DNA of 64,000 nucleotides from Pelomonas cellulosilytica (GTDB taxonomy: Bacteria > Pseudomonadota > Gammaproteobacteria > Burkholderiales > Burkholderiaceae_C): the NCBI RefSeq assembly GCF_021353265.1, contig NZ_JAJTWU010000003.1, positions 186,001 through 250,000 of the forward strand. The letters are read 5' to 3'. Under the pieces are notes generated by a model that searched no databases, was not told where the DNA came from, and worked only from the letters and a program-made list of their open reading frames with translations. Positions 1-64,000 of this stretch are shown in pieces. How positions within the stretch are numbered: position 1 is the first letter of the stretch; every line of letters begins with the position of its first letter. The position numbers and the translations under genes are program-made.

Positions 1-1227
1 CGCGACGCCGGGGATGTGGTTGGCCACCGTCAGCAGCGGCCAGCCGGTCTCGGTCTGCCAGTAGTTGTCGACGATGGGCACGCCCAGGGCCTCGGCGATC
101 CAGCGCGCGGTCGGCTCGTCCAGTGGCTCGCCGGCCAGGAACAGCGCACGCAGCGACGACAGATCATGGCGCTTGAGCAGCGAGGCGTCGTGCTTCTTCA
201 GCACGCGCACTGCCGTCGGCGCGCTGAACATGACGGTGACCCCGTACTTCTCGACCAGGCTCCACCAGATTCCGGCGTCCGGGTTGATCGGCAGACCCTC
301 GTACATCAGCGTGGCCATGCCGGCGATCAGCGGGCCGTAGATGATGTAGCTGTGGCCCACGACCCAGCCGATGTCGCTGGTGGAGAAGTACGTCTCGCCG
401 GGCTTGCCGCCGAAGATGTAGTCCATGCTCGTGGCCAGCGCCACCGCGTATCCGCCCACGTCGCGCTGCACGCCCTTGGGTTTGCCGGTGGTGCCACTGG
501 TGTAGAGCGTGTAGCTGATGCTGTTGGACTCCAGCCAGGCCACCGGCACGCGCTGGCCGTGGTGGGCCGTGCGCAGCGCGCCATAGTCCAGGTCGCGCCC
601 CGCGACCGGCGTGAAGGCCGCCAGCCCGCGGTCCACCATCAGCACGCGGGCCGGCTTGTGGGCAGCCAGCGTGATCGCCTCGTCCAGCAACGGCTTGTAA
701 GCCACCACCTTGCCGCCCCGGCTGCCAGCGTCCGCGCTGATGATGAGCTTGGGCGCCGCGTCGTCGATGCGGCTGGCCAGGCTCACCGACGCGAAACCAC
801 CGAAGACGACCGAATGGATGGCCCCGATGCGTGCACAGGCCAGCATCGCAAACGCGGCCTCGGGGATCATCGGCATGTAGATCAGCACGCGGTCGCCCTG
901 CCCCACGCCCTGCGCGACGAGGATGGCCGCCAACGTCTCGACCTCGGCCTGCAGCTCGGCAAAGCTGTAGACGCGCTCTTGCCCCACCTCGGTCGACACC
1001 CAGATCAGCGCCGGGTCATCCGGCCGTTTCGCCGCATGGCGGTCCACCGCGTTGTGGCACAGATTGGTCGTGCCGCCGACGAACCAGCGCGCGAACGGCG
1101 GACGGCTCACGTCGCAGACCTGCTGCGGCGGCGTCTGCCAATCGATGCGCCGGGCCTGCTCGGCCCAGAAGGCGTCACGTTCGGCCAGCGAGCGGGCATG
1201 GAAGTCGGCGTAAGAAATGAGCGTCAT
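1..1227 (-). CDS. prpE: propionate--CoA ligase, C-terminus cut by window edge
   Basis: Adenylate-forming enzyme that activates propionate with ATP and CoA to propionyl-CoA, the entry to the 2-methylcitrate cycle; cytosolic. The visible 409 residues begin with the PrpE-type N-terminus (FWAEQARRIDWQTP near residue 20, then PPFARWFVGGTTNLCHNAVD) and contain the AMP-binding loop YTSGTTGKPKGV near residues 240-251 and YWQTETGWP near the visible end. The family is about 630 aa, so roughly the last third lies outside the window. The start is the ATG at 1225-1227. The N-terminal wording favours PrpE over acetyl-CoA synthetase Acs, which shares the fold and may share substrates. It is divergent from the NlpC/P60 gene. 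Confidence 0.92.
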   Translation of the reverse strand, partial: MTLISYADFHARSLAERDAFWAEQARRIDWQTPPQQVCDVSRPPFARWFVGGTTNLCHNAVDRHAAKRPDDPALIWVSTEVGQERVYSFAELQAEVETLAAILVAQGVGQGDRVLIYMPMIPEAAFAMLACARIGAIHSVVFGGFASVSLASRIDDAAPKLIISADAGSRGGKVVAYKPLLDEAITLAAHKPARVLMVDRGLAAFTPVAGRDLDYGALRTAHHGQRVPVAWLESNSISYTLYTSGTTGKPKGVQRDVGGYAVALATSMDYIFGGKPGETYFSTSDIGWVVGHSYIIYGPLIAGMATLMYEGLPINPDAGIWWSLVEKYGVTVMFSAPTAVRVLKKHDASLLKRHDLSSLRALFLAGEPLDEPTARWIAEALGVPIVDNYWQTETGWPLLTVANHIPGVA

Positions 1228-1467
1228 GCGATCAGTTTGAGCCGCACGCACTGACGACAATCTGACCTGCCGCAAGGCTGTTGCGTGAGTAATTTCAGGG
1301 TTTCCACCGATCTTCCCCTTGGCGGCGCCGGGGTTTGCCCTGAAAATTACAAGCTTTACGTCCTTGCGAATTGACGGTATCGGGGTGCCCCCCTAACCTC
1401 CGCGCCGCTGTCCCACCTCTGCTACTTCGCCTCACGGCCTCTCTGCTCCGCTCCCTTGTTCCTGCTG

Positions 1468-2190
1468 ATGTCTCTGGTCTCCGTCTCCTTGCTGAATCGC
1501 CTCGCCGCCGCCGGCCTCCTGGCCCTCGGGTGCGCTGCGCATGCGCAAGGCGTGGCGCAGGCGGCCACCACGCCGCCGCCCGGCACGATGACCGGCGCCT
1601 ACGGTCAGAGCCTTCAACAGCAGCAACAACAGCAGCAAGCCCAGGCCGACAACAGGGCAGCACCTGCCGCCAAGCCGGCCAATGCCGGAGATGCGGTCAG
1701 CCGCTTCCTCAGCGACCGCGGGCTGATCGCCACTGCGGAAACGGGCGGGTCATCTCGCCTGCTCGACAGCGTGCGCGATACCGCATCGGACCTCGTGCTG
1801 TCGGCGATGAATTTCCTTGGCGTCCGCTACACGCGCGGCGGCAATTCGGTGGAAAACGGCTTCGACTGCAGCGGCTTCACGCGCCACATCTTCGAGATGA
1901 GCGTGGGACTGATCCTGCCGCGCCGTGCCGACGAGCAGGCCCGGATGGGCAGCCTGCTGCCAATCCGCAAGGATGACCTCAAGCCCGGCGACCTCGTGTT
2001 CTTCAACACGATGCGCGCCACCTTCAGCCACGTGGGCATCTACGTCGGTGAGGGCAAGTTCATCCACGCCCCCCGCACCGGCAGCGCCGTGCGCGTGGAG
2101 GACATGCGCGACGCCTACTGGGCCAAGCGCTTCACCGGTGCCCGCCGGGCCGACCTGAAGGCCGCGGCCGACGCGCCGGTCACGCGCTGA
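1468..2190 (+). CDS. secreted NlpC/P60 family peptidoglycan hydrolase
   Basis: Probable cell-wall gamma-D-glutamyl endopeptidase of 240 aa. An N-terminal hydrophobic signal peptide ends near AHAQ, followed by a low-complexity Gln-rich linker (a run of eight Q) and Ala-rich spacer. The C-terminal NlpC/P60 domain carries the catalytic Cys in FDCSGF (about residue 134) and the His in SHVGIY (about residue 188). I chose the ATG at 1468; a TTG at 1456 is in frame but would add four residues ahead of the signal peptide. The 240 bp between this gene and prpE holds no other gene that I can see. Convergent with paaZ, with about 66 bp between stops and no clear terminator. Exact bond specificity cannot be read from the sequence. 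Confidence 0.9.
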   Translation: MSLVSVSLLNRLAAAGLLALGCAAHAQGVAQAATTPPPGTMTGAYGQSLQQQQQQQQAQADNRAAPAAKPANAGDAVSRFLSDRGLIATAETGGSSRLLDSVRDTASDLVLSAMNFLGVRYTRGGNSVENGFDCSGFTRHIFEMSVGLILPRRADEQARMGSLLPIRKDDLKPGDLVFFNTMRATFSHVGIYVGEGKFIHAPRTGSAVRVEDMRDAYWAKRFTGARRADLKAAADAPVTR

Positions 2191-2256
2191 CCTCCCACGC
2201 AGGGAAGCTCCACTAAGTCGGCTGCCCCGACGGCGTTCGCGACTCCCCGCTCGCCT

Positions 2257-4299
2257 TCAATCACTGGCCCGCTTCGCCACCAGCGTCAGGATCTCGTAGC
2301 TCGCGCACAGCTCGCCGCGCTGATTGGTCACTGCCACATCCCAGCCGATGACGCCCTGCAGCGGCTGGCCGTCGCGCGGCGGCCGGTCGATCTTGCGCTT
2401 GGCAGTCAGGCGCGCCTGGATCGTGTCGCCGATCGCAACCGGCGTGACGAAACGCAAGTTCTCCAGACCGTAATTGGCCAGCACCGGCCCCGGCGCCGGG
2501 CTCACGAACAGGCCCGCCGCTGCCGACAGCACAAAGTAGCCATGCGCGATGCGCTGGCCGAATGCCGACTCGCGCGCCGCAACCTCGTCGAAGTGCATGT
2601 AGAAGTAGTCGCCCGACAGCCCGCCGAACGCGACGATGTCGGCCTCCCCCACCGTGCGCCGGTGCGTCAGCAGGCTCATGCCGACCTCGACATCCTCGAA
2701 ATGCCGTCGGAAGGGATGGACCTCGCTCTCCGTCACGGCGCCGCCGCGCTGGTACTCGCCGGTCACGGCGGATAGCATCGTCGGAGAACCCTGCACCGCG
2801 CAACGCTGGAGATAGTGCTTAACGGCGCGCAGGCCGCCCAACTCCTCGCCGCCGCCCGCGCGACCGGGGCCGCCATGCTTGAGCCGCGGCAGCGGCGAGC
2901 CGTGGCCCGTGCTCTCCAGCGCCGCCTCGCGGTCCAGCACCAGCATGCGCCCATGCCACGCAGCAAACGTCGGCACGGCGCGGGCCGCGAGTGCCGGCGT
3001 TTTTGTGCACAGCGTGCCCACGAGGCTGCCGCGGCCGAGCGTCGCCAGGTGCAACGCCTCGTCGAAGTCGTCGTAAGGCATCAGCGTCGTGACGGGGCCG
3101 AAGGCCTCGACGTGATGCGCATCGCTGGTCGCCGGTTCGCGCGCCAGCAGCAGCGTCGGCGCGAAGAACGCGCCATCGGCAACGCCTTCACCGCGCGGCG
3201 CAAAGCCATCGCGCTCGCCGAGCAGCACTTCGCAGCGCTCGGCCAGTTGCGCCACGCGCTGGGCCACGTCGGCCTGCTGCGCCTTGCTGGCCAGCGCGCC
3301 CATGCGCACGCCGTCCACCGCGGGGTCGCCGACGACGACCTTGGCCAGCCGTGCCTTCAGTGCCCCAGCCACCGCATCGGTCAGGTGGCGCGGCACCAGC
3401 GTGCGGCGGATGGCGGTGCACTTCTGGCCCGCCTTGGCCGTCATCTCGCGCGCCACTTCCTTGATGAAGAGCTCGAACTCCGGGTCTTCCGGCGTCACGT
3501 CGGGCGCCAGGATGGCGCAGTTGAGGCTGTCCGCCTCGGCATTGAACGGGATGCTCCGGCGCAGCAGGTTGGTGTGAGCCTTCAGCGTGAGCGCCGTGTC
3601 GGCGCTGCCGGTGAAGGTCACGACGTCGGGCTCTTGCAGCCGGTCCAGCAGGTCGCCCGTGCCGCCGATGACGAGCTGCAGCGCACCGTCCGGCACCAGG
3701 CCCGATTCGACGATGAGCCGCACGCAAGCCTCGGCGACATAGCTCGTCGCCGTGGCCGGCTTGACCAAGCAGGGCATGCCGGCCAGGAAGCTGGGCGCGA
3801 ACTTCTCCAGCATGCCCCAGATCGGAAAGTTGAACGCGTTGATGTGCACCGCCACGCCGCGCCGTGGTACCAGCACGTGGCTGCCGATGAAATGGTTGTC
3901 GGCGCCGAGCCGCATCGGCGGCCCTTCGTGCAGCACGTTGCTGCTGGGCAGGTCCTTGCCACCGATGGAGGCATAGGCGAACAGCGTGCCGATGCCACCC
4001 TCCACGTCGATCCACGAGTCCGCCCGCGTCGCGCCACTGTGGGCGCTGACGGCATACAGCCGCTCTTTGTGTTCGAGCAGATACGCGGCCAGTGCCTTCA
4101 GCGCGCGGGCGCGATCCTGGAAGTGCGTGCGCAGCAGCGCCGGCAACGCGGTGCCCCGAGCATGGGCCAGGCTCTCGCCGAAGTCGATGGTCTCCTCGTG
4201 CGTGTGCGCGACGACGCGACCGTTGATCGCGCTGGCCAGCGGCCGGGCCGCTCGTGCGCCGACCCAGCGGCCGGCGATGTAGCTCTGCAGAATGTTCAC
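2257..4299 (-). CDS. paaZ: phenylacetate pathway bifunctional ring-opening hydratase/aldehyde dehydrogenase PaaZ
   Basis: Opens the oxepin-CoA ring and oxidises the resulting semialdehyde to 3-oxo-5,6-dehydrosuberyl-CoA (NADP-dependent). At 680 aa it has the full two-domain length. The aldehyde dehydrogenase domain (about residues 1-520) has catalytic Cys294 in [10 protein letters not shown] and the general base Glu255 in NAEADS. The C-terminal MaoC-like hydratase domain (about 545-675) has [10 protein letters not shown] and [10 protein letters not shown]. The start is a GTG at 4297-4299 overlapping the paaR stop as GTGA, so the two are translationally coupled. Last gene of the paa operon. 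Confident on family and role. Confidence 0.96.
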
Positions 4300-4907
4300 G
4301 CGCGCGCCTCCCGGGGCGTGACGGCGCCGAGGCCGCCGAAGAAGAGATCGCTGACCAGGGCCGCCAGCTCGTCGTGCGACAGCTCGCCGTCCGGCCGCAG
4401 CCAGGTGAAGGTCCAGTTGATCATGCCGAACAGCAGCATGGTCAGCGGCTTGTCCAGGCGGGCATCGCGCAGCTCGGGGCGCACCGCCGCCAGCGCCGCG
4501 GCGAAGGCCGCGACGACGCGACGCTCGACATCCAGCACACGCTCGCGCTCGGCCTCGTCGAGGAAGCGGATCTCGCTGGTCAGCACACGGTGCTGGTCCT
4601 GCGCATCGGCATAGGCGCGGGTGAAGCGCTCGATGAGGGCCCGCAGCTGCGGCTCGGGCGGCAGCTGCTCGGCCTTGACGGCCTCGACCAGCGCCAGCAG
4701 CGCATGCACATGGCCGTCGCAGATGCGCGCCAACAGCGCCTGCTTGTCCTGGAAGTAGTGGTACAGCGTCGGCTTGGCGACGCCGCAGGCCTCGGCGACC
4801 TGGTTCATCGATGTGGCGGGGAAGCCTTGCTGCGCAAACAGGCGCGCGGCGGCGGACAGGATGTCGTCGCGCTGAGCATCAAAAGTGGGAGCGCGGGGGC
4901 GGGCCAT
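4296..4907 (-). CDS. paaR: TetR-family repressor of phenylacetate genes (PaaR type)
   Basis: 203-aa TetR regulator with an N-terminal helix-turn-helix (TSMNQVAEACGVAKPTLYHYF, about residues 33-53) and a helical ligand-binding C-terminus. Members encoded inside betaproteobacterial paa operons respond to phenylacetyl-CoA and repress the pathway. It lies 6 bp after paaE and overlaps paaZ by 4 bp, so it would be autoregulated with the operon. The likely target is the perfect palindrome at 9355-9370 in front of paaG. The role is inferred from position and family; the DNA-binding family is clear. Confidence 0.9.
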   Translation of the reverse strand: MARPRAPTFDAQRDDILSAAARLFAQQGFPATSMNQVAEACGVAKPTLYHYFQDKQALLARICDGHVHALLALVEAVKAEQLPPEPQLRALIERFTRAYADAQDQHRVLTSEIRFLDEAERERVLDVERRVVAAFAAALAAVRPELRDARLDKPLTMLLFGMINWTFTWLRPDGELSHDELAALVSDLFFGGLGAVTPREARA

Positions 4908-4913
4908 CGGCGG

Positions 4914-5975
4914 TCAACGCTCGTCGAAGGAAATGACCACCCGCTCGGTCAGCGGATGGGCCTGGCAGCTGAGGACGAAGCCGGCGGCGACTTCATCGGC
5001 ATCCAGCGCGAAGTTTCTATCCATGCGCACGCGCCCCTCCACCAGCTTGCAGCGACAGGTGGAACACACGCCGCTCGTGCAGGAGAACGGCAGTTCCAAT
5101 CCCTGGCGGGTGGCTGCATGCAGCAGGCTGGGGTCGCTGGCGTGAACCTCGATGTCGCGCGCAATACCGTCGCGCAGCACGGTCACGCGCGCAGCCGCTG
5201 CATCGCCCGGCTGCACGTCATGGGGTGCCGGCTGGCCCGACAGCATCGACGGCGTGCCGAAGCGCTCGATGTGGATTCGATCAGCCGACAGGCCATGGCC
5301 CCGCAATGCGGCCTCGGCCTGGTCGTTCATCTCGAAAGGGCCGCAGACGAAGGCCTCATCCACACCCGCCGCCGGCACTGGCCCGGCCAGGAAGGCGCTG
5401 AGCTTGCCGGCGTCCAGCCGCCCGCTGTGCAGCGGCGCGTCGACCGCCTCGCGGCTGAACACCAGGTGCAGCGACAGCCGGGCCATGAAGCGGTTCTTCA
5501 GGTCTTCCAGCGCCTCCTTGAACATCGTCGTGGCGATGCGGCGGTTGGCGTAGATCAGCGTGGCGCGTGACTCCGGCTCGCGCGCCAGCAGCGCCGTCAG
5601 CAGCGCCACGATGGGCGTGATGCCCGACCCGCCGGCGATGAACAGCACATGGCGCCCGCCGCCGCGCGGCGGAGGCAGCACGAAGCGGCCCTGCGGTGGA
5701 TAGGACTCGACGACATCGCCCACGCGCAGCCGCTCGTGCACCCAGGTCGAGAACGCACCGCCCTCGACGCGACGCACGCCGATGCGCATCTCGCGGTCCG
5801 AGCAGATCGAGTAGCTGCGGCGCAGCTCCCGCTCGGCCACTGTCGCGCGCAAGGTCAGGTACTGGCCCGGCTCGAAGCCGAAGCCTTCGGGCGGCGCCGC
5901 GAAGCCGACGACGACGGCGTCCTCGGTGTCGCGCTCGATGGAGGTCACGCGCAGGGGATGGAAGTGCAGGGCCAC
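4914..5975 (-). CDS. paaE: phenylacetyl-CoA epoxidase reductase PaaE
   Basis: Electron-transfer subunit that passes electrons from NADPH through FAD and a [2Fe-2S] centre to the PaaA diiron oxygenase. The 353 aa comprise an N-terminal FNR-type FAD/NAD(P) module (RSYSIC, then FIAGGSGITPIVAL) and a C-terminal plant-type ferredoxin with CTSGVCSTCRC plus a distal Cys in VLSCQAHP. The start is the GTG at 5973-5975, one base after the paaD stop. Longer upstream frames would overlap paaD and are not supported. The length matches the family (about 355). Confidence 0.95.
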   Translation of the reverse strand: MALHFHPLRVTSIERDTEDAVVVGFAAPPEGFGFEPGQYLTLRATVAERELRRSYSICSDREMRIGVRRVEGGAFSTWVHERLRVGDVVESYPPQGRFVLPPPRGGGRHVLFIAGGSGITPIVALLTALLAREPESRATLIYANRRIATTMFKEALEDLKNRFMARLSLHLVFSREAVDAPLHSGRLDAGKLSAFLAGPVPAAGVDEAFVCGPFEMNDQAEAALRGHGLSADRIHIERFGTPSMLSGQPAPHDVQPGDAAAARVTVLRDGIARDIEVHASDPSLLHAATRQGLELPFSCTSGVCSTCRCKLVEGRVRMDRNFALDADEVAAGFVLSCQAHPLTERVVISFDER

Positions 5976-5976
5976 G

Positions 5977-6444
5977 TCAGAAAGGCTTGAAATATTCGAA
6001 AGGTTCGCCGCAGTCGATGCAGCGCCAGGTGGACTTGCAGGCCGTCGAGCCGAAGCGGGACAGCTGTTGCGTCGCACCGCTGTCGCAGCGCGGGCAGCGC
6101 AGCCGGGGCACAACGCGAATCGACTGCTCGGCGCGGCATTGCGGCGGCACGATGCCGTAGTGCTGCAGCTTGACCCGGCCTGCCGCGCTGATCCAGTCGG
6201 TGCTCCAGGCCGGCACGCGTTGCAATGTGATGGTCACGGCGCCAAACCCGGCCAGCGCGGCACGCACATCGTCCGCGATCAGCTCGGTGGCCGGGCAGCC
6301 CGAGTAGGTCGGCGTCAGCACGACCTCCAGGCCCGCGTCGGTGGCACGCAAGTCGCGCACGATGCCCAGGTCCATCAGCGTCACGGCCGGGATCTCTGGG
6401 TCGGGCACCTGGGACAGGCGCTCGCGGGCGGCGACCAGATCCAT
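5977..6444 (-). CDS. paaD: phenylacetyl-CoA epoxidase assembly protein PaaD
   Basis: 155-aa MIP18/DUF59-type protein needed for a functional PaaABCE epoxidase, probably in Fe-S or diiron assembly. The N-terminal DUF59 core has DPEIPAVTLMDLGIV and TPTYSGCPATE; the C-terminal part has a zinc-ribbon-like set of cysteines (RCPRCDS and WRCIDCGEPF). The ATG at 6442-6444 overlaps the paaC stop by one base (TGATG), which fixes the start. Confidence 0.94.
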   Translation of the reverse strand: MDLVAARERLSQVPDPEIPAVTLMDLGIVRDLRATDAGLEVVLTPTYSGCPATELIADDVRAALAGFGAVTITLQRVPAWSTDWISAAGRVKLQHYGIVPPQCRAEQSIRVVPRLRCPRCDSGATQQLSRFGSTACKSTWRCIDCGEPFEYFKPF

Positions 6445-7223
6445 CACCAGACGCCGCCCGGATACGCACGCTGCAGATGCTGCATGGTCGCCAGCAGGTG
6501 GCCCATGTGCTCGCTGTGCACGCCGTCGATGCCGCCCGGCTGCATCGCGCTGTCGCGAGGCAGCGCCAGCGTGGACTCGGCCATCAGCGTGGCCCAGCGG
6601 GCGCGCCAGTCCGCTTCCAGCTCGCTCCATGCTGGGCCGAAGCCCTCCACGCCTTGTGCGGCGAACAGTTCGTTGAAGTACGGCCACAGCACGGCCAGCG
6701 CGGCCCGCATGCGCGCCCGGGATGCGTCCGTGCCGTCGCCCAGCCGCACGACCCAGTCGCTGCTGTGCTGACGGTGGTAGCGCACCTCCTTCAGCGACTT
6801 GGCGGCAATGCCGGCCAGCTCCGCGTCGCCGCTCGTCTGGAGTCGCTCGTACAGCAGTTCCAGCCAGATCGCGACGGCCGCGTTGCGCAGCGTCGTCAGC
6901 GCGAAGTCACGCCCGCCGCCGCCACCACCATCGTCGCTGGAGCTGGCTGCGGCGTTGGGCAGTTCGACGAGGATGATGTTGCGGTAGTCGCGCTCCTCGC
7001 GCAGGAAGGCGAGCTGGTCTTCATCGCGGCCGGCACCTTCGAGCTGGCCGGCATAGGTCAGCAGCGCACGGGCCTGGCCCAGCAGGTCCAGCGCGATGTT
7101 GGACAGAGCGAGGTCTTCCTCCAGCACTGGCGCGTGGCCGCACCACTCCGACAGCCGCTGGCTGTGGATGAGGCAGGTGTCCGCCAGGCGCAGCAAGTAT
7201 TGGGTCTTGACGTCCATGGCCAT
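6444..7223 (-). CDS. paaC: phenylacetyl-CoA epoxidase structural subunit PaaC
   Basis: Ferritin-like structural subunit that pairs with PaaA in the 1,2-phenylacetyl-CoA epoxidase. About 259 aa, with the typical LADTCLIHSQRLSEWCGHAP start and EVRYHRQHSSDWVVRLGDG. PaaC lacks most diiron ligands and is scaffolding in the known complexes. I chose the ATG at 7221-7223, which overlaps the paaB stop as TGATG; a GTG one codon upstream and an ATG two codons downstream are also possible. A short Ser/Asp/Gly-rich loop (SSSDDGGGGGG) is a local oddity. Confidence 0.94.
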   Translation of the reverse strand: MAMDVKTQYLLRLADTCLIHSQRLSEWCGHAPVLEEDLALSNIALDLLGQARALLTYAGQLEGAGRDEDQLAFLREERDYRNIILVELPNAAASSSDDGGGGGGRDFALTTLRNAAVAIWLELLYERLQTSGDAELAGIAAKSLKEVRYHRQHSSDWVVRLGDGTDASRARMRAALAVLWPYFNELFAAQGVEGFGPAWSELEADWRARWATLMAESTLALPRDSAMQPGGIDGVHSEHMGHLLATMQHLQRAYPGGVW

Positions 7224-7519
7224 CACATGTGGTTCAGTTCGTCAGGCAGTTCGTAGAACGTCGGATGGCGGTAGACCTTGTCGTCGGCCGGCTCGAACAG
7301 GCTGCCCTTGTCGCTCGGGTCGCTCGCGACGATCTGCGCAGAAAGCACGACCCAGATGCTGGTGCCCTCCTGACGCCTTGTATAGACATCCCGCGCCATC
7401 TGGATGGCCATCGCCGCATCGACCGCGTGCAGGCTGCCGCAGTGCTTGTGGTCGAGGCCCGCCCTGCTGCGGACGAATACCTCCCACAGCGGCCATTCGT
7501 TCTTGGTGTCGCTCATCAT
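7223..7519 (-). CDS. paaB: phenylacetyl-CoA epoxidase subunit PaaB
   Basis: Small bridging subunit of the epoxidase, about 97-98 aa. Diagnostic stretches are [19 protein letters not shown] near the start and [10 protein letters not shown]. Two adjacent ATG codons follow the paaA stop region (ATGATG overlapping TGA), so the start is 7519 or 7516. It sits between paaA and paaC in the usual ABCDE order. Confidence 0.94.
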
Positions 7520-8526
7520 GCTGCATCCTGCTTGCTGGCCTGCTTGCGTGCGTGGGCCAGTGCCGCGTCGCGCACCCAGGCGCCGTCATCCCAGGCCTTG
7601 TTCCGTGCGGCCAGGCGCTCGCGGTTACAGGGCCCCTCGCCGCCCACGACGCGCCAGAACTCCGCCCAGTCGATGACGCCGAAGTCGTAGCTCTGTCGCA
7701 CCTCGTTCCACTTCAGGTCGGGGTCGGGCACGGTCACGCCGAGGATCTCGGCCTGCGGGATCGTCGCGTCGACGAACTTCTGGCGCAGCTGGTCGTTGGT
7801 GACGCGCTTGATGCCCCAGCGGATGCTCTGTTCGGAGTTGGGCGAGTCCTTGTCGGCCGGGCCGAACATCATCAGCGACGGCCACCACCAGCGGTTCACG
7901 GCGTCCTGGACCATGGCCTTCTGCTGGGCGGTGCCCTTGGTCATCATCGTCAGCAGGCTCTCGTAGCCCTGGCGCTGGTGGAAGCTCTCCTCGCGGCAGA
8001 CGCGGATCATGGCCCGCGCATACGGTGCGTACGAGCAGCGGCACAACGGCACCTGGTTCATGATGGCCGCGCCGTCCACCAGCCAGCCGATGACGCCGAT
8101 GTCGGCCCAGGTCAGCGCGGGGTAGTTGAAGATGGAGCTGTACTTGGCCTTGCCGGACAGCAGCGCGGCGGTCATCTCGTCGCGGCTGGTGCCCAGCGTC
8201 TCGGCGGCAGCGTAGAGATAGAGGCCGTGGCCGCCCTCGTCCTGCACCTTGGCGAGCAGGATGGCCTTGCGCTTGAGGGTCGGGGCTCGGGTGATCCAGT
8301 TGCCCTCGGGCAACATGCCGACGATCTCGCTGTGCGCATGCTGGCTGATCTGCCGCACCAGCGTCTTGCGGTAATGATCGGGCATCCAGTCCTTGGCCTC
8401 GATGAAGTCACCCGCATCGATGCGGGCCTCGAAGGCGGCCTCGCGCGCCAGCGTCTCGGCGCTCTTGACGGGCTGGGGTTTCCCGCCAGCCTCGCGTGCC
8501 ATCACGTCCATCGCCTGCGTGTACAT
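7516..8526 (-). CDS. paaA: phenylacetyl-CoA epoxidase catalytic subunit PaaA
   Basis: Carboxylate-bridged diiron oxygenase subunit that epoxidises the aromatic ring of phenylacetyl-CoA. 336 aa with ferritin-like helices. Likely iron-ligand segments are [13 protein letters not shown] and [13 protein letters not shown] (Glu/His pairs), together with [16 protein letters not shown]. The ATG at 8524-8526 is preceded by AAGGAG about 6 bp upstream. It follows paaG by about 24 bp. Confidence 0.96.
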
Positions 8527-8550
8527 CGGGGCTCCTTGTGGGCTGTGCGG

Positions 8551-9345
8551 TCAGCGGTCGGTGAATGTCGGCGCACGCCGCCCGAGGAAGGCAGCGGTGC
8601 CTTCCAGGTAGTCGTGCGCAAAGCCGAGCTGGCGCTGCAACGCCACCTCGCGCCGCAGTGCCGGCTCCAAATCCAGCCCCATCGCCTCGTCCATGGCGCG
8701 GCGGGTCTGAGCCAGCGCCCGCGTGGGCAGCGCGGCCAGCCGCTGCGCCAGCGCCAGCGCGGCGTCAGGCAGCTCGGCATCCGGCACGACGCGGGCGATC
8801 AGGCCCAGCCGCTGGGCCTCCGGTGCGGGCAGCTTGTCGCCCAGCAGCGCCAGCTCCAGCGCCTTCGCGCGACCGACGAGACGCGGCAACAGCCAGGTGC
8901 CGCCACAGTCCGGCACGAGGCCGATGCGCGAGAACGCCTGCAGGAAGATCGCGCCCTCGGCGGCGATGACCAGGTCGCACCCAATCGCCAGGTTGGCGCC
9001 CGCACCGGCCGCAACGCCCTGCACTGCCGCCACGACGGGCACGGGCATGGCCCGCAGACACAGCACCAACGGAACATAGTGCTGCTCCAGCATGCGGCCC
9101 AGGTCCTTCGGCGCATCGCCGCCCGGCGCGACGAGCGGGTCGGCCAGATCCTGGCCGACGCTGAAGGCGCGCCCGGCGGCGGCGAGCACCACGCAGCATA
9201 CCGAGGCGTCCTCCGCGGCCCGCTCCAGCGAATAGCGGAGTTCGTCCAACATCGCCGCAGTGAAGGCATTCAGCGCGTCAGGGCGGTTCAGCCTCAGTAC
9301 ACGCACGCTGGCGTGCTGCTCGATGGCAATCAAGGTTGGGGGCAT
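8551..9345 (-). CDS. paaG: 1,2-epoxyphenylacetyl-CoA isomerase (crotonase family) PaaG
   Basis: Crotonase-fold enzyme converting the ring epoxide to the oxepin-CoA. 264 aa; GRAFSVGQDLAD and IGLVPDCGGTWLLPRLVG (oxyanion hole and active-site loop) match PaaG more closely than general enoyl-CoA hydratases. First gene of the operon. Its ATG at 9343-9345 lies just downstream of the palindromic operator and sigma70-like promoter. PaaF-type hydratase is the alternative reading, less likely from the motif wording and position. Confidence 0.88.
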   Translation of the reverse strand: MPPTLIAIEQHASVRVLRLNRPDALNAFTAAMLDELRYSLERAAEDASVCCVVLAAAGRAFSVGQDLADPLVAPGGDAPKDLGRMLEQHYVPLVLCLRAMPVPVVAAVQGVAAGAGANLAIGCDLVIAAEGAIFLQAFSRIGLVPDCGGTWLLPRLVGRAKALELALLGDKLPAPEAQRLGLIARVVPDAELPDAALALAQRLAALPTRALAQTRRAMDEAMGLDLEPALRREVALQRQLGFAHDYLEGTAAFLGRRAPTFTDR

Positions 9346-9354
9346 GAATTTCTC

Positions 9355-9370
9355 TACCGACCGGTCGGTA
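9355..9370. promoter_or_regulatory. probable PaaR operator (16-bp perfect palindrome)
   Basis: The sequence TACCGACCGGTCGGTA reads the same on both strands. It lies between the -10 hexamer and the start codon of paaG, so it covers the expected transcription start. ACCGACCGGTCGGT is the common form of TetR-family operators. The only TetR gene in the operon is paaR, so it is the natural binder. Seen: palindrome and position; inferred: the protein that binds. Confidence 0.8.
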
Positions 9371-9371
9371 A

Positions 9372-9400
9372 ATAGTAAGAGCCCTGGCGTCCACGTTCAA
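9372..9400 (-). promoter_or_regulatory. sigma70-like promoter of the paa operon
   Basis: On the minus strand TTGAAC (9395-9400) and TACTAT (9372-9377) are separated by exactly 17 bp and stand directly upstream of the 9355-9370 palindrome. Both hexamers match the sigma70 consensus at four or more positions. A repressor on the palindrome would block RNA polymerase. Confidence 0.7.
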
Positions 9401-9447
9401 GCTTCCCCCACGTAAACCCTAGCGAGCTCTCGCGGCGGCAACAGGCC

Positions 9448-10380
9448 TCAAATGACGACCTCTTCCGCCAACGCGGCCACTTGGGCAGGGCTTGGCGGCG
9501 CAAAGCCCGCCGCCGTGCAGGCGGCGGCGCCGGCGGCGAGTGCGCAGCGCAGATGCTGCGAGGCCGGCGCCGCGGGCTGGCGCATCAGGCTGTCGAGCAG
9601 CCCCGCCAGTGCCGCGTCACCCGCGCCGATGGTGTCGACCACCGCCACGGCGGGCGGCTTGCCGCTGCATTCCTCGGCGCCATGGAACAGCGTGGCCCCC
9701 TCGGCGCCGCGGGTCAGTAGCAGCCAGGCATTCGGGTTCCAGGCGGCGATCTGCGCGAGGCCCGAGCGGTGGTCGGTCACGCGGAACAGGCCGCGCAGGT
9801 CTTCGTCCGACACCTTGATGACGTCGGCAAGCCGGCACATCTGCTCCAGCGTGTCGTCATAGCTGGAGTCCATCGACGGCGCGCGGAAGTTGGGGTCGTA
9901 GCTGATCAGGCGGCCCTCGTCCTTCAGCGCCTGCGCCAGCGCGCGCAGCCGGCCCGCCAGAGGCTCGCGAACGAGACTGAGGCTGCCGAAATGCGCCCAG
10001 CGCAGCGACCGCGTCCAGCCCATCGGCAGGCCCTCGGGGCGGAAATGCAGGTCGGCGCTGTCCTGGCCGATAAAGAAGTACTGCGGCGGGTCGAGCTCAT
10101 GCACGATGGCCAGCAGCGGCGGGCGCGGCAGCTGCTGGATGAAGCGCATGTCCAGGTTGTGGTCCTGGCTGCGCTGCCAGATGTCGGCGCCGAACGGGTC
10201 GCGGCTGACCGCCCCGCCAAAGGCGCTCAGCTGACCGAGCGTGGACATGGCGACGGCCACGTTCCACGGCGAGCCGCCGCAGCTGCTGCGCCACTCATGC
10301 GGCCCGGTACGCACGAGGTCGGTCAGCGCTTCGCCGAACGCAATGAAATGCGGCAGATCGGGGTGAAGGATTCGCGTCAT
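9448..10380 (-). CDS. PfkB-family carbohydrate kinase (fructokinase-like)
   Basis: 310-aa ribokinase-fold sugar kinase. The N-terminal part has FIAFGEALTDLVR and CGGSPWNVAVAMSTLG (sugar-binding glycine motif), and the C-terminal part the PfkB signature VDTIGAGDAALAG with the catalytic Asp. The ATG at 10378-10380 begins right at the conserved core; the longer open frame upstream would run into the moaA promoter and coding start on the opposite strand. Substrate is uncertain: fructose or a related hexose is most likely, and no sugar transporter or regulator lies next to it. Divergent from moaA with about 75 bp between. Confidence 0.85.
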   Translation of the reverse strand: MTRILHPDLPHFIAFGEALTDLVRTGPHEWRSSCGGSPWNVAVAMSTLGQLSAFGGAVSRDPFGADIWQRSQDHNLDMRFIQQLPRPPLLAIVHELDPPQYFFIGQDSADLHFRPEGLPMGWTRSLRWAHFGSLSLVREPLAGRLRALAQALKDEGRLISYDPNFRAPSMDSSYDDTLEQMCRLADVIKVSDEDLRGLFRVTDHRSGLAQIAAWNPNAWLLLTRGAEGATLFHGAEECSGKPPAVAVVDTIGAGDAALAGLLDSLMRQPAAPASQHLRCALAAGAAACTAAGFAPPSPAQVAALAEEVVI

Positions 10381-10455
10381 CCCCACCGATTCAAGCGCGA
10401 CGCCGCCATCGCCGCAAGTGCCGGGGGGCCATTCGCGCACTGACACAATGGCACC

Positions 10456-11568
10456 ATGCACGCCCGCGTGATCCCCCTGCACGACGCCCGAGACGCGGGC
10501 CCGGCCGCACGGCCAATGGCCGTCGAGCCTGGCATGCCGCTGGCCGACGCACTGAGCCGACCGCTGCGCGACCTGCGCATCTCGGTGACGGACCGTTGCA
10601 ATTTCCGCTGCGGCTACTGCATGCCCAAGCAGGTCTTCGACCAGCACCACGAGTTCCTGCCCCACGCCGAGCTGCTGAGCTTCGAGGAGATCACACGGCT
10701 GGCTCGCGTCTTCGTGAGCCTGGGCGTCGAGAAGTTACGTATCACCGGCGGCGAGCCCACGCTGCGCCGCGGGCTCGAATCGCTGATCGCGATGCTCGCT
10801 GTCCTGCGCACGCCTGAGGGCCGCCCGCTGGACCTCACGCTGACGACCAACGGCTCTACGCTCGTCAAGAAGGCCGCAGCACTCAAGGCGGCAGGCCTGA
10901 ACCGCCTGACAGTCAGCCTCGACGGGCTCGACGATGCGGTGTTCCAGCGCATGAACGATGTGGGCTTTCCAGTGGCCAGCGTGCTGGACGGCATCCGCGC
11001 CGCGCAGGCTGCCGGCCTGGGTCCGATCAAGGTCAACATGGTCGTGCAGCGCGGCGTCAACGACAGTCAGATCCTGCCGATGGCGCAGCACTTCCGTGGC
11101 TCCGGCGTTGTACTGCGCTTCATCGAGTACATGGACGTGGGCGCCACCAATGGCTGGCGCATGGACCAGGTGCTGCCCAGCGCCGACGTGCAGCGCCGCA
11201 TTGCGCAGGCGTTCCCGCTGGTGCCGCTGTCACCCAGCGCACCGGGCGAGACAGCCGAGCGCTGGGCCTATGCGGACGGCGGCGGTGAGGTGGGGTTCAT
11301 CTCCAGCGTCACGCAGGCCTTCTGCGGCGAATGCAACCGCGCGCGGCTGTCGACCGAAGGGCGGCTCTACACCTGCCTGTTCGCGCACCGCGGGCACGAC
11401 CTGCGCGCGTTGCTGCGGGGCGCCTCGCCGTCGAGCGATGAGCAGCTGGCCGACGCCGTCGCGGGCGTGTGGGCGGGCCGCAGCGACCGCTACTCGCAGC
11501 TGCGAGGCCAGCGGCAGGCAACGCCCGACGGTGAACGCCGCGTCGAGATGCACTACATCGGCGGCTGA
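10456..11568 (+). CDS. moaA: GTP 3',8-cyclase MoaA (molybdenum cofactor synthesis)
   Basis: Radical-SAM enzyme for the first step of molybdopterin synthesis, converting GTP to 3',8-cyclo-GTP. 370 aa. The N-terminal [4Fe-4S] motif is CNFRCGYC; the second cluster is in [19 protein letters not shown]; the chain ends in the Gly-Gly tail (YIGG). The N-terminus is about 35 residues longer than usual before [10 protein letters not shown]. Starts an overlapping run with a small membrane ORF, mobA and a GNAT gene. The cofactor would serve the formate dehydrogenase at 61-64 kb, among others. Confidence 0.95.
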
Positions 11569-11861
11569 TGAACGGCTGGTTCACGCGGTCCCTGCAGAAG
11601 CGCGCCGCGCTGGCCGTGGCCGCATCGCTGGCCCTGCCCTGGCTGGCAGGCGAGTTCGCCAAGGGCTTCTACCAGCCCGGTCTCGCCGATGACGCCGTCC
11701 GCCGCCAGATGCTCATCGACTTCATCGTCATCGGCGCCAGCCTGTTCGCGCTGACGATGGTGGCGACCTGGCTCATCGGCTGCTGGATCACCGCCGTGAT
11801 GAAGGGGCCGCGCCGCGACGCCGACGCCTTCCCGGGTGCTCCCGGCGAGCCGCCGCCGTGA
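11568..11861 (+). CDS. small two-helix membrane protein of unknown function
   Basis: 97 aa, not recognised. Two hydrophobic segments (about residues 12-27 and 48-75) and a short Pro-rich cytosolic tail. Its ATG overlaps the moaA stop by one base (TGATG) and its stop overlaps the mobA GTG, so it is translated within the cofactor run. Nothing in the sequence shows a catalytic role. Confidence 0.7.
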   Translation: MNGWFTRSLQKRAALAVAASLALPWLAGEFAKGFYQPGLADDAVRRQMLIDFIVIGASLFALTMVATWLIGCWITAVMKGPRRDADAFPGAPGEPPP

Positions 11862-12430
11862 GCACTGCCGCGACCGAGATCACCGGCCTCGTGCTGGCTG
11901 GCGGCCTGGCGCGCCGCATGGGCGGCGTCGACAAGGGCCTGCAGCCCTGGCGGGGCCGGCCACTGGCGGCCCAGGTGCTCGACGCACTGCGCCCGCAGGT
12001 CGAGCGTCTGTTGATCAGCGCCAACCGACATCTGGAGGCGTACGCCGCCTTCGGCGCGCCGGTACTGACCGACCCGCCGGACCTCGAGTTCGCCGGGCCG
12101 CTGGCCGGCATGCTGGCCGGGCTGAACGCGTTGCCGCCCGACGCCTGGCTGCTCACCGCGCCCTGCGACAGTCCTCACCTGCCCGCCGACCTCGGCCTTC
12201 GCCTGCTGGACGCGGCCCGCCCCCACGGCCTGGCTTTCGCGCAGGCCGACCGCGAGCATCCGACGCACGCGCTGCTTCACGCCCGCCTGCGCGAGCCGCT
12301 GGCCGCCTACCTGCGGGGCGGCGGCCGCGCGGTGCTGGGCTGGATGCGCACGCAGGCGCACGGCGTCGCCCGATTCGCCGACGAAGCCGCCTTCGCGAAC
12401 TTCAACCATCTGGAGGACCTGCGTGGCTGA
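11858..12430 (+). CDS. mobA: molybdenum cofactor guanylyltransferase MobA
   Basis: Transfers GMP to Mo-molybdopterin to give MGD cofactor. 190 aa with the nucleotidyltransferase signature LAGGLARRMGGVDKGLQ near residue 13, DPPDLEFAGPLAGMLAGL, and the metal-binding APCDSPHLP. The start is a GTG at 11858 overlapping the previous stop (GTGA). Needed for bis-MGD enzymes such as the formate dehydrogenase in this window. Confidence 0.94.
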   Translation: MSTAATEITGLVLAGGLARRMGGVDKGLQPWRGRPLAAQVLDALRPQVERLLISANRHLEAYAAFGAPVLTDPPDLEFAGPLAGMLAGLNALPPDAWLLTAPCDSPHLPADLGLRLLDAARPHGLAFAQADREHPTHALLHARLREPLAAYLRGGGRAVLGWMRTQAHGVARFADEAAFANFNHLEDLRG

Positions 12431-12947
12431 ACTCATCATCCGCTCCATGCAGGAGCCCGACCTGATGGGCTACAAGGCGCTGCGTGACGCCATGCTGGCG
12501 GGCCATCCCGAGGCCTTCACATCCGACGCCGAGACCGAGTGCCAGCGCGACCTCGCCAGCTACCGCAGCCGGCTGGCGGGCGGCTCCCAGGGCGGCACGC
12601 TATTCACGCTGCTGGCGCTGGACGACGGTCGAATCGTCGGCGCACTGACCTGCGAGCGCGAGGCGCGCAGCAAGGTCCAGCACATCGCGCATCTGGTGGG
12701 CATGATGGTGGCCGACACGCACCGCGGCCGCGGCATCGGCCGCGCGCTGCTGCAGGCCGCTGTGCGCCAGTTGCGCGCCACGCACGGGCTGGCCCAGCTG
12801 ACGCTCAGCGTGACGGCCAGCAACCGCGCCGCGGTGGGTCTGTACGAAAGCGCCGGCTTCGTCCGCTACGGCCGGCTCGCCGACGCGATCCGGCTGCCTG
12901 ACGGCCGGCGCCTCGACAAAGACTTGATGGCCTTAAGGCTGGACTAG
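12423..12947 (+). CDS. GNAT family N-acetyltransferase
   Basis: 174 aa. Acetyl-CoA binding motif A is visible as VADTHRGRGIGRALLQAAV, followed by LTLSVTASNRAAVGLYESAGF, typical of RimI-like GNATs. The GTG start overlaps the end of mobA by 8 bp. The acceptor substrate is unknown. Its last 15 bp overlap the convergent YceI-like gene. Confidence 0.88.
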   Translation: MAELIIRSMQEPDLMGYKALRDAMLAGHPEAFTSDAETECQRDLASYRSRLAGGSQGGTLFTLLALDDGRIVGALTCEREARSKVQHIAHLVGMMVADTHRGRGIGRALLQAAVRQLRATHGLAQLTLSVTASNRAAVGLYESAGFVRYGRLADAIRLPDGRRLDKDLMALRLD

Positions 12948-13559
12948 CTCGAACTGCACGACCAGCTCGTCCTGCACCGCCAGCAGGCCGCCCAGCACGG
13001 TGAACGGCTGGATGCCGAAGTCGCTCTGGCGGATGACGACCTGGCCGCGCGCGCGGCGCCCGTCCACATCGGCCACGAAGCTCTGCCGGCGGGTCACGCC
13101 ATGCAGCGTGATCTCGGCCTCCACCGCCCGCCGTGCGCCCTCGCCCACCTGGTGCACGGTGCGGACGACGACCTCCGGATGCGAGGCCGACTCCAGGGCC
13201 TTCAACAGGTTGGCGCGCGTGCCAGCGCGGGCCTCGTCATCCACCGCACTGGTGAACCCCTCCCCCAGCGCGGCCCGCAGCGCCGGCGGATCGACGGCCA
13301 GCGCATCCAGCCGGAAGCGCAGCACCGGGCCGGCGGCGGGCCAGTCCACGTGGAGATCGCCAGCGCGCAGCACATGGTTGTGACCCAGCCGCGCTGCAGT
13401 GCCCCCGCGGAACACCAGCACGCGCAATTCGCTGGCCAGCGCCTCGGCCGAGGCGGCGGGAGGGATCGCCTCGGGCGCAGTTCCGCAACCTCCGAGGGCG
13501 GCTGCGGCAATGTAAAGGGCCGGCAACAGCAGGCGGCGGCGTAGGGGTTGCGTGCTCAA
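12933..13559 (-). CDS. YceI-like lipoprotein
   Basis: About 208 aa. Signal sequence with a lipobox-like ALGGC, then a lipocalin-like YceI domain (LGHNHVLRAGDLHVDWP, ITLHGVTRRQSFVADV, SDFGIQPFTVLGGLLAVQDELVV). Periplasmic, possibly binding a hydrophobic ligand. There is no ATG in a sensible place; a TTG at 13557-13559 gives a proper signal peptide, so that start is a best guess. Its 3' end overlaps the convergent GNAT gene by 15 bp. Confidence 0.75.
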   Translation of the reverse strand: MSTQPLRRRLLLPALYIAAAALGGCGTAPEAIPPAASAEALASELRVLVFRGGTAARLGHNHVLRAGDLHVDWPAAGPVLRFRLDALAVDPPALRAALGEGFTSAVDDEARAGTRANLLKALESASHPEVVVRTVHQVGEGARRAVEAEITLHGVTRRQSFVADVDGRRARGQVVIRQSDFGIQPFTVLGGLLAVQDELVVQFELVQP

Positions 13560-13652
13560 CTGGCGTTTTCGCGAGGATCTTGTGACACGAAGCGCGACGT
13601 TGCCGCGCCAGGCTGGTCTAGCATAGCCCCCATCTCCGCCAGGGAGCCCCGC

Positions 13653-14189
13653 ATGACCAGCTTGTTCCGCCCCGCCCTCGACCTGATGGCGCAATACGCC
13701 GCCTACCACCGCGACCGCCGCAACATCACGACGCATTTCATCGGCATTCCGCTGATCGTCTTTGCGATCAGCGTGCTGCTGGCGCGCGCCGAGTTCTCGG
13801 TCGGCGAGACGCCGATGAACGCCGCCATCATCGCCTGGGCCCTGTCGGCGCTGTGGTACGTCACGCGGGGCAACCTCGTGCTGGGCGTCGCGACGGCGCT
13901 GACCAACGGCCTGCTGACCGCGCTGGCGATGACCGCCGCGCAGGGCACGACCGCCGGCTGGCTCACCGTGGGCCTCGTCAGCTTCATCATCGGCTGGATG
14001 TTCCAGTTCGTCGGACACTACTACGAGGGTCGCAAGCCGGCCTTCGTGGACGATCTCGTCGGCCTGCTGGTGGGTCCGATGTTTGTCGTTGGCGAGGCGA
14101 TGTTCACGCTGGGCTGGGGCCGGCCGCTGCTGGCCGAGATCGAACGCCGCGTCGGCCCGACGCACCTGCGTGACCTGGCCCATCCGTAA
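13653..14189 (+). CDS. Mpo1-like (DUF962/YGL010w family) membrane protein
   Basis: 178 aa with four hydrophobic segments. His-containing motifs are AAYHRDRRNITTHFIGIPL at the start and FVGHYYEGRKPAF later, characteristic of the Mpo1-like family, whose yeast member is a 2-hydroxy fatty acid dioxygenase. The ATG at 13653 follows AGGGAG at a good distance; the open frame upstream is not used. Bacterial function is not settled. Confidence 0.82.
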   Translation: MTSLFRPALDLMAQYAAYHRDRRNITTHFIGIPLIVFAISVLLARAEFSVGETPMNAAIIAWALSALWYVTRGNLVLGVATALTNGLLTALAMTAAQGTTAGWLTVGLVSFIIGWMFQFVGHYYEGRKPAFVDDLVGLLVGPMFVVGEAMFTLGWGRPLLAEIERRVGPTHLRDLAHP

Positions 14190-14291
14190 GCGGGGCCACA
14201 CCCCTCGAAAAACCGAAGCGACCTTCAGCCTGGAACTGCCTCCGGGCGGCCGGGCCGCCCCGGGAGAATGTGCGGTTCACCAAGGACCGCC

Positions 14292-15050
14292 ATGCTCGAC
14301 CTGCTGACCAACCCGCAGACCTGGATCGCCCTCGCCACGCTGACCGCGTTGGAACTGGTGCTGGGCATCGACAACATCATCTTCATCAGCATCCTGGTGG
14401 ACAAGCTGCCCAAGGCGCGCCAGGAGCTGGCACGGCGACTAGGCCTGTTCATGGCGATGTTCATGCGCATCGGGCTGCTGCTGATGCTGGCCTGGATCGT
14501 CGGCATGGTCGAACCGCTGTTCACCGTGTTCGGCAAGGACATCTCCGGCCGCGACCTTATCCTCATCGGCGGCGGCCTCTTCCTGATCTGGAAGAGTACC
14601 GGCGAGATCCACGGCTCGCTCGAAGGCGAGGACGAGACGCAAGAAGGCTCGGGAAGCAAGGCTAAGGCGGCGCTGGCCGCGGTCATCCTGCAGATCATGG
14701 TCGTGGACCTGGTCTTCTCGCTGGACTCCATCATCACGGCCGTCGGCATGGTGGACGACGTGCGCATCATGATTGCAGCGGTCGTCTGCTCGGTGGGGCT
14801 GATGATGCTGTTCGCCGGCCCCATCGGCCGCTTCGTCTCCGAGCATCCGACGATCAAGATGCTGGCGCTGAGTTTCCTCGTCGTCGTGGGCGTCGTTCTG
14901 GTGGCCGAGGGCTTCGGCCACCATGTGCCCAAGGGCTACATCTACTTCGCAATGGCGTTCTCGCTGGTCGTGGAGATGATGAACATCAAGATGCGGCGCA
15001 AGTCGAGCAGCGCCGTCAGGTTGCGTCACCAAATCCCCGGGCAGGAGTGA
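14292..15050 (+). CDS. TerC family integral membrane protein
   Basis: 252 aa with about seven transmembrane helices. TerC hallmarks are ELVLGIDNIIFISIL near the start and VVDLVFSLDSIITAVGM in the middle, with acidic residues inside helices. Family members export Mn2+ or influence membrane protein maturation and tellurite resistance. The ATG at 14292 is preceded by AAGGA. A strong GC hairpin (about 14240-14266) lies in the leader but I could not match it to the manganese riboswitch often found before such genes. Confidence 0.9.
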   Translation: MLDLLTNPQTWIALATLTALELVLGIDNIIFISILVDKLPKARQELARRLGLFMAMFMRIGLLLMLAWIVGMVEPLFTVFGKDISGRDLILIGGGLFLIWKSTGEIHGSLEGEDETQEGSGSKAKAALAAVILQIMVVDLVFSLDSIITAVGMVDDVRIMIAAVVCSVGLMMLFAGPIGRFVSEHPTIKMLALSFLVVVGVVLVAEGFGHHVPKGYIYFAMAFSLVVEMMNIKMRRKSSSAVRLRHQIPGQE

Positions 15051-15072
15051 GGGCCGCTCGCCACAATCGTGA

Positions 15073-15090
15073 CGCCGGCCCCTGCCGGCG
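15073..15090 (+). terminator. hairpin after terC, weak terminator candidate
   Basis: CGCCGGC, loop CCCT, GCCGGCG: a 7-bp perfect stem about 22 bp after the terC stop, followed by CATTGTTG rather than a clean T run. Possible terminator; also close to the next start. Confidence 0.35.
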
Positions 15091-15109
15091 CATTGTTGAG
15101 GCTCACCCA

Positions 15110-16171
15110 ATGGCACGTCCGCTCGCCGTCATGATCTCCGCGCTGATGCTCGGCGCCGCCTTCTCCGCCAACGCCGGCCCGCTGAAGGAACGCCTTCTCG
15201 AGCGCATGCAGCAGCGGGCTGCCAGCGCGCCGGAGGGTGGTACCGACGAGGACGGCGAGCTGGCCGACATGGGCGGCACGGCGCGCAGCGATGCGATGAG
15301 CTGCGCAGACTGGTCGCAGCGCGTGAATCGGCTGCAGCAGCGCCTGGCCGGCCGCCACAGCGGGCCGACGCCCGATCTGAAGGATGTCGCCTACGGCCCG
15401 CGCCCGCTGCAGACGCTGGACATCTACCGCGCGCAGGGCGGCGGCGGCCGGGCGCCGGTGGTGCTGATGGTGCACGGCGGCGGCTGGTGCGTCGGCGACA
15501 AGGCAGCCGGCGGCGTGGTGCAGAACAAGGTGGAACGCTGGACGCCGCGCGGCCTCATCGTCGTGTCAGCCAACTACCCAATGGTGTCCGACGGTGACAA
15601 CGCGCTCGCGCAAGCCCACCACATTGCGCGGGCGCTGGCCTTCGTGCAAGCTCACGCGGTCGAGTGGGGCGGCGATGGCAGCCGCGTCGTGCTGATGGGG
15701 CATTCCGCCGGTGCCCACCTGGTGTCGCTCGTCAACGCTAGCTCGGCGATCCGTGCGGCCGAAGGGGCGCGGCCAGCGCTCGGCACGGTGTCCCTGGATG
15801 CCGGTGCGGTGGATGTGGTGACGCAGATGCCCCAGGTCTATCCCTTCCTCAAGACGCGCTACCGCGAAGCATTCGGCACGACCGAGGCCGAATGGATCCC
15901 GGCATCGCCCTTCCATCAGCTAACCGCAGGCGCTTCGCCGTGGCTCGGCGTGTGCTCGACGCAGCGCAAGGACGACCCCTGCGCGCAGGCTCGCGCCTAT
16001 GTCGACAAGAGCCGCAGCCTGGGCATTCCTGCCGACGTGCTGCCGCAGCCGAAGAACCACGGCGCCATCAACAAGACGCTGGGCGAACCTGGTGCCTACA
16101 CCGACGCGGTCGAACGCTTCATGGCCGGCCTGGACGGACAGCTGGCCGGGCTGCTGCGCGCGCCCCGATGA
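15110..16171 (+). CDS. secreted alpha/beta hydrolase (carboxylesterase-like)
   Basis: 353 aa. Signal peptide ending near ANAG, then a lid-like charged region, then the hydrolase: oxyanion motif MVHGGGWCVGD, nucleophile elbow GHSAGA, and a late His in KNHGAINK. Resembles BD-FAE/Aes-like esterases acting on short acyl esters. The ATG at 15110 is chosen because the signal peptide starts there. Substrate unknown. Confidence 0.82.
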   Translation: MARPLAVMISALMLGAAFSANAGPLKERLLERMQQRAASAPEGGTDEDGELADMGGTARSDAMSCADWSQRVNRLQQRLAGRHSGPTPDLKDVAYGPRPLQTLDIYRAQGGGGRAPVVLMVHGGGWCVGDKAAGGVVQNKVERWTPRGLIVVSANYPMVSDGDNALAQAHHIARALAFVQAHAVEWGGDGSRVVLMGHSAGAHLVSLVNASSAIRAAEGARPALGTVSLDAGAVDVVTQMPQVYPFLKTRYREAFGTTEAEWIPASPFHQLTAGASPWLGVCSTQRKDDPCAQARAYVDKSRSLGIPADVLPQPKNHGAINKTLGEPGAYTDAVERFMAGLDGQLAGLLRAPR

Positions 16172-16190
16172 GCGAGGAGGTGCAGGCGAC

Positions 16191-16583
16191 GTGATCACGC
16201 GGCCCCTGACACCGTTCGTCGCGTTCGACGGCATCCCGTTCACGCTCGGCGTCGAGGCGCTGATCGCGGAGCACGGCCTGCCCCACCGCTGCGCGCGCAA
16301 TGACGTGGCACTCAACGAATACGACTACGGCCACAGCGTGTTCCGCTTCCAGGACGGCGGGCGGCTGGAGGAGATCACCAAGCGGACACCGGTGCTGCTG
16401 CTGGATTCGGTCGCCGTTCCCTTCGCGACGCTCGGCGCTTTCGTGAGGGCACAGGATGCAGACGCCTTCGAGCGCGCGGGCTTCATCGTCAGCCCACGCT
16501 ATGGCGTGGCCTTCGTGCCGGACGAGCCCGACTGGGTCACGGCGCTGGCGCAGCATTGCATCCCGACATGGCGGGCGCTGTGA
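16191..16583 (+). CDS. conserved hypothetical protein
   Basis: About 130 aa, not recognised. No signal peptide or membrane segment; acidic. Stretches such as EYDYGHSVFRFQDGGRLEEI suggest a compact mixed alpha/beta fold. The GTG at 16191 has GAGGAGG about 10 bp upstream, which decides the start. It lies 19 bp after the esterase gene and overlaps the VOC gene, so the three may be one transcript. Confidence 0.65.
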   Translation: MITRPLTPFVAFDGIPFTLGVEALIAEHGLPHRCARNDVALNEYDYGHSVFRFQDGGRLEEITKRTPVLLLDSVAVPFATLGAFVRAQDADAFERAGFIVSPRYGVAFVPDEPDWVTALAQHCIPTWRAL

Positions 16584-17350
16584 TCCGCCTGGCCTGTGCG
16601 TTGCTGCTCGCGGCGGCAGGCCCGGCCATGGGCCAGCTCCTGCGGCTGGACCACATCCCGACCGCCGTCCTCGACCTCGACCAGGCAGTCGCCGACTTCC
16701 GCGGGCTGGGCTTCTCGATCAAGCCGGGGCGGGTCCATGGCAACGGCCTGCGCAATGCGCACATCAAGTTCGACAACGGTGCCGGCCTCGAATTGATCCA
16801 CGTCGCGGAAGCCCGTGATGCGCTGACCGCGCACTACGCCGAATTCCAGCGCCAGGGCGAAGGGCCCGCTTACCTGGCGCTGCACGCCGACGACGAGTCG
16901 CGCGTGGCGGCCGCGCTGCAGGCGGCCGGCATCGCGCACCGGCGCGACGCCGACGGCCTGACGCTCGGCGACCCACGGCTGGCCTGGATCTTTTTCACCG
17001 CCGACAACCGCTCGCCGACGGACCGCCCAGAGCATTTCGCCCACGCCAACGGCACGTTCGCGACGCGCGAGGTCTGGGTGGCGCTGGATGGAGCGGAGGC
17101 CGCTCTGCTCGCGCAATTGCTGACGGCAGTCGGCGCCACGTCGCATGTCGAGCAACGCCGCACGCCGTTCGAGACCTCGGCGCACGTGTTCGAACTCGCG
17201 AACCGCGGCCGTATCGTCATCGTGCCTGGCCGTCACCGGCGGGTGGCAGGCCACGCCATCGTTGCGGTGCTGCTGGCCAGCCGTGCCGGGCCGGCCCGCT
17301 GGGTGCCGCCCAGCCTGGCCCACGGCGCCTGGCTGGGCTGGCAACCCTGA
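16568..17350 (+). CDS. VOC/glyoxalase-like domain protein with signal peptide
   Basis: About 260 aa. N-terminal hydrophobic segment (likely signal peptide ending at PAMG), then a glyoxalase-like domain beginning LLRLDHIPTAVLDLDQAVADF, with GFSIKPGRVHGNGLRNAHIKF and GAGLELIHV. Resembles Glyoxalase_3-type proteins. The ATG at 16568 overlaps the previous gene by 16 bp; a GTG at 16580 overlapping the stop as GTGA is an equally good start. Function unknown. Its stop abuts the convergent ureD stop. Confidence 0.75.
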   Translation: MAGAVIRLACALLLAAAGPAMGQLLRLDHIPTAVLDLDQAVADFRGLGFSIKPGRVHGNGLRNAHIKFDNGAGLELIHVAEARDALTAHYAEFQRQGEGPAYLALHADDESRVAAALQAAGIAHRRDADGLTLGDPRLAWIFFTADNRSPTDRPEHFAHANGTFATREVWVALDGAEAALLAQLLTAVGATSHVEQRRTPFETSAHVFELANRGRIVIVPGRHRRVAGHAIVAVLLASRAGPARWVPPSLAHGAWLGWQP

Positions 17351-18257
17351 TCAGGTGGCCCAGATGCGCGGGTCGCTGCCAGGCAGCGCCCACAGCCGCT
17401 CTCGCCACAGCGCCCGCACCCGCCGCAGCGCCAGCGTGACAGCCTCCACCTCGTCGCCGATGACGCGCGCCAGCAGTACGGCGCCGCCCAGCCGGGCCAG
17501 GTGCGTGATGCCGGCGTGCGGCACACCGTCCAGCAGCGCACGGCCATCCGTCAACAGCGCCTCGGCATCAGCGAGCGGCGCGGTCTGCGCGTAGGCCAGC
17601 GTCCCCATCACGCGATGGCCGGCGAGGCCGCAAGGGCCGTCGAGCAGCGCCGCATCGGCCGCGTCCAGCCAGCCCCGGTCCAGCCATTGGCCGGTGATCT
17701 CCAGATGCTGCAGCAGCCGGCCGCTATCGAAGGGCTGGCCGGCGGCGGGCAGGCCCAGACCCAGCACCTCGGTGGCGAACAGGCTGGCGCCGTGCGCGAG
17801 GCTGAGCCTGACCTCGTTGCGCGCAAGACAGGCCGGATAGGCCAGCGTCTCCTGCGGCAGCCATTCGAGCCGCGCGCCTTCGCCGACCGTCCCCTGCACG
17901 ACCTGGGCGGCTTCGCCAAGAAATCGAGGCTCCCGGGGCTGCTCAACGCCCTGCCCTTCCCCCGGGGGGAGTCCACCAGCTTGGGCCGGCCCGGCGCTGG
18001 TGGTGCAGCGGTAGAAGCGCGTCGCCGCGGGTGTGGTCACGAGCAGGTGGGCACCAGCCTGCACGTCGAGATGGATGTCGAGCCGGTCGCCGCCCACCAG
18101 GCCACCAGGCGGATGGACGAGCACCGCATGCGCGATGCGCTCACCCTCTGGGTAGAGTGTCTTCAGCAGCCGCAGCGGGCCGTCATGCCGCGCGTGGACA
18201 CGGGTCGCACCACCGCCGTCCCGCACCGCCGTCAGCGCCAGCCGGGCCGGCCAGCCC

Positions 18258-18265
<8 letters not shown>
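17351..18265 (-). CDS. ureD: urease accessory protein UreD (UreH)
   Basis: Chaperone that binds apo-urease and recruits UreF/UreG for nickel insertion. 304 aa with [44 protein letters not shown] and the C-terminal [10 protein letters not shown]. Between RCTTSAG and [12 protein letters not shown] there is an extra segment of about 25 residues (around [15 protein letters not shown]), not in UreD proteins as I know them; its DNA resembles dispersed GC-rich repeats. The TTG start at 18265 overlaps ureG by 8 bp. Last gene of ureEFGD. Confidence 0.9.
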
Positions 18266-18901
<636 letters not shown>

Positions 18902-18905
<4 letters not shown>

Positions 18906-19585
18906 GAACGGAAGAGTCGTGAGTATTGGGTTTCGTGGCGGGCGCCATGGACGCCCAGCAACGGCGCAAAGGCCATCGGCTCCGGCGCCGCCAGCGCGAT
19001 GGCCACGGCCTGCGGAATGGCGTGCACGAGGCGTGCCAGCAGCCGCTGGCCGGCGCTCTGGCCCAGCGGCACGCAGCGCACGGCCGCCTGCATAAGGTTC
19101 TCGGCCCAGCCGAAGGCGATGGCCTGTAGGGCAGACTCCAGCGCCGCGCCGCGCGATGCGGCAGCCGCGCCCATGACGACCGACCAGGTCGGCGCAGGCT
19201 TGAGCTGCTGCAGCAACGGCAGCACAGCTGCGTCGGGCATCAGCCCCTGCATCCACACGAGCAGGCTGCGGCCCATCTGCTGGGCCTGCTGCAGGCTTTC
19301 GCTGGTCTCGCGGGTCTGCAGCGTCCAGGCGTTCAGGTCGGCGAGGCGCTGGCCGTCCAGCGCCAGCGTGGCGGCGTGCGCCGCGGCGGCGACGGGCAGC
19401 TCGGCGCGGGCCTGCACCAGCTGTAGCTGGTTCAGCAGCCAGTCGCCGGCACTGCTCTCGTCGTGCACGAGGCCGGCGTCAACGGCCGCTTCCAATCCCT
19501 CGGAGTAGCTGAAGCCGCCCACCGGCAACGCCGGCGAGGCGAGCCAGAGCAACTGCAGCAGCGCGGGCTCAGTGCTTGTGGTCAT
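18902..19585 (-). CDS. ureF: urease accessory protein UreF
   Basis: 227-aa all-helical protein that gates UreG on the UreD-urease complex. Typical core [21 protein letters not shown] at residues 10-30 and SSAGDWL; ends YSRLFRS. The ATG at 19583-19585 lies inside the end of ureE (17-bp overlap). Longer upstream frames only re-read the His-rich tail of ureE. Confidence 0.94.
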
Positions 19586-20261
19586 GCCCGTGCTGCGAGT
19601 GGCCATGGCCGTGTCCATGGTCGTCGTGCGCGTGGTCATGGCCGCAACCGGGGCCGTGCACATGCGGCAGCTCCGCCGCCTTCACGGGGATGGCCAGCGG
19701 CTTGCGCGTCGGCGCTGGCTCATGGGAATGGCCGTGGTCATGCGCATGGTTGTGGTCGTCATGCGCATGTGCCCCATGCCCGTGGTGATGATGCCCATGC
19801 CCGGCGCCCTCGCCATAGGCCCCGCCCTCCGGCTCAAAGGCGGCCCGCGCCTCGGTCACGATCAGATGCTGGCGTCGCAGCATGTCGGCCAGCACGGCGT
19901 CGGGCTCGAATTGCAGCAGCATGGGCTGCAGTTCCAGCGGCACATGGCGGTTGCCGAGGTGGTAGGCCGCGCGTAACAGGTCGAACGGCGAGCCATGCTC
20001 GGTGCAGTGGCGCACCTGCAGCACCGGCTGGGCGGCGGCGATGACGCGCAGCAGCGTGCCGTCCTCGGCCACCAGCACATCGCCGCCGCGCAGCGTGGTG
20101 CCGCGCGGCAGCACGACGCCGATCTCACGGCCGGCGGAATCGGTGGCTGAGAAGCGGCTCTTGCTGCGGGTGTCCCAGTCCAGTTCCAGGACGGAAGCGC
20201 GCTTGACGAGCACAGCGGCCAGGCCGGCGCCGCCGGCAATGCGTTTGGTGGCGTGAATCAT
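19569..20261 (-). CDS. ureE: urease nickel metallochaperone UreE with His-rich tail
   Basis: Nickel carrier of 230 aa. N-terminal peptide-binding and metal-binding domains (GVVLPRGTTLRGGDVLVAEDG; YHLGNRHVPLEL) are followed from about residue 155 by a long His/Asp/Gly-rich tail (repeats such as GHGHHHHGHGAHAHDDHNH), which would bind several nickel ions. The ATG at 20259-20261 is the first sensible start. Opens the ureEFGD operon, divergent from the toxin-antitoxin pair with 90 bp between. Confidence 0.95.
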   Translation of the reverse strand: MIHATKRIAGGAGLAAVLVKRASVLELDWDTRSKSRFSATDSAGREIGVVLPRGTTLRGGDVLVAEDGTLLRVIAAAQPVLQVRHCTEHGSPFDLLRAAYHLGNRHVPLELQPMLLQFEPDAVLADMLRRQHLIVTEARAAFEPEGGAYGEGAGHGHHHHGHGAHAHDDHNHAHDHGHSHEPAPTRKPLAIPVKAAELPHVHGPGCGHDHAHDDHGHGHGHSQHGHDHKH

Positions 20262-20294
20262 GCCCGCCAGTGTGCCCGAGGTCGCCACGCCGGC

Positions 20295-20338
20295 TTGAGG
20301 CGCGGCGGGCGAACGCTTAGTATTACGTTAGTTATAAC
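20295..20338 (+). promoter_or_regulatory. candidate promoter and operator of the AbrB/Doc module
   Basis: TTGAGG (20295-20300) and TAGTAT (20318-20323) are 17 bp apart. Just downstream, GTTATAAC (20331-20338) is a perfect 8-bp palindrome in an unusually AT-rich stretch. AbrB-type antitoxins often repress their own promoter, so this is a plausible autoregulatory site. Confidence 0.4.
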
Positions 20339-20351
20339 AAGGCGATCCACC

Positions 20352-20576
20352 ATGAGCGCACTCAAACTCACCCAGATCGGCAATTCCGTCGGCGTCATCC
20401 TGCCCAAGGAGGTGCTGGCGCGGCTCAAGGTGGAGAAGGGGGATGTGCTCTACCTCTCCGAAGCCGTCAACGGAGTGCTGCTGACGCCTTACAGCCCCGA
20501 GTTCGAAGAGCAGATGGACGCGGCGCGCGACATCATGAAGAAGCGCCGCGCCGTGCTGCACGAGCTGGCCAAATGA
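20352..20576 (+). CDS. AbrB/MazE-type antitoxin
   Basis: 74 aa. The swapped-hairpin AbrB DNA-binding domain fills the N-terminal half (LKLTQIGNSVGVILPKEVLARL, with VEKGDVLYL); the C-terminal helix-rich tail (DAARDIMKKRRAVLHELAK) would bind and neutralise the toxin. The ATG at 20352 is where the conserved domain starts. It overlaps the Doc gene by 4 bp (ATGA). Confidence 0.87.
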   Translation: MSALKLTQIGNSVGVILPKEVLARLKVEKGDVLYLSEAVNGVLLTPYSPEFEEQMDAARDIMKKRRAVLHELAK

Positions 20577-20971
20577 GCCGCCCGCCGCGCCACTGGCGCT
20601 GGCTGAACTGCGAGGTGCTGCAGGCCGTGCATCTGGAGCAGTTGGCCGAACACGGCGGCGCTGCGGGCACCCGCGACCCGGGGCTCTTCGAGTCGGCGCT
20701 GGCGCGCCCGCAGAACCTCGCCGTCTATGAAGACCCGGACGTGTTCGACCTTGCCGCGGCCTATGCCGTGGGTTTGGCCAAGAACCATCCTTTCATCGAC
20801 GGCAACAAGCGCACCGCCTACGTCGCGATGGAATTGTTCCTCGTGCTGAACGGCACCGAACTGACGGCCGACGACGCCAGCGCCACGCTGACCATGCTCG
20901 CCGTCGCCGCCGGCGACGTCGACGAACCCACGCTCGCGCAGTGGCTGCGCGAGCACACCGCGCCTCGCTGA
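20573..20971 (+). CDS. Doc-type death-on-curing toxin (Fic fold)
   Basis: 132 aa. The Fic/Doc catalytic motif is intact as HPFIDGNKRTA (about residues 79-89), with LAAAYAVGLAKN before it. Doc phosphorylates EF-Tu and stops translation; related Fic proteins adenylylate targets. Translationally coupled to the upstream AbrB antitoxin, forming a type II toxin-antitoxin pair. Confidence 0.9.
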   Translation: MSRPPRHWRWLNCEVLQAVHLEQLAEHGGAAGTRDPGLFESALARPQNLAVYEDPDVFDLAAAYAVGLAKNHPFIDGNKRTAYVAMELFLVLNGTELTADDASATLTMLAVAAGDVDEPTLAQWLREHTAPR

Positions 20972-20984
20972 GCGCCTGCCTCGC

Positions 20985-21824
20985 TCAGCTGGCCTGCGCC
21001 GCACGCAGCGTCGCCAGCTCCTCGCGCAGCGCGGCGTTCTCCGCCTCCAGCACGGCCACACGCTGCTGCAGCGACGCCACGCTGACCTCGGCCTGCGGCG
21101 CACCATCAGCCGCCGCAGGTGCCTCCACCGCCGCCTCGGGTGGCGGCGCCCGGCGGCGCGACTCGCGCACGCGCTTGGCAGCCTGCTTGAGCTGCTCGGC
21201 GCCGGCCACCGCCGCGGCGGCCTGTTCCTCGGCTGGCAAGGTCGCGACGGCCGCTGCCGCATTGATCGACACGACACCCGCCTTCACGGCCGCCACCAGC
21301 TCCGGCGCGCCCTGCTTCTGGATCTTCTCGATCAGCACCACCTGGCTGCTGCTCAGCCGAGCCGCCCTGGCCAGCGCCTCGCGGGTCTCCAGCGCCTCCT
21401 GCGGCGGCACGAACGCCGCAGCCGGCTCGACGGCCTCGGCCGGGCTCGCCACAGGGGCGGACTCCGCCGCCCCCGATTCCACCGCCACGCGCCGCGTGCG
21501 GCGCTCGGCGACGATCTCGCGCTTGCGCAGCGCCAGCACGCCACGCTGGAAGTCCGACAGGCTGCGCCGGCCCAGGTGCTGGTCGATCATCCACAAGTGC
21601 ACGTCCTCCAGCGACTGGAAGCGCGGGTTCTGCACCGTCTGGAACGGCAGCCCATGCTTGCGACAGATGCCGTAGCGGTTGTGGCCGTCCACCAGCACAT
21701 TGCCCCAAAGCACCAGCGCGTCGCGACAGCCCTCGGCGAGGATGCTGCGCTCCAGGGCGTCATGCTCCTCGGGCGTCAACGGTTCGATATAGGCCTTGAG
21801 TTCTTCGTTGACGACGATGTCCAT
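20985..21824 (-). CDS. ParB/sulfiredoxin-domain protein with coiled coil
   Basis: 279 aa. N-terminal ParB-like nuclease/CTPase fold (LTPEEHDALERSILAEGCRDALVLW, VDGHNRYGICRKHGL), a middle Ala/Val/Glu-rich region and a C-terminal coiled coil with heptads (LQQRVAVLEAENAALREEL). No parA is nearby, so a chromosome-partition role is not implied; such orphans occur on mobile or plasmid-derived segments. The ATG at 21822-21824 is chosen at the start of the conserved domain. Convergent with the Doc gene. Confidence 0.75.
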   Translation of the reverse strand: MDIVVNEELKAYIEPLTPEEHDALERSILAEGCRDALVLWGNVLVDGHNRYGICRKHGLPFQTVQNPRFQSLEDVHLWMIDQHLGRRSLSDFQRGVLALRKREIVAERRTRRVAVESGAAESAPVASPAEAVEPAAAFVPPQEALETREALARAARLSSSQVVLIEKIQKQGAPELVAAVKAGVVSINAAAAVATLPAEEQAAAAVAGAEQLKQAAKRVRESRRRAPPPEAAVEAPAAADGAPQAEVSVASLQQRVAVLEAENAALREELATLRAAQAS

Positions 21825-21985
21825 GGGAGCCAGGTGGGGCACAAGCGCAAAAGGGGGCGGATTCTAGAGATGCGTCGGCTACCGCCGGCCTGACGCCAAG
21901 TGTTGATGGAGGTCAGAGCGGACCACCGCACCGCTGCCTAGAGTGAGCTCAACCCCACTCAACGCGGCCTGCGCCGCGACCTCCC

Positions 21986-23575
21986 ATGCTCGACCCCAAG
22001 AATGCCGACGTCTGGCTCGTCGGCGGCGGCATCGCCTCCATGGCTGCGGCCAGTTTCCTGATCCGCGACGCCGGCATGCCCGGCGCACGCATCCACATCC
22101 TCGAAGAGCTGGGCATCGCCGGCGGCTGCCTGGACGGCAGCGCATCGCCCACCCAGCCCGGCTACGTCACGCGCGGCGGGCGCATGTTGTGCGAGGAGGT
22201 CTACCAGTGCCTGTGGAATTTGCTGGAGACCGTCCCGTCACTGGAGAAGCCCGGGCTGTCGGTGCGGCAGGAGATCGTCGCCTTCAACGAGCAGGTCAGC
22301 ACCGAGGCGCATGCGCGGCTCATCGGCGCCGGCGCGCGCATCCTCGATGCCAAGCACTACGGCCTGAACGGCCGTGACCGCGCCGAGCTCACACGACTGC
22401 TGGCCACGCCGGAGCACCTGCTGGGCGCGCGGCGCATCGACGAGCTGTTCTCCGATCACTTCTTCCAGAGCAACTTCTGGCAGATGTGGCGCACGACCTT
22501 CGCGTTCCAGAACTGGCACAGCGCCATCGAGTTGCGGCGCTACTTCCTGCGCTTCCTGCAGGAGTTCCCGCGCATGCACACGCTGGCCGGCGTGCGCCGA
22601 ACACCCTACAACCAGTACGACTCCATCGCCGTGCCGCTGCAGCGCTGGCTGATGGCGCAAGGCGTGGACGTGCGCTTCGGCCATCGCGTGACGGACATCG
22701 ACTTCGACCAACGCGACCCGGAACGCCGCCGCGCCACCCGCCTGCATGTGCAGACTCGGCAAGGCGGCCAGACCATTACGCTGGCCGATGGCGACGCCTG
22801 CTTCGTGACGCTGGGCTCCATCGCGGCCGACGCCACCTACGGCAGCAACAGCGAGGCGCCAGAGCTCATCCGCGACCGCCGCGACGGCGGTTGGTCGCTG
22901 TGGGAAACGCTGGCGCTGAAGGCCGACGACTTCGGCCGGCCGCACACCTTCTTCAACGTGGACGACAACAAGTGGGAGTCGTTCACGCTGACGATGAACG
23001 GCCGCACACTGCTGGACCGCCTCATCGCCTTCAGCGGCAACGAGCCCGGCACCGGGGCGCTGATGACCTTCGTGGACTCCAACTGGCTGATGTCCCTCGT
23101 CGTGCCCTACCAGCCGCACTTCCCCGGCATGCCTCCCAACACCTACACCGCCTGGGGCTATGGCCTGTTCATCGACGCGCCGGGCAACCATGTCGCCAAG
23201 CCCATGGCCCAGTGCAGCGGACGTGAGCTCCTCGACGAGCTGCTGCAGCACCTCGGCTTCACAGACATCCGTGACGAAGCGCTGGCCAGCACCGACGTGA
23301 CGCCCGTCATGCTGCCATATGGCTCGGCGATGTTCGCGCCGCGCAAGCCGGCCGACCGTCCGCAGGTGCTGCCGGCGGGCGCGGCCAACTTCGCCTTCCT
23401 GGGCCAGCACGTGGAACTGCCGGACGACACCGTCTACACCGTCGAGTACTCGGTGCACTGTGCCATGCACGCGGTCTACCGGCTGTTCGGCATAGGCAAG
23501 CCCATCCCGCCGATCTACCAGGGCCTGCACGACCCGCATGTCGGCCTGGAGGCGCTGGCGGCGGCGTTCAGCTGA
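21986..23575 (+). CDS. ohyA: oleate hydratase (FAD-dependent, MCRA family)
   Basis: 529-aa fatty acid double-bond hydratase that adds water to cis-9 double bonds to give 10-hydroxy acids. FAD-binding glycine motif WLVGGGIASMAAA at the N-terminus, GGRMLCEEVYQCLW near residue 66, and the C-terminal EYSVHCAMHAVYRLFGI. Full length for the family. Probably detoxifies host or plant unsaturated fatty acids. Single gene, likely its own transcript. Confidence 0.93.
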   Translation: MLDPKNADVWLVGGGIASMAAASFLIRDAGMPGARIHILEELGIAGGCLDGSASPTQPGYVTRGGRMLCEEVYQCLWNLLETVPSLEKPGLSVRQEIVAFNEQVSTEAHARLIGAGARILDAKHYGLNGRDRAELTRLLATPEHLLGARRIDELFSDHFFQSNFWQMWRTTFAFQNWHSAIELRRYFLRFLQEFPRMHTLAGVRRTPYNQYDSIAVPLQRWLMAQGVDVRFGHRVTDIDFDQRDPERRRATRLHVQTRQGGQTITLADGDACFVTLGSIAADATYGSNSEAPELIRDRRDGGWSLWETLALKADDFGRPHTFFNVDDNKWESFTLTMNGRTLLDRLIAFSGNEPGTGALMTFVDSNWLMSLVVPYQPHFPGMPPNTYTAWGYGLFIDAPGNHVAKPMAQCSGRELLDELLQHLGFTDIRDEALASTDVTPVMLPYGSAMFAPRKPADRPQVLPAGAANFAFLGQHVELPDDTVYTVEYSVHCAMHAVYRLFGIGKPIPPIYQGLHDPHVGLEALAAAFS

Positions 23576-23588
23576 AGGCGCCGGTGCG

Positions 23589-24389
23589 CTACTCGATCAG
23601 TTCGATCGCCCAGGCGAACGACGGCTTCGCGACGCGCTCGTGCGCGACGCTGAAGTCGCGGCGGTCGATCACAATCCCTTCGTAGCCACGCCCCCTGTAG
23701 CGCGCCTCGAGCGCCGTCACGTCAGCCACGTTGCCCGGTGCACTGGCGCTGCTCAGCACCAGATGCACGGGCAGGCGGCTGCTTGCGGTGAAGCGGACCT
23801 CCTCATCCTGGATGTTTCTGGCGGTCAACGCCCAGAAGGAACCGTCGAACAGCAGGTAGTTGGTGAAGAACGGCATCGCCACGTCTTCGGTGCTCAGCAT
23901 CAGCGCGCCCAGCAGCGCGCCATAGGACGTGCCGGCGAAGGTGCGCGTCGCCGTCGTCCGGTAGCGGGCCTCGACCAGCGGCGCCAGCTCCTGCTTCAGG
24001 AAGCGGCCATAGGCCGGCGCACCGTCGACGGTGTAGTCGATGGCCCGGCGGTCGGGCTCGGTGCCGCCCTGCTCGATGGCGACGAGGATCATCGGCTTGC
24101 GGCGCTGGTCCAGCATCCGCGAGAACGAGCCGAAGTTCCACTGCCCGTCGGTCGCATAGATGACGGGGTAGCGCGTGCCTGGCGTCGCGTAGCCCGCCGG
24201 CAGGTAGACGTGATACGGATACGTGACGCCGGTGATGCGCGACGCGATCGACCGGTCGCGTTCCACGGTGCCTGCATACACGTAGCCGGCCACGGCGGCG
24301 ACCGGCGGTGGATCGCCCGAACGTCCCTGGGCGGCGCAGGCGGTTGTCGCGCCGCCGAGCCCGAGCAGCAGTATCAGGCGGCACGCCAT
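23589..24389 (-). CDS. putative secreted esterase (alpha/beta hydrolase, esterase-D-like)
   Basis: 266 aa with an N-terminal export signal and a cysteine (TTACAAQ) that could be a weak lipobox. The core has YHVYLPAGYATPGTRYPVIY and the nucleophile region FAGTSYGALLGAL, typical of the 'putative esterase' family that includes siderophore and feruloyl esterases. The ATG at 24387-24389 is 11 bp from the CoA-transferase stop, so the two may be cotranscribed. Substrate unknown. Confidence 0.75.
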   Translation of the reverse strand: MACRLILLLGLGGATTACAAQGRSGDPPPVAAVAGYVYAGTVERDRSIASRITGVTYPYHVYLPAGYATPGTRYPVIYATDGQWNFGSFSRMLDQRRKPMILVAIEQGGTEPDRRAIDYTVDGAPAYGRFLKQELAPLVEARYRTTATRTFAGTSYGALLGALMLSTEDVAMPFFTNYLLFDGSFWALTARNIQDEEVRFTASSRLPVHLVLSSASAPGNVADVTALEARYRGRGYEGIVIDRRDFSVAHERVAKPSFAWAIELIE

Positions 24390-24400
24390 TGCGCCTTCCC

Positions 24401-25612
24401 TCACCTGACGATCCCGCGCTGCCGCAGCTCCGCAATCTGCTCGTCGCTCAGCCCCACTTCCTTCAGCACCGCGTCCGAGTCCTGCCCGAGCGCCGGTGCA
24501 TTGCGGCGGTGTCCGCCGGGCGTGGCAGACAACTTGGGGCAGATGCCCGGCACGTCGATGACGCGGCCATCGTTCAGCCGCACCTGCTGCAGCATGCCGC
24601 GGGCACGGTAATGCGGGTCGGCCGCGATGTCGGCCACCGTGTAGATGCGGCCCGCTGGCACCGAGGCGCTGTCCAGCGCCTGCAGCACGTCCGCCACCGG
24701 CCGCTGGGCCGCCCAGGCGCCGATGGCAGCGTCGATCTCGGCCACGCGCGCGACACGGCCGGCGTTGTCGGCCAGCGCGGGGTCGCTGCCGAGGTCGTCG
24801 CGCTGGATGAGCGTCATCAGCCGTCGGAAGATGCTGTCGCCGTTGCCGGCGATCAGCGCGTAGCCGCCATCGGCGCAGCGGTAGGCGTTGGTCGGCGCGA
24901 TGCCGGGCATCGCGCTGCCTGCCGGCTCGCGCACGACGCCGAAGGCGCTGTACTCCGGCAGCAGGCTCTCCATGCAATTGAAGACCGCCTCGTACAGCGC
25001 CACGTCGATGACCTGGCCCTGGCCCGTCGCATGCCGGTGCTGCAGCGCGAGCAGGATTCCGATGACGCCATGCAGCGCCGCCAGCGTGTCGCCGATGCTG
25101 ACGCCCACGCGCACCGGCACGCGGCCCGGCTCGGCCGTCAGGTGGCGCAGCCCGCCCATCGCCTCGGCCACGACGCCGAAGCCCGGCCGATCACGGTAGG
25201 GGCCGGTCTGCCCGTAGCCGCTGACGCGCAGCATGATGAGCCGCGGGTTGGCCGCCAGCAGCGCGTCCGGGCCCAGCCCCCAGCCCTCCATCGCACCGGG
25301 ACGGAAGTTCTCGATCAGCACGTCGGCCTCGACCGCCAGCCGGCGCACGACGTCCTGGCCCTCGGGCGTGCGCAGGTCCAGCGCCAGCGAGCGCTTGTTG
25401 CGCGACTGCACCTGCCACCACACCGATGTGCCGTCCAGCAGCAGCCGCCACTGGCGCAGCGGATCGCCTGCGCCGGGCGGCTCGATCTTGATGACCTCGG
25501 CGCCGAAATCGGCCAGCGTCTTGGCCGCGAACGGGCCGGCAATCAGTTGGCCCAGCTCGATGACCTTCAGGCCGGCGAGCGCCGAGGGCAGTGGAGTGGG
25601 GGCGGCAGTCAT
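24401..25612 (-). CDS. CaiB/BaiF family CoA-transferase
   Basis: 403 aa class III CoA-transferase. Motifs are VIELGQLIAGPFAAKTLADFGAEVIKIEPP at the N-terminus (read in shorter pieces: LIAGPF and GAEVIKIE), RNKRSLALDL, ENFRPGAM and the region LIMLRVSGYGQTGPY near the catalytic Asp of the family. Transfers CoA between dicarboxylic or other carboxylic acids; the substrate cannot be read from sequence. The ATG at 25610-25612 fits the family start. Confidence 0.9.
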   Translation of the reverse strand: MTAAPTPLPSALAGLKVIELGQLIAGPFAAKTLADFGAEVIKIEPPGAGDPLRQWRLLLDGTSVWWQVQSRNKRSLALDLRTPEGQDVVRRLAVEADVLIENFRPGAMEGWGLGPDALLAANPRLIMLRVSGYGQTGPYRDRPGFGVVAEAMGGLRHLTAEPGRVPVRVGVSIGDTLAALHGVIGILLALQHRHATGQGQVIDVALYEAVFNCMESLLPEYSAFGVVREPAGSAMPGIAPTNAYRCADGGYALIAGNGDSIFRRLMTLIQRDDLGSDPALADNAGRVARVAEIDAAIGAWAAQRPVADVLQALDSASVPAGRIYTVADIAADPHYRARGMLQQVRLNDGRVIDVPGICPKLSATPGGHRRNAPALGQDSDAVLKEVGLSDEQIAELRQRGIVR

Positions 25613-25691
25613 GGCGCCAGTGTCCGCCCGATGGCGCGGCAGGTCCCTGCGGATCTGGCGCGAACGGCCTTGGCCGCTGGCGAAGCCGGCC

Positions 25692-26498
25692 TCAACGCGG
25701 CCAGGCGCGCCACACCCGCACCGCCGCGACGACGACCGCTGCATTCAGCACGATGGCGACGGCCCCGTGACCCGGCGGCGTCGCCACCATGAAGTTGAAC
25801 GCCGTGTGCCACACCGCGACGACGAGCACGCTATCCGTCGCCAGGAACAGCCAGCCCAGCAGAAGCGAACCCGCCACCAGCCCGCCGGCCCAGCCCAGCA
25901 GCATGGGGCCCACCATCGCAGCCATGCCGGCATGCAGCCAGAACAGCGGCAGGTGCCACAGCGCCCAGACGCCCGCGACGATGAGCGCCGCACGCCGCGG
26001 CCCCTGCGACGCGGCCAGGCGCCGCAGCAGGAAGCCGCGCCAGCCCAGCTCCTCCCCGAAGCCGTTGAGCAGCAACGCCACCAGCACGACAGCCGGCCAC
26101 GACCCGTCGGCCGGCAGGCCCGGGTAGGCCTTGAACTGCGCCCAGGCCGGCAGTTGCCCGGTGACCAGCGCCCGCGCGGCGAACACCGCCGCCCCCGCGA
26201 TCAAAGGCGACAGCGCCAACACCAGCGTGCGCCCCGGCGGCGAAGGCCAGCGCCGGCAGCGCTGCCACAGCGCTCGCCAGCCCGCCTCCCCTTCGGCGCA
26301 GGCCGTGACGAGCAGGGCCGCCACCGCGGGCCCCGCCAGCCCTGGCAGGTGCGTGGCATCCGAGCCGGGCGCGACCCGCCAGCCCAATGCCAGCAGCGCG
26401 AGCCAGTAGTTCCACGACAGCGCGCCCGCCAGCAGCACATAGGCCCGCAGCGGGTGCCGCCTTATCCACGCTGCGAATAGAACGTGCGGTGCGCCCAT
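25692..26498 (-). CDS. CPBP family intramembrane metalloprotease
   Basis: 268-aa polytopic membrane protein of the CAAX-protease/bacteriocin-processing family. The active-site motifs are EELGWRGFLLRR, WHLPLFWLHAG and VWHTAFN, supplying Glu and His residues inside membrane helices. The ATG at 26496-26498 is chosen since it begins just before the first helix. Target unknown. Confidence 0.87.
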   Translation of the reverse strand: MGAPHVLFAAWIRRHPLRAYVLLAGALSWNYWLALLALGWRVAPGSDATHLPGLAGPAVAALLVTACAEGEAGWRALWQRCRRWPSPPGRTLVLALSPLIAGAAVFAARALVTGQLPAWAQFKAYPGLPADGSWPAVVLVALLLNGFGEELGWRGFLLRRLAASQGPRRAALIVAGVWALWHLPLFWLHAGMAAMVGPMLLGWAGGLVAGSLLLGWLFLATDSVLVVAVWHTAFNFMVATPPGHGAVAIVLNAAVVVAAVRVWRAWPR

Positions 26499-26641
26499 GC
26501 GGCAGATGCTAGCGGCGCACCTGCGTGGCAGCGCGGCCGGGCGCGTCGTCACGCTTTCGTCACACCGCACTCGCACACTCGCGCCTTTTTTCGCCCCTGC
26601 CGGCCTCGCCCGGCCCCCCCGTTCCCTGCCTCCGACCGCCC

Positions 26642-28642
26642 ATGCTCGCGCCCACGTCCCCCCGCACCCGCTCCCTGTCCGCGCCCCAGCCGCGCCTTCT
26701 CGTCCTGCTGCTCGCCTCGGCCCTCGGCTTGGCCGCCTGCGGCAGCGACGACGGCTATGACGACAGCATCACCGCTGTCCCCGCCGAGCCCGCCGGCGCC
26801 GGCAGCGCCGACACCGCTCCGCTGCCCAGCGCCGTCGCGTATGTCGACACCGGCGCCACGAACCAGCGCAACAACCCCTGCCAGGTCACACTGGAGACCA
26901 ACGCCGGTGTGCGCGTGCTGCAGGGTTTCCTGGACGTGTGGACGCCCAGCAGCGCCAAGGTCGACGCTGGCGTGACGCTGGCCGCCGCCAACGGCTGTGC
27001 GGCCGTGACGCCTGCCGCCTGGACCGGCCTCCCCGGTGACGCGACCGACGGTGTCGTCAAGAACGCCACCGTCCACGCGGCGAACATCGACTACGTCAAG
27101 AAGGCCACACAGGCCCGCACGCCGGCGCAGGCGCTGGCCGCCTACCTGGACGACCGCCGCCAGAAGGGCTACAGCGTCAGCGACGGCATGGGTCCGCTGA
27201 CCAGCGTCTGGCGCACTGGCACCGGCCAGACGACCACCATCACCAGCGTCGACGCCAACCAGCCCGTGAACCCGGTCGTCAACGACGGCGGCAACAACAC
27301 TGGCGTCGGCTCGCCTACCAATACGCAACTGGGCTTGGCGGTCGACTTCATCAACAACATCGCCGATGGTTCCACCGAGCCGCCCAAGCGCTTCTACAAG
27401 TACGCCCGCCCCTGGCGCTGGAGCACCGACGTGAAGGTCGTGCCGGCGCTGGAATCGGCCAAGAGCAGCACGCCCGCGACGGACGGCGGCTTCCCGAGCG
27501 GCCACACTGCCGAGGCCTGGCGCGACACGCTGGCCATGGCCTACCTCGTGCCGCAGCGCTACCAGGAACTCGTCGCCCGCGCGATGGAGATGAGCGAGAA
27601 CCGCATCCTGGCCGGCATGCACTCGCCGCTGGACGTCATGGGCGGCCGCGTGCACGCCACCGCCGTCGTGGCCTACAGCCTCAGCAGCGCCAGCTACTAC
27701 ACGCCGACCGTCAAGGCGGCTGCCGTCACCCAGGCGCAGAACTACCTGATCAGCCAGGCCGGCGTGGCCGATGCCGTCTCGCTGAACGGTTATGCCCACA
27801 CCGCCAGGACGACCGACACCGGCGCGGCCGACTACGACCGCTTCGCCGACAACGCCGCCTGGCGCAAGACCTACCTGCAGCGCCTGACCTACGGCATGCC
27901 GCAGATCGGCACCGCCGGCCAGCCGGCCAGCGTGCCCAAGGGCGCCGAAGTGCTGCTGGAAACCCGCCTGCCCTACCTGAGCGCCGACCAGCGCCGCGTC
28001 GTGCTGAAGACCACCGCGCTGGACTCCGGCTATCCGCTGGGCAACGATGGCGAAGGCTGGGGCCGGCTGAACCTGTTCGCTGCGGCCGATGGCTTTGGCG
28101 CCTTCAACGGCGACGTCAGCGTGACGATGGACGCCACGCTGGGCGGCTTCAACGCCCGCGACAACTGGCGCAACGACATCGGCGGCAAGGGCCGGCTGAC
28201 CAAGCTGGGCAGCGGCATGCTGCGCCTGGCCGGTGCCAACACCTTCAGCGGCGGCACGGTGCTGGCCGCCGGCACGCTTGGCGCCGACAGCAACACCGCC
28301 TTCGGCACGGGTGACGTGTTCGTCAAGGGTGGCACGCTGGACGTCGCCAGCCCCGGCGCGCTGGTCGTGGCCGGTGGCTACACACAGACCGCCGGCAGCC
28401 TGAGCCTGACGCTCGGCAGCGGCGATCGCGGCCTGCTCAAGGTGGGCGGCGTGGCAACGATCGCCGGCGGCGACCTGAAGCTCACTTTCGACGGCGTCAC
28501 GCCCAAGGTGGGCGACAGCTTCACGGTGATCAAGGCCGTGCAGCGCAAGGGCCGTTTCGCCAGCGTCACCGTGGCCGGTTACAGCAAGGTGACCGTCACC
28601 TATACGCCCGACGGCCTGCAGGTGCGCATCGATGGCGTCTGA
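26642..28642 (+). CDS. PAP2 acid phosphatase lipoprotein with autotransporter-type beta repeat
   Basis: 666 aa. Signal peptide with lipobox LAAC, then a PAP2 phosphatase domain (about residues 200-360): K-x6-RP (KRFYKYARP), PSGH, and R-x5-H-x3-D (NRILAGMHSPLD). After a bridging region, residues about 520-600 hold a PATR-type beta-helix repeat (KLGSGMLRLAGANTFSGGT). No C-terminal autotransporter barrel follows. The ATG at 26642 starts the signal peptide. Likely an exported non-specific phosphatase. Divergent from the CPBP gene with 143 bp between. Confidence 0.85.
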   Translation: MLAPTSPRTRSLSAPQPRLLVLLLASALGLAACGSDDGYDDSITAVPAEPAGAGSADTAPLPSAVAYVDTGATNQRNNPCQVTLETNAGVRVLQGFLDVWTPSSAKVDAGVTLAAANGCAAVTPAAWTGLPGDATDGVVKNATVHAANIDYVKKATQARTPAQALAAYLDDRRQKGYSVSDGMGPLTSVWRTGTGQTTTITSVDANQPVNPVVNDGGNNTGVGSPTNTQLGLAVDFINNIADGSTEPPKRFYKYARPWRWSTDVKVVPALESAKSSTPATDGGFPSGHTAEAWRDTLAMAYLVPQRYQELVARAMEMSENRILAGMHSPLDVMGGRVHATAVVAYSLSSASYYTPTVKAAAVTQAQNYLISQAGVADAVSLNGYAHTARTTDTGAADYDRFADNAAWRKTYLQRLTYGMPQIGTAGQPASVPKGAEVLLETRLPYLSADQRRVVLKTTALDSGYPLGNDGEGWGRLNLFAAADGFGAFNGDVSVTMDATLGGFNARDNWRNDIGGKGRLTKLGSGMLRLAGANTFSGGTVLAAGTLGADSNTAFGTGDVFVKGGTLDVASPGALVVAGGYTQTAGSLSLTLGSGDRGLLKVGGVATIAGGDLKLTFDGVTPKVGDSFTVIKAVQRKGRFASVTVAGYSKVTVTYTPDGLQVRIDGV

Positions 28643-28706
28643 CCGTCACGAAGGGTGATCCCGCCGGACGCTGCGGGCCGCCAGGCGGCCTCGCAGAATC
28701 CGGCGC

Positions 28707-29267
28707 ATGACACGCCTGTCCCGCGCCCTCCTGGCCCTACTGGCCTTGCTGTTGTCGCCCGGCTGGGCGTTGGACCTGCGGGACGGCGATGTCGTGCTGT
28801 ACCGCCATGCGCTCGCCCCGGGCAACGGCGACCCGCCGGGCTTTCAGCTCGGCGACTGCAGCACACAGCGCAACCTCAGCGACGCAGGCCGTGATCAGGC
28901 ACTGCGCCTCGGCGACGCGCTGAGGCAGCAGCTGGGCTCGCTGCGCGTGACGGGCGTCTGGGCCTCGCCCTGGTGCCGCACGCTGGACACCGCACGGCTG
29001 GCCTTCCCGGACGTCGACGTGCAGCCGCAGACCGCGTTCGCGTCGTTCTACGCGCAGTCCGACCGCGAGGCGGCCAGCCTGGCCGAGGCGCGCTCGCTGT
29101 TGAGCGGCTGGCGCGGCCCCGGTGTGCTCGTCGTCGTCACGCACCAGGTCAACATCACCGGGCTGAGCGGCATCTTCCCGGCTTCGGGTGAAGGCATCGC
29201 GATGCGCTGGATATGCGGCGATCCGGTGGTGCTGGGCCGCGTGCTGGCCGACACAGCGGAAAACTGA
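28707..29267 (+). CDS. periplasmic histidine phosphatase superfamily protein
   Basis: 186 aa with a signal peptide (ends LSPGWA). The phosphohistidine motif is YRHALAPG (RHG variant), with ASPWCRTLDTARLAF and a late His in VTHQVNITGL, as in branch-1 histidine phosphatases. Lies 64 bp after the PAP2 gene, so both may act in external phosphate scavenging. Confidence 0.82.
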   Translation: MTRLSRALLALLALLLSPGWALDLRDGDVVLYRHALAPGNGDPPGFQLGDCSTQRNLSDAGRDQALRLGDALRQQLGSLRVTGVWASPWCRTLDTARLAFPDVDVQPQTAFASFYAQSDREAASLAEARSLLSGWRGPGVLVVVTHQVNITGLSGIFPASGEGIAMRWICGDPVVLGRVLADTAEN

Positions 29268-29631
29268 TAGCGACACCTCCTTCCGAGAAGCCTTGTGAGG
29301 CGACGGGCTTCCACCAATGGAACTGTCCAGGCCGCGGCAGAGAATTTCCTCACGTTAACGCTACCAGCCCCGACATGAGCCGATGCGCCCACCGCGCGCG
29401 CCGAGCTGTCGGGATGGAGGGCGGCCCCACCGGCCTGCGCCGGTCCGGCCGGACTCCCGGAGTTCGAGCACCGCTGTCACGCGGCCCACGGGCAGCGGGC
29501 AGGCGCGTACCGAATCGACCCGGCGCCACGGTCCGGTAAGGCCTTGCTTCTTGCGACGGGCCGGCGGGCGCGACGCCGTGTCGCCCCTGCCGGCATTGCC
29601 GGATCGCCATGAAGCACTAGGAGACACCGAC
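29268..29631. other. 364-bp intergenic region before the GH30 gene
   Basis: No convincing gene is seen; short frames lack coding character. It holds the xyl-box-like site at 29353-29366. A GGAGA ribosome-binding site stands just before the GTG at 29632. The stretch is long enough for a leader or a small RNA, but I see no specific structure. Confidence 0.5.
29353..29366 (-). promoter_or_regulatory. xyl-box-like operator (LacI-family site)
   Basis: On the minus strand it reads TGGTAGCGTTAACG. The xyl-box described for Xanthomonas and Caulobacter xylan regulons is TGGTAGCGCTAACA, so 12 of 14 bases match. It lies about 265 bp upstream of the GH30 xylanase start. Position and match are seen; control by a XylR-like LacI repressor is inferred, since none is encoded here. 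Confidence 0.55.
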
Positions 29632-30858
29632 GTGAACCGCCAAGCCTTACACCCCTGGGCCAGCCGAGCCCTGGCAGCCCTAAGCCTCGCACTGGCTGCC
29701 TCAGCAGGCGCACAGACCGTGACCCTCAACCCCAACACCACCTACCAGACCGTGCGCGGCTTCGGCGGCATGAACGGCGCCGGCTGGATCGCCGACCTGA
29801 CGGCGGCCCAGGTCAACACCGCATTCGGCACTGGCACGGGCCAGGTGGGCCTGTCCATCATGCGCATGCGCATCGACCCTGACAGCGCCAAGTGGGCCAC
29901 GCAGCTGCCCACGGCGCAACTGGCCAAGGCCAAGGGTGTGACGCTGTTCGCCTCGCCCTGGACGCCACCTGCGGCCTGGAAGTCCAACAACAGCCTCATC
30001 AACGGCGGCACGCTACTGTCCTCCCGCTATGGGGACTACGCCGGCCACCTGCTGTCCTTCGCCAACTACATGAGCTCGGGCAACGCCGGGCTGTACGCCA
30101 TCTCCATCCAGAACGAGCCCGATTGGGCGCCGGCCTATGAAAGCTGCCAGTGGACGGGTGCGCAGTTCGTGAGCTTCCTGCAAGGCCAGGGGTCGCGGTT
30201 CGGCAGCCTGAAGGTCATAGCGCCGGAATCGCTGGGGTTCAACAAGTCGCTGTCCGACCCGATGCTCAACGACGCCACGGCCGTCCAGCATGTCGACATC
30301 ATCGGCGGCCATCTGTACGGCACCACGCCCAGCGACTACCCGCTGGCCCGCAGCAAGGGCAAGGAGCTGTGGATGACCGAGCACTACACCGACAACACCG
30401 ATGCCAACAACTGGACAGCAGCGCTGCCGGTGGCGCAGGAACTGCACCGCAGCATGGTGTCCAACTACAGCGCTTATGTGTGGTGGTACATCCGGCGCTC
30501 CTACGGCCTGCTGACCGAGGACGGCGCCATCAGCAAGCGCGGCCTGGTGATGTCGCAGTACGCGAAATACGTGCGCCCCGGCGACGTGCGCATCGCCGCC
30601 ACCGAGAAGCCGTACAGCGACGTGTACGTCACCGCCTACAAGAACTCGGCCGGCAAGATCGTCGTGGTGGCCGTCAACACCGGCAGCTCGCAGCGCCAAC
30701 TGGTGCTGACGCTCCAGGCCGGCTCGGCCACGTCGTTCGCGAAGACGCGCACGACGGCGACCAACAGCAACGAGTACGCCGGCACCTATGCCGTCAGCGG
30801 CGGCAAGGCAACGGCCTACATCGACCCGAGCAGCGTCAACACCTTCGTGAGCCAGTAG
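29632..30858 (+). CDS. secreted GH30 endo-xylanase (glucuronoxylanase-like)
   Basis: 408 aa. Signal peptide ending at SAGAQ, then a GH30 (beta/alpha)8 barrel with side beta-domain. The start has TYQTVRGFGGMNGAGW; the acid/base Glu is in SIQNEPDW (about residue 162), and the nucleophile Glu in LWMTEHYTD (about residue 250). These resemble GH30 subfamily 8 enzymes (XynC) that cut glucuronoxylan. The GTG start at 29632 has GGAGA 8 bp upstream. The C-terminal side domain has VVVAVNTGSSQRQLVLTL. Single gene under a possible xyl-box. Confidence 0.9.
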   Translation: MNRQALHPWASRALAALSLALAASAGAQTVTLNPNTTYQTVRGFGGMNGAGWIADLTAAQVNTAFGTGTGQVGLSIMRMRIDPDSAKWATQLPTAQLAKAKGVTLFASPWTPPAAWKSNNSLINGGTLLSSRYGDYAGHLLSFANYMSSGNAGLYAISIQNEPDWAPAYESCQWTGAQFVSFLQGQGSRFGSLKVIAPESLGFNKSLSDPMLNDATAVQHVDIIGGHLYGTTPSDYPLARSKGKELWMTEHYTDNTDANNWTAALPVAQELHRSMVSNYSAYVWWYIRRSYGLLTEDGAISKRGLVMSQYAKYVRPGDVRIAATEKPYSDVYVTAYKNSAGKIVVVAVNTGSSQRQLVLTLQAGSATSFAKTRTTATNSNEYAGTYAVSGGKATAYIDPSSVNTFVSQ

Positions 30859-30882
30859 CCCGCGCGGGCTGGCGCCAGCGGC

Positions 30883-31551
30883 TCAGCGCCGCAGCAGCGT
30901 CAGCCCGATCAGGCGCGACACGACCGCCGCGAGGTACATGACGCCGACGAACATCTCCAGGTTGGCCACGCCTCGTGCGACGGGGCGCAGCGGGATGATG
31001 TCGCCAATGCCGGTGCTCGACAGCAGCGCGAAGCTGAGGAACATCAGCTCCGTCCAACTGCGCGGCTGCTCGGGGTTCACGGCCGCCGAGAAGCTGCCCG
31101 GCTGCAGCGCCTGCAAGACGACGAATGTGTAGGTGAAGGCCCAGGCCAGCAGCGTGAAGGTGGCCCCGGCGGCGAACAGCTCGTCGGTTGTCGCCCGCAT
31201 GTCTTCCATCATGTAGGCGACGAGGCTGCTGGCCGCGTAGAAGTAGAACAGCGCCTCCAGCGCTGCCGACCACGGCAAAAGCCACGGCATGCCGAAGGCG
31301 GCCTGCAGCGCCAGCAGCACGATGGCCGGCAGCGCCAGGCACACGCTGACCCAGGTCAGCCCTGGCGTGCGCCGCACCATGCGTGTGGTGACGACGAGCA
31401 CCGCCACGCCGAAGGCACTGAGCGTCAGCCGGCCGGCCGGCGTGCCGTCCAGCAACGGATACAGCAGCAAGCCGGCGAGCTGCACCAGCAGCAGGATGGC
31501 CGACGGGTGCCGGCGCGTCAGCGCGAGATAGCGGAGGTGGCGGGCGGGCAT
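30883..31551 (-). CDS. two-pore-helix ion channel (KcsA-like potassium channel)
   Basis: 222 aa with about six hydrophobic segments. The C-terminal pore module contains the filter-like SSTGIGDIIP between two helices. TxGYG in K+ channels is here TGIGD, so selectivity is uncertain. The ATG at 31549-31551 is chosen; upstream residues of the open frame are not membrane-like. Convergent with the GH30 gene. Confidence 0.75.
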   Translation of the reverse strand: MPARHLRYLALTRRHPSAILLLVQLAGLLLYPLLDGTPAGRLTLSAFGVAVLVVTTRMVRRTPGLTWVSVCLALPAIVLLALQAAFGMPWLLPWSAALEALFYFYAASSLVAYMMEDMRATTDELFAAGATFTLLAWAFTYTFVVLQALQPGSFSAAVNPEQPRSWTELMFLSFALLSSTGIGDIIPLRPVARGVANLEMFVGVMYLAAVVSRLIGLTLLRR

Positions 31552-31591
31552 GCCGGCATTGTGTGCATCAGCCGCCCGCGTCCGCCCTCCA

Positions 31592-33445
31592 TCACTTGGC
31601 GGCGAGCAGCGCTTCCATCTCGTCCATGATGGCATCCATGCGCTTGACGACGGCCTGATAAGGCGCCGGCGTCGCCATGTCCAGGCCGGCGTTCTTCAGC
31701 GCCTGGTACGGCGCCACCGAGCCGCCGCCGGACAGCAGCTTCAGGTAGTTCTCGCGCGCGCCGGGCTTGCCTGCCCCGATGTCCTCGGCGAAGTGCAGCG
31801 CCGCGGTGATCGACGTGGCGTACTGGTACACGTAGAACGGCCGGTAGAAGTGCGGGATGAAGGCCCATTCCTGGCAGTACTGCGGGTCGATCTTCATGAC
31901 GCCCGCGGCGTCGCCGTGGTAGTCCTTCAGCAGCTTGCAGTAGATGTCGGTCAGGCGCTTGCCGTTGAGCGCCTCGCCCTTTTGCGCGGCATCGTGCGCG
32001 TTCAGTTCGAACTCGCCGAACATGGCCTGGCGGAAGAACGTGCCGCGCAGCCGCTCCAGCGCATAGCCGAGCTGGAACAGCTTCTCGTCCCTGCTGACCG
32101 CCTGGCCCTGCATGTACTGGCTCAGCAGCACCTCGTTGGCCGTGGACGCGATCTCGGCCAGGAACAGCGCGTAGCCGGCCGTCTCGTACGGCTGGGTGCG
32201 GTTGGCCAGCGCCGTGTGCATGCCGTGGCCCCACTCGTGCGCGAAGGTGCTGACCGACTCGAAGTCGCCCTGGTGGTTCAGAAACACGAACGGCGGCACG
32301 CCATAGACGCCGTCCTGGTAGGCGCCGCCGCTCTTGGCCGGGCCGGGGAGCGCGTGCATCGTGTTGGCCTTCAGCGTCGTCCGCAGCAGGTTCTGGTAGT
32401 CCTCGCCCAGCGGCGCGGTGGCCGCCAGCGTCAGCGCCGCCGCGTCGTCGAGGCTGTATTCCTTCTTCTGCGTGACGAGGGCCGGGTAGATGTCGTAGTA
32501 GTGCAGGTCCGGCAGGCCCAGCATCTTCTGGCGAAGCTTGAAGTAGCGGTGCAGCGTGGGCAGGCCCTTGTGCACCTCGGCCACCAGCGTGCGGTAGACG
32601 GCCTCGGGGATCTCGTTGCCGTCCAGGCTCATGGCGACGGCGCTCGGGTAGTGCCGCAGCTTGGCCATCGTCGTGTCGTCCTGCACGACGTTGCCCAGCG
32701 TCACACCGTAGGTGTTCTCGTATTGGCCGATGGCGCCGAAGAACGCGTCGAACACCTGCTTGCGCACGGCGCGGTCCGGGTGCTGGCGCAGCAGCGCGTA
32801 CTTGGTGCCGTCCACCCGTTCGGCCTTGCCGTCCACCGTGATCTGAGGCCACTGCGTGTCGACGTTGAAGAGCAGCGTGCGCACGTCGCCGGTGGCGCTG
32901 CGCACCGGTGCCAGCGCAGCGACGGCGGCCTCGGTGTCGGCGCTCAGCGTGTGGCGCGCTTGGCGCAGGCTGTTGCGCAGGTGCTCGGCATGCTTCTTCA
33001 GGCCGGGGTCGGCCTTCATGAAGGCGGCGATCTTCGCCTCGCCCAGCGACTGGATTTCCGGGTCCAGCCACGCGACCGCGCTGCTGTACTCGCCGCCCAG
33101 TTGCGACGCCAGGTTGCTGCGCTCCTGGTAGGCCGGGTTCCGGTTGTCGGTGGACTGCTGCATGCTGGCGTACACGTGCAGACGGTCAAAGCGCAGGTTG
33201 GCCTCGCTAATGGCGTCCAGCGCCGTGCGCAGGCTCTTGGCGCTCCTGCCCAGCGTGCCCTTCAGCGCGGCGAGCTTCGGCAGGTCAGCCAGCAAGGCCT
33301 TGCGGGCGGCATCCCAGTCGTTGTCGTTGGCATACAGCAGGCCGAGGTTCCAGGTCGTGGGCAACGGCTCGGCATGCAGGGCCGAGCCGCCGAGGGCGAG
33401 ACCAAGACACAGGACGAGGGCACGGGGAAAAGGCAGACGCTTCAT
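31592..33445 (-). CDS. pepF: exported M3 family oligoendopeptidase F
   Basis: 617-aa zinc metallopeptidase that cleaves short oligopeptides. The catalytic motif is HEWGH at about residues 403-407, followed by the downstream Glu region (LFLAEIASTANE). It has an N-terminal signal peptide (ends ALHAE), unlike typical cytosolic PepF, so it probably acts in the periplasm. The ATG at 33443-33445 marks the signal peptide. Confidence 0.92.
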   Translation of the reverse strand: MKRLPFPRALVLCLGLALGGSALHAEPLPTTWNLGLLYANDNDWDAARKALLADLPKLAALKGTLGRSAKSLRTALDAISEANLRFDRLHVYASMQQSTDNRNPAYQERSNLASQLGGEYSSAVAWLDPEIQSLGEAKIAAFMKADPGLKKHAEHLRNSLRQARHTLSADTEAAVAALAPVRSATGDVRTLLFNVDTQWPQITVDGKAERVDGTKYALLRQHPDRAVRKQVFDAFFGAIGQYENTYGVTLGNVVQDDTTMAKLRHYPSAVAMSLDGNEIPEAVYRTLVAEVHKGLPTLHRYFKLRQKMLGLPDLHYYDIYPALVTQKKEYSLDDAAALTLAATAPLGEDYQNLLRTTLKANTMHALPGPAKSGGAYQDGVYGVPPFVFLNHQGDFESVSTFAHEWGHGMHTALANRTQPYETAGYALFLAEIASTANEVLLSQYMQGQAVSRDEKLFQLGYALERLRGTFFRQAMFGEFELNAHDAAQKGEALNGKRLTDIYCKLLKDYHGDAAGVMKIDPQYCQEWAFIPHFYRPFYVYQYATSITAALHFAEDIGAGKPGARENYLKLLSGGGSVAPYQALKNAGLDMATPAPYQAVVKRMDAIMDEMEALLAAK

Positions 33446-33556
33446 GGCAGGCGAAGTCGAAATGTCAAAACCGCGGAGTGTCGCCCGAGCCCGGTGGCCT
33501 GACCGAAGTGACACCGGGTAAACCCCAGGCCGCGGCCTCGAACGACGCGGGTGCGC

Positions 33557-34681
33557 TCAGAACTGCAGGAAGCTGAAGCCGGCGCCCACGCTGGTCTGGC
33601 GGAAGTTGTAGTCCGTCAGCGTCTCGCCATAGCCGCGGAACACCTGCACGTACCAGCGCAGGCCGTTGGGCTGGTCGCTGAACACCGGGTAAGTCCACTC
33701 GAACTGCAGCGCGCCGTACTTCGCGCTCTTCAGCGTCGTGCGGTAGATCAGCTGGGCGGTGTGCTTGTCATGCACCCAGTTCACCTGGAACTCACCCCGA
33801 CCACGGTAGCCGACGAGATCGGGGTTGTTGTCCGTCTCCGCCGACTCACCGAGCCGCTTCAGGAAGCGTGCGACGACCGACCAATCGCCTCGCTCAAAGC
33901 CCGCCGCCGCGTTCACGCGGTTCCAGCTGCGCGACAGCGGATCGGACTGGCCGTTGGACTGGTGGGCCAGCCCCAGCTGCACGTACCGCCATTGCCAGCC
34001 CAGCGGCAGCCGCCGCCAGGACTCGGGCGTCGGCACGACGAACATCAGCTCGGGCTCGTAGTCGCTGTTGCGGAAGGGCTTGGAATCCTTGCCGTTCCAG
34101 ATCTGCCAGGTCGCCTGCTGCGTGAACGCCGCCCACACGTCCGCGCCCGGCAACAGCACGTCCTGGAACAGCTTGGTGCGCAGCGACAGCTGGAACTTGG
34201 CCTCCTCGCGCTTGTAGTTGGGCAGCGCGACTGGCTCCTGGCTGGGCGACTGCGGCGACCGGTTGATGCGGCTGGTGACGTGCAGTGGCAGCACATAGTT
34301 CGCGCGGTAGCCAACGAAGTTGAAGACGCCGCGCTTGTCCTGCGCATCCAGTTCCCAGTAGCGGGACAGCAGGCTGGCCGACCCGGCGGCCGGCGTGGCC
34401 TCGGCCGGCGGCGCATCCTTGGGAGCGAGCTTCGCGGTCGACGGGGCCGGCGCGCCGCCCACCGGGTTCTCGGCATAGGCCGGCGGCACGTCAGGCGCCG
34501 GGGCGCGGCCCATCGCGCGGTCGTAGCAGGCGAGCCGGTCCGTTGGCGCACCGATCTCGGCGCATTTCTCCAGCGCCGCCGGGTCCGCCGGCGGCTGGGC
34601 CAGCCCGGCCGTCGCCAGCGCGGCCGTCAACAGCCCGGCCACACCGGGCCGCCAAAGGTGTCGAGCTCGCGGCACGCGCAT
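33557..34681 (-). CDS. pldA: outer-membrane phospholipase A1 (OmpLA)
   Basis: 374 aa. Signal peptide, a Pro/Ala-rich N-terminal extension of about 70 residues containing two cysteines, then a 12-strand beta-barrel that starts ELDAQDKRGVFNFVGYRANYVLP. The catalytic His239 and Ser241 are in GLAHQSNGQSDPLSRSWNR, and the chain ends with an aromatic residue (FSFLQF) as expected for Bam-inserted barrels. Hydrolyses phospholipids that reach the outer leaflet. Confidence 0.93.
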   Translation of the reverse strand: MRVPRARHLWRPGVAGLLTAALATAGLAQPPADPAALEKCAEIGAPTDRLACYDRAMGRAPAPDVPPAYAENPVGGAPAPSTAKLAPKDAPPAEATPAAGSASLLSRYWELDAQDKRGVFNFVGYRANYVLPLHVTSRINRSPQSPSQEPVALPNYKREEAKFQLSLRTKLFQDVLLPGADVWAAFTQQATWQIWNGKDSKPFRNSDYEPELMFVVPTPESWRRLPLGWQWRYVQLGLAHQSNGQSDPLSRSWNRVNAAAGFERGDWSVVARFLKRLGESAETDNNPDLVGYRGRGEFQVNWVHDKHTAQLIYRTTLKSAKYGALQFEWTYPVFSDQPNGLRWYVQVFRGYGETLTDYNFRQTSVGAGFSFLQF

Positions 34682-34815
34682 TCATTCCTCCCATCGTTCG
34701 TCAGTCGACCGCGGCCGCCGTTGGCCGCGATACCGCCCGCGAGTCTAGGAAGCCGCACGCCGCCAGCCTGCCGGCGCGCAGGAGAAGCGCGTGTAGGCGG
34801 CGGAGAAGGGAGGTC

Positions 34816-36243
34816 TCAAGCACGCGTGTGGCGACGCCATGCAACGCCCACGCACAGCAGGCCGCCGGTGATCAGCATCGAACGGCTGCCGGGCTCCGGC
34901 ACCGCCAGTACGCTCATCGACCCGGCCTGCAGAGCTTGGAAGCCGCCCAGTTGCCAGGTGTCTTCGAACAGGCCAATGCCACCGCCGAGCGGTGCGGAGA
35001 CGTGGGCCGACAGCACGGGGCCGAAACCCGCGCTCATTGACCCGCCGCCCACGGTGCCCAGACCGAACACGTTGATGCTCGGGATCTCGAGCCCCGCACT
35101 CGCTTGCAACGCGCTGAGGTCCAGCGCCGCGTCGCCGCTCAGCCGGGTGACATTCGTGAGGTTGGCCACTTTCAGGAAGACGGTCGGCGTGATGACCAGC
35201 TCACCGGCCACGTCCGGCATCGTGAGGCTGATGTCGTCACCCAGCCGGGCCGTTAATTCTTGCCCGCCGGACAGCAGGTAGCGAACCCAGGGCTCGGCTT
35301 CGAACGTAAAGCTCTGGTCCAGGCTCAAACCGAGCCCGGTGGACAGATCGATCGTCTTGTAGCCGACGGCCAGCGATCCGAGTTGCACGCTGCCGTTCAG
35401 CGGAATGCCCAGCGCGGCGCTGACGATCTGCGACAGGTTCACGTTGGCCGCGAGGAAGCGGTCACTGCCGGATGCCCGCAGCACGCTGCCTTGAAGGCCG
35501 CCCTGGGTCTGGATCAGCGGCATGTGCGCGCTGCCGCCATACGGCAGCGATTCCGCCAGTGCGCCTTCCACGCTGCCGCCCAGCTCATTGGACGACAGCC
35601 CGACGAGACGTGAACGCGATGCCCCGCCGCCCAACGGCACCGTGCCGGAATAGCAGCCCCCCAGGCAGGCCGTGCCGCCGACCGCCGCGCTGAACGACGT
35701 GTCCAGGCTCAACTCCACAGCACCGCTGGGTGAGCGCGTCTTCAGCTGGGCATCGGGCGACAGCGTGTAGGCCGAGCTCAGTGTGATCTGCTGACCGGGG
35801 CGAGCCTTGTCCGGCAGCGTGAAGCTGGCCTGGATGGGATAGTCCACGGCGATCCGGCCATTGTCGAAATTGCTGCGGAAGTACAGCCCGGCCTGCCCCG
35901 CGGTATGACCGCCGAGATCCATGCCCCAGGTGCCAAGATCCCAGCCCTCGGAGATCACGTATTCGCCGCCGCCGATGCAGCCACCAAAAGCGCAAATGCG
36001 CGGCCAGCTGCCCTTCACGCCATCGCCATGCGGATGCGCGAAGCCCGAACTGGCGCCACCGCTGAGGTCCCAGCTCGTTCCGAGCAGCCGCATCTCCACA
36101 TCGAAACCGTTGCTGCCGCCCGAGCCCCACATGCCCTGGCCCTGCGTCGCAAAGGCGAGGTTGTTGGTGTAGCTCGCAGCTGGGGTGTTGCTGCTGATAG
36201 CCTGGAGGCTGGCGGTCAGGATGAGCACGCGCAAAGTCTTCAT
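34816..36243 (-). CDS. PEP-CTERM sorted extracellular protein
   Basis: 475 aa with signal peptide and a C-terminal PEP-CTERM tag: VPEPGSRSM, a hydrophobic helix and an Arg-rich end (VAWRRHTRA). The body is Gly/Ser-rich and beta-prone, with paired cysteines (CAFGGCIGGG; CLGGCYSG). Not otherwise recognised. The tag predicts export and cleavage by an exosortase, which is not in this window. The ATG at 36241-36243 starts the signal peptide. Confidence 0.8.
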   Translation of the reverse strand: MKTLRVLILTASLQAISSNTPAASYTNNLAFATQGQGMWGSGGSNGFDVEMRLLGTSWDLSGGASSGFAHPHGDGVKGSWPRICAFGGCIGGGEYVISEGWDLGTWGMDLGGHTAGQAGLYFRSNFDNGRIAVDYPIQASFTLPDKARPGQQITLSSAYTLSPDAQLKTRSPSGAVELSLDTSFSAAVGGTACLGGCYSGTVPLGGGASRSRLVGLSSNELGGSVEGALAESLPYGGSAHMPLIQTQGGLQGSVLRASGSDRFLAANVNLSQIVSAALGIPLNGSVQLGSLAVGYKTIDLSTGLGLSLDQSFTFEAEPWVRYLLSGGQELTARLGDDISLTMPDVAGELVITPTVFLKVANLTNVTRLSGDAALDLSALQASAGLEIPSINVFGLGTVGGGSMSAGFGPVLSAHVSAPLGGGIGLFEDTWQLGGFQALQAGSMSVLAVPEPGSRSMLITGGLLCVGVAWRRHTRA

Positions 36244-36446
36244 GGACGGACTCCGAGGTGGCAGTTGACAGTGCGGACCATCGTCGTGAGCAGCCCGCCC
36301 TGAGTCACCCACAGTTCTGACGGCTGCGCCGTCGACATCACCTCGATCGGGCCACCGATGCGTGCCCCACCCACTTCAGCCATTCCATTGCCGGCAACGT
36401 AGGCCCGTGGCGACCGCCCACCGCAGGCTCGCCGCGGAAACCGACC

Positions 36447-39400
36447 TCAGCCCCCCTCGCCCTCCCGCCGCAACGTCGCCACATAGGCCAGACGCGCCGG
36501 CACACGGATGTCGACGCGCGTGCCACGCGGCACCTCGCTGGCGACCGTCAGCCGGGCGCCGATGTGCCGGGCCCGCTCCCGCATGCCGGGCAGGCCCCAG
36601 TGGCCGGGTCGGCCGTCGCCTGACAGCCACTGGGCCGGAATACCCGCGCCGTCGTCACGCACGCTCAGCACCAGCTCCGTGGCGCCGTAGGCCAGCTCCA
36701 CCTCGATGCGGCTCGCGCGCGCATGGGCGAAGGCGTTGCGCACGGCCTCCTGCGCGATGCAGCCCAGCTGGTCGCTGACCGTGCGGTCCAGCGGCTGCGG
36801 CTCGCCGGCGCTGGCCACATGGAACACCACGCCGTCCTGCGCGAGCGCGTCGCCCACGGCCTGCAGGCTGGCCAGCAGATCGGTGCCCGCCACCTCGGTC
36901 GTGCGCAGGTCCAGCACGCGGGCACGGGCCTCGACGGCCACCTCATCGGCGCGGTCCAGCAGCAACTCGATGCGCAGCCGCGCCGGGTCGCTGGCCGGCA
37001 TGCCGCTGGCCACGCCCTGGATGTTCACGATCAGCCCCTGCGTGCTCTGCAGCAGCGTGTCGTGCAACTCGCGCGCGATGCGCTCGCGCTCCAGGTGCCG
37101 GGCCTCCAACTGGCGCTGCATGCCGCGCGCCAGCGCCTGCATGCGCAACCGGTAGACCGCCACGCCCAGGCCGAGCATCGTCAGCCCGCAGGCCCATGCA
37201 AAGGCCGGCGTCTGCCAGAAGTGCGGCACGATGCGGAAGGGCAGCACGGCCTCGTCGCTACTCCACACGCCGTCGCTATTGGCCGCGATGACGCGGAAAC
37301 GGTAGTCCCCCGGGCCCAGGTTGGCATAGCTGGCCTCACGGCGCGTGTCGGCGTCCTGCCAGTCGGTGTCCACGCCATCGAGCCGGTAGCGGAAGCGCGC
37401 ACGCTCGGCCGCGGCCAGCGTCAGTGCCGAGTAGCGGATGACGGCGTTGCGCGTGCCCGGCGGCAGTTCCAGGTCAGTGCCGGGCCGGTAGGCGTGGTCT
37501 CCCGCGCGCAGGCCCAGTATGTCCACGCCGATCATGCGCTCGCTGCGCGTGGCCAGCGCCGGGTCCAGCCACGCCACGCCGCCATTGGTGGCGGCCCACA
37601 GTCGTTGCTGCACGTCCAGCAGCAGCGTGGGCACGGACGGCGCCTGCAGCGCGATGCCCGGCAGGCCGTCGCGCCAGTCCAGCAGACGGTAGTTGGGCCG
37701 CGCCTCGCCATCGGCCGGCAGCGCGGCCAGGTCGCGCGCCTGCACCTGCACCAGGCCGCGTCCGCCGTTGAGCCACAGGTCGCCCGCCGGTGTCTCGACG
37801 ATGCCGGTCACATGCGCGAAGACGTCCTCATGCTCGGCCGCCAGCCGCACGAAGCGCCGGCCGTCGAAGCGCGCAAAGCCCGCCTCGCCGCCGATGTAGA
37901 CCTGCCCGCTCGCGCCGGCATGCAGGGCCGTTGTGCGGCCGACCCTCGGCCCGGCCGCTGCTGCATAGCGCCGCACGCTGTCGCCGTCGAAGCGCAGCAG
38001 CGTGTCGTCGTAGCCGAACCAGGCCACGCCATCCGGCCCCGCGGTGATCGCCGTCGGCAGTGCGCCGTCCGGCTCTAAACGGGGTTCGCGGCGCGCACCG
38101 TCCGGCCCAAGGTGCAGCACACCCGCGCCCTGCGCCGCCAGCCAAGCCCCGCCGCGCTCGTCGGGCGCCAGCGCCAGCACCGCGTAGTTGCGCCGCTCGG
38201 CATAAAGCCAGACCCGTTCACGACGGCCATCGCGCTCGCGCCAGATGGCGTCCACATCGGCCAGCCACAGCGTGCCCGTGCGGTCCCGCACCGCCGCGTG
38301 AAAGCGCCCTGCCATCGGCATCGGCCTGGGGTCGCCCGGCGGAGTCCAAGCCAGCGCGTGCCGGCCGCTGAGCGCCAGCACACCATCGCCCAACGCGGCC
38401 ACCGCAAAACCCTCGGGCTCGCCGGTGTCCAACGCCTTCAGCCGCTGCAGCCGCTGCAGCCGGAAGCTGCTGAGGCCGTGGTTGCTGCCCACCCACACCT
38501 CGCCATCCAGCCCCTGCACCAGCGGCACGACGACGTTCGTCGGCAGCCCGTCGTCGTGGGCAAAGGTCTCCATGTCGGCCACGCGAAGCGGCTGGCCCGT
38601 GGCCACGCGGGCGGCGTCACGCAGCCGGTGCACGCCGACCCCGGCCTCGGTCAGCCACAGGCTGCCGTCATCAGCGAACAGCAGCTGCTTGCCGCGCAGC
38701 ACCGGCGCGGCGGCGTCCGTCGCGGCGCCGGCGTCCTGTGGCGCAGCCGTGCCCGCGGGATAGTCCGGCAGCGCCCGCGTGCCACGACGCCCCTCGGACA
38801 ACCACACCCGCCCGGCGCGGTCCTGTGCCAGCACGGCCGCGCGTGAGATGACCTCGCCCGTGTCGTGAAACCGGGCGTCGCCCGGCGCCCGCCAGTAGAG
38901 CCGGCTCGTGCCCGCCACCCACAGCACGCCGCGACGGTCGGTGAAGACATAGTCGGCTCCCACGTCCTGGAATCCGAGCTCGGCGCCGACGCGCTGCCAG
39001 CGCTGCCCGTCGAAGCGCGCCAGCCCGTCGCCGGCCGCCGCCCACAGTGCGCCATCGCCCCAGCGGGCGAAGCGCAGCACGCGCCCGCCCGGCAGGCCCT
39101 GCGCCTCGCCGAACGGCGTGGCCCACCCGTCCCGCAACCGTACGGCACCACCGGCGAACAGGCCCAGCCAGATGTCGCCGTCGGGCTCAAGGTGCAATGC
39201 ATTGATGTTGTTGGACGCCAGGCGCTGCCCGTCCCGCAGCGGGTAGCGCTCGAAGCGCACGCCGTCGAACCGGTACAGCCCTAGGCCCGTGCCGAGCCAC
39301 ATCGCCCCGGACGGCGCCAGCGCCAGCGTCCAGATGTCGGCCGGCGCGCCCTGGTCCACCATCCAGCGCGCATGGGCGAATTCCGAGAGCGGCCGGGCCG

Positions 39401-39482
39401 CCTCGCCGGCGGCGGCGAGTGGCAACAGCAGGGACAGCGTCAGTGCGGCGAGTCGGCGGGCGAAACGGTCGATGAAGGACAT
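36447..39482 (-). CDS. beta-propeller two-component sensor histidine kinase
   Basis: 1011 aa. Signal peptide, then a periplasmic double beta-propeller of Reg_prop repeats (APSGAMWLGTGLGLYRFDG and many W-x-G-T/S blades), a Y_Y_Y domain (FRYRLDGVDTDWQDAD), one transmembrane helix (about 757-777), a HisKA_3 dimerisation domain with the phosphoacceptor in RIARELHDTLLQSTQG (His about 806), and a HATPase domain (DDGAGIPAQW, GLPGMRERA). NarL-type kinases of this shape usually sense polysaccharide fragments; no response regulator is adjacent, so it is an orphan here. Divergent from the M13 peptidase. Confidence 0.9.
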   Translation of the reverse strand: MSFIDRFARRLAALTLSLLLPLAAAGEAARPLSEFAHARWMVDQGAPADIWTLALAPSGAMWLGTGLGLYRFDGVRFERYPLRDGQRLASNNINALHLEPDGDIWLGLFAGGAVRLRDGWATPFGEAQGLPGGRVLRFARWGDGALWAAAGDGLARFDGQRWQRVGAELGFQDVGADYVFTDRRGVLWVAGTSRLYWRAPGDARFHDTGEVISRAAVLAQDRAGRVWLSEGRRGTRALPDYPAGTAAPQDAGAATDAAAPVLRGKQLLFADDGSLWLTEAGVGVHRLRDAARVATGQPLRVADMETFAHDDGLPTNVVVPLVQGLDGEVWVGSNHGLSSFRLQRLQRLKALDTGEPEGFAVAALGDGVLALSGRHALAWTPPGDPRPMPMAGRFHAAVRDRTGTLWLADVDAIWRERDGRRERVWLYAERRNYAVLALAPDERGGAWLAAQGAGVLHLGPDGARREPRLEPDGALPTAITAGPDGVAWFGYDDTLLRFDGDSVRRYAAAAGPRVGRTTALHAGASGQVYIGGEAGFARFDGRRFVRLAAEHEDVFAHVTGIVETPAGDLWLNGGRGLVQVQARDLAALPADGEARPNYRLLDWRDGLPGIALQAPSVPTLLLDVQQRLWAATNGGVAWLDPALATRSERMIGVDILGLRAGDHAYRPGTDLELPPGTRNAVIRYSALTLAAAERARFRYRLDGVDTDWQDADTRREASYANLGPGDYRFRVIAANSDGVWSSDEAVLPFRIVPHFWQTPAFAWACGLTMLGLGVAVYRLRMQALARGMQRQLEARHLERERIARELHDTLLQSTQGLIVNIQGVASGMPASDPARLRIELLLDRADEVAVEARARVLDLRTTEVAGTDLLASLQAVGDALAQDGVVFHVASAGEPQPLDRTVSDQLGCIAQEAVRNAFAHARASRIEVELAYGATELVLSVRDDGAGIPAQWLSGDGRPGHWGLPGMRERARHIGARLTVASEVPRGTRVDIRVPARLAYVATLRREGEGG

Positions 39483-39666
39483 CACCGATTTTGTGGCGCG
39501 TTCGCAGCGCGCGAGCGCGTGCAGGAACAAGACCTCAGCGCCGAGCCCCCGGGAACAGGGACGGGCCGGAGCGCGAAACGACACGACGCCCCACAGCTGC
39601 CCCGCGGGCGGTCACCACGCGTCCATCGTGCAAGATTCGCCTTTCTGCAATGTACGGAGTACGTTC

Positions 39667-41703
39667 TTGAACCTTCGCTCCATCACGCTGGCGGCCACCC
39701 TGTGCTGCACCGGCTTCGCCCACGCCGCCGCCATTCCCGAGTTCGTGCCCGATGTGGACGACAGCCGCTCGCCGTGTACCGACTTCAACGCCTGGGCCAA
39801 CACCCGTTGGATCCAGGCCAACCCCATCCCCGCCGACAAGAGTCGCTGGGGCAGCCTTGACGAGTTGGCCGAGAAGAGCCTGACCGCGCAGCACGCCATC
39901 GTCGAGAACGCGAGGAAGAATGCCGACCGCGCCAAGCCCGGCTCCATCGATCAGAAGATCGGCTGGATCTATCGTGCCGCGATGGACGAGGCTGCCATCG
40001 AGCGCGCCGGCTACGAGCCGATCCGCAAGGACCTCGCCTCCATCGATGCGCTGACGACCCGGGCAGACATCGTCACCTGGCTGCAGCAGGCCCACGCCCG
40101 CGCCGAGGGCCGCGCGTTCGGCTTCGGCGTCGGCGCCGATTACAAGAACGCCAAGCGCCAGATCGCGTTTGCCCGTCAGGGCGGACTGGGCCTGCCCGGC
40201 CCCGAGTACTACAGCAAGGACGAGTACGCCAAGCTGCGCGCTGCCTACGTGGCCCATATCGCCAAGCTGTTCGAGCTGACCGGCACGCCGGCCGACGACG
40301 CTCAACCGCGGGCCAACTTGGTGATGGCGATGGAGACCCAGCTGGCCGCCGCGTCCTTTCTGCGAGTGGAGCTGCGCAAGCCCGAGAACCAGTACCACTT
40401 CGTCACCGTCGAGCAGGCCAACAAGCTCACCCCGCACTGGGACTGGGGCCAGTTCTTCAAGGTCATGGAGGTCGATGCCGGCATCCAGGCCGCCGGCGGC
40501 TTCTCGCTGTCGCAGCCCAAGTTCTTTGCCGCGCTCGACACCATGCTGGCGCAAGCGCCGGTGGCGCAATGGCAGGCCTACTTCGCCTTCCATGCCATCG
40601 ACAGCGCGTCCCCCGCGCTGTCCAAGGCATTCCGGGACGAGAACTTCGCGTTCTACGGCAAGACGATCAACGGCACGCCCGAGCAGGAAGTCCTCTGGAA
40701 GCGCGCGCTGGGTGCCGTCAACGGCAGCATGGGTCAGGCCCTCGGCCAGCTCTACGTGAAGGAGCACTTCACGCCCGACGCAAAGGTGCGCGCGCAGCAA
40801 CTGGTCGACAACGTGCGCAACGCGCTAAGAGCCCGCATCGAGAACCTCGACTGGATGAGCCCCGAGACCAAGACCAAGGCCGTCGCCAAGTGGCAAACCT
40901 TCCTGCCGAAGATCGGCTACCCCGACACCTGGCGCGACTGGAGCGGGCTGACCGTCACGCCCAGCAGTCACTACGCCAACCTGCGCGCCGCCCGCGCCTT
41001 CAACCAGCGCTACAACCTGGCCAAGATCGGCCAAGCCACCGACCGCTACGAGTGGAGCATGACGCCGCAGACCGTCAACGCCTACTACAGCCCCTCCACT
41101 AACACCATCAACTTCCCCGCCGCCATACTGCAGCCACCCTTCTTCTACGCCACCGGTGACGACGCCATCAACTACGGCGGCATCGGCGCCGTCATAGGCC
41201 ACGAGGCCGGCCACGGTTTCGACGACCAGGGAAGCCAGTTCGACGGCGAGGGCAACAACGCCAACTGGTGGACGGCAGAGGACCGCCAGCGCTTCGAGGA
41301 ACGCGCCAACAAGCTCGTGGTCCAGGCCGACGAGTATGCGCCGCTGCCCCAGTTCCCCGACAAGCACGCCAACGGCCGCCTGACGCTGGGCGAAAACATC
41401 GGCGACCTCGGCGGCCTCAACATGGCCTACGACGCGATGGTCAAGGCAACGGCCGGCCAGCCCGACCCCAAACTGGACGGCCTGAGCCGCGACCAGCGCT
41501 TCTTCATGAACTGGGCCAAGGTCTGGGCCGGCGCCATCCGCCCCGAGGCCCAGCTGGTGCGCCTGAACACCGATCCCCACGCGCCGGCCGGCTTCCGCAC
41601 CAATGCCGCCCCGTCCAACATGCCGGCCTTCGCCAAGGCCTACGGCTGCAAGGCGGGCGACGCGATGGTGCGGCCCGAGGACAAGCGGGTCATCATCTGG
41701 TGA
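39667..41703 (+). CDS. M13 family (neprilysin-like) metallopeptidase
   Basis: 678 aa. Signal peptide (ends AHAA), then PEFVPDVDDSRSPCTDFNAWAN and the zinc site VIGHEAGHGFDDQG (HEXXH about 512-516) with the third ligand in GENIGDLGGL (about 575). The C-terminus ends RVIIW as in PepO/neprilysin relatives. No ATG fits; the TTG at 39667 has GGAG about 8 bp upstream and starts the signal peptide. Secreted or periplasmic endopeptidase. Followed by a good terminator. Confidence 0.92.
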   Translation: MNLRSITLAATLCCTGFAHAAAIPEFVPDVDDSRSPCTDFNAWANTRWIQANPIPADKSRWGSLDELAEKSLTAQHAIVENARKNADRAKPGSIDQKIGWIYRAAMDEAAIERAGYEPIRKDLASIDALTTRADIVTWLQQAHARAEGRAFGFGVGADYKNAKRQIAFARQGGLGLPGPEYYSKDEYAKLRAAYVAHIAKLFELTGTPADDAQPRANLVMAMETQLAAASFLRVELRKPENQYHFVTVEQANKLTPHWDWGQFFKVMEVDAGIQAAGGFSLSQPKFFAALDTMLAQAPVAQWQAYFAFHAIDSASPALSKAFRDENFAFYGKTINGTPEQEVLWKRALGAVNGSMGQALGQLYVKEHFTPDAKVRAQQLVDNVRNALRARIENLDWMSPETKTKAVAKWQTFLPKIGYPDTWRDWSGLTVTPSSHYANLRAARAFNQRYNLAKIGQATDRYEWSMTPQTVNAYYSPSTNTINFPAAILQPPFFYATGDDAINYGGIGAVIGHEAGHGFDDQGSQFDGEGNNANWWTAEDRQRFEERANKLVVQADEYAPLPQFPDKHANGRLTLGENIGDLGGLNMAYDAMVKATAGQPDPKLDGLSRDQRFFMNWAKVWAGAIRPEAQLVRLNTDPHAPAGFRTNAAPSNMPAFAKAYGCKAGDAMVRPEDKRVIIW

Positions 41704-41737
41704 CGAACACGGCGGCGTGCCGCCGCTGAATGACGAC

Positions 41738-41764
41738 GGGTCTGCGATGCAGGCCCTTTTTGTT
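41738..41764 (+). terminator. Rho-independent terminator of the M13 peptidase gene
   Basis: Stem GGGTCTGC / GCAGGCCC (8 bp with one G-T pair), loop GAT, followed at once by TTTTTGTT. It lies 35 bp after the stop codon. The best terminator in the window. Confidence 0.8.
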
Positions 41765-41798
41765 GGGTGCGCGTCGAGCGCAACCGCAGACTGGCGTC

Positions 41799-42221
41799 CT
41801 AGGAGCCCAGGAAGTAGCCCCCGTCCTTGCGTCCGAAGATCAGCACCATGCTGGACTTTTCGATCAAGCCGCCCGGCTGCGTGACGGGCTCGAACTCCAG
41901 CTCCACCCAGCCTTGATCCTGCATCCCGGTCTTCATGCCACGCTTCACGGCCCGGTCGTAGTTCGCCTGGTAGGCCGACAGCGGCAACAGCTTCGCGGAG
42001 CGCAGCGGCTGCTGGGCATTGCGGCGGAACTCCGCCTCGGCCGCGGGCCAATCTGATTCACGGCTCAGCACAACAAGTGAGCGATAGGCACGGGCATCCT
42101 TGCTGGCGAACGCCTGCTTGCTGCGCTCCAGCAATTCCTCCGGCGACTTGGCGGGCTGTGCGAACGCCAATGCGGCGGTCACGCTCAACAGGAGGGAGAG
42201 GCCGAACTGGCGCAGTGTCAT
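41799..42221 (-). CDS. small secreted protein of unknown function
   Basis: 140 aa, not recognised. Signal peptide (ends LAFAQ), then a helical part (SPEELLERSKQAFASKD) and a beta-rich end (DQGWVELEFEPV, SSMVLIFGRKDGGYFLG). The composition suggests a periplasmic lipocalin- or NTF2-like fold. Convergent with the M13 gene across the terminator. Confidence 0.65.
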   Translation of the reverse strand: MTLRQFGLSLLLSVTAALAFAQPAKSPEELLERSKQAFASKDARAYRSLVVLSRESDWPAAEAEFRRNAQQPLRSAKLLPLSAYQANYDRAVKRGMKTGMQDQGWVELEFEPVTQPGGLIEKSSMVLIFGRKDGGYFLGS

Positions 42222-42493
42222 GAAAACTCCTGATCGAGGGTTTCGTTATGAGACCGGGAAGTATCTCCGCGCCATGGGACAGCAACCCGAGCATCCCGGG
42301 CGCAGAAGCCCACATCGCGCTCCTAACCAACGGGCTGCGCGGGGCGCCTTTGTCGCTGCTGTTCCGCACACCTTACAGGCACACCCCCATCCAGGCGGTC
42401 TCCGTCAAGCTAGGGAGTAATGGCTGCCGCGCGTGGGCGACTGCAGCACGCGGGGGTCTCGCCCCTGCGAACAACCCACAGGAGATCTCCCGA

Positions 42494-43318
42494 ATGAACA
42501 CCCTCCATCGCACCACTCCCGCCCCCCAGCGTTCCAAGGCTGCGCCCCACCGGCTGGCCGCCCTGGGCGTGACGCTGGCCGCCACGCTTTCGCTGTCTCA
42601 ACCGGCCGCAGCTCAAGCATCGGCCTACGACATCACGTTCAAGAATCTCACCAGCGATGCTGCCACCACCGGCGCACCGACCGGACAGACGGGCCAGCGG
42701 CTGTCGCCCCCCGTCTTCATCACCCATAGCGCCGACTACACGGCCTATACCGTCGGCCAGGCCGCACCTGAGACGATCTGGCGCATTGCCGAAGGTGGCG
42801 ACCGCAGTGCGCTGCTAAACGAAGTGAACGCGCTGGTTGGCACCAGCGTGCTCAGCGTCGCGGCGCCGCTGTCGGCGCCGCTGCCGCAGCAGGACGCCGT
42901 GACGGTGCGCGTGCAAGCCGATGCGGCCCACCACTACCTGTCGTTTGCCAGCATGCTCGGGTGGACCAACGACGGCTTCGTCGGCGTCAGCGGCCTGGAC
43001 TTGTCCGCTATCCAGGGCAGCGTGACCATCAACCTTTACGGCTACGACGCCGGCTCGGAGAAGAACAACGAGGCCAACGGCTTTCTCGGTGCGCTCGGTC
43101 TGGGCAACGCCCGCGACCCCGAGGACGGCGTGATCACCACGCACCTGGGCATCCGCGGCGACGCGAACGCGCCCGCCGCCTGGAACTGGTTGCCTGGCCC
43201 TGCCGCCAGCCTGACCATCAGCGCCGTGCCCGAGCCGACCTCCTGGGCCCTGCTGCTGGGCGGGCTGCCGCTGCTGCACCTGCTGCGCCGGCGTGCGCAC
43301 GCCGCCAACCAGACCTGA
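42494..43318 (+). CDS. spondin-domain protein with PEP-CTERM tag
   Basis: 274 aa. Signal peptide (ends AAAQA), then a Spond_N-like domain beginning YDITFKNLTSD, with QRLSPPVFITHSADYTAY and WRIAEGGDRSALLNEV, and a C-terminal tag VPEPTSWALLLGG plus Arg-rich end. Presumably exported and processed by an exosortase elsewhere in the genome. Bacterial Spond_N proteins are poorly understood. A GGAGA ribosome-binding site precedes the ATG at 42494. Confidence 0.8.
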   Translation: MNTLHRTTPAPQRSKAAPHRLAALGVTLAATLSLSQPAAAQASAYDITFKNLTSDAATTGAPTGQTGQRLSPPVFITHSADYTAYTVGQAAPETIWRIAEGGDRSALLNEVNALVGTSVLSVAAPLSAPLPQQDAVTVRVQADAAHHYLSFASMLGWTNDGFVGVSGLDLSAIQGSVTINLYGYDAGSEKNNEANGFLGALGLGNARDPEDGVITTHLGIRGDANAPAAWNWLPGPAASLTISAVPEPTSWALLLGGLPLLHLLRRRAHAANQT

Positions 43319-43635
43319 GAGCGACTGCTCCGGTGGCCGGCTCTCACCGGCTCTCACCCGGCTGTCGCCTCGAGCCGCAGCCGCAACGGCGCTTGCGGGC
43401 GGGTGGTCCCGCCCGCGACGGTGCCATGGCGGGGCGGGCCAAGGACGCTGGAGCGCGCACCTGGCACCGTCGTTGCGCACGCGTGCCGAAGGCTGTTACG
43501 CGCCTGGTGCAAAGCGCACAACCGTAAGGCTTTTGTGCAGCACGTTAACGAGGCGGCTTTTGGTCACATCTCGCTACGTCTGACGGAGAGGACTGCCTAG
43601 AGTCGGCGCTGTTTCTTCCCCCCAGGAGCCCCCCC
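43319..43635. other. 317-bp intergenic region
   Basis: No gene is seen. The part from about 43490 to 43600 is more AT-rich than its surroundings and should hold the promoter of the OmpA lipoprotein gene, but I cannot find a pair of hexamers with correct spacing. Stretches ending at 43635 include a CCCAGGAG ribosome-binding site. Confidence 0.4.
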
Positions 43636-44247
43636 ATGTCGAGAATCGCCCCCCTGATCGTTGCCAGCAGCGCCGTGTTACTCAGCGCCTGTGCTACCAA
43701 GGAGTACGTCAAGGAGACCGTCGCGCCGGTGCAGACCAGCGTGGACGGGCTGGGCAGCCGTGTGCAGGCTCATGACGAGGGCATCAAGTCCCTCAATGGC
43801 CGACTGCAGGGCAGCGAAGGGCGCATCCAGGCGTTGGAGCAGGAGGCCGCGGTGCGAGCCCAGGCCGCCAAGAACATGCCGCCGCCGCCCGGGCTGTTGA
43901 TGAGCACCGTGCTGACCGACGACAAGATCAAGTTCAGCGCAGGCCGCGCCACCCTCACCGAGCAGGGCGGCCAGGAGCTCGATCAGCTCGTCGCCAAGCT
44001 CAAGGCCGACAACCAGCCGGTGTTCATCGAGATCCAGGGTCACACGGACTCGACCGGCAGCGACTCGCTGAACCAGCAGCTGGGCCTCAAGCGCGCCGAA
44101 GCCGTGCGCATGCACCTGGCCCGCGCCGGCGTGCCGCTGGCGCGCATGGCCACCATCAGCTATGGCGAGACGGCGCCGCTGGCCGACAACAACACCCGAG
44201 AAGGCCGCAGCATCAACCGGCGGGTTCAGCTGGTCGTGATGCGCTGA
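43636..44247 (+). CDS. OmpA-family lipoprotein
   Basis: 203 aa. Signal peptide with lipobox LSAC, a short coiled-coil linker (ETVAPVQTSVDGLGSRVQ), then an OmpA C-terminal peptidoglycan-binding domain with FIEIQGHTDSTGSDSLNQQL, LKRAEAVRMHL and GRSINRRVQLVV. Tethers outer membrane to the cell wall. Likely single-gene transcript. Confidence 0.9.
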   Translation: MSRIAPLIVASSAVLLSACATKEYVKETVAPVQTSVDGLGSRVQAHDEGIKSLNGRLQGSEGRIQALEQEAAVRAQAAKNMPPPPGLLMSTVLTDDKIKFSAGRATLTEQGGQELDQLVAKLKADNQPVFIEIQGHTDSTGSDSLNQQLGLKRAEAVRMHLARAGVPLARMATISYGETAPLADNNTREGRSINRRVQLVVMR

Positions 44248-44350
44248 CCTGGCGCGGCGCTGCGCGTGCAGAGCCGTGCGCGCGCACGCCGGCCGATTGC
44301 GCCTGACGCAGGCGTCGACTAACGTGGCCCTCCTGACCACCGGAGAGGCC

Positions 44351-45061
44351 ATGAACAGCAGCCAGCTTCAGCGAGAGAACCGGGCATTTCTCCTGGGGCA
44401 CGGCCTCATGTTGTTGATCGTGCTGTTCGGCTTTGCGCGCAGCTTCTACGCACGCCCGTTGTTCACCGCCTCGCCGCTTACCGAGCCGCTCATGCTGCAC
44501 GGAGCGGTGCTGACGCTGTGGTTCCTGCTGACCACGGTGCAGGCCTGGTTGGCGGTCTCTCAGCGTCGCGCTCCTCACCGTCAACTGGCTTGGCTGGCCA
44601 TGCCGATCGTCGCAGGCGTCATCGCCAGCGGGGCCTGGGTGAACACGGCACTCGCGCTGCAGCTCACGTCAGCGGAGGACCCCGAAAACATGTTCATCTG
44701 GGCCAATTACATGAGCCTGCTGTCGTTCCTCGCGCTGGTGGTGCTTGCGGTCGCCTACCGCCGCCGCCTGGCCACGCACCGGCGCCTGATGCTGTTCGCA
44801 TCCGTCGCCATCGTCGGGCCGGCCTTTGCGCGCTTCGCCTTCTGGCCCGTCTTCGGAAAGCTGGGCCTGGCCATCGCACCGGCCTTCGCCGTCGTAGGCA
44901 TGCTGCTGTTGATGGGCGCTGCGATGAGCTACGACCTGTTCACGCTGCGGCGACCGCAAGCCGCAACGTGGGGCGGCCTCGCCGGCGTACTGTTGCCGCT
45001 GCTCGTGGGCATCGGTGTGGCCCTGTCGGGCATGGGCTACAACCTGCTGCACCACGCTTAA
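44351..45061 (+). CDS. seven-helix membrane protein of unknown function
   Basis: 236 aa, not recognised beyond being a polytopic membrane protein. About seven hydrophobic segments: LLGHGLMLLIVLFGFA, LMLHGAVLTLWFLLTTVQ, LAMPIVAGVIASGAW and so on, with short loops. The conserved-looking MLHGAVLTLWFLLTTVQAWL with an embedded His suggests a heme or metal site, which is speculation. The ATG at 44351 follows a GGAGA site. Confidence 0.7.
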   Translation: MNSSQLQRENRAFLLGHGLMLLIVLFGFARSFYARPLFTASPLTEPLMLHGAVLTLWFLLTTVQAWLAVSQRRAPHRQLAWLAMPIVAGVIASGAWVNTALALQLTSAEDPENMFIWANYMSLLSFLALVVLAVAYRRRLATHRRLMLFASVAIVGPAFARFAFWPVFGKLGLAIAPAFAVVGMLLLMGAAMSYDLFTLRRPQAATWGGLAGVLLPLLVGIGVALSGMGYNLLHHA

Positions 45062-45132
45062 AAGGAACACCCGCTGCGCGCGAAGCGTCGGGGCCGGCCT
45101 GGCGGGCTGACAAGGCGACGCTGGACTTCGGA

Positions 45133-45206
45133 TTGAGTCCCCGACCTCGCCCGGCCCCCGAGCGACACACGGAGAACGAGTCTCCGGCTGCCGAATGGTC
45201 GCCACG
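45133..45206. repeat. 74-bp repeat element, copy A
   Basis: Copy A of an element whose copy B is at 46698-46771 (offset 1565 bp). The two match at 62 of 74 positions. It contains a GC-rich inverted core (CGCCCGG..CCGAGCG). Copy A lies before the PEP-CTERM gene and copy B directly after the ureC 3' fragment, so it marks the start of each duplicated unit. The rest of 45062-45404 holds no gene that I can support. Confidence 0.75.
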
Positions 45207-45404
45207 TCATGGCGGCAACCCGCGTTCAGAAGGCTCCTCACCCCTAGAAACGTATGCCGTGAAGGCGGGACAGCCAAGGCAGCGTGCAATGGATAGCCTG
45301 CGCTCGTGGATGTTCTAACTGACGTATCCGGCGCAAGGTGTGCGAATGGAGCAGTCAGGGCTGGCATTCGCCAAGGTCTGACTCAAGTCAATATCAAGGA
45401 GCGC

Positions 45405-46139
45405 ATGATGCGAATTTGCAAAGCAGCCAGGACGCTGACCTTCATAGCAAGCGTATTGACTGCACAGGCTCTCGTGCCTGTGACAGCAGTCGCGAACCCG
45501 GCGCCTGTTGGGGCGCTCCAACCGCTGCCGCTGCAGGGCGGTGGCACGCTGGGCGGATCCATGACGCTTAACGCCACGGGCACTGGCCTGGCCGGTTGGA
45601 GCTTCGAGGTCACGGCCGGTACGAACGGCGGCTTCAATTTCGCCGACTTCGTCTACGACACGACCAATTCCGTGGCGACGCTCAACCCACTGCTCGTGTA
45701 TGGCGGCAAGCGATTGACGACCCTGGACATCCGCACCACCGACTATCCCGGCACGAGTGGCAGCCACGACATGGCGCTGATCTTTGAAGAAATTCCGTCG
45801 GCGATTCCCGGCGCTGGGCTGCTACTCAGCGTGTGCGGCGCCACGCTGAACTGCCTCGATACCGGCAGCGGCATCGCGCTGGAGTCAGGTGAAGCCGTTT
45901 CGAACCCCACGCCCGGCAGCCCCTTCGGCGTTGCATTCCGGAACATTACGGGCGGATTTCTGACCGTGTCGGACCCGCCCGGTTCCATCTCGCTCAATTT
46001 CACGGCAGAGCCCGTCCTGATCCCGGTCTCGGGAGGCGATGGCACGGTGCCCGAGCCCGCAACGCTGGGATTGGCAGGCCTGGGCTTGGCGCTGGCGCTG
46101 TACGTCCCGCGTCGCCACCGGCGCCCGATGTCGTCGTGA
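45405..46139 (+). CDS. PEP-CTERM protein in the duplicated unit
   Basis: 244 aa. Signal peptide (ends AVAN), a Gly/Thr-rich beta body with two cysteines (SVCGATLNCLD), and the tag VPEPATLGLAGLGLALAL followed by an Arg-rich end (PRRHRR). Not otherwise recognised. The ATG at 45405 has AAGGAG 3-8 bp upstream. A relic of this tag occurs at 48313-48366, linking it to the tandem duplication. Probably secreted and exosortase-processed. Confidence 0.82.
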   Translation: MMRICKAARTLTFIASVLTAQALVPVTAVANPAPVGALQPLPLQGGGTLGGSMTLNATGTGLAGWSFEVTAGTNGGFNFADFVYDTTNSVATLNPLLVYGGKRLTTLDIRTTDYPGTSGSHDMALIFEEIPSAIPGAGLLLSVCGATLNCLDTGSGIALESGEAVSNPTPGSPFGVAFRNITGGFLTVSDPPGSISLNFTAEPVLIPVSGGDGTVPEPATLGLAGLGLALALYVPRRHRRPMSS

Positions 46140-46288
46140 ATCACGCCCACCGGCGCCCGGCGCTGAGAGCTGGCGGGCAAGGGCTGGCCTAGTGCTGCAC
46201 CCCTGCTTGCGACCAGTCGCCGGCTGCTGCTGCCGCCTGCGCAACCGTCCCAGCAAGCACCGCCAAAGGCCGCACTCAGAACGCGAAT

Positions 46289-46690
46289 CCTCTACGCCAT
46301 CGGCAACTCCTTCGCCGGCTTGCAGGTCAGCAGCACGCCGTCCGCCCTCACCTCGTACGTCTGCGCGTCGATCTCCATCGTCGGCAGGTAGTTGTTGTGC
46401 ACCATGTCGGCCTTCTTGACCGAGCGGCAGCCGTGCACCGCCACCAGGGTCTTGGTCAGGCCAAGCTTCTTGGCGTGCGCCTTGCCGGGCTGGCTGACAA
46501 AGGTCAGCCAGCCCTGTGACAGCGCGCCGCCGAAGGCCCCGAACATCGGCCGGTAGTGCACCGGCTGCGGCGTAGGGATGGACGCATTCGCGTCGCCCAT
46601 CGCAGCGGTAGCGATGAAGCCGCCCTTGAGGATGAGCGACGGCTTCACGCCGAAGAAGGCGAGCTTCCACAAAACGAGGTCGGCCCACTT
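46289..46690. repeat. 402-bp direct repeat, copy 1 (ureC 3' end)
   Basis: Matches 48519-48920 with a constant offset of 2230 bp, no gaps, and 10 mismatches (97.5 % identity). Homology stops abruptly at 46690/48920, where copy 1 switches to the 74-bp element B. On the other side a weaker match continues to about 46082/48318. Confidence 0.95.
46292..46690 (-). pseudogene. 3' fragment of ureC (second copy)
   Basis: Encodes the last ~130 residues of urease alpha, from KWADLVLWK onwards, but is cut at its 5' side directly at repeat B and ends early at a TAG after AKELPMA instead of continuing to QRYFLF. It differs from the intact ureC 3' end at 10 of 402 bases, seven of them changing the residue (for example KPAKELP for EPAKELP). 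It has no active-site residues and cannot make urease; a remnant of a tandem duplication. Confidence 0.92.
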
Positions 46691-46697
46691 CTTGAAT

Positions 46698-46771
46698 TTG
46701 AGTCCCCGATCTCGCTCGGAATCCGAGCGGTACACGGAGAACAAGTATCCGGATGCCGAATGGCCACCACG
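46698..46771. repeat. 74-bp repeat element, copy B
   Basis: Starts 8 bp after the end of the ureC fragment. It contains a near-perfect hairpin (CGCTCGG, AA, TCCGAGCG). Same element as 45133-45206, 84 % identical. Its position at the junction suggests it was one end of the duplicated segment. Confidence 0.75.
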
Positions 46772-46850
46772 GCCTGAAGCAAGGGGTTATCTGGACACCA
46801 CCTCAAATGCGCCGGAGCGTGACGGCTTGGCACAGCGCGCCGCGCTAGAG

Positions 46851-46913
46851 GCCTAACTGCAATACCGCATGCACCAGACACTACTGGCTCGCAGGCCATA
46901 AGTTGGGGTTAGC
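46851..46913. repeat. 63-bp attC-like imperfect palindrome, copy 1
   Basis: Begins GCCTAAC and ends GTTAGC; the ends CTAACTGCAA and TTGGGGTTAG pair at 8 of 10 positions. Length and ends resemble integron attC sites (RYYYAAC...GTTRRRY), but the right end does not fit fully. The inner block GACACTAC.GGCTC.CAGGC recurs at 47067-47130. No integrase gene is in the window. The rest of the 1-kb stretch 46140-47163 holds the ureC fragment, repeat B and no other gene that I can see. Confidence 0.4.
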
Positions 46914-47066
46914 ACGCTCATCTCAACCTACGGGCTCCATGCGAGTGATCCGAGGGGTAGAGACGGCATCGCTTCAGCCGAAGACGCCCGTCACCTGTGT
47001 CGGTGACTCCTGCATGCGGATCACGGCTGAAAGCGTGACGGATTGGCGCCAGACGCCAGATTACCA

Positions 47067-47130
47067 ACCTAACCCCGAGCCTGCGTGCCCCTGACACTAC
47101 CGGCTCTCAGGCTGGCGAGCTGGCAATAGC
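47067..47130. repeat. attC-like element, copy 2
   Basis: Starts ACCTAAC and shares with 46851-46913 the blocks CCTAAC, GACACTAC-GGCTC and CAGGC. Upstream flanks also match (AGCGTGACGG-TTGGC), so the direct repeat is over 100 bp with an offset near 216 bp. It ends just before the 370-aa gene. Confidence 0.4.
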
Positions 47131-47163
47131 CGAAGCCTGAATTCGCAAACATCCCGATACCCG

Positions 47164-48276
47164 ATGCCCCCCAGCTTGAAAATTCCCCTTCTCCCGCTCG
47201 CGGCTCTCTTCCTGTTCACCCCTGGCCTCGCGCTCGCGAAGAAGGCCGCCAGTTCAGCACCTGCAGCATCGGCGCCCGTAGCCGCTTCAGCAGCACAGTC
47301 GGCGCAACAGGAGTCCAATGTGTTGATGTTGCTGGCCGCGCTGGGGGTCGGCGCACTGGTCTTGTGGTTCGGAAGCAAGATCGTCTGGTTCTTCATCCGG
47401 CGCCTTGTTGCCGTGGCCTTGGCGCCATTTAGCGCTCTTATCCCCGCGCCGACCGTCCTGTATTCCAACGCTCCGGCCGAGGCGCCAACCAATTTCGCGA
47501 AGCAACTCGCCAACCTGCGCTTCGGTCCTGGCCGGCACCAGTTGTACCTCCACTTCGGCAACGCATCACATCGCACGCGCTTCGACACCAGGCTTGACGA
47601 GATGGGGGCGCGGAGCGGCAACAGCTACTTCCTTTCGCCAAAGAAGCTGGCGAAAGTGTTCGCCAAGGCGGTGACCAGTTCGAGCCCCGGCATCATCGGC
47701 ACGCACATGGCCGTGATTCGTTTTCGCAGAGGCTACCTCGGCCTATTCGGAAAGCTTCGGAGCGAGTACCAACACTGGGCGGGCCTGGATCACGAGATCT
47801 ACCTCTTCGCAGGCGGCACCGCGGTTGAGCTGGACGAAATTGCCGCGGATGTGAACCGGACGCTGATGCGAATGGCTCAGCAGGGCATCTTCCCCATAAA
47901 CAATCCGCCGCAGGTGTCGTGGGGCGAGACGGCGACCATCAACAGCCGTGCCGACCTTGTGACGGCAGCTCATAGCGGCTTAGTTCAGGTCATGGACTGG
48001 ACGAAGGTGACGCGTTCTGCCAAGGCGATCGGCGATTCGGAGATCAGCTCTGCGGTAGCGGCCGGCGTGCTGCCGACGGCAATGACGCTGGACTCTTTGG
48101 TGCGGCATGCCCAGATCGAAGTGCCTGGCTTCGATCCGGCGTCCACTGTCTTCGACGAGTACCCGCTTGGCCATGTCAACCCGACCACGGGCCTTCCAAT
48201 GCTTCCGAACGCCCCTGTCGATGTGCACGGCACCATGTTCATGGTCGAGAACGCGGTGGACCATCACGCTGGCTGA
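47164..48276 (+). CDS. unrecognised 370-aa membrane-anchored protein
   Basis: Not recognised. Signal peptide or first helix (residues 1-25), an Ala/Ser-rich stretch, a transmembrane segment (about 53-78), then about 290 residues of soluble domain with patches such as GRHQLYLHFGNASHRTRF, YLFAGGTAVELDEIAADVN and FDEYPLGHVNPTTGLPMLPN. AT-richer than its neighbours. It fills the interior of the second duplicated unit where the first has a PEP-CTERM gene, so it probably arrived by transfer or replacement. No neighbour suggests a function. Confidence 0.65.
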   Translation: MPPSLKIPLLPLAALFLFTPGLALAKKAASSAPAASAPVAASAAQSAQQESNVLMLLAALGVGALVLWFGSKIVWFFIRRLVAVALAPFSALIPAPTVLYSNAPAEAPTNFAKQLANLRFGPGRHQLYLHFGNASHRTRFDTRLDEMGARSGNSYFLSPKKLAKVFAKAVTSSSPGIIGTHMAVIRFRRGYLGLFGKLRSEYQHWAGLDHEIYLFAGGTAVELDEIAADVNRTLMRMAQQGIFPINNPPQVSWGETATINSRADLVTAAHSGLVQVMDWTKVTRSAKAIGDSEISSAVAAGVLPTAMTLDSLVRHAQIEVPGFDPASTVFDEYPLGHVNPTTGLPMLPNAPVDVHGTMFMVENAVDHHAG

Positions 48277-48312
48277 CGGGCGATACGGTGCCCAGGAACG
48301 CCGGTATTGGAG

Positions 48313-48366
48313 GTAGCGGGCTTGGCGCTGGCGCTGAACACCCCGCCTCGCCAGCAGCTGACGTAG
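48313..48366 (+). pseudogene. relic of a PEP-CTERM tail
   Basis: Reads VAGLALALNTPPRQQLT then a stop. 19 bases (GGGCTTGGCGCTGGCGCTG, 48318-48336) are identical to 46082-46100 in the tag of the intact PEP-CTERM gene. The offset is 2236 bp, nearly that of the ureC repeat (2230), so both belong to one duplicated segment. The rest of 48277-48503 holds no gene. Confidence 0.6.
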
Positions 48367-48503
48367 TCCAGCAACGCGTCTATCGAGGCACGGAGTTATC
48401 GCTAACCAGAATGAGCTGGTCCACTGCCCCACTCCGGCTCGCGACCAGCCAGCGTTGACGCTTCCTACGAAGGCGCCTCATCAAGTGCAGCCAGGTGGCG
48501 CCG

Positions 48504-50222
48504 CTAGAACAAGAAATACCTCTGCGCCATCGGCAACTCCTTCGCCGGCTCGCAGGTCAGCAGCACGCCGTCCGCCCTCACCTCGTACGTCTGCGCGTCG
48601 ATCTCCATCGTCGGCAGGTAGTTGTTGTGCACCATGTCGGCCTTCTTGACCGAGCGGCAGCCGTGCACCGGCACCAGCGTCTTGGTCAGGCCAAGCTTCT
48701 CGGCGTGCGCCTTGCCGGACTGGCTGACAAAGGTCAGCGAGCCCTGTGACAGCGCGCCGCCGAAGGCCCCGAACATCGGCCGGTAGTGCACCGGCTGCGG
48801 CGTGGGGATGGACGCATTCGCGTCGCCCATCGCAGCGGCAGCGATGAAGCCGCCCTTGAGGATGAGCGACGGCTTCACGCCGAAGAAGGCGGGCTTCCAC
48901 AAAACGAGGTCGGCCCACTTGCCGACCTCGATGCTGCCGACCTCGTGGCTGATGCCGTGGGCCAGCGCGGGGTTGATGGCGAGCTTGGCGAGGTAGCGCT
49001 TCACGCGGGCGTTGTCGTTGCCGGCGCCGTCGCCGGGCAGCGCACCGCGCTGCACCTTCATCTTGTGTGCGGTCTGCCAGCAACGCAGGCTCACTTCACC
49101 CACGCGGCCCATGGCCTGCGAGTCGGACGAGAACATGCTGATGGCACCCAGGTCGTGCAGGATGTCTTCAGCAGCGATGGTCTCGCGGCGGATGCGGCTT
49201 TCGGCGAAGGCCAGGTCCTCGGCGATGCCGGCGTCCAGGTGGTGGCACACCATCAGCATGTCGAGGTGCTCGTCCAGCGTGTTGACGGTGAACGGCCGCG
49301 TAGGGTTGGTAGAACTGGGCAGCACGTTCGCTTCGCCCACCACCTTCATGATGTCCGGCGCATGGCCGCCGCCAGCGCCTTCGGTGTGGAAGCTGTGGAT
49401 GGTGCGGCCCTTGAAGGCGGCGATCGTGTCCTCCACGAAGCCGCTCTCGTTGAGCGTGTCGGTATGGATGGCGACCTGCGTGTCGGTCAGCTCAGCCACG
49501 CTGAGGCAGTTGTCGATGGCCGCCGGCGTCGTGCCCCAGTCCTCATGCAGCTTCAGGCCGATGGCGCCGGCGTCGATCTGCTGCATCAGAGCCGACGGCA
49601 AGCTGGCGTTGCCCTTGCCCATGAAGCCGAGGTTCATCGGAAAGGCGTCGGCCGCCTTCAGCATCGTCGCAATGTGGCTCGGGCCGGGCGTGCAGGTGGT
49701 GGCCAGCGTGCCGGTAGCGGGGCCGGTTCCGCCGCCGATCATCGTCGTCACGCCGCTCATCAGCGCCTCTTCGATCTGCTGCGGGCAGATGAAGTGGATG
49801 TGCGTATCGATGGCGCCGGGCGTCACGATGAAGCCCTCGCCCGCGATGATTTCGGTGCCGGGGCCGATGACGATGTTCACGCCCGGTTGCACGTCGGGGT
49901 TGCCGGCCTTGCCGATGGCGGCGATGCGGCAGCCGCGCAGGCCGATGTCGGCCTTGACGATGCCCCAGTGGTCGACGATGACGGCGTTGGTGATGACGGT
50001 GTCTACCGCGTCAGCGGCGCCCGGGCCATTCGGGCGCTGGGACTGGCCCATGCCATCGCGTACGGTCTTGCCGCCACCGAATTTCACCTCCTCGCCGTAG
50101 CCGCCCGCGGCCAGCGTGAAGTCTTTTTCGATCTCGATGACGAGGGCTGTATCTGCCAGGCGCAGCTTGTCGCCGACGGTGGGGCCGAGCATCTCGGCAT
50201 AGGCGCGACGGGAAATTTTCAT
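48504..50222 (-). CDS. ureC: urease alpha subunit UreC
   Basis: Catalytic subunit that hydrolyses urea to ammonia and carbamate at a dinuclear nickel site. 572 aa, full length. Active-site residues are present: the HIH pair (DTHIHFICP), the carbamylated Lys in GLKLHEDWG, His in [10 protein letters not shown] and [15 protein letters not shown], the flap Cys in MVCHHLD, and the Asp ligand in [10 protein letters not shown]. The ATG at 50220-50222 overlaps the ureB stop by 4 bp. The 3' 402 bp is duplicated at 46289-46690. Confidence 0.98.
48519..48920. repeat. 402-bp direct repeat, copy 2 (3' end of intact ureC)
   Basis: Partner of 46289-46690. It lies within the end of the functional ureC. Recombination between the two copies would delete the 370-aa gene and leave a ureC gene with only a few changed bases. 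Confidence 0.95.
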
Positions 50223-50524
50223 AGCTTGCCTTGCACGAGGCCGCGGAAGCCGTAGACCTGGCGGTCACCGGCCAAATCGACCAGCTCGACGGTGCGCGTC
50301 TGCCCGGGCTCGAAGCGCACGGCCGTACCGCTGCAGATGTTCAGGCGCATGCCGCGGGCAGCGTCACGGTCGAAGCTCAGCGCCGCGTTCGTCTCGGCGA
50401 AGTGGTAGTGCGAGCCCACCTGGATGGGCCGCGTGCCGGCGTTGGCGACCTTGAGGGTCAGCGTTCGACGGCCGGGGTTGAGCTCGTGCTCGCCCTCAGC
50501 CGTGATGAGTTCACCCGGGATCAT
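50219..50524 (-). CDS. ureB: urease beta subunit UreB
   Basis: 101 aa structural subunit. Core motifs are [37 protein letters not shown] and [21 protein letters not shown]. The ATG at 50522-50524 overlaps the small upstream ORF stop by one base (TGATG). Coupled with ureC by an ATGA overlap. Confidence 0.97.
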
Positions 50525-50688
50525 CACTTGCGGCCCTTGCTGAACCACCAGACGGCCACACCGGCAATGGCCGCCAGCGCCGACAGACCGGCACCGTCCC
50601 AGCCGTGCAGGTGCGCCGCCGGGGCGCCGTGGCCGTCGTGGGCGAACGCCGGAGCGGCGACTAGGGCAAGGAGGAGAACGCTTCGCAT
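50524..50688 (-). CDS. tiny His-rich membrane protein between ureA and ureB
   Basis: 54 aa, too short for most gene finders. Signal-like segment ([16 protein letters not shown]), then [17 protein letters not shown] with four His, and one transmembrane helix ending in a basic tail (WWFSKGRK). The His motif after the signal recalls the start of HupE/UreJ nickel permeases, but only one further helix follows, so it is not a full UreJ. Its stop is fused with the ureB start, which supports translation. Perhaps a nickel-binding periplasmic peptide or a shrunken UreJ. Confidence 0.6.
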
Positions 50689-50720
50689 ACGGGGACCTCG
50701 TGGCGTGGTGGGGTTCGACT

Positions 50721-50800
50721 GAGCGGCTGCCATGCAACCGGCTTCGCCGGGCCGTCGACAGCGCCCCCCTTGAGGGGGCCGGCGCAGTCGGGACGGGCTG
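50721..50800. repeat. dispersed GC-rich repeat, copy 1
   Basis: Shares the order GCGGCTGCC, CCGGCTT-GCC, CAGCGCCCC, TTGAGGGGGCCGGCG with 53407-53490. The central CCCCTTGAGGGG-type segment is an inverted repeat. Both copies are intergenic, which suggests a REP/BIME-like family of the genome. Confidence 0.55.
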
Positions 50801-50802
50801 AT

Positions 50803-51105
50803 CTAGACAATCGGTTGGTGGACGGTGACGAGCTTGGTGCCATCGGGGAAGGTGGCTTCAACCTGGATCTCCGGGATCATCTCGGCGATGCCGTCCATGA
50901 CGTCGTCGCGCGTAAGCACCATGCGGCCGTCGCTCATCAGCTCGGCGACGGTCTTGCCGTCGCGCGCGCCTTCGAGGATGGCGGCGCTGATGAGGGCGAC
51001 GGCCTCGGGGTAGTTGAGCTTCAGGCCCCGCGCCTTGCGGCGTTCGGCCAACAAGGCTGCCGTGAAGAGCAGCAGCTTGTCCTTCTCACGTGGTGTCAGT
51101 TCCAT
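50803..51105 (-). CDS. ureA: urease gamma subunit UreA
   Basis: 100 aa. Typical [23 protein letters not shown] start, [21 protein letters not shown], and VTVHQPIV end. First of the urease structural genes. About 70 bp from the nitroreductase gene upstream on the same strand, so either has its own short promoter or reads through. Confidence 0.97.
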
Positions 51106-51175
51106 GTCGCTGTGCTCGATTATTTTCAGTGGGCCCGGGCGGCTTCAAGGCGCGGCCAAGCGGCGTGCAATAGGG

Positions 51176-51754
51176 TCAAGGCTTGCAAGGCGAATGCCAA
51201 TCTTCCATCACCTCGGCCACCGCCGGCTTGCGGGCTGGCCCTGAGGGGCGCTTGGCCGGCGTGCCCAGCGCTATCCAGCCCAGCAGCGTTTCGCCAGGCC
51301 CGCAGAACGCCGCGGCGATCACCGGGTTGCGCACCTTGGCGCCGCTCAGCATCTTGCCGCCGAAGCCCAGCGCATGCGCGGCCGTCATGAACTGCGCGAT
51401 GGCCCCACCGACGGCCGCCCACTGTTCATGGGCCGGCACCTGTGGGTGGCCCAGGTCGATGCGAGCGACGACGGCCACCGTCACGGGTGGCTTCAGTGCA
51501 CGCTCGGCGTCCAGCGCGGCGCCCTCCTCGCCCTTGCCGGCCGCGCGCGCGGCACTGGCGAACAGCTCTGCCATTTGCGCCTTGGCATCGCCACGCACCA
51601 CCTTGAAGCGATAAGGCACCAATTCGGCGTGGTCCGGCGCACGCAGCGCGGCCTGCGCCATCAGCGCGAGTTGCGCATCGTCGGGCCCGGGCTCGGCGAG
51701 GTATTTGGGGCCGACGGAGTAGCGCGTCAGCAAGGCATCGATCGTCATCGTCAT
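51176..51754 (-). CDS. YdjA-like nitroreductase family protein
   Basis: 192-aa FMN-dependent oxidoreductase: MTMTIDALLTRYSVGPKYLAEPGPD start, LRAPDHAELVPYRFKVV, and AAHALGFGGKMLSG. The small size and wording match E. coli YdjA, which is encoded next to selD (selenophosphate synthetase) there. Here it ends the selenium operon. The ATG at 51752-51754 overlaps the permease stop by 4 bp, so it is translationally coupled with the transporter. The real substrate is unknown; reduction of a selenium compound is only a guess. Confidence 0.82.
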   Translation of the reverse strand: MTMTIDALLTRYSVGPKYLAEPGPDDAQLALMAQAALRAPDHAELVPYRFKVVRGDAKAQMAELFASAARAAGKGEEGAALDAERALKPPVTVAVVARIDLGHPQVPAHEQWAAVGGAIAQFMTAAHALGFGGKMLSGAKVRNPVIAAAFCGPGETLLGWIALGTPAKRPSGPARKPAVAEVMEDWHSPCKP

Positions 51755-53358
51755 TGCGTGAGGTGGCGCCGCAAGCGCCAAGACAGTGCATCCACCAGCG
51801 CCACCAGCGCCACCATGGCGATCAGCACCGTGCAGGCCTCGTGCATCTGGAACAGGCCCAGGTGGTAGCTCAGCATCTGGCCCAGTCCACCGGCGCCGAC
51901 GACGCCCATGATGCTCGCCGCGCGAATGTTGTTCTCCCAGCGGTAGAGCGTATAGCTGGCCAGCTGCGGCAGCGTCTGCGGCAGGGTGGCGAAGAGCCAC
52001 ACACGGGCCGCGCGGAGGCCGCGCTGGCGCAGCGCCAGGGCCGCGTCGGACGGTGCGTTTTCGAAGGCCTCAGCGAACAGCCGGCCCAGCACGCCGCTGG
52101 TGTGCAGCGCCAGCGCCAGCGTGCCGGGCAGCGGTCCCAGGCCGGCGAGGATCAGCAGCTGCACGGCCCACACGAGCTCCGGCACGCTGCGCAGCACGTT
52201 GAGCACGAAGCGCGCGGCTTCACGGGCCACGCCGGTGCCCGCCGCTGGCAAGGCCAGCAGCAGGCCGCCCAGGACGGCCAGCGCCGTGCCCAGCGCCGAC
52301 ATCGCCAGCGTCTCCAACAGCGCCCAGCCGGTCTTGGCCAGGAAGGGCGGCGCCATCTCGGGCGGGAAGAAGCTGGCGACGAAGCGGCCCATGCCGCCTA
52401 GAGCATCGGGGCCGAGGAAGGCAGCCCATTGCAAGTCCAGCGAGACGAAGCTGCACGCCACCAATGCGAGCAGGCCGAGCCCGACCGCGACGCTGCTGAA
52501 GCGCGGCCATGAGGCCGGTGAGGCCGCGCCGGCCTGCGCGGGCGCGACGTCCAGCTGGTTACGCAGCCAGCGGCTGAACGCGTCGCTGGCCATCACGAGC
52601 GCGATGAACACCAGCAGGATGGAACTCACCTCGGAGCCCGAGAACATCTTGGACGCACTGTCCAGCAGCTGCCCCAGCCCGCCGGCGCCGACGAAGCCCA
52701 GCACGACAGACGAGCGCACCGCGCACTCCCAGCGGTAGACCGTGTAGCTCAACAGCTCGGGCAGGCAGCTGGGCAGCGCGCCGAACAGCAGGGCCTGCAG
52801 CCGACTGCTGCCGCCGCGCAGCAGGGCTTGCGTGGGCGCGGGGTCGGCGCTTTCGAGAATCTCGGCGTAGACCTTGCCGAGCATGCCGCCGTAGGCTATG
52901 GCGATGGCCAGCACGCCGGACGTCGGCCCGAGGCCCACGACGCGCACGAACACCAGCGCCCAGACCAGCTCGGGGATGGACCGCAGACCCACCAGCACGG
53001 CGCGTACCGCGCGGCGCAGCCAGCGCGCCGGGCCCGGCCGGCCTTCCAGCGTGCTGGCCGACAGACGCGACGTGGCCACCAGCGCCGCCGGCACCGCGAT
53101 GACCAGCGCCAGTGCCATACCGGCCGTGGCAATGGCCACCGTGCGCCAGGTCTCGTGCGCAAGCTCGGCCAGGAAGCCGGCGTCCATGCGCGGCGGGAAG
53201 AATTGCGCAAGGTAGCGACCCGTCACCTGCAGCGCACGCTCGTCGAACAGCGTCCACGGCTTGAACTCGGCCAGCACGAGCATCGGCCAAGCCAGCACGA
53301 GGGCGACCAGCAAGGCTAGTGTGCGCCGTGCACGCGCCGGATCTTGCATTGCGTTCAT
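51751..53358 (-). CDS. fused tandem ABC permease, PhnE type (putative selenate/phosphonate)
   Basis: 535 aa with two consecutive PhnE-like permease domains. Each has about six helices and an EAA-like loop: residues about 50-260 contain RSIPELVWALVFVR and SSVVLGFVGAGGLGQLL; residues about 320-530 contain RSVPELVWAVQLLILAG and RAASIMGVVGAGGLGQML. Usually two copies of one PhnE form the pore; here one chain supplies both. The ATG at 53356-53358 precedes the first helix. Partners are the ATPase and binding protein upstream. Confidence 0.88.
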   Translation of the reverse strand: MNAMQDPARARRTLALLVALVLAWPMLVLAEFKPWTLFDERALQVTGRYLAQFFPPRMDAGFLAELAHETWRTVAIATAGMALALVIAVPAALVATSRLSASTLEGRPGPARWLRRAVRAVLVGLRSIPELVWALVFVRVVGLGPTSGVLAIAIAYGGMLGKVYAEILESADPAPTQALLRGGSSRLQALLFGALPSCLPELLSYTVYRWECAVRSSVVLGFVGAGGLGQLLDSASKMFSGSEVSSILLVFIALVMASDAFSRWLRNQLDVAPAQAGAASPASWPRFSSVAVGLGLLALVACSFVSLDLQWAAFLGPDALGGMGRFVASFFPPEMAPPFLAKTGWALLETLAMSALGTALAVLGGLLLALPAAGTGVAREAARFVLNVLRSVPELVWAVQLLILAGLGPLPGTLALALHTSGVLGRLFAEAFENAPSDAALALRQRGLRAARVWLFATLPQTLPQLASYTLYRWENNIRAASIMGVVGAGGLGQMLSYHLGLFQMHEACTVLIAMVALVALVDALSWRLRRHLTQ

Positions 53359-53406
53359 GCCTGGCACCGCACGAACAGTGGAGCGCGAGGCGCAGCGCGG
53401 ACCATC

Positions 53407-53490
53407 GAGCGGCTGCCGGGGATCCGGCTTTGCCTGCCCACCAGCAGCGCCCCTTCGAGGGGGCCGGCGAAGCCGGTCGGGGGTGGACTC
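53407..53490. repeat. dispersed GC-rich repeat, copy 2
   Basis: Second copy of the repeat at 50721-50800, in the 133-bp gap between permease and ATPase genes. The core CCCCTTCGAGGGGG is palindromic and could act as an mRNA stabiliser or attenuator within the operon. Confidence 0.55.
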
Positions 53491-53491
53491 A

Positions 53492-54298
53492 TCACCTGCA
53501 CATGGCCTGGGGCAGAGGGACGGGCTGCGGCAGCGGCGCCACCTCGGGTGGCGCATCGTGCTGGCTGCGGTAGAGCTCGTCCAGCAGGTCGCCGTCGATG
53601 CCGGTCGGCGCGCCGTCGTAGACGACGCGCCCCGCCCGCAGCGCGATGACGCGGGGGAAATGCTTCAGCGCCAGGTCCACCTGATGCAGGCTGCAGACCA
53701 AGGCCGCACCCCGTTCCTGCGCGTTGCGCTGCAGTGCCGCAAGCGCCCGTTCGGCGCGCGTCGGGTCCAGCGCGGCCAGCGGCTCGTCGGCCAACCACAG
53801 CCGCGCCTCGGACACCAGCAGCCGCGCCAGGCCCACGCGCTGGCGTTCTCCGCCAGACAGGCGGTCCACGCGCAGCCACAGCTTGTCGGGCAGGTCCAGC
53901 TGCTCCAACGCGGCCTGGGCCAGCGGCGCATCGGGCGGGCTCCACAGAGTGCGCAGGCTGCGGGCCAGCGACATGCCCGGCAGCCGCGCCGCCAGCACCG
54001 CGACGGCCACGCGCTGGCGCGGCGGCAGCGGCGGTTGCTGCGGCGCCAGTGCCAGCGTGGCGCGCAGCCGCTGGCGCTCGCGGCGCTGCAGCGCCCACGG
54101 ATCGCGTCCGTCGAGCTGGAGGCGGCCGGCCAGCGGCGCCTGCATCAATGCCAGCGCACTGAGCAACGTTGTCTTGCCGGCGCCCGACGCACCAATCAAG
54201 GCGACTTGCTCACCCGCGGCGAGCGCAAGGCCCACGCCGCGCAGCACGGGCATCGTTCCACCCAGCGCCGCGGCATCGATGCCGTCGAGTGCGATCAC
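53492..54298 (-). CDS. ABC transporter ATP-binding protein, PhnC type
   Basis: 268 aa. Walker A GASGAGKTTLL, signature LSGGERQRVGLARLL, Walker B LWLADEPLAALDP, and the switch His in VCSLHQVDLAL. The domain order matches PhnC/PtxA-type ATPases. The ATG overlaps the binding-protein stop by 4 bp, and a repeat separates it from the permease gene. Confidence 0.92.
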   Translation of the reverse strand: MIALDGIDAAALGGTMPVLRGVGLALAAGEQVALIGASGAGKTTLLSALALMQAPLAGRLQLDGRDPWALQRRERQRLRATLALAPQQPPLPPRQRVAVAVLAARLPGMSLARSLRTLWSPPDAPLAQAALEQLDLPDKLWLRVDRLSGGERQRVGLARLLVSEARLWLADEPLAALDPTRAERALAALQRNAQERGAALVCSLHQVDLALKHFPRVIALRAGRVVYDGAPTGIDGDLLDELYRSQHDAPPEVAPLPQPVPLPQAMCR

Positions 54299-55170
54299 TT
54301 CAGCAGGCCAGCGTTCTCGGCAGCGGCCTTGATGCCGGTGTAGTTCTCGGGCTTGGTCGGGATGAATTTCGTCGCGCGCTGCAGGCCCAGGATCTCCTTG
54401 CCTTGCGGCGTGTTCGGGTCCAGCGCCAGGAAGGCGGCCTTGATCTTGTCCTGCAGCGCCTGCGGCATGTCGGCATGGACGGACCAGTTGTAGTCGAAGT
54501 AGGCAGGCGTCGTATAGAAGACCTTGACCTGGTTCGTATCCACCTTCTTGTCGGCGACGAACTTCTCCCAGACCGAGATGTTCAGCGCGCCGGCGTCGAC
54601 CTTGCCGCTGGCCACGGCGGCGATGGTCGCGTCATGCGCGCCGCTGAAGGCCACGCGCTTGAGGTCCACGTCGGGGTTGATCTTGGCAGCCAGCAGGTAG
54701 CTACGCGGCATCAGGTGGCCCGAGGTGCTGCTCTGCGAGCCGAAGGACAGCGTCTTGCCCTTGAGGTCTTCGAGCTTGTGGATGCCGCTCTTGGCGTCGG
54801 TGATGAAGACGGAGCGGAACTTCTCATCCTCCTCGCGCTGCACCAGCGGCACGATCTTGCCGTTGCTGCGCACGCTGGCCTGCACGAACGTGAAGCCGCC
54901 GAACCAGGCCAGGTCGATCTTCTTGTTGACGACGGTCTCCACCGCAGCGGCGTAGTCCGTCACCGGCGTCCACTCGACCTTCATGCCGAGCTTGCTTTCC
55001 AGGTACTGGCCCAGCGGCGCGAACTTGCGCGCCAGCTCGGTCGGCGACTCGTCGGGTATCGCGGTCACGCGCAGCACCTGCTGCTGCGCGTGCGCTGCGG
55101 CACCGGCGAACGCCAGCATGGCCAACAGGCCGCGCGCCACACGGGCGACGAAACGGGGGAAGGGAGTCAT
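54295..55170 (-). CDS. periplasmic binding protein, PhnD type (putative selenate-binding)
   Basis: 291 aa with a signal peptide (ends AHAQ). PhnD-like fold: LRVTAIPDESPTELARKFAPLG, MKVEWTPVTDYAAAVETVVN, IDLAWFGGFTFVQA and GSQSSTSGHLMPRSYLL. Proteins with this N-terminal wording are, as I recall, annotated as putative selenate ABC transporter substrate-binding proteins (a PhnD subfamily), rather than phosphonate binders. Its place after selC supports a selenium oxyanion, but phosphonate or phosphite cannot be excluded. The ATG at 55168-55170 starts the signal peptide. Confidence 0.85.
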   Translation of the reverse strand: MTPFPRFVARVARGLLAMLAFAGAAAHAQQQVLRVTAIPDESPTELARKFAPLGQYLESKLGMKVEWTPVTDYAAAVETVVNKKIDLAWFGGFTFVQASVRSNGKIVPLVQREEDEKFRSVFITDAKSGIHKLEDLKGKTLSFGSQSSTSGHLMPRSYLLAAKINPDVDLKRVAFSGAHDATIAAVASGKVDAGALNISVWEKFVADKKVDTNQVKVFYTTPAYFDYNWSVHADMPQALQDKIKAAFLALDPNTPQGKEILGLQRATKFIPTKPENYTGIKAAAENAGLLK

Positions 55171-55392
55171 CGTGGGTCTCCAGTTGAAGGGCGAGGTGGT
55201 GTTGCAGCGCGTGCCAGGCGCTGCATGTGCCTGACGGGTTGGGCATTCAGTCGACGCCAAGAACGGCCGGCCACAAGCGTGGGATCGCCGTCGCGAGCGG
55301 GCTCAGGTCGGTTCGAGCACCGCAGCCGTACTCTGATACGGCGAGGAGCACTGGGCCGAGATGAGCCCGTGCAGCAGGCGAGCCCATGCCAG

Positions 55393-55488
55393 TGGCGGAG
55401 GGGCGTGGGAGTCGAACCCACCCGGCAATGCGTGGCATCACCCACCGGGTTTGAAGCCCGGCCGACACACCGGTGTCGTTGCCCCTCC
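55393..55488 (-). tRNA. selC: selenocysteine tRNA (anticodon UCA)
   Basis: 96 nt including the encoded CCA end. Acceptor stem of 8 bp (GGAGGGGC / GCCCCTCC), a long 6-bp D stem (CGACAC / GTGTCG, loop CGGT), anticodon arm CCGGG-CTTCAAA-CCCGG with anticodon TCA, an 8-bp variable stem (GGTGATGC / GCATTGCC), and T arm GTGGG / CCCAC with TTCGACT. This 8+5 shape is unique to bacterial tRNA-Sec. It lies 7 bp after selB on the same strand, so it is probably cut from the operon transcript. Confidence 0.97.
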
Positions 55489-55495
55489 AGGGTGT

Positions 55496-57361
55496 TCATG
55501 CGGCCGGCCCCGCGAAGAGCGCACTGTCGGTGCGCAGCCGGTGTTCGTCGCCGACGCGGCGCAACAGGCCGACGCGGTCGAAGTGTTCCAGATGTTGGAT
55601 AGCGCGCTTGCGGCCCAGACCCGTGGCGTCGCGGAACGCAGCCGCCGTCACATTGCCGTGCTCGACGTGGATGGCGCGCGCGAGGCCAGCCAGCCGCGTC
55701 ATCGTCGCAGTGTCGCAGTACAGGTCCTTCACGACCTGGTGCAGCTCGCCCTGGCGCGCGAGACGGGCCAGCGTGGCGCGCATCAGCGGCTCGGGCTCGC
55801 CGCAGTCCTTGGCGAGGTCGCGTGCCCAGGCGCCCTCGGCGCCGGCCTCGGCCAGGCGCGGCGCCACCTTCTGCGCAATGCGTTGCTCCACGGCGGACAG
55901 CTGCACGCCGTGCTCCGGCAGGTGCACGAAGGCGCCGCGCACGGCGACGCGGCCGGTGGCGCGCAGATCGCCCAGCACGTCGCGCCACAGCGGCTCGGCC
56001 ATGCGGGGCGCGACAAGGCGGCGCAGCCGGGCTGCATCGGGCCCGAGTTCGTCCGGCGACCTGGCGTGGAACTCGGCCAGCGCGGCCAGCAGCCGTTCGG
56101 CCAGCGCAGCGCTGGCGGCCTCGCCCAGCGCCCAGCCCTGCAGCGGCTCGGTCAGCCCCTCGGCCTGCGCGAAGCGAGCCAGATCCAGCCCCAGCCGGCA
56201 CAGGCCCAGCAGGCGCTCGCGGCGGCGCGCGGCAGTAGGCAGCTCGCAGGCGGCCAGCTCGTCCAGGCGTTCCGGCGTGCGGCGGTAGCGCGCCGGCGCG
56301 AACGGGTCCAGCACAAGGCCGCCGGCCAGCGTGCGCGTGGCGCCGGCATCGCGCAGCACGAGACGGTCACCGCGCCAGGCGCCCACGGGAGCGTGGCAGA
56401 CCAGCTGGACGCGGCCCGAATCGCCGGGCTCGATCTGCTCGCCATCCAGCACCGCCACGCTGGCCGTGGTGCTCTGGGCGCCGAGGTGCAGGTGCACCCG
56501 CGTGCCCGAGCGCAGCGGCTTGGCCTCGCCCGCCCACAGGCGCAGGCGGGCGTCGAATCGGTCCGTGGCCAGCGCCACATGAGGCGCCGTCAGCCAGGCG
56601 CCGCGGGCTACCTCGTCCTTGGCAATACCCGCCAGCGCGACGGCACTGCGTTGACCGGCATGAGCACGCTCAACGACGCGGTTCTGCGCGTGCAGACTGC
56701 GCACACGGGCGGGGCGCCCTGACAACACCAGCTCGTCGCCCACAGCGATCTCGCCGGCATGAAGAGTGCCGGTGACGACGGTACCGACACCGTCGAGCGT
56801 GAAGGCGCGGTCCACCGCAAGCCGCGGCGCGAGGCCGTGGACATGGCGCGAAGGCAAATGACGCGCGGCGTCGAACAGCAGCTCACGCAGCTCATCGACC
56901 CCATGCCCGGCATGCGCCGAAACGACGAGGATGGGCGAGGCGTCCAGCCCCGTGCCGGCGAGCAACGCGCGCACCTCAGCCGTCAGCGCCTCGATGCGGC
57001 CGGGCTCGGCGCGGTCGGCCTTAGTGATGGCAACGGCGCCGTGCGTGACACCCAGCAGGCTCAGCACGGCCAGGTGCTCGCGGGTCTGCGGCATGACGCC
57101 ATCGTCGGCTGCGACGAGCAGCAGCGCGAAGTCGATGCCGCTGGCGCCGGCCAGCATCGTGTGGACGAGCTTCTCGTGGCCGGGCACGTCGATGAATCCC
57201 AGGCGCTCGCCATGACCCGGCACGTCCAGGTAGGCATAGCCCAGCTCGATGCTGATTCCACGCGCCTTTTCCTCGGGCAGGCGGTCGGTGTCGATGCCGG
57301 TCAGCGCACGCACGAGCGTGGTCTTGCCGTGATCGATGTGACCGGCGGTGCCGACGATCAT
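55496..57361 (-). CDS. selB: selenocysteine-specific elongation factor SelB
   Basis: Delivers Sec-tRNA to UGA codons by binding SECIS hairpins. 621 aa. N-terminal EF-Tu-like GTPase with GTAGHIDHGKTTLVRAL, DVPGHEK and TKAD; EF-Tu domains 2-3; then a C-terminal string of winged helices (DATGLGRKRAIQHLEHFDRVGLLRRVGDEH) that bind the SECIS. The ATG at 57359-57361 overlaps the selA stop by 4 bp. Full length for the family. Confidence 0.97.
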   Translation of the reverse strand: MIVGTAGHIDHGKTTLVRALTGIDTDRLPEEKARGISIELGYAYLDVPGHGERLGFIDVPGHEKLVHTMLAGASGIDFALLLVAADDGVMPQTREHLAVLSLLGVTHGAVAITKADRAEPGRIEALTAEVRALLAGTGLDASPILVVSAHAGHGVDELRELLFDAARHLPSRHVHGLAPRLAVDRAFTLDGVGTVVTGTLHAGEIAVGDELVLSGRPARVRSLHAQNRVVERAHAGQRSAVALAGIAKDEVARGAWLTAPHVALATDRFDARLRLWAGEAKPLRSGTRVHLHLGAQSTTASVAVLDGEQIEPGDSGRVQLVCHAPVGAWRGDRLVLRDAGATRTLAGGLVLDPFAPARYRRTPERLDELAACELPTAARRRERLLGLCRLGLDLARFAQAEGLTEPLQGWALGEAASAALAERLLAALAEFHARSPDELGPDAARLRRLVAPRMAEPLWRDVLGDLRATGRVAVRGAFVHLPEHGVQLSAVEQRIAQKVAPRLAEAGAEGAWARDLAKDCGEPEPLMRATLARLARQGELHQVVKDLYCDTATMTRLAGLARAIHVEHGNVTAAAFRDATGLGRKRAIQHLEHFDRVGLLRRVGDEHRLRTDSALFAGPAA

Positions 57362-58794
57362 GCGAGTGCGTCCTTCAAGGCCGGCAGTTGCGCGGTCAGC
57401 AGCGCCGGCTCTTCCAGGCATCGCAGATCCAGCAGAAGGCGTTGCTCGTTCAGCCGTCCGATGACGGGCCGCGGCAGCCCGCGCAGCGCGATGGCCAGCG
57501 CCTCCAGCGTGCGGCCTTTGCCATCCACGGGGTTGATGGCCAGGCCTGCGGACGGCAGGCGCTCGACCGGCAGCGAGCCGGAGCCGATCTGGCTCTGCAA
57601 CACGACCGTCTCGACCGTGAAGCGCGGCGCCAAGGCGGCGGCCATGTCGGGCAGCAGTCGCTGGGCCAGCGCGGCGATTTGCGCCTGCGACCGCGTCAGC
57701 AGCCGCAGCGTGGGCAGGTCCTGAACGAGCCGCTCGGGCCGCAGATACAGCCGCAGCGTGGCCTCCAGCGCGGCGAACGGCAGCTTGGACAGCCGCAGCG
57801 CGCGCTTCATCGGGAACTTGCGGATGCGGCCCACGGCCTCGCGGCTGCCGACGATGAGACCAGCCTGCGGGCCGCCCAGCAGCTTGTCGCCGCTGAACGT
57901 GACGACGTCGCAGCCGGCGGCCAGCATCTGCTGCGGCATCGGCTCGGCCGGCAGGCCCAGCGCGGCCATGTCCACCAGCGCACCGCTGCCGAGGTCGGTC
58001 ATCAGCGGCACGCCGGCACGGCGTGCGATGGGTGCCAGCGTCGCCTCGTCCACCGACGACGTGAAGCCCTGCACCTGGTAGTTGCTGGTGTGGACCTTGA
58101 CGATGAGGCCGGTGCGCGGCGTGAGGGCCTGCTCATAGTCACGCGGGTGCGTGCGGTTGGTCGTGCCCACCTCCACGAGCGTGGCGCCGGCCGCGCTCAT
58201 CACGTCCGGCATGCGGAAGGCGCCGCCGATCTCCACCAGCTCGCCGCGCGACACGATGGCTTCCCGCCCACGCGCCAGCGCCGCGATGCCCAGCAGCACG
58301 GCGGCGGCGTTGTTGTTAACGACGGTCGCCGCCTCGGCGCCGGTCAGCTCGCACAGCAGGTCTTCGATGAGGTCGTCACGGTCGCCGCGGCCTCCGGTGT
58401 CGAGGTCGAACTCGAGGTTGTTGGGTGAGCCGGTCAGCGCCAGCACCTGCTGCAACGCCGCGTCGGCCAGCAGCGAGCGGCCGAGGTTGGTGTGGATGAC
58501 GGTGCCCGTCAGGTTGAGCACCGCGCGCATGGCCGGCTGCATGCGCGCCTGCACGCGGGTCGCCAGCGTTCGCGCCAGACCACTCAGCTCGGCACGAAGC
58601 AGCTCGCCGGCCACGGCGCGGCTGCGCAGCGCGTCCAGCAGCGCCCTCGCCTCGCGCGCGACCAGCGTATGACCGTGCTCGATCACCAGCGGCGCGCAAT
58701 CGCGCAGCAGCTTGTCGAGCGCTGGCAGTTCCTTGGGGGCCGCTTTGTCGGGGGCCTTGGAACCGTGGACCACGGATTCGTCGGGCGCCGTCAT
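57358..58794 (-). CDS. selA: L-seryl-tRNA(Sec) selenium transferase SelA
   Basis: PLP enzyme that turns Ser-tRNA-Sec to Sec-tRNA-Sec with selenophosphate. 478 aa. The PLP lysine is in VTFSGDKLLGGPQAGLIVG (about residue 300); other motifs are VLNLTGTVIHTNLGRSLL, ATVVNNNAAAVLL and KVHTSNYQVQGF. The ATG overlaps the fdhE stop by one base (TGATG). Needs selenophosphate from SelD, which is not in the window. Confidence 0.98.
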   Translation of the reverse strand: MTAPDESVVHGSKAPDKAAPKELPALDKLLRDCAPLVIEHGHTLVAREARALLDALRSRAVAGELLRAELSGLARTLATRVQARMQPAMRAVLNLTGTVIHTNLGRSLLADAALQQVLALTGSPNNLEFDLDTGGRGDRDDLIEDLLCELTGAEAATVVNNNAAAVLLGIAALARGREAIVSRGELVEIGGAFRMPDVMSAAGATLVEVGTTNRTHPRDYEQALTPRTGLIVKVHTSNYQVQGFTSSVDEATLAPIARRAGVPLMTDLGSGALVDMAALGLPAEPMPQQMLAAGCDVVTFSGDKLLGGPQAGLIVGSREAVGRIRKFPMKRALRLSKLPFAALEATLRLYLRPERLVQDLPTLRLLTRSQAQIAALAQRLLPDMAAALAPRFTVETVVLQSQIGSGSLPVERLPSAGLAINPVDGKGRTLEALAIALRGLPRPVIGRLNEQRLLLDLRCLEEPALLTAQLPALKDALA

Positions 58795-59804
58795 CAGTGG
58801 GCCTGTCCGGGCGGTGGCGACTCGTCAGGGTCGCCGAACAGCAGCAGCAGGTTGACGCCGTGGCGTTGCAGGCCACCGCCTTCCTCAGGGTCACTGACGA
58901 GCAGGTCAAGCGTCACGGTGGCGAGGTCGTCGGCGACCGGCTCTGCGCCGTTGTCGCGCGCAGGGTGCAGCAGCTTGAGGTAGTGGCCGCATTCGCTGCA
59001 GCACTCGGCCTGCACAACGGCGTCGGTCGTCGTGCCCGCGCCGTCGTTGGCCGCGACCAGGCTTTGCAGCGAGATGCCCTTAGTGCCTTGGCAGTGCGTG
59101 CACTTCACGCGCACGTAGTGCCACTGCGTAGCGCACAGGCCGCAGGCGAGGTAGCGCGCGCCGTCGGCGCCCAGCCGCTCGATGGACGCCACCGGCCGCG
59201 AGCCGCAGCAGGGGCACAACGTCGCGTCGTCGATGCGGCCGAACGGCGCGACGGGGCCGTCGGCATGAGCGGCAGCCGTCTGCCGCACGAGCCGCACGAA
59301 ATGCAGCTGCAGGCCGGCTGCGATGAGTGGCGCGGTGGCGAGGTCCAGCCCGAACATGGCACCGGACAGCAGGCGGCCGGCCTGGGTGTCCAGGTGGTCG
59401 TCGCTGGCGGCGGCGAGTTGCAGCGCCGCCGACCTGGCCGGGCCGTCGGCGAGGTGACGGGCCAGATCAGCCAGCAGCGTGCGCAGCGACTCGCGCCACA
59501 CCGCACCGCGCGGCCAGCGGTCGGCCGGCAGCAACGGCAGCCCATCGCGGGCGGCGGCTTCGATCTGTTCCGCAGTGGGCAGCGGCACGGGGACGCCGGC
59601 GACCAGCGCGCTGTGCTGGGCGTCGGCCAGCTCGGCGATGAAGCGCAGGAAGTCGCCCATTGCATGGCCCTCGGCCAGCGTGCGCAGGCGCAGCGCGCGC
59701 TCGGCGAACACGCCCGGTTCAGACAGGTGCAGGAAGCTGACCTGCTCGCCCGCGCGAACAGCGATCTCTTCGGGACTGAGGATCTTCTGGGGGCTGGCGG
59801 TCAT
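58794..59804 (-). CDS. fdhE: formate dehydrogenase maturation protein FdhE
   Basis: 336 aa cytoplasmic protein needed for active membrane formate dehydrogenases. The C-terminal part has rubredoxin-like metal sites: LCPCCGSRPVAS, CGLCATQWHYVRVKCTHCQG and CCSECGHYLKLL. The ATG at 59802-59804 overlaps the gamma-subunit stop by 4 bp. Bridges structural genes and selAB. Confidence 0.95.
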   Translation of the reverse strand: MTASPQKILSPEEIAVRAGEQVSFLHLSEPGVFAERALRLRTLAEGHAMGDFLRFIAELADAQHSALVAGVPVPLPTAEQIEAAARDGLPLLPADRWPRGAVWRESLRTLLADLARHLADGPARSAALQLAAASDDHLDTQAGRLLSGAMFGLDLATAPLIAAGLQLHFVRLVRQTAAAHADGPVAPFGRIDDATLCPCCGSRPVASIERLGADGARYLACGLCATQWHYVRVKCTHCQGTKGISLQSLVAANDGAGTTTDAVVQAECCSECGHYLKLLHPARDNGAEPVADDLATVTLDLLVSDPEEGGGLQRHGVNLLLLFGDPDESPPPGQAH

Positions 59805-60424
59805 TGCTTACCGGTCATCTCGCGGTGCCACAGTGCGTGATTCTGACGCGCCCAGCCTTCGGTGACCGTGCCGCGCGTCATCGCGCGGATGGTGCCCTTG
59901 ACCCAGATCGCGGCGTAAATGTGGATGATGACGCTGAAAATCAACGCCGTGGCCGAGGCCGCGTGCAGCAGCACGGCGATGCGCCGCAGCAGGATGGGGA
60001 AGGCATTGGCGAACCAGGGCTGCCAGAACATGAAGCCCGTCACCACCAGCACCAGCAGGCTCAGCGCCATGACCCAGAAGATGCCCTTCTGGCCAGCGTT
60101 GTAGCGGCCCACCGGCGGCATGCTCGCCTTGTCGCCGCGCAGCATGTCGGCGCTGTGCGCGACCCACTCGCGGTCGGCCTCGTTGAGCACGTTGTGACGC
60201 CACAGCCGCACGAACATGCCGATGAAGCTGGCCGCCATCAGCACGCCCATGAAGGGGTGCAGGATGCGGGCCCAGGTGCCGCCGCCGAACAACCCGCTCA
60301 GGAAGAACAAGCTGGGGTGGAAGAAGGCCAGGCCCGAAAGCCCGGCCCCCAGGAAGAAGAGCACGATCAACCAGTGGTTGGTGCGCTCGCTCGCGCTGTA
60401 GCGCAGCAGAAAGCGGGTGGCCAT
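59801..60424 (-). CDS. fdnI: formate dehydrogenase-N gamma subunit (cytochrome b556)
   Basis: 207 aa, four transmembrane helices. Begins RYSASERTNHWLIVLFFLGAGL and has HPFMGVLMAASF, GRYNAGQKGIFWVM and LLHAASATALIFSVIIHIYAA, with His residues that would bind two b hemes. Passes electrons from the beta subunit to quinone in the inner membrane. The ATG at 60422-60424 lies 12 bp after the beta stop. Confidence 0.95.
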   Translation of the reverse strand: MATRFLLRYSASERTNHWLIVLFFLGAGLSGLAFFHPSLFFLSGLFGGGTWARILHPFMGVLMAASFIGMFVRLWRHNVLNEADREWVAHSADMLRGDKASMPPVGRYNAGQKGIFWVMALSLLVLVVTGFMFWQPWFANAFPILLRRIAVLLHAASATALIFSVIIHIYAAIWVKGTIRAMTRGTVTEGWARQNHALWHREMTGKQ

Positions 60425-60436
60425 GGTGGGCTCCCT

Positions 60437-61351
60437 TCAGGCGGTGGGATGGTCAGCGTCGTCGCGGGCGAGGTTGCGATCCGACTTGGGATCGTCCGGG
60501 TCCTCGACAGGGCCGACGCGGGTGTAGTGGAAGAAACCGGCAATGGCCGCGCCGATCATGGCCGCCACAGCCAGCGGCTTGGCCGCGCCCTTCCAAAGCG
60601 AGACCAGTGGGCTGATCTTGGGCTCGGCGGGCAGGCCGTGATAGAGCTCGGGCTTGTCGGCATGCTGCAGCACGTAGACGACGTGCGTGCCGCCCACGCC
60701 GGGCGGGTCGTACACGCCCGCGTTGGCATAGCCGCGGTCCTTCAGATCGGTCACGCGCTCGGCGCCGTAGTCGAGCATGTCCTCCTTGGTGCCGAAGCGG
60801 ATCGCGCCCGTCGGGCAGGCTTTGGCGCAGGCCGGCTCCAGGCCCACGCCGACGCGGTCGGAGCACAGGCTGCACTTGTAGGCCTTGTTGTCAACCTTGC
60901 TCAGCCGTGGCACGTCGAAGGGGCAGCCCGTCACGCAGTTGCCGCAGCCGACGCAGTGCTCGGAGATGAAGTCCACGATGCCGTTCGTGTATTTGACGAT
61001 GGCGCCGGGGGCCGGGCAGCTCTTCAGGCAGCCCGGGTCCTCGCAGTGCATGCAGCCGTCCTTGCGGATCAGCCATTCCAGCTTGCCCTGCTCCACCTCC
61101 ACCTCAGAGTAGCGCATGACCGTCCAGCTCTGTGGCGTCAGGTCGCGCGGGTTGTCGTAGGTGCCGTGGTTCTCGCCGACTTCGTCACGCAAGTCGTTCC
61201 ACTGCATGCAGGCCACCTGACAGGCCTTGCAGCCGATGCAGGAGGACACGTCGATGAGCTTGGCGACCTCGGCGACGTGCCGACGCGCCTCGGGCGGCTG
61301 GGTGGTGGTGGCCGAGCGCTTGGCGATGTCGAGGGATTGGAGTGAGGACAT
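60437..61351 (-). CDS. fdxH: formate dehydrogenase-N beta subunit, four [4Fe-4S]
   Basis: 304 aa. Four ferredoxin-type cysteine motifs: [37 protein letters not shown] and CSLCSDRVG...CAKACP. A C-terminal helix ([20 protein letters not shown]) anchors it to the membrane. The ATG at 61349-61351, two bases after the fdnG stop, has GAGAAGG as ribosome-binding site; a TTG two codons upstream overlaps that stop and is less likely. Confidence 0.96.
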
Positions 61352-61353
61352 GG

Positions 61354-64000
61354 TCAAGCCTTCTCAAGGTTCACGGTGAAGCTCTTGAACTCGGGGGTCT
61401 GCGTGTTGGCGTCGCCCACGAAGGGGGTCAGTGTGTTCACGAGATAGCCCGGCTTGGCCACGCCGACAAAGCCCCAGTGGTTGGGCAGGCCGACCGTGTG
61501 CACGCGCTTGCCGTCCACGTCCAGCGACGCGATGCGCTTGGTCACGACGGCCACGGCCTTGATGAAGCCGCGGTTGCTGCTCACCTTGACCCAGTCGCCG
61601 TTCGCAATGCCCTTCTCCTTGGCCAGTTCCTCGCCGATCTCGACGAACTGCTGCGGCTGAACCACCGCCGACGTGAGCACGTTCTTTGTCCAGTAGTGGA
61701 AGTGCTCGGTCAGCCGGTAGCTGGTAGCGACGTACGGGAAGTCCTTGGGCTTGCCGAAGGCCTCCAGGTCACCCTTGAACACGCGCGCGGCCGGATTGCT
61801 CTTCGCCTTGGCATTGTTCGGGTGCATGGGGTTGACGGCCAGCGGTGACTCGAAGGGCTCGTAGTGCTCGGGCAGCGGGCCGTCCACCATGCCGCTGGGC
61901 GCGAACAGCCGGGCCACGCCCTCAGACGTCATGATGAAGGGCCGTACCGCGTCCGCGTCCGTCGGGTTGGCGTCGGGGCGGATGTCGGGTACGTCAGAGC
62001 CGCCCCATTTCTCGCCGTTCCAGGCCACCAGCTTGCGCTTGCCGTTCCAGGGCTTGCCGTTGGTGTCGCAGGACGCCGCGTTGTAGAGCACGCGGCGGTT
62101 GGCCGGCCAGGCCCAGGCCCAGTTCAGCGTCTGGCCGATGCCGTACGGGTCGCTGTTGTCGCGGCGGGCCATCTGGTTGCCGGCCTGTGTCCAGGCGCCG
62201 GCGTAGATCCAGCAGCCGGAGGACGTGCTGCCGTCGTCGCGCAGCAAGCCGAAGCCGCTGAGCTGCTCGCCCGCCTTGGCCAGGACCTTGGTCGGGTCCT
62301 TGGGGTCGGTCACGTCGGCCAGCGCCTTGCCGTTGTACTCCTTGGCCAGCTCTTCGGCCGAGGGGTTGGTTGGCTGCAGGTAGGGCCAGCTGAGATTGAC
62401 GATGGGGTCGGGGAAGGCGCCGCCCTCCTTCGCGTACAGCGCCCGCATGCGCGTGAACAGCTCGGCGACGATCTCCGGGTCGCCCTTGGCCTCGCCCGGG
62501 GGCTCGGCGCCCTTCCAGTGCCACTGCAGCCAGCGGCCGGAGTTCGTCAGCGAGCCGTCTTCCTCCGCGAAGCAGGTGCTGGGGAAGCGGAAGACCGTCG
62601 TCTTGATGTCCTCGCTCTTCACGTCGTGGTGCTCGCCGTGGTTCTTCCAGAACTCGGCGGTCTCGGTGTTGAGCGGGTCGATGATGACCAGGAACTTCAG
62701 CTTGCTGAGGCCGTCGACGATCTTCTTCTTGTTCGGGAAGCTGCCCACCGGGTTGAAGCCCTGGCAGATGTAGCCGTTGAGCTTGCCCTGGTTCATCAGC
62801 TCGAACGTCTGCAGCACGTCGTAAGCCTTGTCCCATTTCGGCAGGTAGTGGAAGGCCCAGTCGTTCTCGGCTGTCGCGGCCTTGCCCCACCAGGCCTTCT
62901 GCTGGCTCACGAAGAACTTCGGATAGTTCTGCCAGAAGCTCATCTGGCCTGGGCGCAGCGGTTTGAGCGCCCGGGTCTTGTAGTAGGTCTCCAGGTCCTG
63001 CTCGCTGTCGCGGGCCAGGCTCATATAGCCGGTCAACGACGTGGACAGCAGCCCCAGGTCGGTCAGGCCCTGGATGTTGCTGTGGCCGCGCAGCGCGTTC
63101 ATGCCGCCACCGGGCAGGCCGATGTTGCCCAGCAGCAGCTGCATGATCGCGCCGGTCCGGATGATCTGCGAGCCCTGGCTGTGCTGCGTCCAGCCGAGCG
63201 CGTACATGATCGTCATGACCTTGTTTGGCCGCGACGTCTCCGCAATCATTTCGCAGACCTTCAGGAACTTGTCCTGCGGCGTACCAGTGATCTTGCTGAC
63301 CTGCTCGGGCGTGTAGCGCGAATAGTGCGCCTTCATGATGTTGAGCACGCAGCGCGGATGCTCGAGCGTCGGGTCGACCTTGGCAAAGCCCTTGTCGTCC
63401 AGCTCGTAGCCCCAGCTCTTGTTGTCGTAGCGGCGCTTGGCCTCGTCGTAGCCGCTGAACAAGCCGTCCTGGAACTGGTAGGCCTCGCCGACGATGAAGC
63501 TGGCGTTGGTGTAGTTCTTGACGTACTCCGTCTGGATCTTGTTGTGCGTCAGCAGGTAGTTGATGACACCGCCCAGGAAGGCGATATCAGACCCCGCACG
63601 GATGGGCGCGTAGTAGTCGCTCATCGCGGCCGAGCGCGTGAAGCGCGGGTCCACGACGATGAGACGGGCCTTGTTGTGGTGCTTGGCTTCGATGACCCAC
63701 TTGAAACCGCAAGGGTGGGCCTCGGCGGCGTTGCCGCCCATGATGAGCACGAGGTCTGCGTTCTTGATGTCCACCCAGTGGTTGGTCATCGCGCCGCGGC
63801 CGAACGTCGGGGCCAGACTGGCCACCGTCGGGCCGTGTCAAACACGTGCCTGGTTGTCGAATGCAAGCATCCCCATCGAGCGCATCGCCTTGTGGGTGAT
63901 GTAGCCCGATTCGTTGGAAGAAGCGCTGGCGCACAGCATGCCGGTCGTGAGCCAGCGGTTGACGGGCTTGCCGTCGGCGTTGGTCGTCTGGAAGTTGGCG
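61354..64000 (-). CDS. fdnG: selenocysteine formate dehydrogenase-N alpha subunit, 5' end outside window
   Basis: Periplasmic catalytic subunit oxidising formate to CO2, with bis-MGD molybdenum and a [4Fe-4S] cluster. About 881 residues are visible. An in-frame TGA at 63838-63840 falls exactly at the Sec position of FdnG (DNQARV-Sec-HGPTVA), so the gene is not broken. Conserved [44 protein letters not shown] and [20 protein letters not shown] follow. The family is about 1015 aa, so about 140 residues, including the Tat signal, lie beyond the edge. Operon: fdnG-fdxH-fdnI-fdhE-selA-selB-selC. Confidence 0.97.
63801..63840 (-). promoter_or_regulatory. SECIS element and UGA(Sec) codon in fdnG
   Basis: The UGA is followed at once by a hairpin-forming stretch. 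The inner stem is GGCC / GGCC around an apical loop AGUCU (63815-63819); outer bases CCGA / UCGG also pair. Bacterial SECIS elements have this place (just 3' of UGA) and a loop with a GU pair, and E. coli fdnG has GGUCU there. SelB from this operon should bind it. Confidence 0.88.

Follow-up and report, generated by a model that had tools for sequence, protein, structure and literature searches.

Across positions 51176-64000 of the window, the 64,000-nucleotide stretch of Pelomonas cellulosilytica DNA analysed here, fdnGHI, fdhE, selA, selB and selC are accompanied by genes for a PhnDCE-like ABC importer and a nitroreductase, all on the minus strand, in agreement with the initial annotation, which had placed ten protein genes and selC on one strand. 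The features are as follows, with bit scores given against model cut-offs:

61354..64000, minus strand: fdnG, Sec-containing formate dehydrogenase-N alpha subunit, with TGA read-through
63785..63843, minus strand: SECIS_3 element covering the UGA at 63838-63840 (Rfam RF01989, 85.7 bits against a gathering threshold of 63)
60437..61351, minus strand: fdnH, formate dehydrogenase beta subunit (TIGR01582, 449.7 against 334.7 bits; ATG at 61351)
59801..60424, minus strand: fdnI, formate dehydrogenase gamma subunit (TIGR01583, 173.9 against 115.85)
58794..59804, minus strand: fdhE (TIGR01562, 219.7 against 187.65)
57358..58794, minus strand: selA (TIGR00474, 560.2 against 267.9)
55496..57361, minus strand: selB (TIGR00475, 439.6 against 242.25; start 57361 at MIVGTAG)
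55393..55488, minus strand: selC, tRNA-Sec (ARAGORN and Rfam RF01852)
54295..55170, minus strand: substrate-binding protein (SBP) of the predicted selenium-oxyanion ABC importer (TIGR04553, 403.5 against 250)
53492..54298, minus strand: importer ATPase, PhnC-like (TIGR02315, 186.8 against 266.1, under the PhnC cut-off; PF00005)
53359..53491, minus strand: 133-base gap with a repeat-like stretch (similar stretch at 50721-50800, 77-78% identity)
51751..53358, minus strand: permease, a single chain with two PhnE-type halves (TIGR01097 in two stretches, 439.6 against 216.7; start 53358)
51176..51754, minus strand: nitroreductase-family protein, distantly YdjA-like (PF00881, 66.4 against 23.5; NF008088, 93.3 against 183)

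The selenocysteine (Sec) codon attributed to fdnG was borne out, the UGA at 63838-63840 lying under the SECIS_3 element in the context ...NQARV-U-HGPTV.... The 5' end of fdnG falls outside the window, some 425 bases beyond its last position, at 64425; the related locus L034 shows the N-terminus together with the UGA context, and the homologue of this N-terminal piece in locus L084 matches TIGR01553. Overlaps of 1-4 bases, described previously as present at most borders, occur at five of the nine protein-gene borders (fdnI/fdhE, fdhE/selA, selA/selB, SBP/ATPase and permease/nitroreductase), the other four being gaps: 2 bases separate fdnG from fdnH, 12 fdnH from fdnI and 133 the ATPase from the permease gene, and selC lies 7 bases after selB and 222 bases ahead of the SBP gene. 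The genes from fdnG to selC are likely carried on one transcript, and the transporter genes could constitute a separate transcription unit because of the 222-base gap after selC and the other gaps; a promoter and terminator scan of the 222-base gap 3' of selC found nothing.

The grouping of these genes is not a matter of chance, since L107, L108, L109 and L112, four of the 80 named relatives, each have homologues of all ten proteins in one place, with two additional genes between selC and the SBP gene in L107 and L108. A further relative, L106, keeps homologues of all ten except the ATPase and the permease. The selD gene of the P. cellulosilytica genome resides on another contig (G000:C26:87532-88458), which completes the Sec decoding set of SelA, SelB, tRNA-Sec, SelD and an in-frame UGA with a SECIS element. 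With the sel genes, selD and mnmH in the same genome (SelA on C23, MnmH on C24), P. cellulosilytica seems to use selenium for Sec and for tRNA selenouridine; a search of this genome for SenB gave no match.

The SBP passes the cut-off of TIGR04553 and scores under that of the PhnD model (TIGR03431, 179.3 against 261.1 bits), and its AF2 model has a mean pLDDT of 91.3. TIGR04553 is an NCBI hypothetical equivalog named 'putative selenate ABC transporter substrate-binding protein', a name that is a prediction. The window importer resembles this family in its partner proteins, an ATPase and a permease of the same type, and in its selenium-gene context, and it is thus a further member of a family already predicted, for which a model pre-exists; what is new here are the counts across users of Sec, selenouridine and selenoneine, and the link to the marine protein PhnD1. 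In a tree of 55 rows, the SBP falls within a 39-row clade (support 100/100) apart from PtxB and E. coli PhnD, the three PtxB proteins of the tree set belonging to a separate 10-row clade (support 100/97), so that the SBP does not group with the solved PtxB proteins. Locus L194, whose protein scores 220 bits and thus under the TIGR04553 cut-off, sits inside the SBP clade on a long branch; several further long branches were flagged, the window SBP not being one of them. PtxB, HtxB, PhnD, AioX and ArrX all share the fold of the SBP; of these five, PtxB and PhnD were in the tree. As a check on the proposal that the transporter serves selenium uptake, the tree cuts both ways: it separates the SBP from PtxB and E. 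coli PhnD, but it groups the SBP with marine PhnD1, a phosphite binder in vitro.

We surveyed 399 genomes of the order, counting as carriers those in which a protein passed the TIGR04553 cut-off. There were 92 carriers, and SelA passed its cut-off in 108 genomes; importer and SelA occurred together in 45 genomes, the importer only in 47, SelA only in 63 and neither in 244 (odds ratio 3.7, p 2.4e-7). The association between importer and SelA is real and of moderate size (45/92 carriers; 45/108 SelA genomes), and co-occurrence is strong with selenium use overall: SelD was found in 86 of the 92 carriers, and SelA, SenB or MnmH in 89. A strict tie to Sec synthesis was rejected on the 47 of 92 order carriers that lack SelA. 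The association with SelA is only moderate because importer-only genomes use selenium otherwise. Among the 47 carriers without SelA, 42 have SelD versus 22 of 33 controls (p 0.02), and 28 have SenB (24 over the cut-off) versus 4 of 33 controls (3 over; p 2e-5), the controls being the first 33 in handle order from 53 random genomes drawn from the 244 with neither gene. MnmH, sought in the 19 carriers lacking both SelA and SenB and in the P. cellulosilytica genome, was present in 16 of those 19. Of the 45 carriers that do have SelA, 44 likewise have SelD. Among SelA genomes, SenB did not differ significantly between those with the importer (30/45) and those without it (16/35, from the first 35 of 63 in handle order; p 0.07). 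We used SenB as the selenoneine marker because importer-adjacent SenA matches scored under the NF041186 cut-off in several genomes (e.g. G269, G354, G380, G298 and G394); that model gave no clean separation for SenA, which was rejected as a marker. From the moderate co-occurrence with selA and the strong one with selenium use overall, the importer looks like a general selenium importer that is not specific to Sec.

The six carriers without SelD (G002, G159, G170, G195, G198 and G205) include four fragmented assemblies of 210-680 contigs. Poor assembly does not account for all of them, since G198 is 98% complete in 70 contigs and G205 is a single contig, the latter encoding a divergent protein with no ABC partner homologue nearby. 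In a survey of the phylum, 26 of 329 genomes carry TIGR04553, 20 of them outside the order; SelD is present in 18 of these 20 and was not found in G537 (100% complete) and G646 (78% complete).

Physical linkage points in the same direction. Within 10 kb of the importer, selD lies in 24 of the 92 carriers, senB in 17 and mnmH in 3 genomes (of the 20 in which it was sought), and selA lies within 15 kb in 5; any one of selD, senB, mnmH and selA lies within 15 kb in 29 of 92 carriers, and in the other 63 no tested selenium gene was found within that distance, mnmH again having been sought in 20 genomes only. For selD, less than one linked case would be expected by chance, on an estimate that takes roughly 20 kb out of a 4-Mb genome. 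As a control we used 29 PhnD-family paralogues scoring below the TIGR04553 cut-off, among the matches listed, in 24 genomes for which the place of selD is known (mnmH places being known for few of them, and a fragment in G104, with no known selD place, being dropped). None of the 29 was linked, versus 29 of 92 importers (p 1e-4), and chance adjacency to selenium genes was rejected on this basis. Neighbourhoods were read for 40 of the 92 carriers, and no selenium gene was found in 14 of 20 from SelA-plus and 12 of 20 from SelA-minus genomes. Among the 80 named relatives, with genes counted at 100 bits or more and some loci cut by contig ends, a selenium gene lies within 10 kb in 50 loci (three of which rest on sen matches alone) and none in 30; L117, from Hydrogenophaga pseudoflava, is a sen-linked case. 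Outside the order, SelD is nearby in 5 of the 20 carriers.

The importer genes also occur on plasmids. A Sphaerotilus sulfidivorans plasmid has mnmH, ATPase, permease, SBP and selD in a row, and in three of four Paracoccus plasmids read, fdn-fdhE-selAB is divergent from the importer; no selenium gene was found nearby in 4 of 8 annotated plasmid copies, and a scan of viral contigs for relatives found none. Relative to the arrangement in the window, the Paracoccus importer genes flank fdnG on its opposite side and run along the opposite strand, and the SBP that they encode occupies a distant branch of the tree; the link between importer and Sec genes has therefore arisen more than once or was long retained. 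The adjacency to fdn genes in the window, in Roseateles relatives and in Paracoccus, together with a moeA-like gene in 3 of 40 neighbourhoods, might be taken to mean that the importer brings in another anion for formate dehydrogenase, such as molybdate or tungstate. Links to senB, mnmH and selD also occur in genomes without SelA, which argues against this proposal, and we consider it very improbable. The uses represented by senB, mnmH and selD need selenium and, to our knowledge, no molybdenum.

The nearest solved structures to the SBP are those of the marine picocyanobacterial PhnD1 (PDB 7S6G and 5LQ5), which shares its tree clade and itself exceeds the TIGR04553 cut-off (338.3 and 302.4 bits). 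At the pocket and cap sites compared (D11, Y44, T65, S123, S124, T125, S126, H156, N174, D203 and Y204 of PhnD1), the SBP is identical to Synechococcus PhnD1 at 11 of 11. The S-T-S and His anion grip of the SBP is also found in all ten rows of the PtxB clade, which deviates at sites T65, S123, N174 and D203. The in vitro binding values of Synechococcus PhnD1 proteins are 0.67-4.3 uM for phosphite and 7.4-88 uM for phosphate, and those of Prochlorococcus PhnD1 for phosphite are 0.05-0.12 uM (PMC10284923). In this pocket three oxygens are held and a tyrosine caps the fourth position, with phosphite (XO3) preferred over phosphate (XO4); the ligands screened were phosphorus compounds and a general ligand set, and selenium is absent from the main text of that study (PMC10284923). 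PhnD1, described as a phosphate importer gene adjoining tesA, is present in 97 of 97 picocyanobacterial genomes of the Cyanorak database.

On these grounds the window importer, with its PhnC-like ATPase and PhnE-like permease, could be thought to carry phosphite or phosphate (or small phosphonates) as PhnD1 binds them in vitro, its adjacency to sel genes then being an accident of genome history. We find this quite improbable: several kinds of selenium gene are linked to the importer, in 29 of 92 carriers versus 0 of 29 paralogues among the matches listed, and both PtxB and PhnD lie outside the SBP clade. Furthermore, phnJ of the C-P lyase was not found in the P. cellulosilytica genome and occurs in 11 of 80 carriers searched (of the 92); in G012, G251 and G272, it is paralogues under the cut-off that have phnJ at a distance of 4.6-8.0 kb. 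For PhnD1 itself, its authors call the role of the system paradoxical and report that two strains did not grow on phosphite or methylphosphonate (PMC10284923).

The preference of PhnD1 for phosphite (XO3) over phosphate (XO4), in a pocket equal to that of the SBP, makes selenite rather than selenate the most likely substrate of the importer, in disagreement with the TIGR04553 name. Import of selenate, as the NCBI name has it, overlaps with our main explanation and differs from it only in the form imported; besides that name, it can draw on solved structures of the more distantly related ArrX that contain tetrahedral arsenate and sulfate. However, the SBP pocket equals that of a phosphite-preferring protein, and a scan of ten recurrent neighbour clusters turned up no selenate reductase, so that we regard selenate as a rather unlikely substrate.

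The initial annotation had proposed that the transporter feeds a selenium oxyanion to the Sec system. Tree and gene neighbourhood favour the selenium part of this proposal, whereas kinship with PhnD1 tells against it and the restriction to Sec did not hold. Co-occurrence and linkage context support a selenium role, and tree and neighbourhood together make the importer a strong candidate for a dedicated selenium transporter, its substrate and oxidation state being what we infer. We favour, with a probability of about 0.75, a cluster that combines Sec synthesis, a Sec-dependent formate dehydrogenase and a selenium-oxyanion importer, the oxyanion most likely being selenite, that supplies SelD. 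Under this scheme, the cluster would make selenocysteine and the Sec-dependent formate dehydrogenase, the ABC importer would bring in the oxyanion, and SelD, encoded elsewhere, would after reduction turn the imported selenium into selenophosphate, with uptake by this route presumably mattering under selenium scarcity. By the same findings, PhnD1 may itself import selenium. The wider proposition, that TIGR04553 is the missing dedicated high-affinity selenite importer of bacteria, serving synthesis of selenocysteine, selenouridine and selenoneine, and that selenite is the real substrate of PhnD1, is tentative, and we give it somewhat less than even chances.

Our search of the open-access literature found neither a functional study of a selenium importer of PhnD type nor selenium binding or uptake data for any TIGR04553 member. 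The phrase 'putative selenate ABC transporter' occurs in PMC13077682; selenate transport through the sulfate system of E. coli is treated in PMC3781023, an ABC ATPase near orphan selD genes is named as a candidate (PMC5029168) and, in a methanogen, five selenium-regulated transporter loci were deleted and none was required (PMC11097638). An earlier candidate selenium transporter proposed from gene neighbourhood, YedE, is described as a ten-helix membrane protein and possibly an exporter (PMC5322559), unlike the ABC importer here. The terms 'phnd' and 'phosphonate' are absent from the main texts of PMC5322559 and PMC9312934, as is 'phosphonate' from those of PMC5029168 and PMC2432076. The present analysis ties a candidate selenium-importer family to three kinds of selenium use and links it to solved structures whose function is called paradoxical; if the assignment is true, it would alter the picture of how abundant marine phototrophs take up selenium, and a substrate name in database annotation would need correcting.

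There remains the nitroreductase, which had been suggested to be YdjA-like and to help reduce or handle selenium. Family membership (PF00881) and an alignment of 176 residues with E. coli YdjA at 34% identity are in keeping with the first part, but the protein misses the YdjA cut-off (NF008088), for which E. coli YdjA itself scores 375.8 bits. The accompanying statement that E. coli ydjA adjoins selD proved correct, the gene lying 116 bases upstream of selD; the ydjA-selD-topB arrangement thus places a nitroreductase gene beside a selenium gene, as in the window, but includes no importer gene. The nitroreductase may assist reduction of the incoming selenium, a guess on our part, and that it is a selenium-handling enzyme belonging to the transport system strikes us as doubtful. 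In favour of such a role, it remains beside the importer in four loci that yielded no sel gene (L110, L111, L113 and L114) and beside the SBP in two (L106 and L174) whose SBP has no adjoining ATPase or permease homologue; E. coli ydjA adds a single further case. Against this, it lies beside the SBP in 10 of 80 named loci and in none of the other neighbourhoods, 40 from the order and 20 from the phylum. The nitroreductase tracks the importer within some Burkholderiales and not selenium use in general: its gene is 3' of the importer in the window and in eight named relatives, comes after the SBP gene alone in L106 and stands just before it in L174.

Among genomes of the order that carry both a TIGR04553 binding protein and SelA, 20 of the 44 that have SelD contain an in-frame TGA within it (e.g. 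G012, G046, G131 and G322), a codon pattern from which we infer that SelD itself is probably a selenoprotein in those genomes. At five loci the SelD reading frames are long (~760-850 aa) and lie close to senB and the importer:

L086:14262-16550, long SelD frame
L094:13534-16041, long SelD frame
L232-L234, long SelD frames

In their length, these frames resemble the fusion of SelD to an NADH-dehydrogenase-like part that has been described in cyanobacteria (PMC1273633).

Downstream of selC, two separate genome groups carry a glycine-cleavage-H-like gene (PF01597), accompanied in most cases by a DsrE-like gene (PF02635), at the following positions:

L107:8764-9956, in a relative with all ten homologues
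L108:8826-9970, likewise
L076:73-1032
L083:3-796
L084:19393-19890

A DsrE-like gene was also found ahead of the importer at L111 and L114. The window, L034 and L035 contain no match to either gene type. The two proteins may form a selenium or sulfur carrier pair.

In Roseateles caseinilyticus (L106:9947-11575) the binding-protein gene is directly followed by the nitroreductase gene, and the importer ATPase and permease genes are absent at that place. In genome G652, a tandem pair of TIGR04553 binding-protein genes (L250:8118-10400) adjoins selD and is accompanied by one ATPase and one permease.

At L034, which shows the fdnG N-terminus, fdnG is immediately preceded by a gene in the same orientation (6620-7714, minus strand) that encodes a Mrp/NUBPL-type iron-sulfur carrier NTPase. 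Two further features were observed in the window:

49766-50064, plus strand, 5_ureB_sRNA match (Rfam, 114.9 bits) opposite the urease alpha gene, possibly merely conserved coding sequence
50721-50800 (after ureA) and 53407-53485 (between the ATPase and permease genes), two copies of a repeat-like stretch, 77-78% identical
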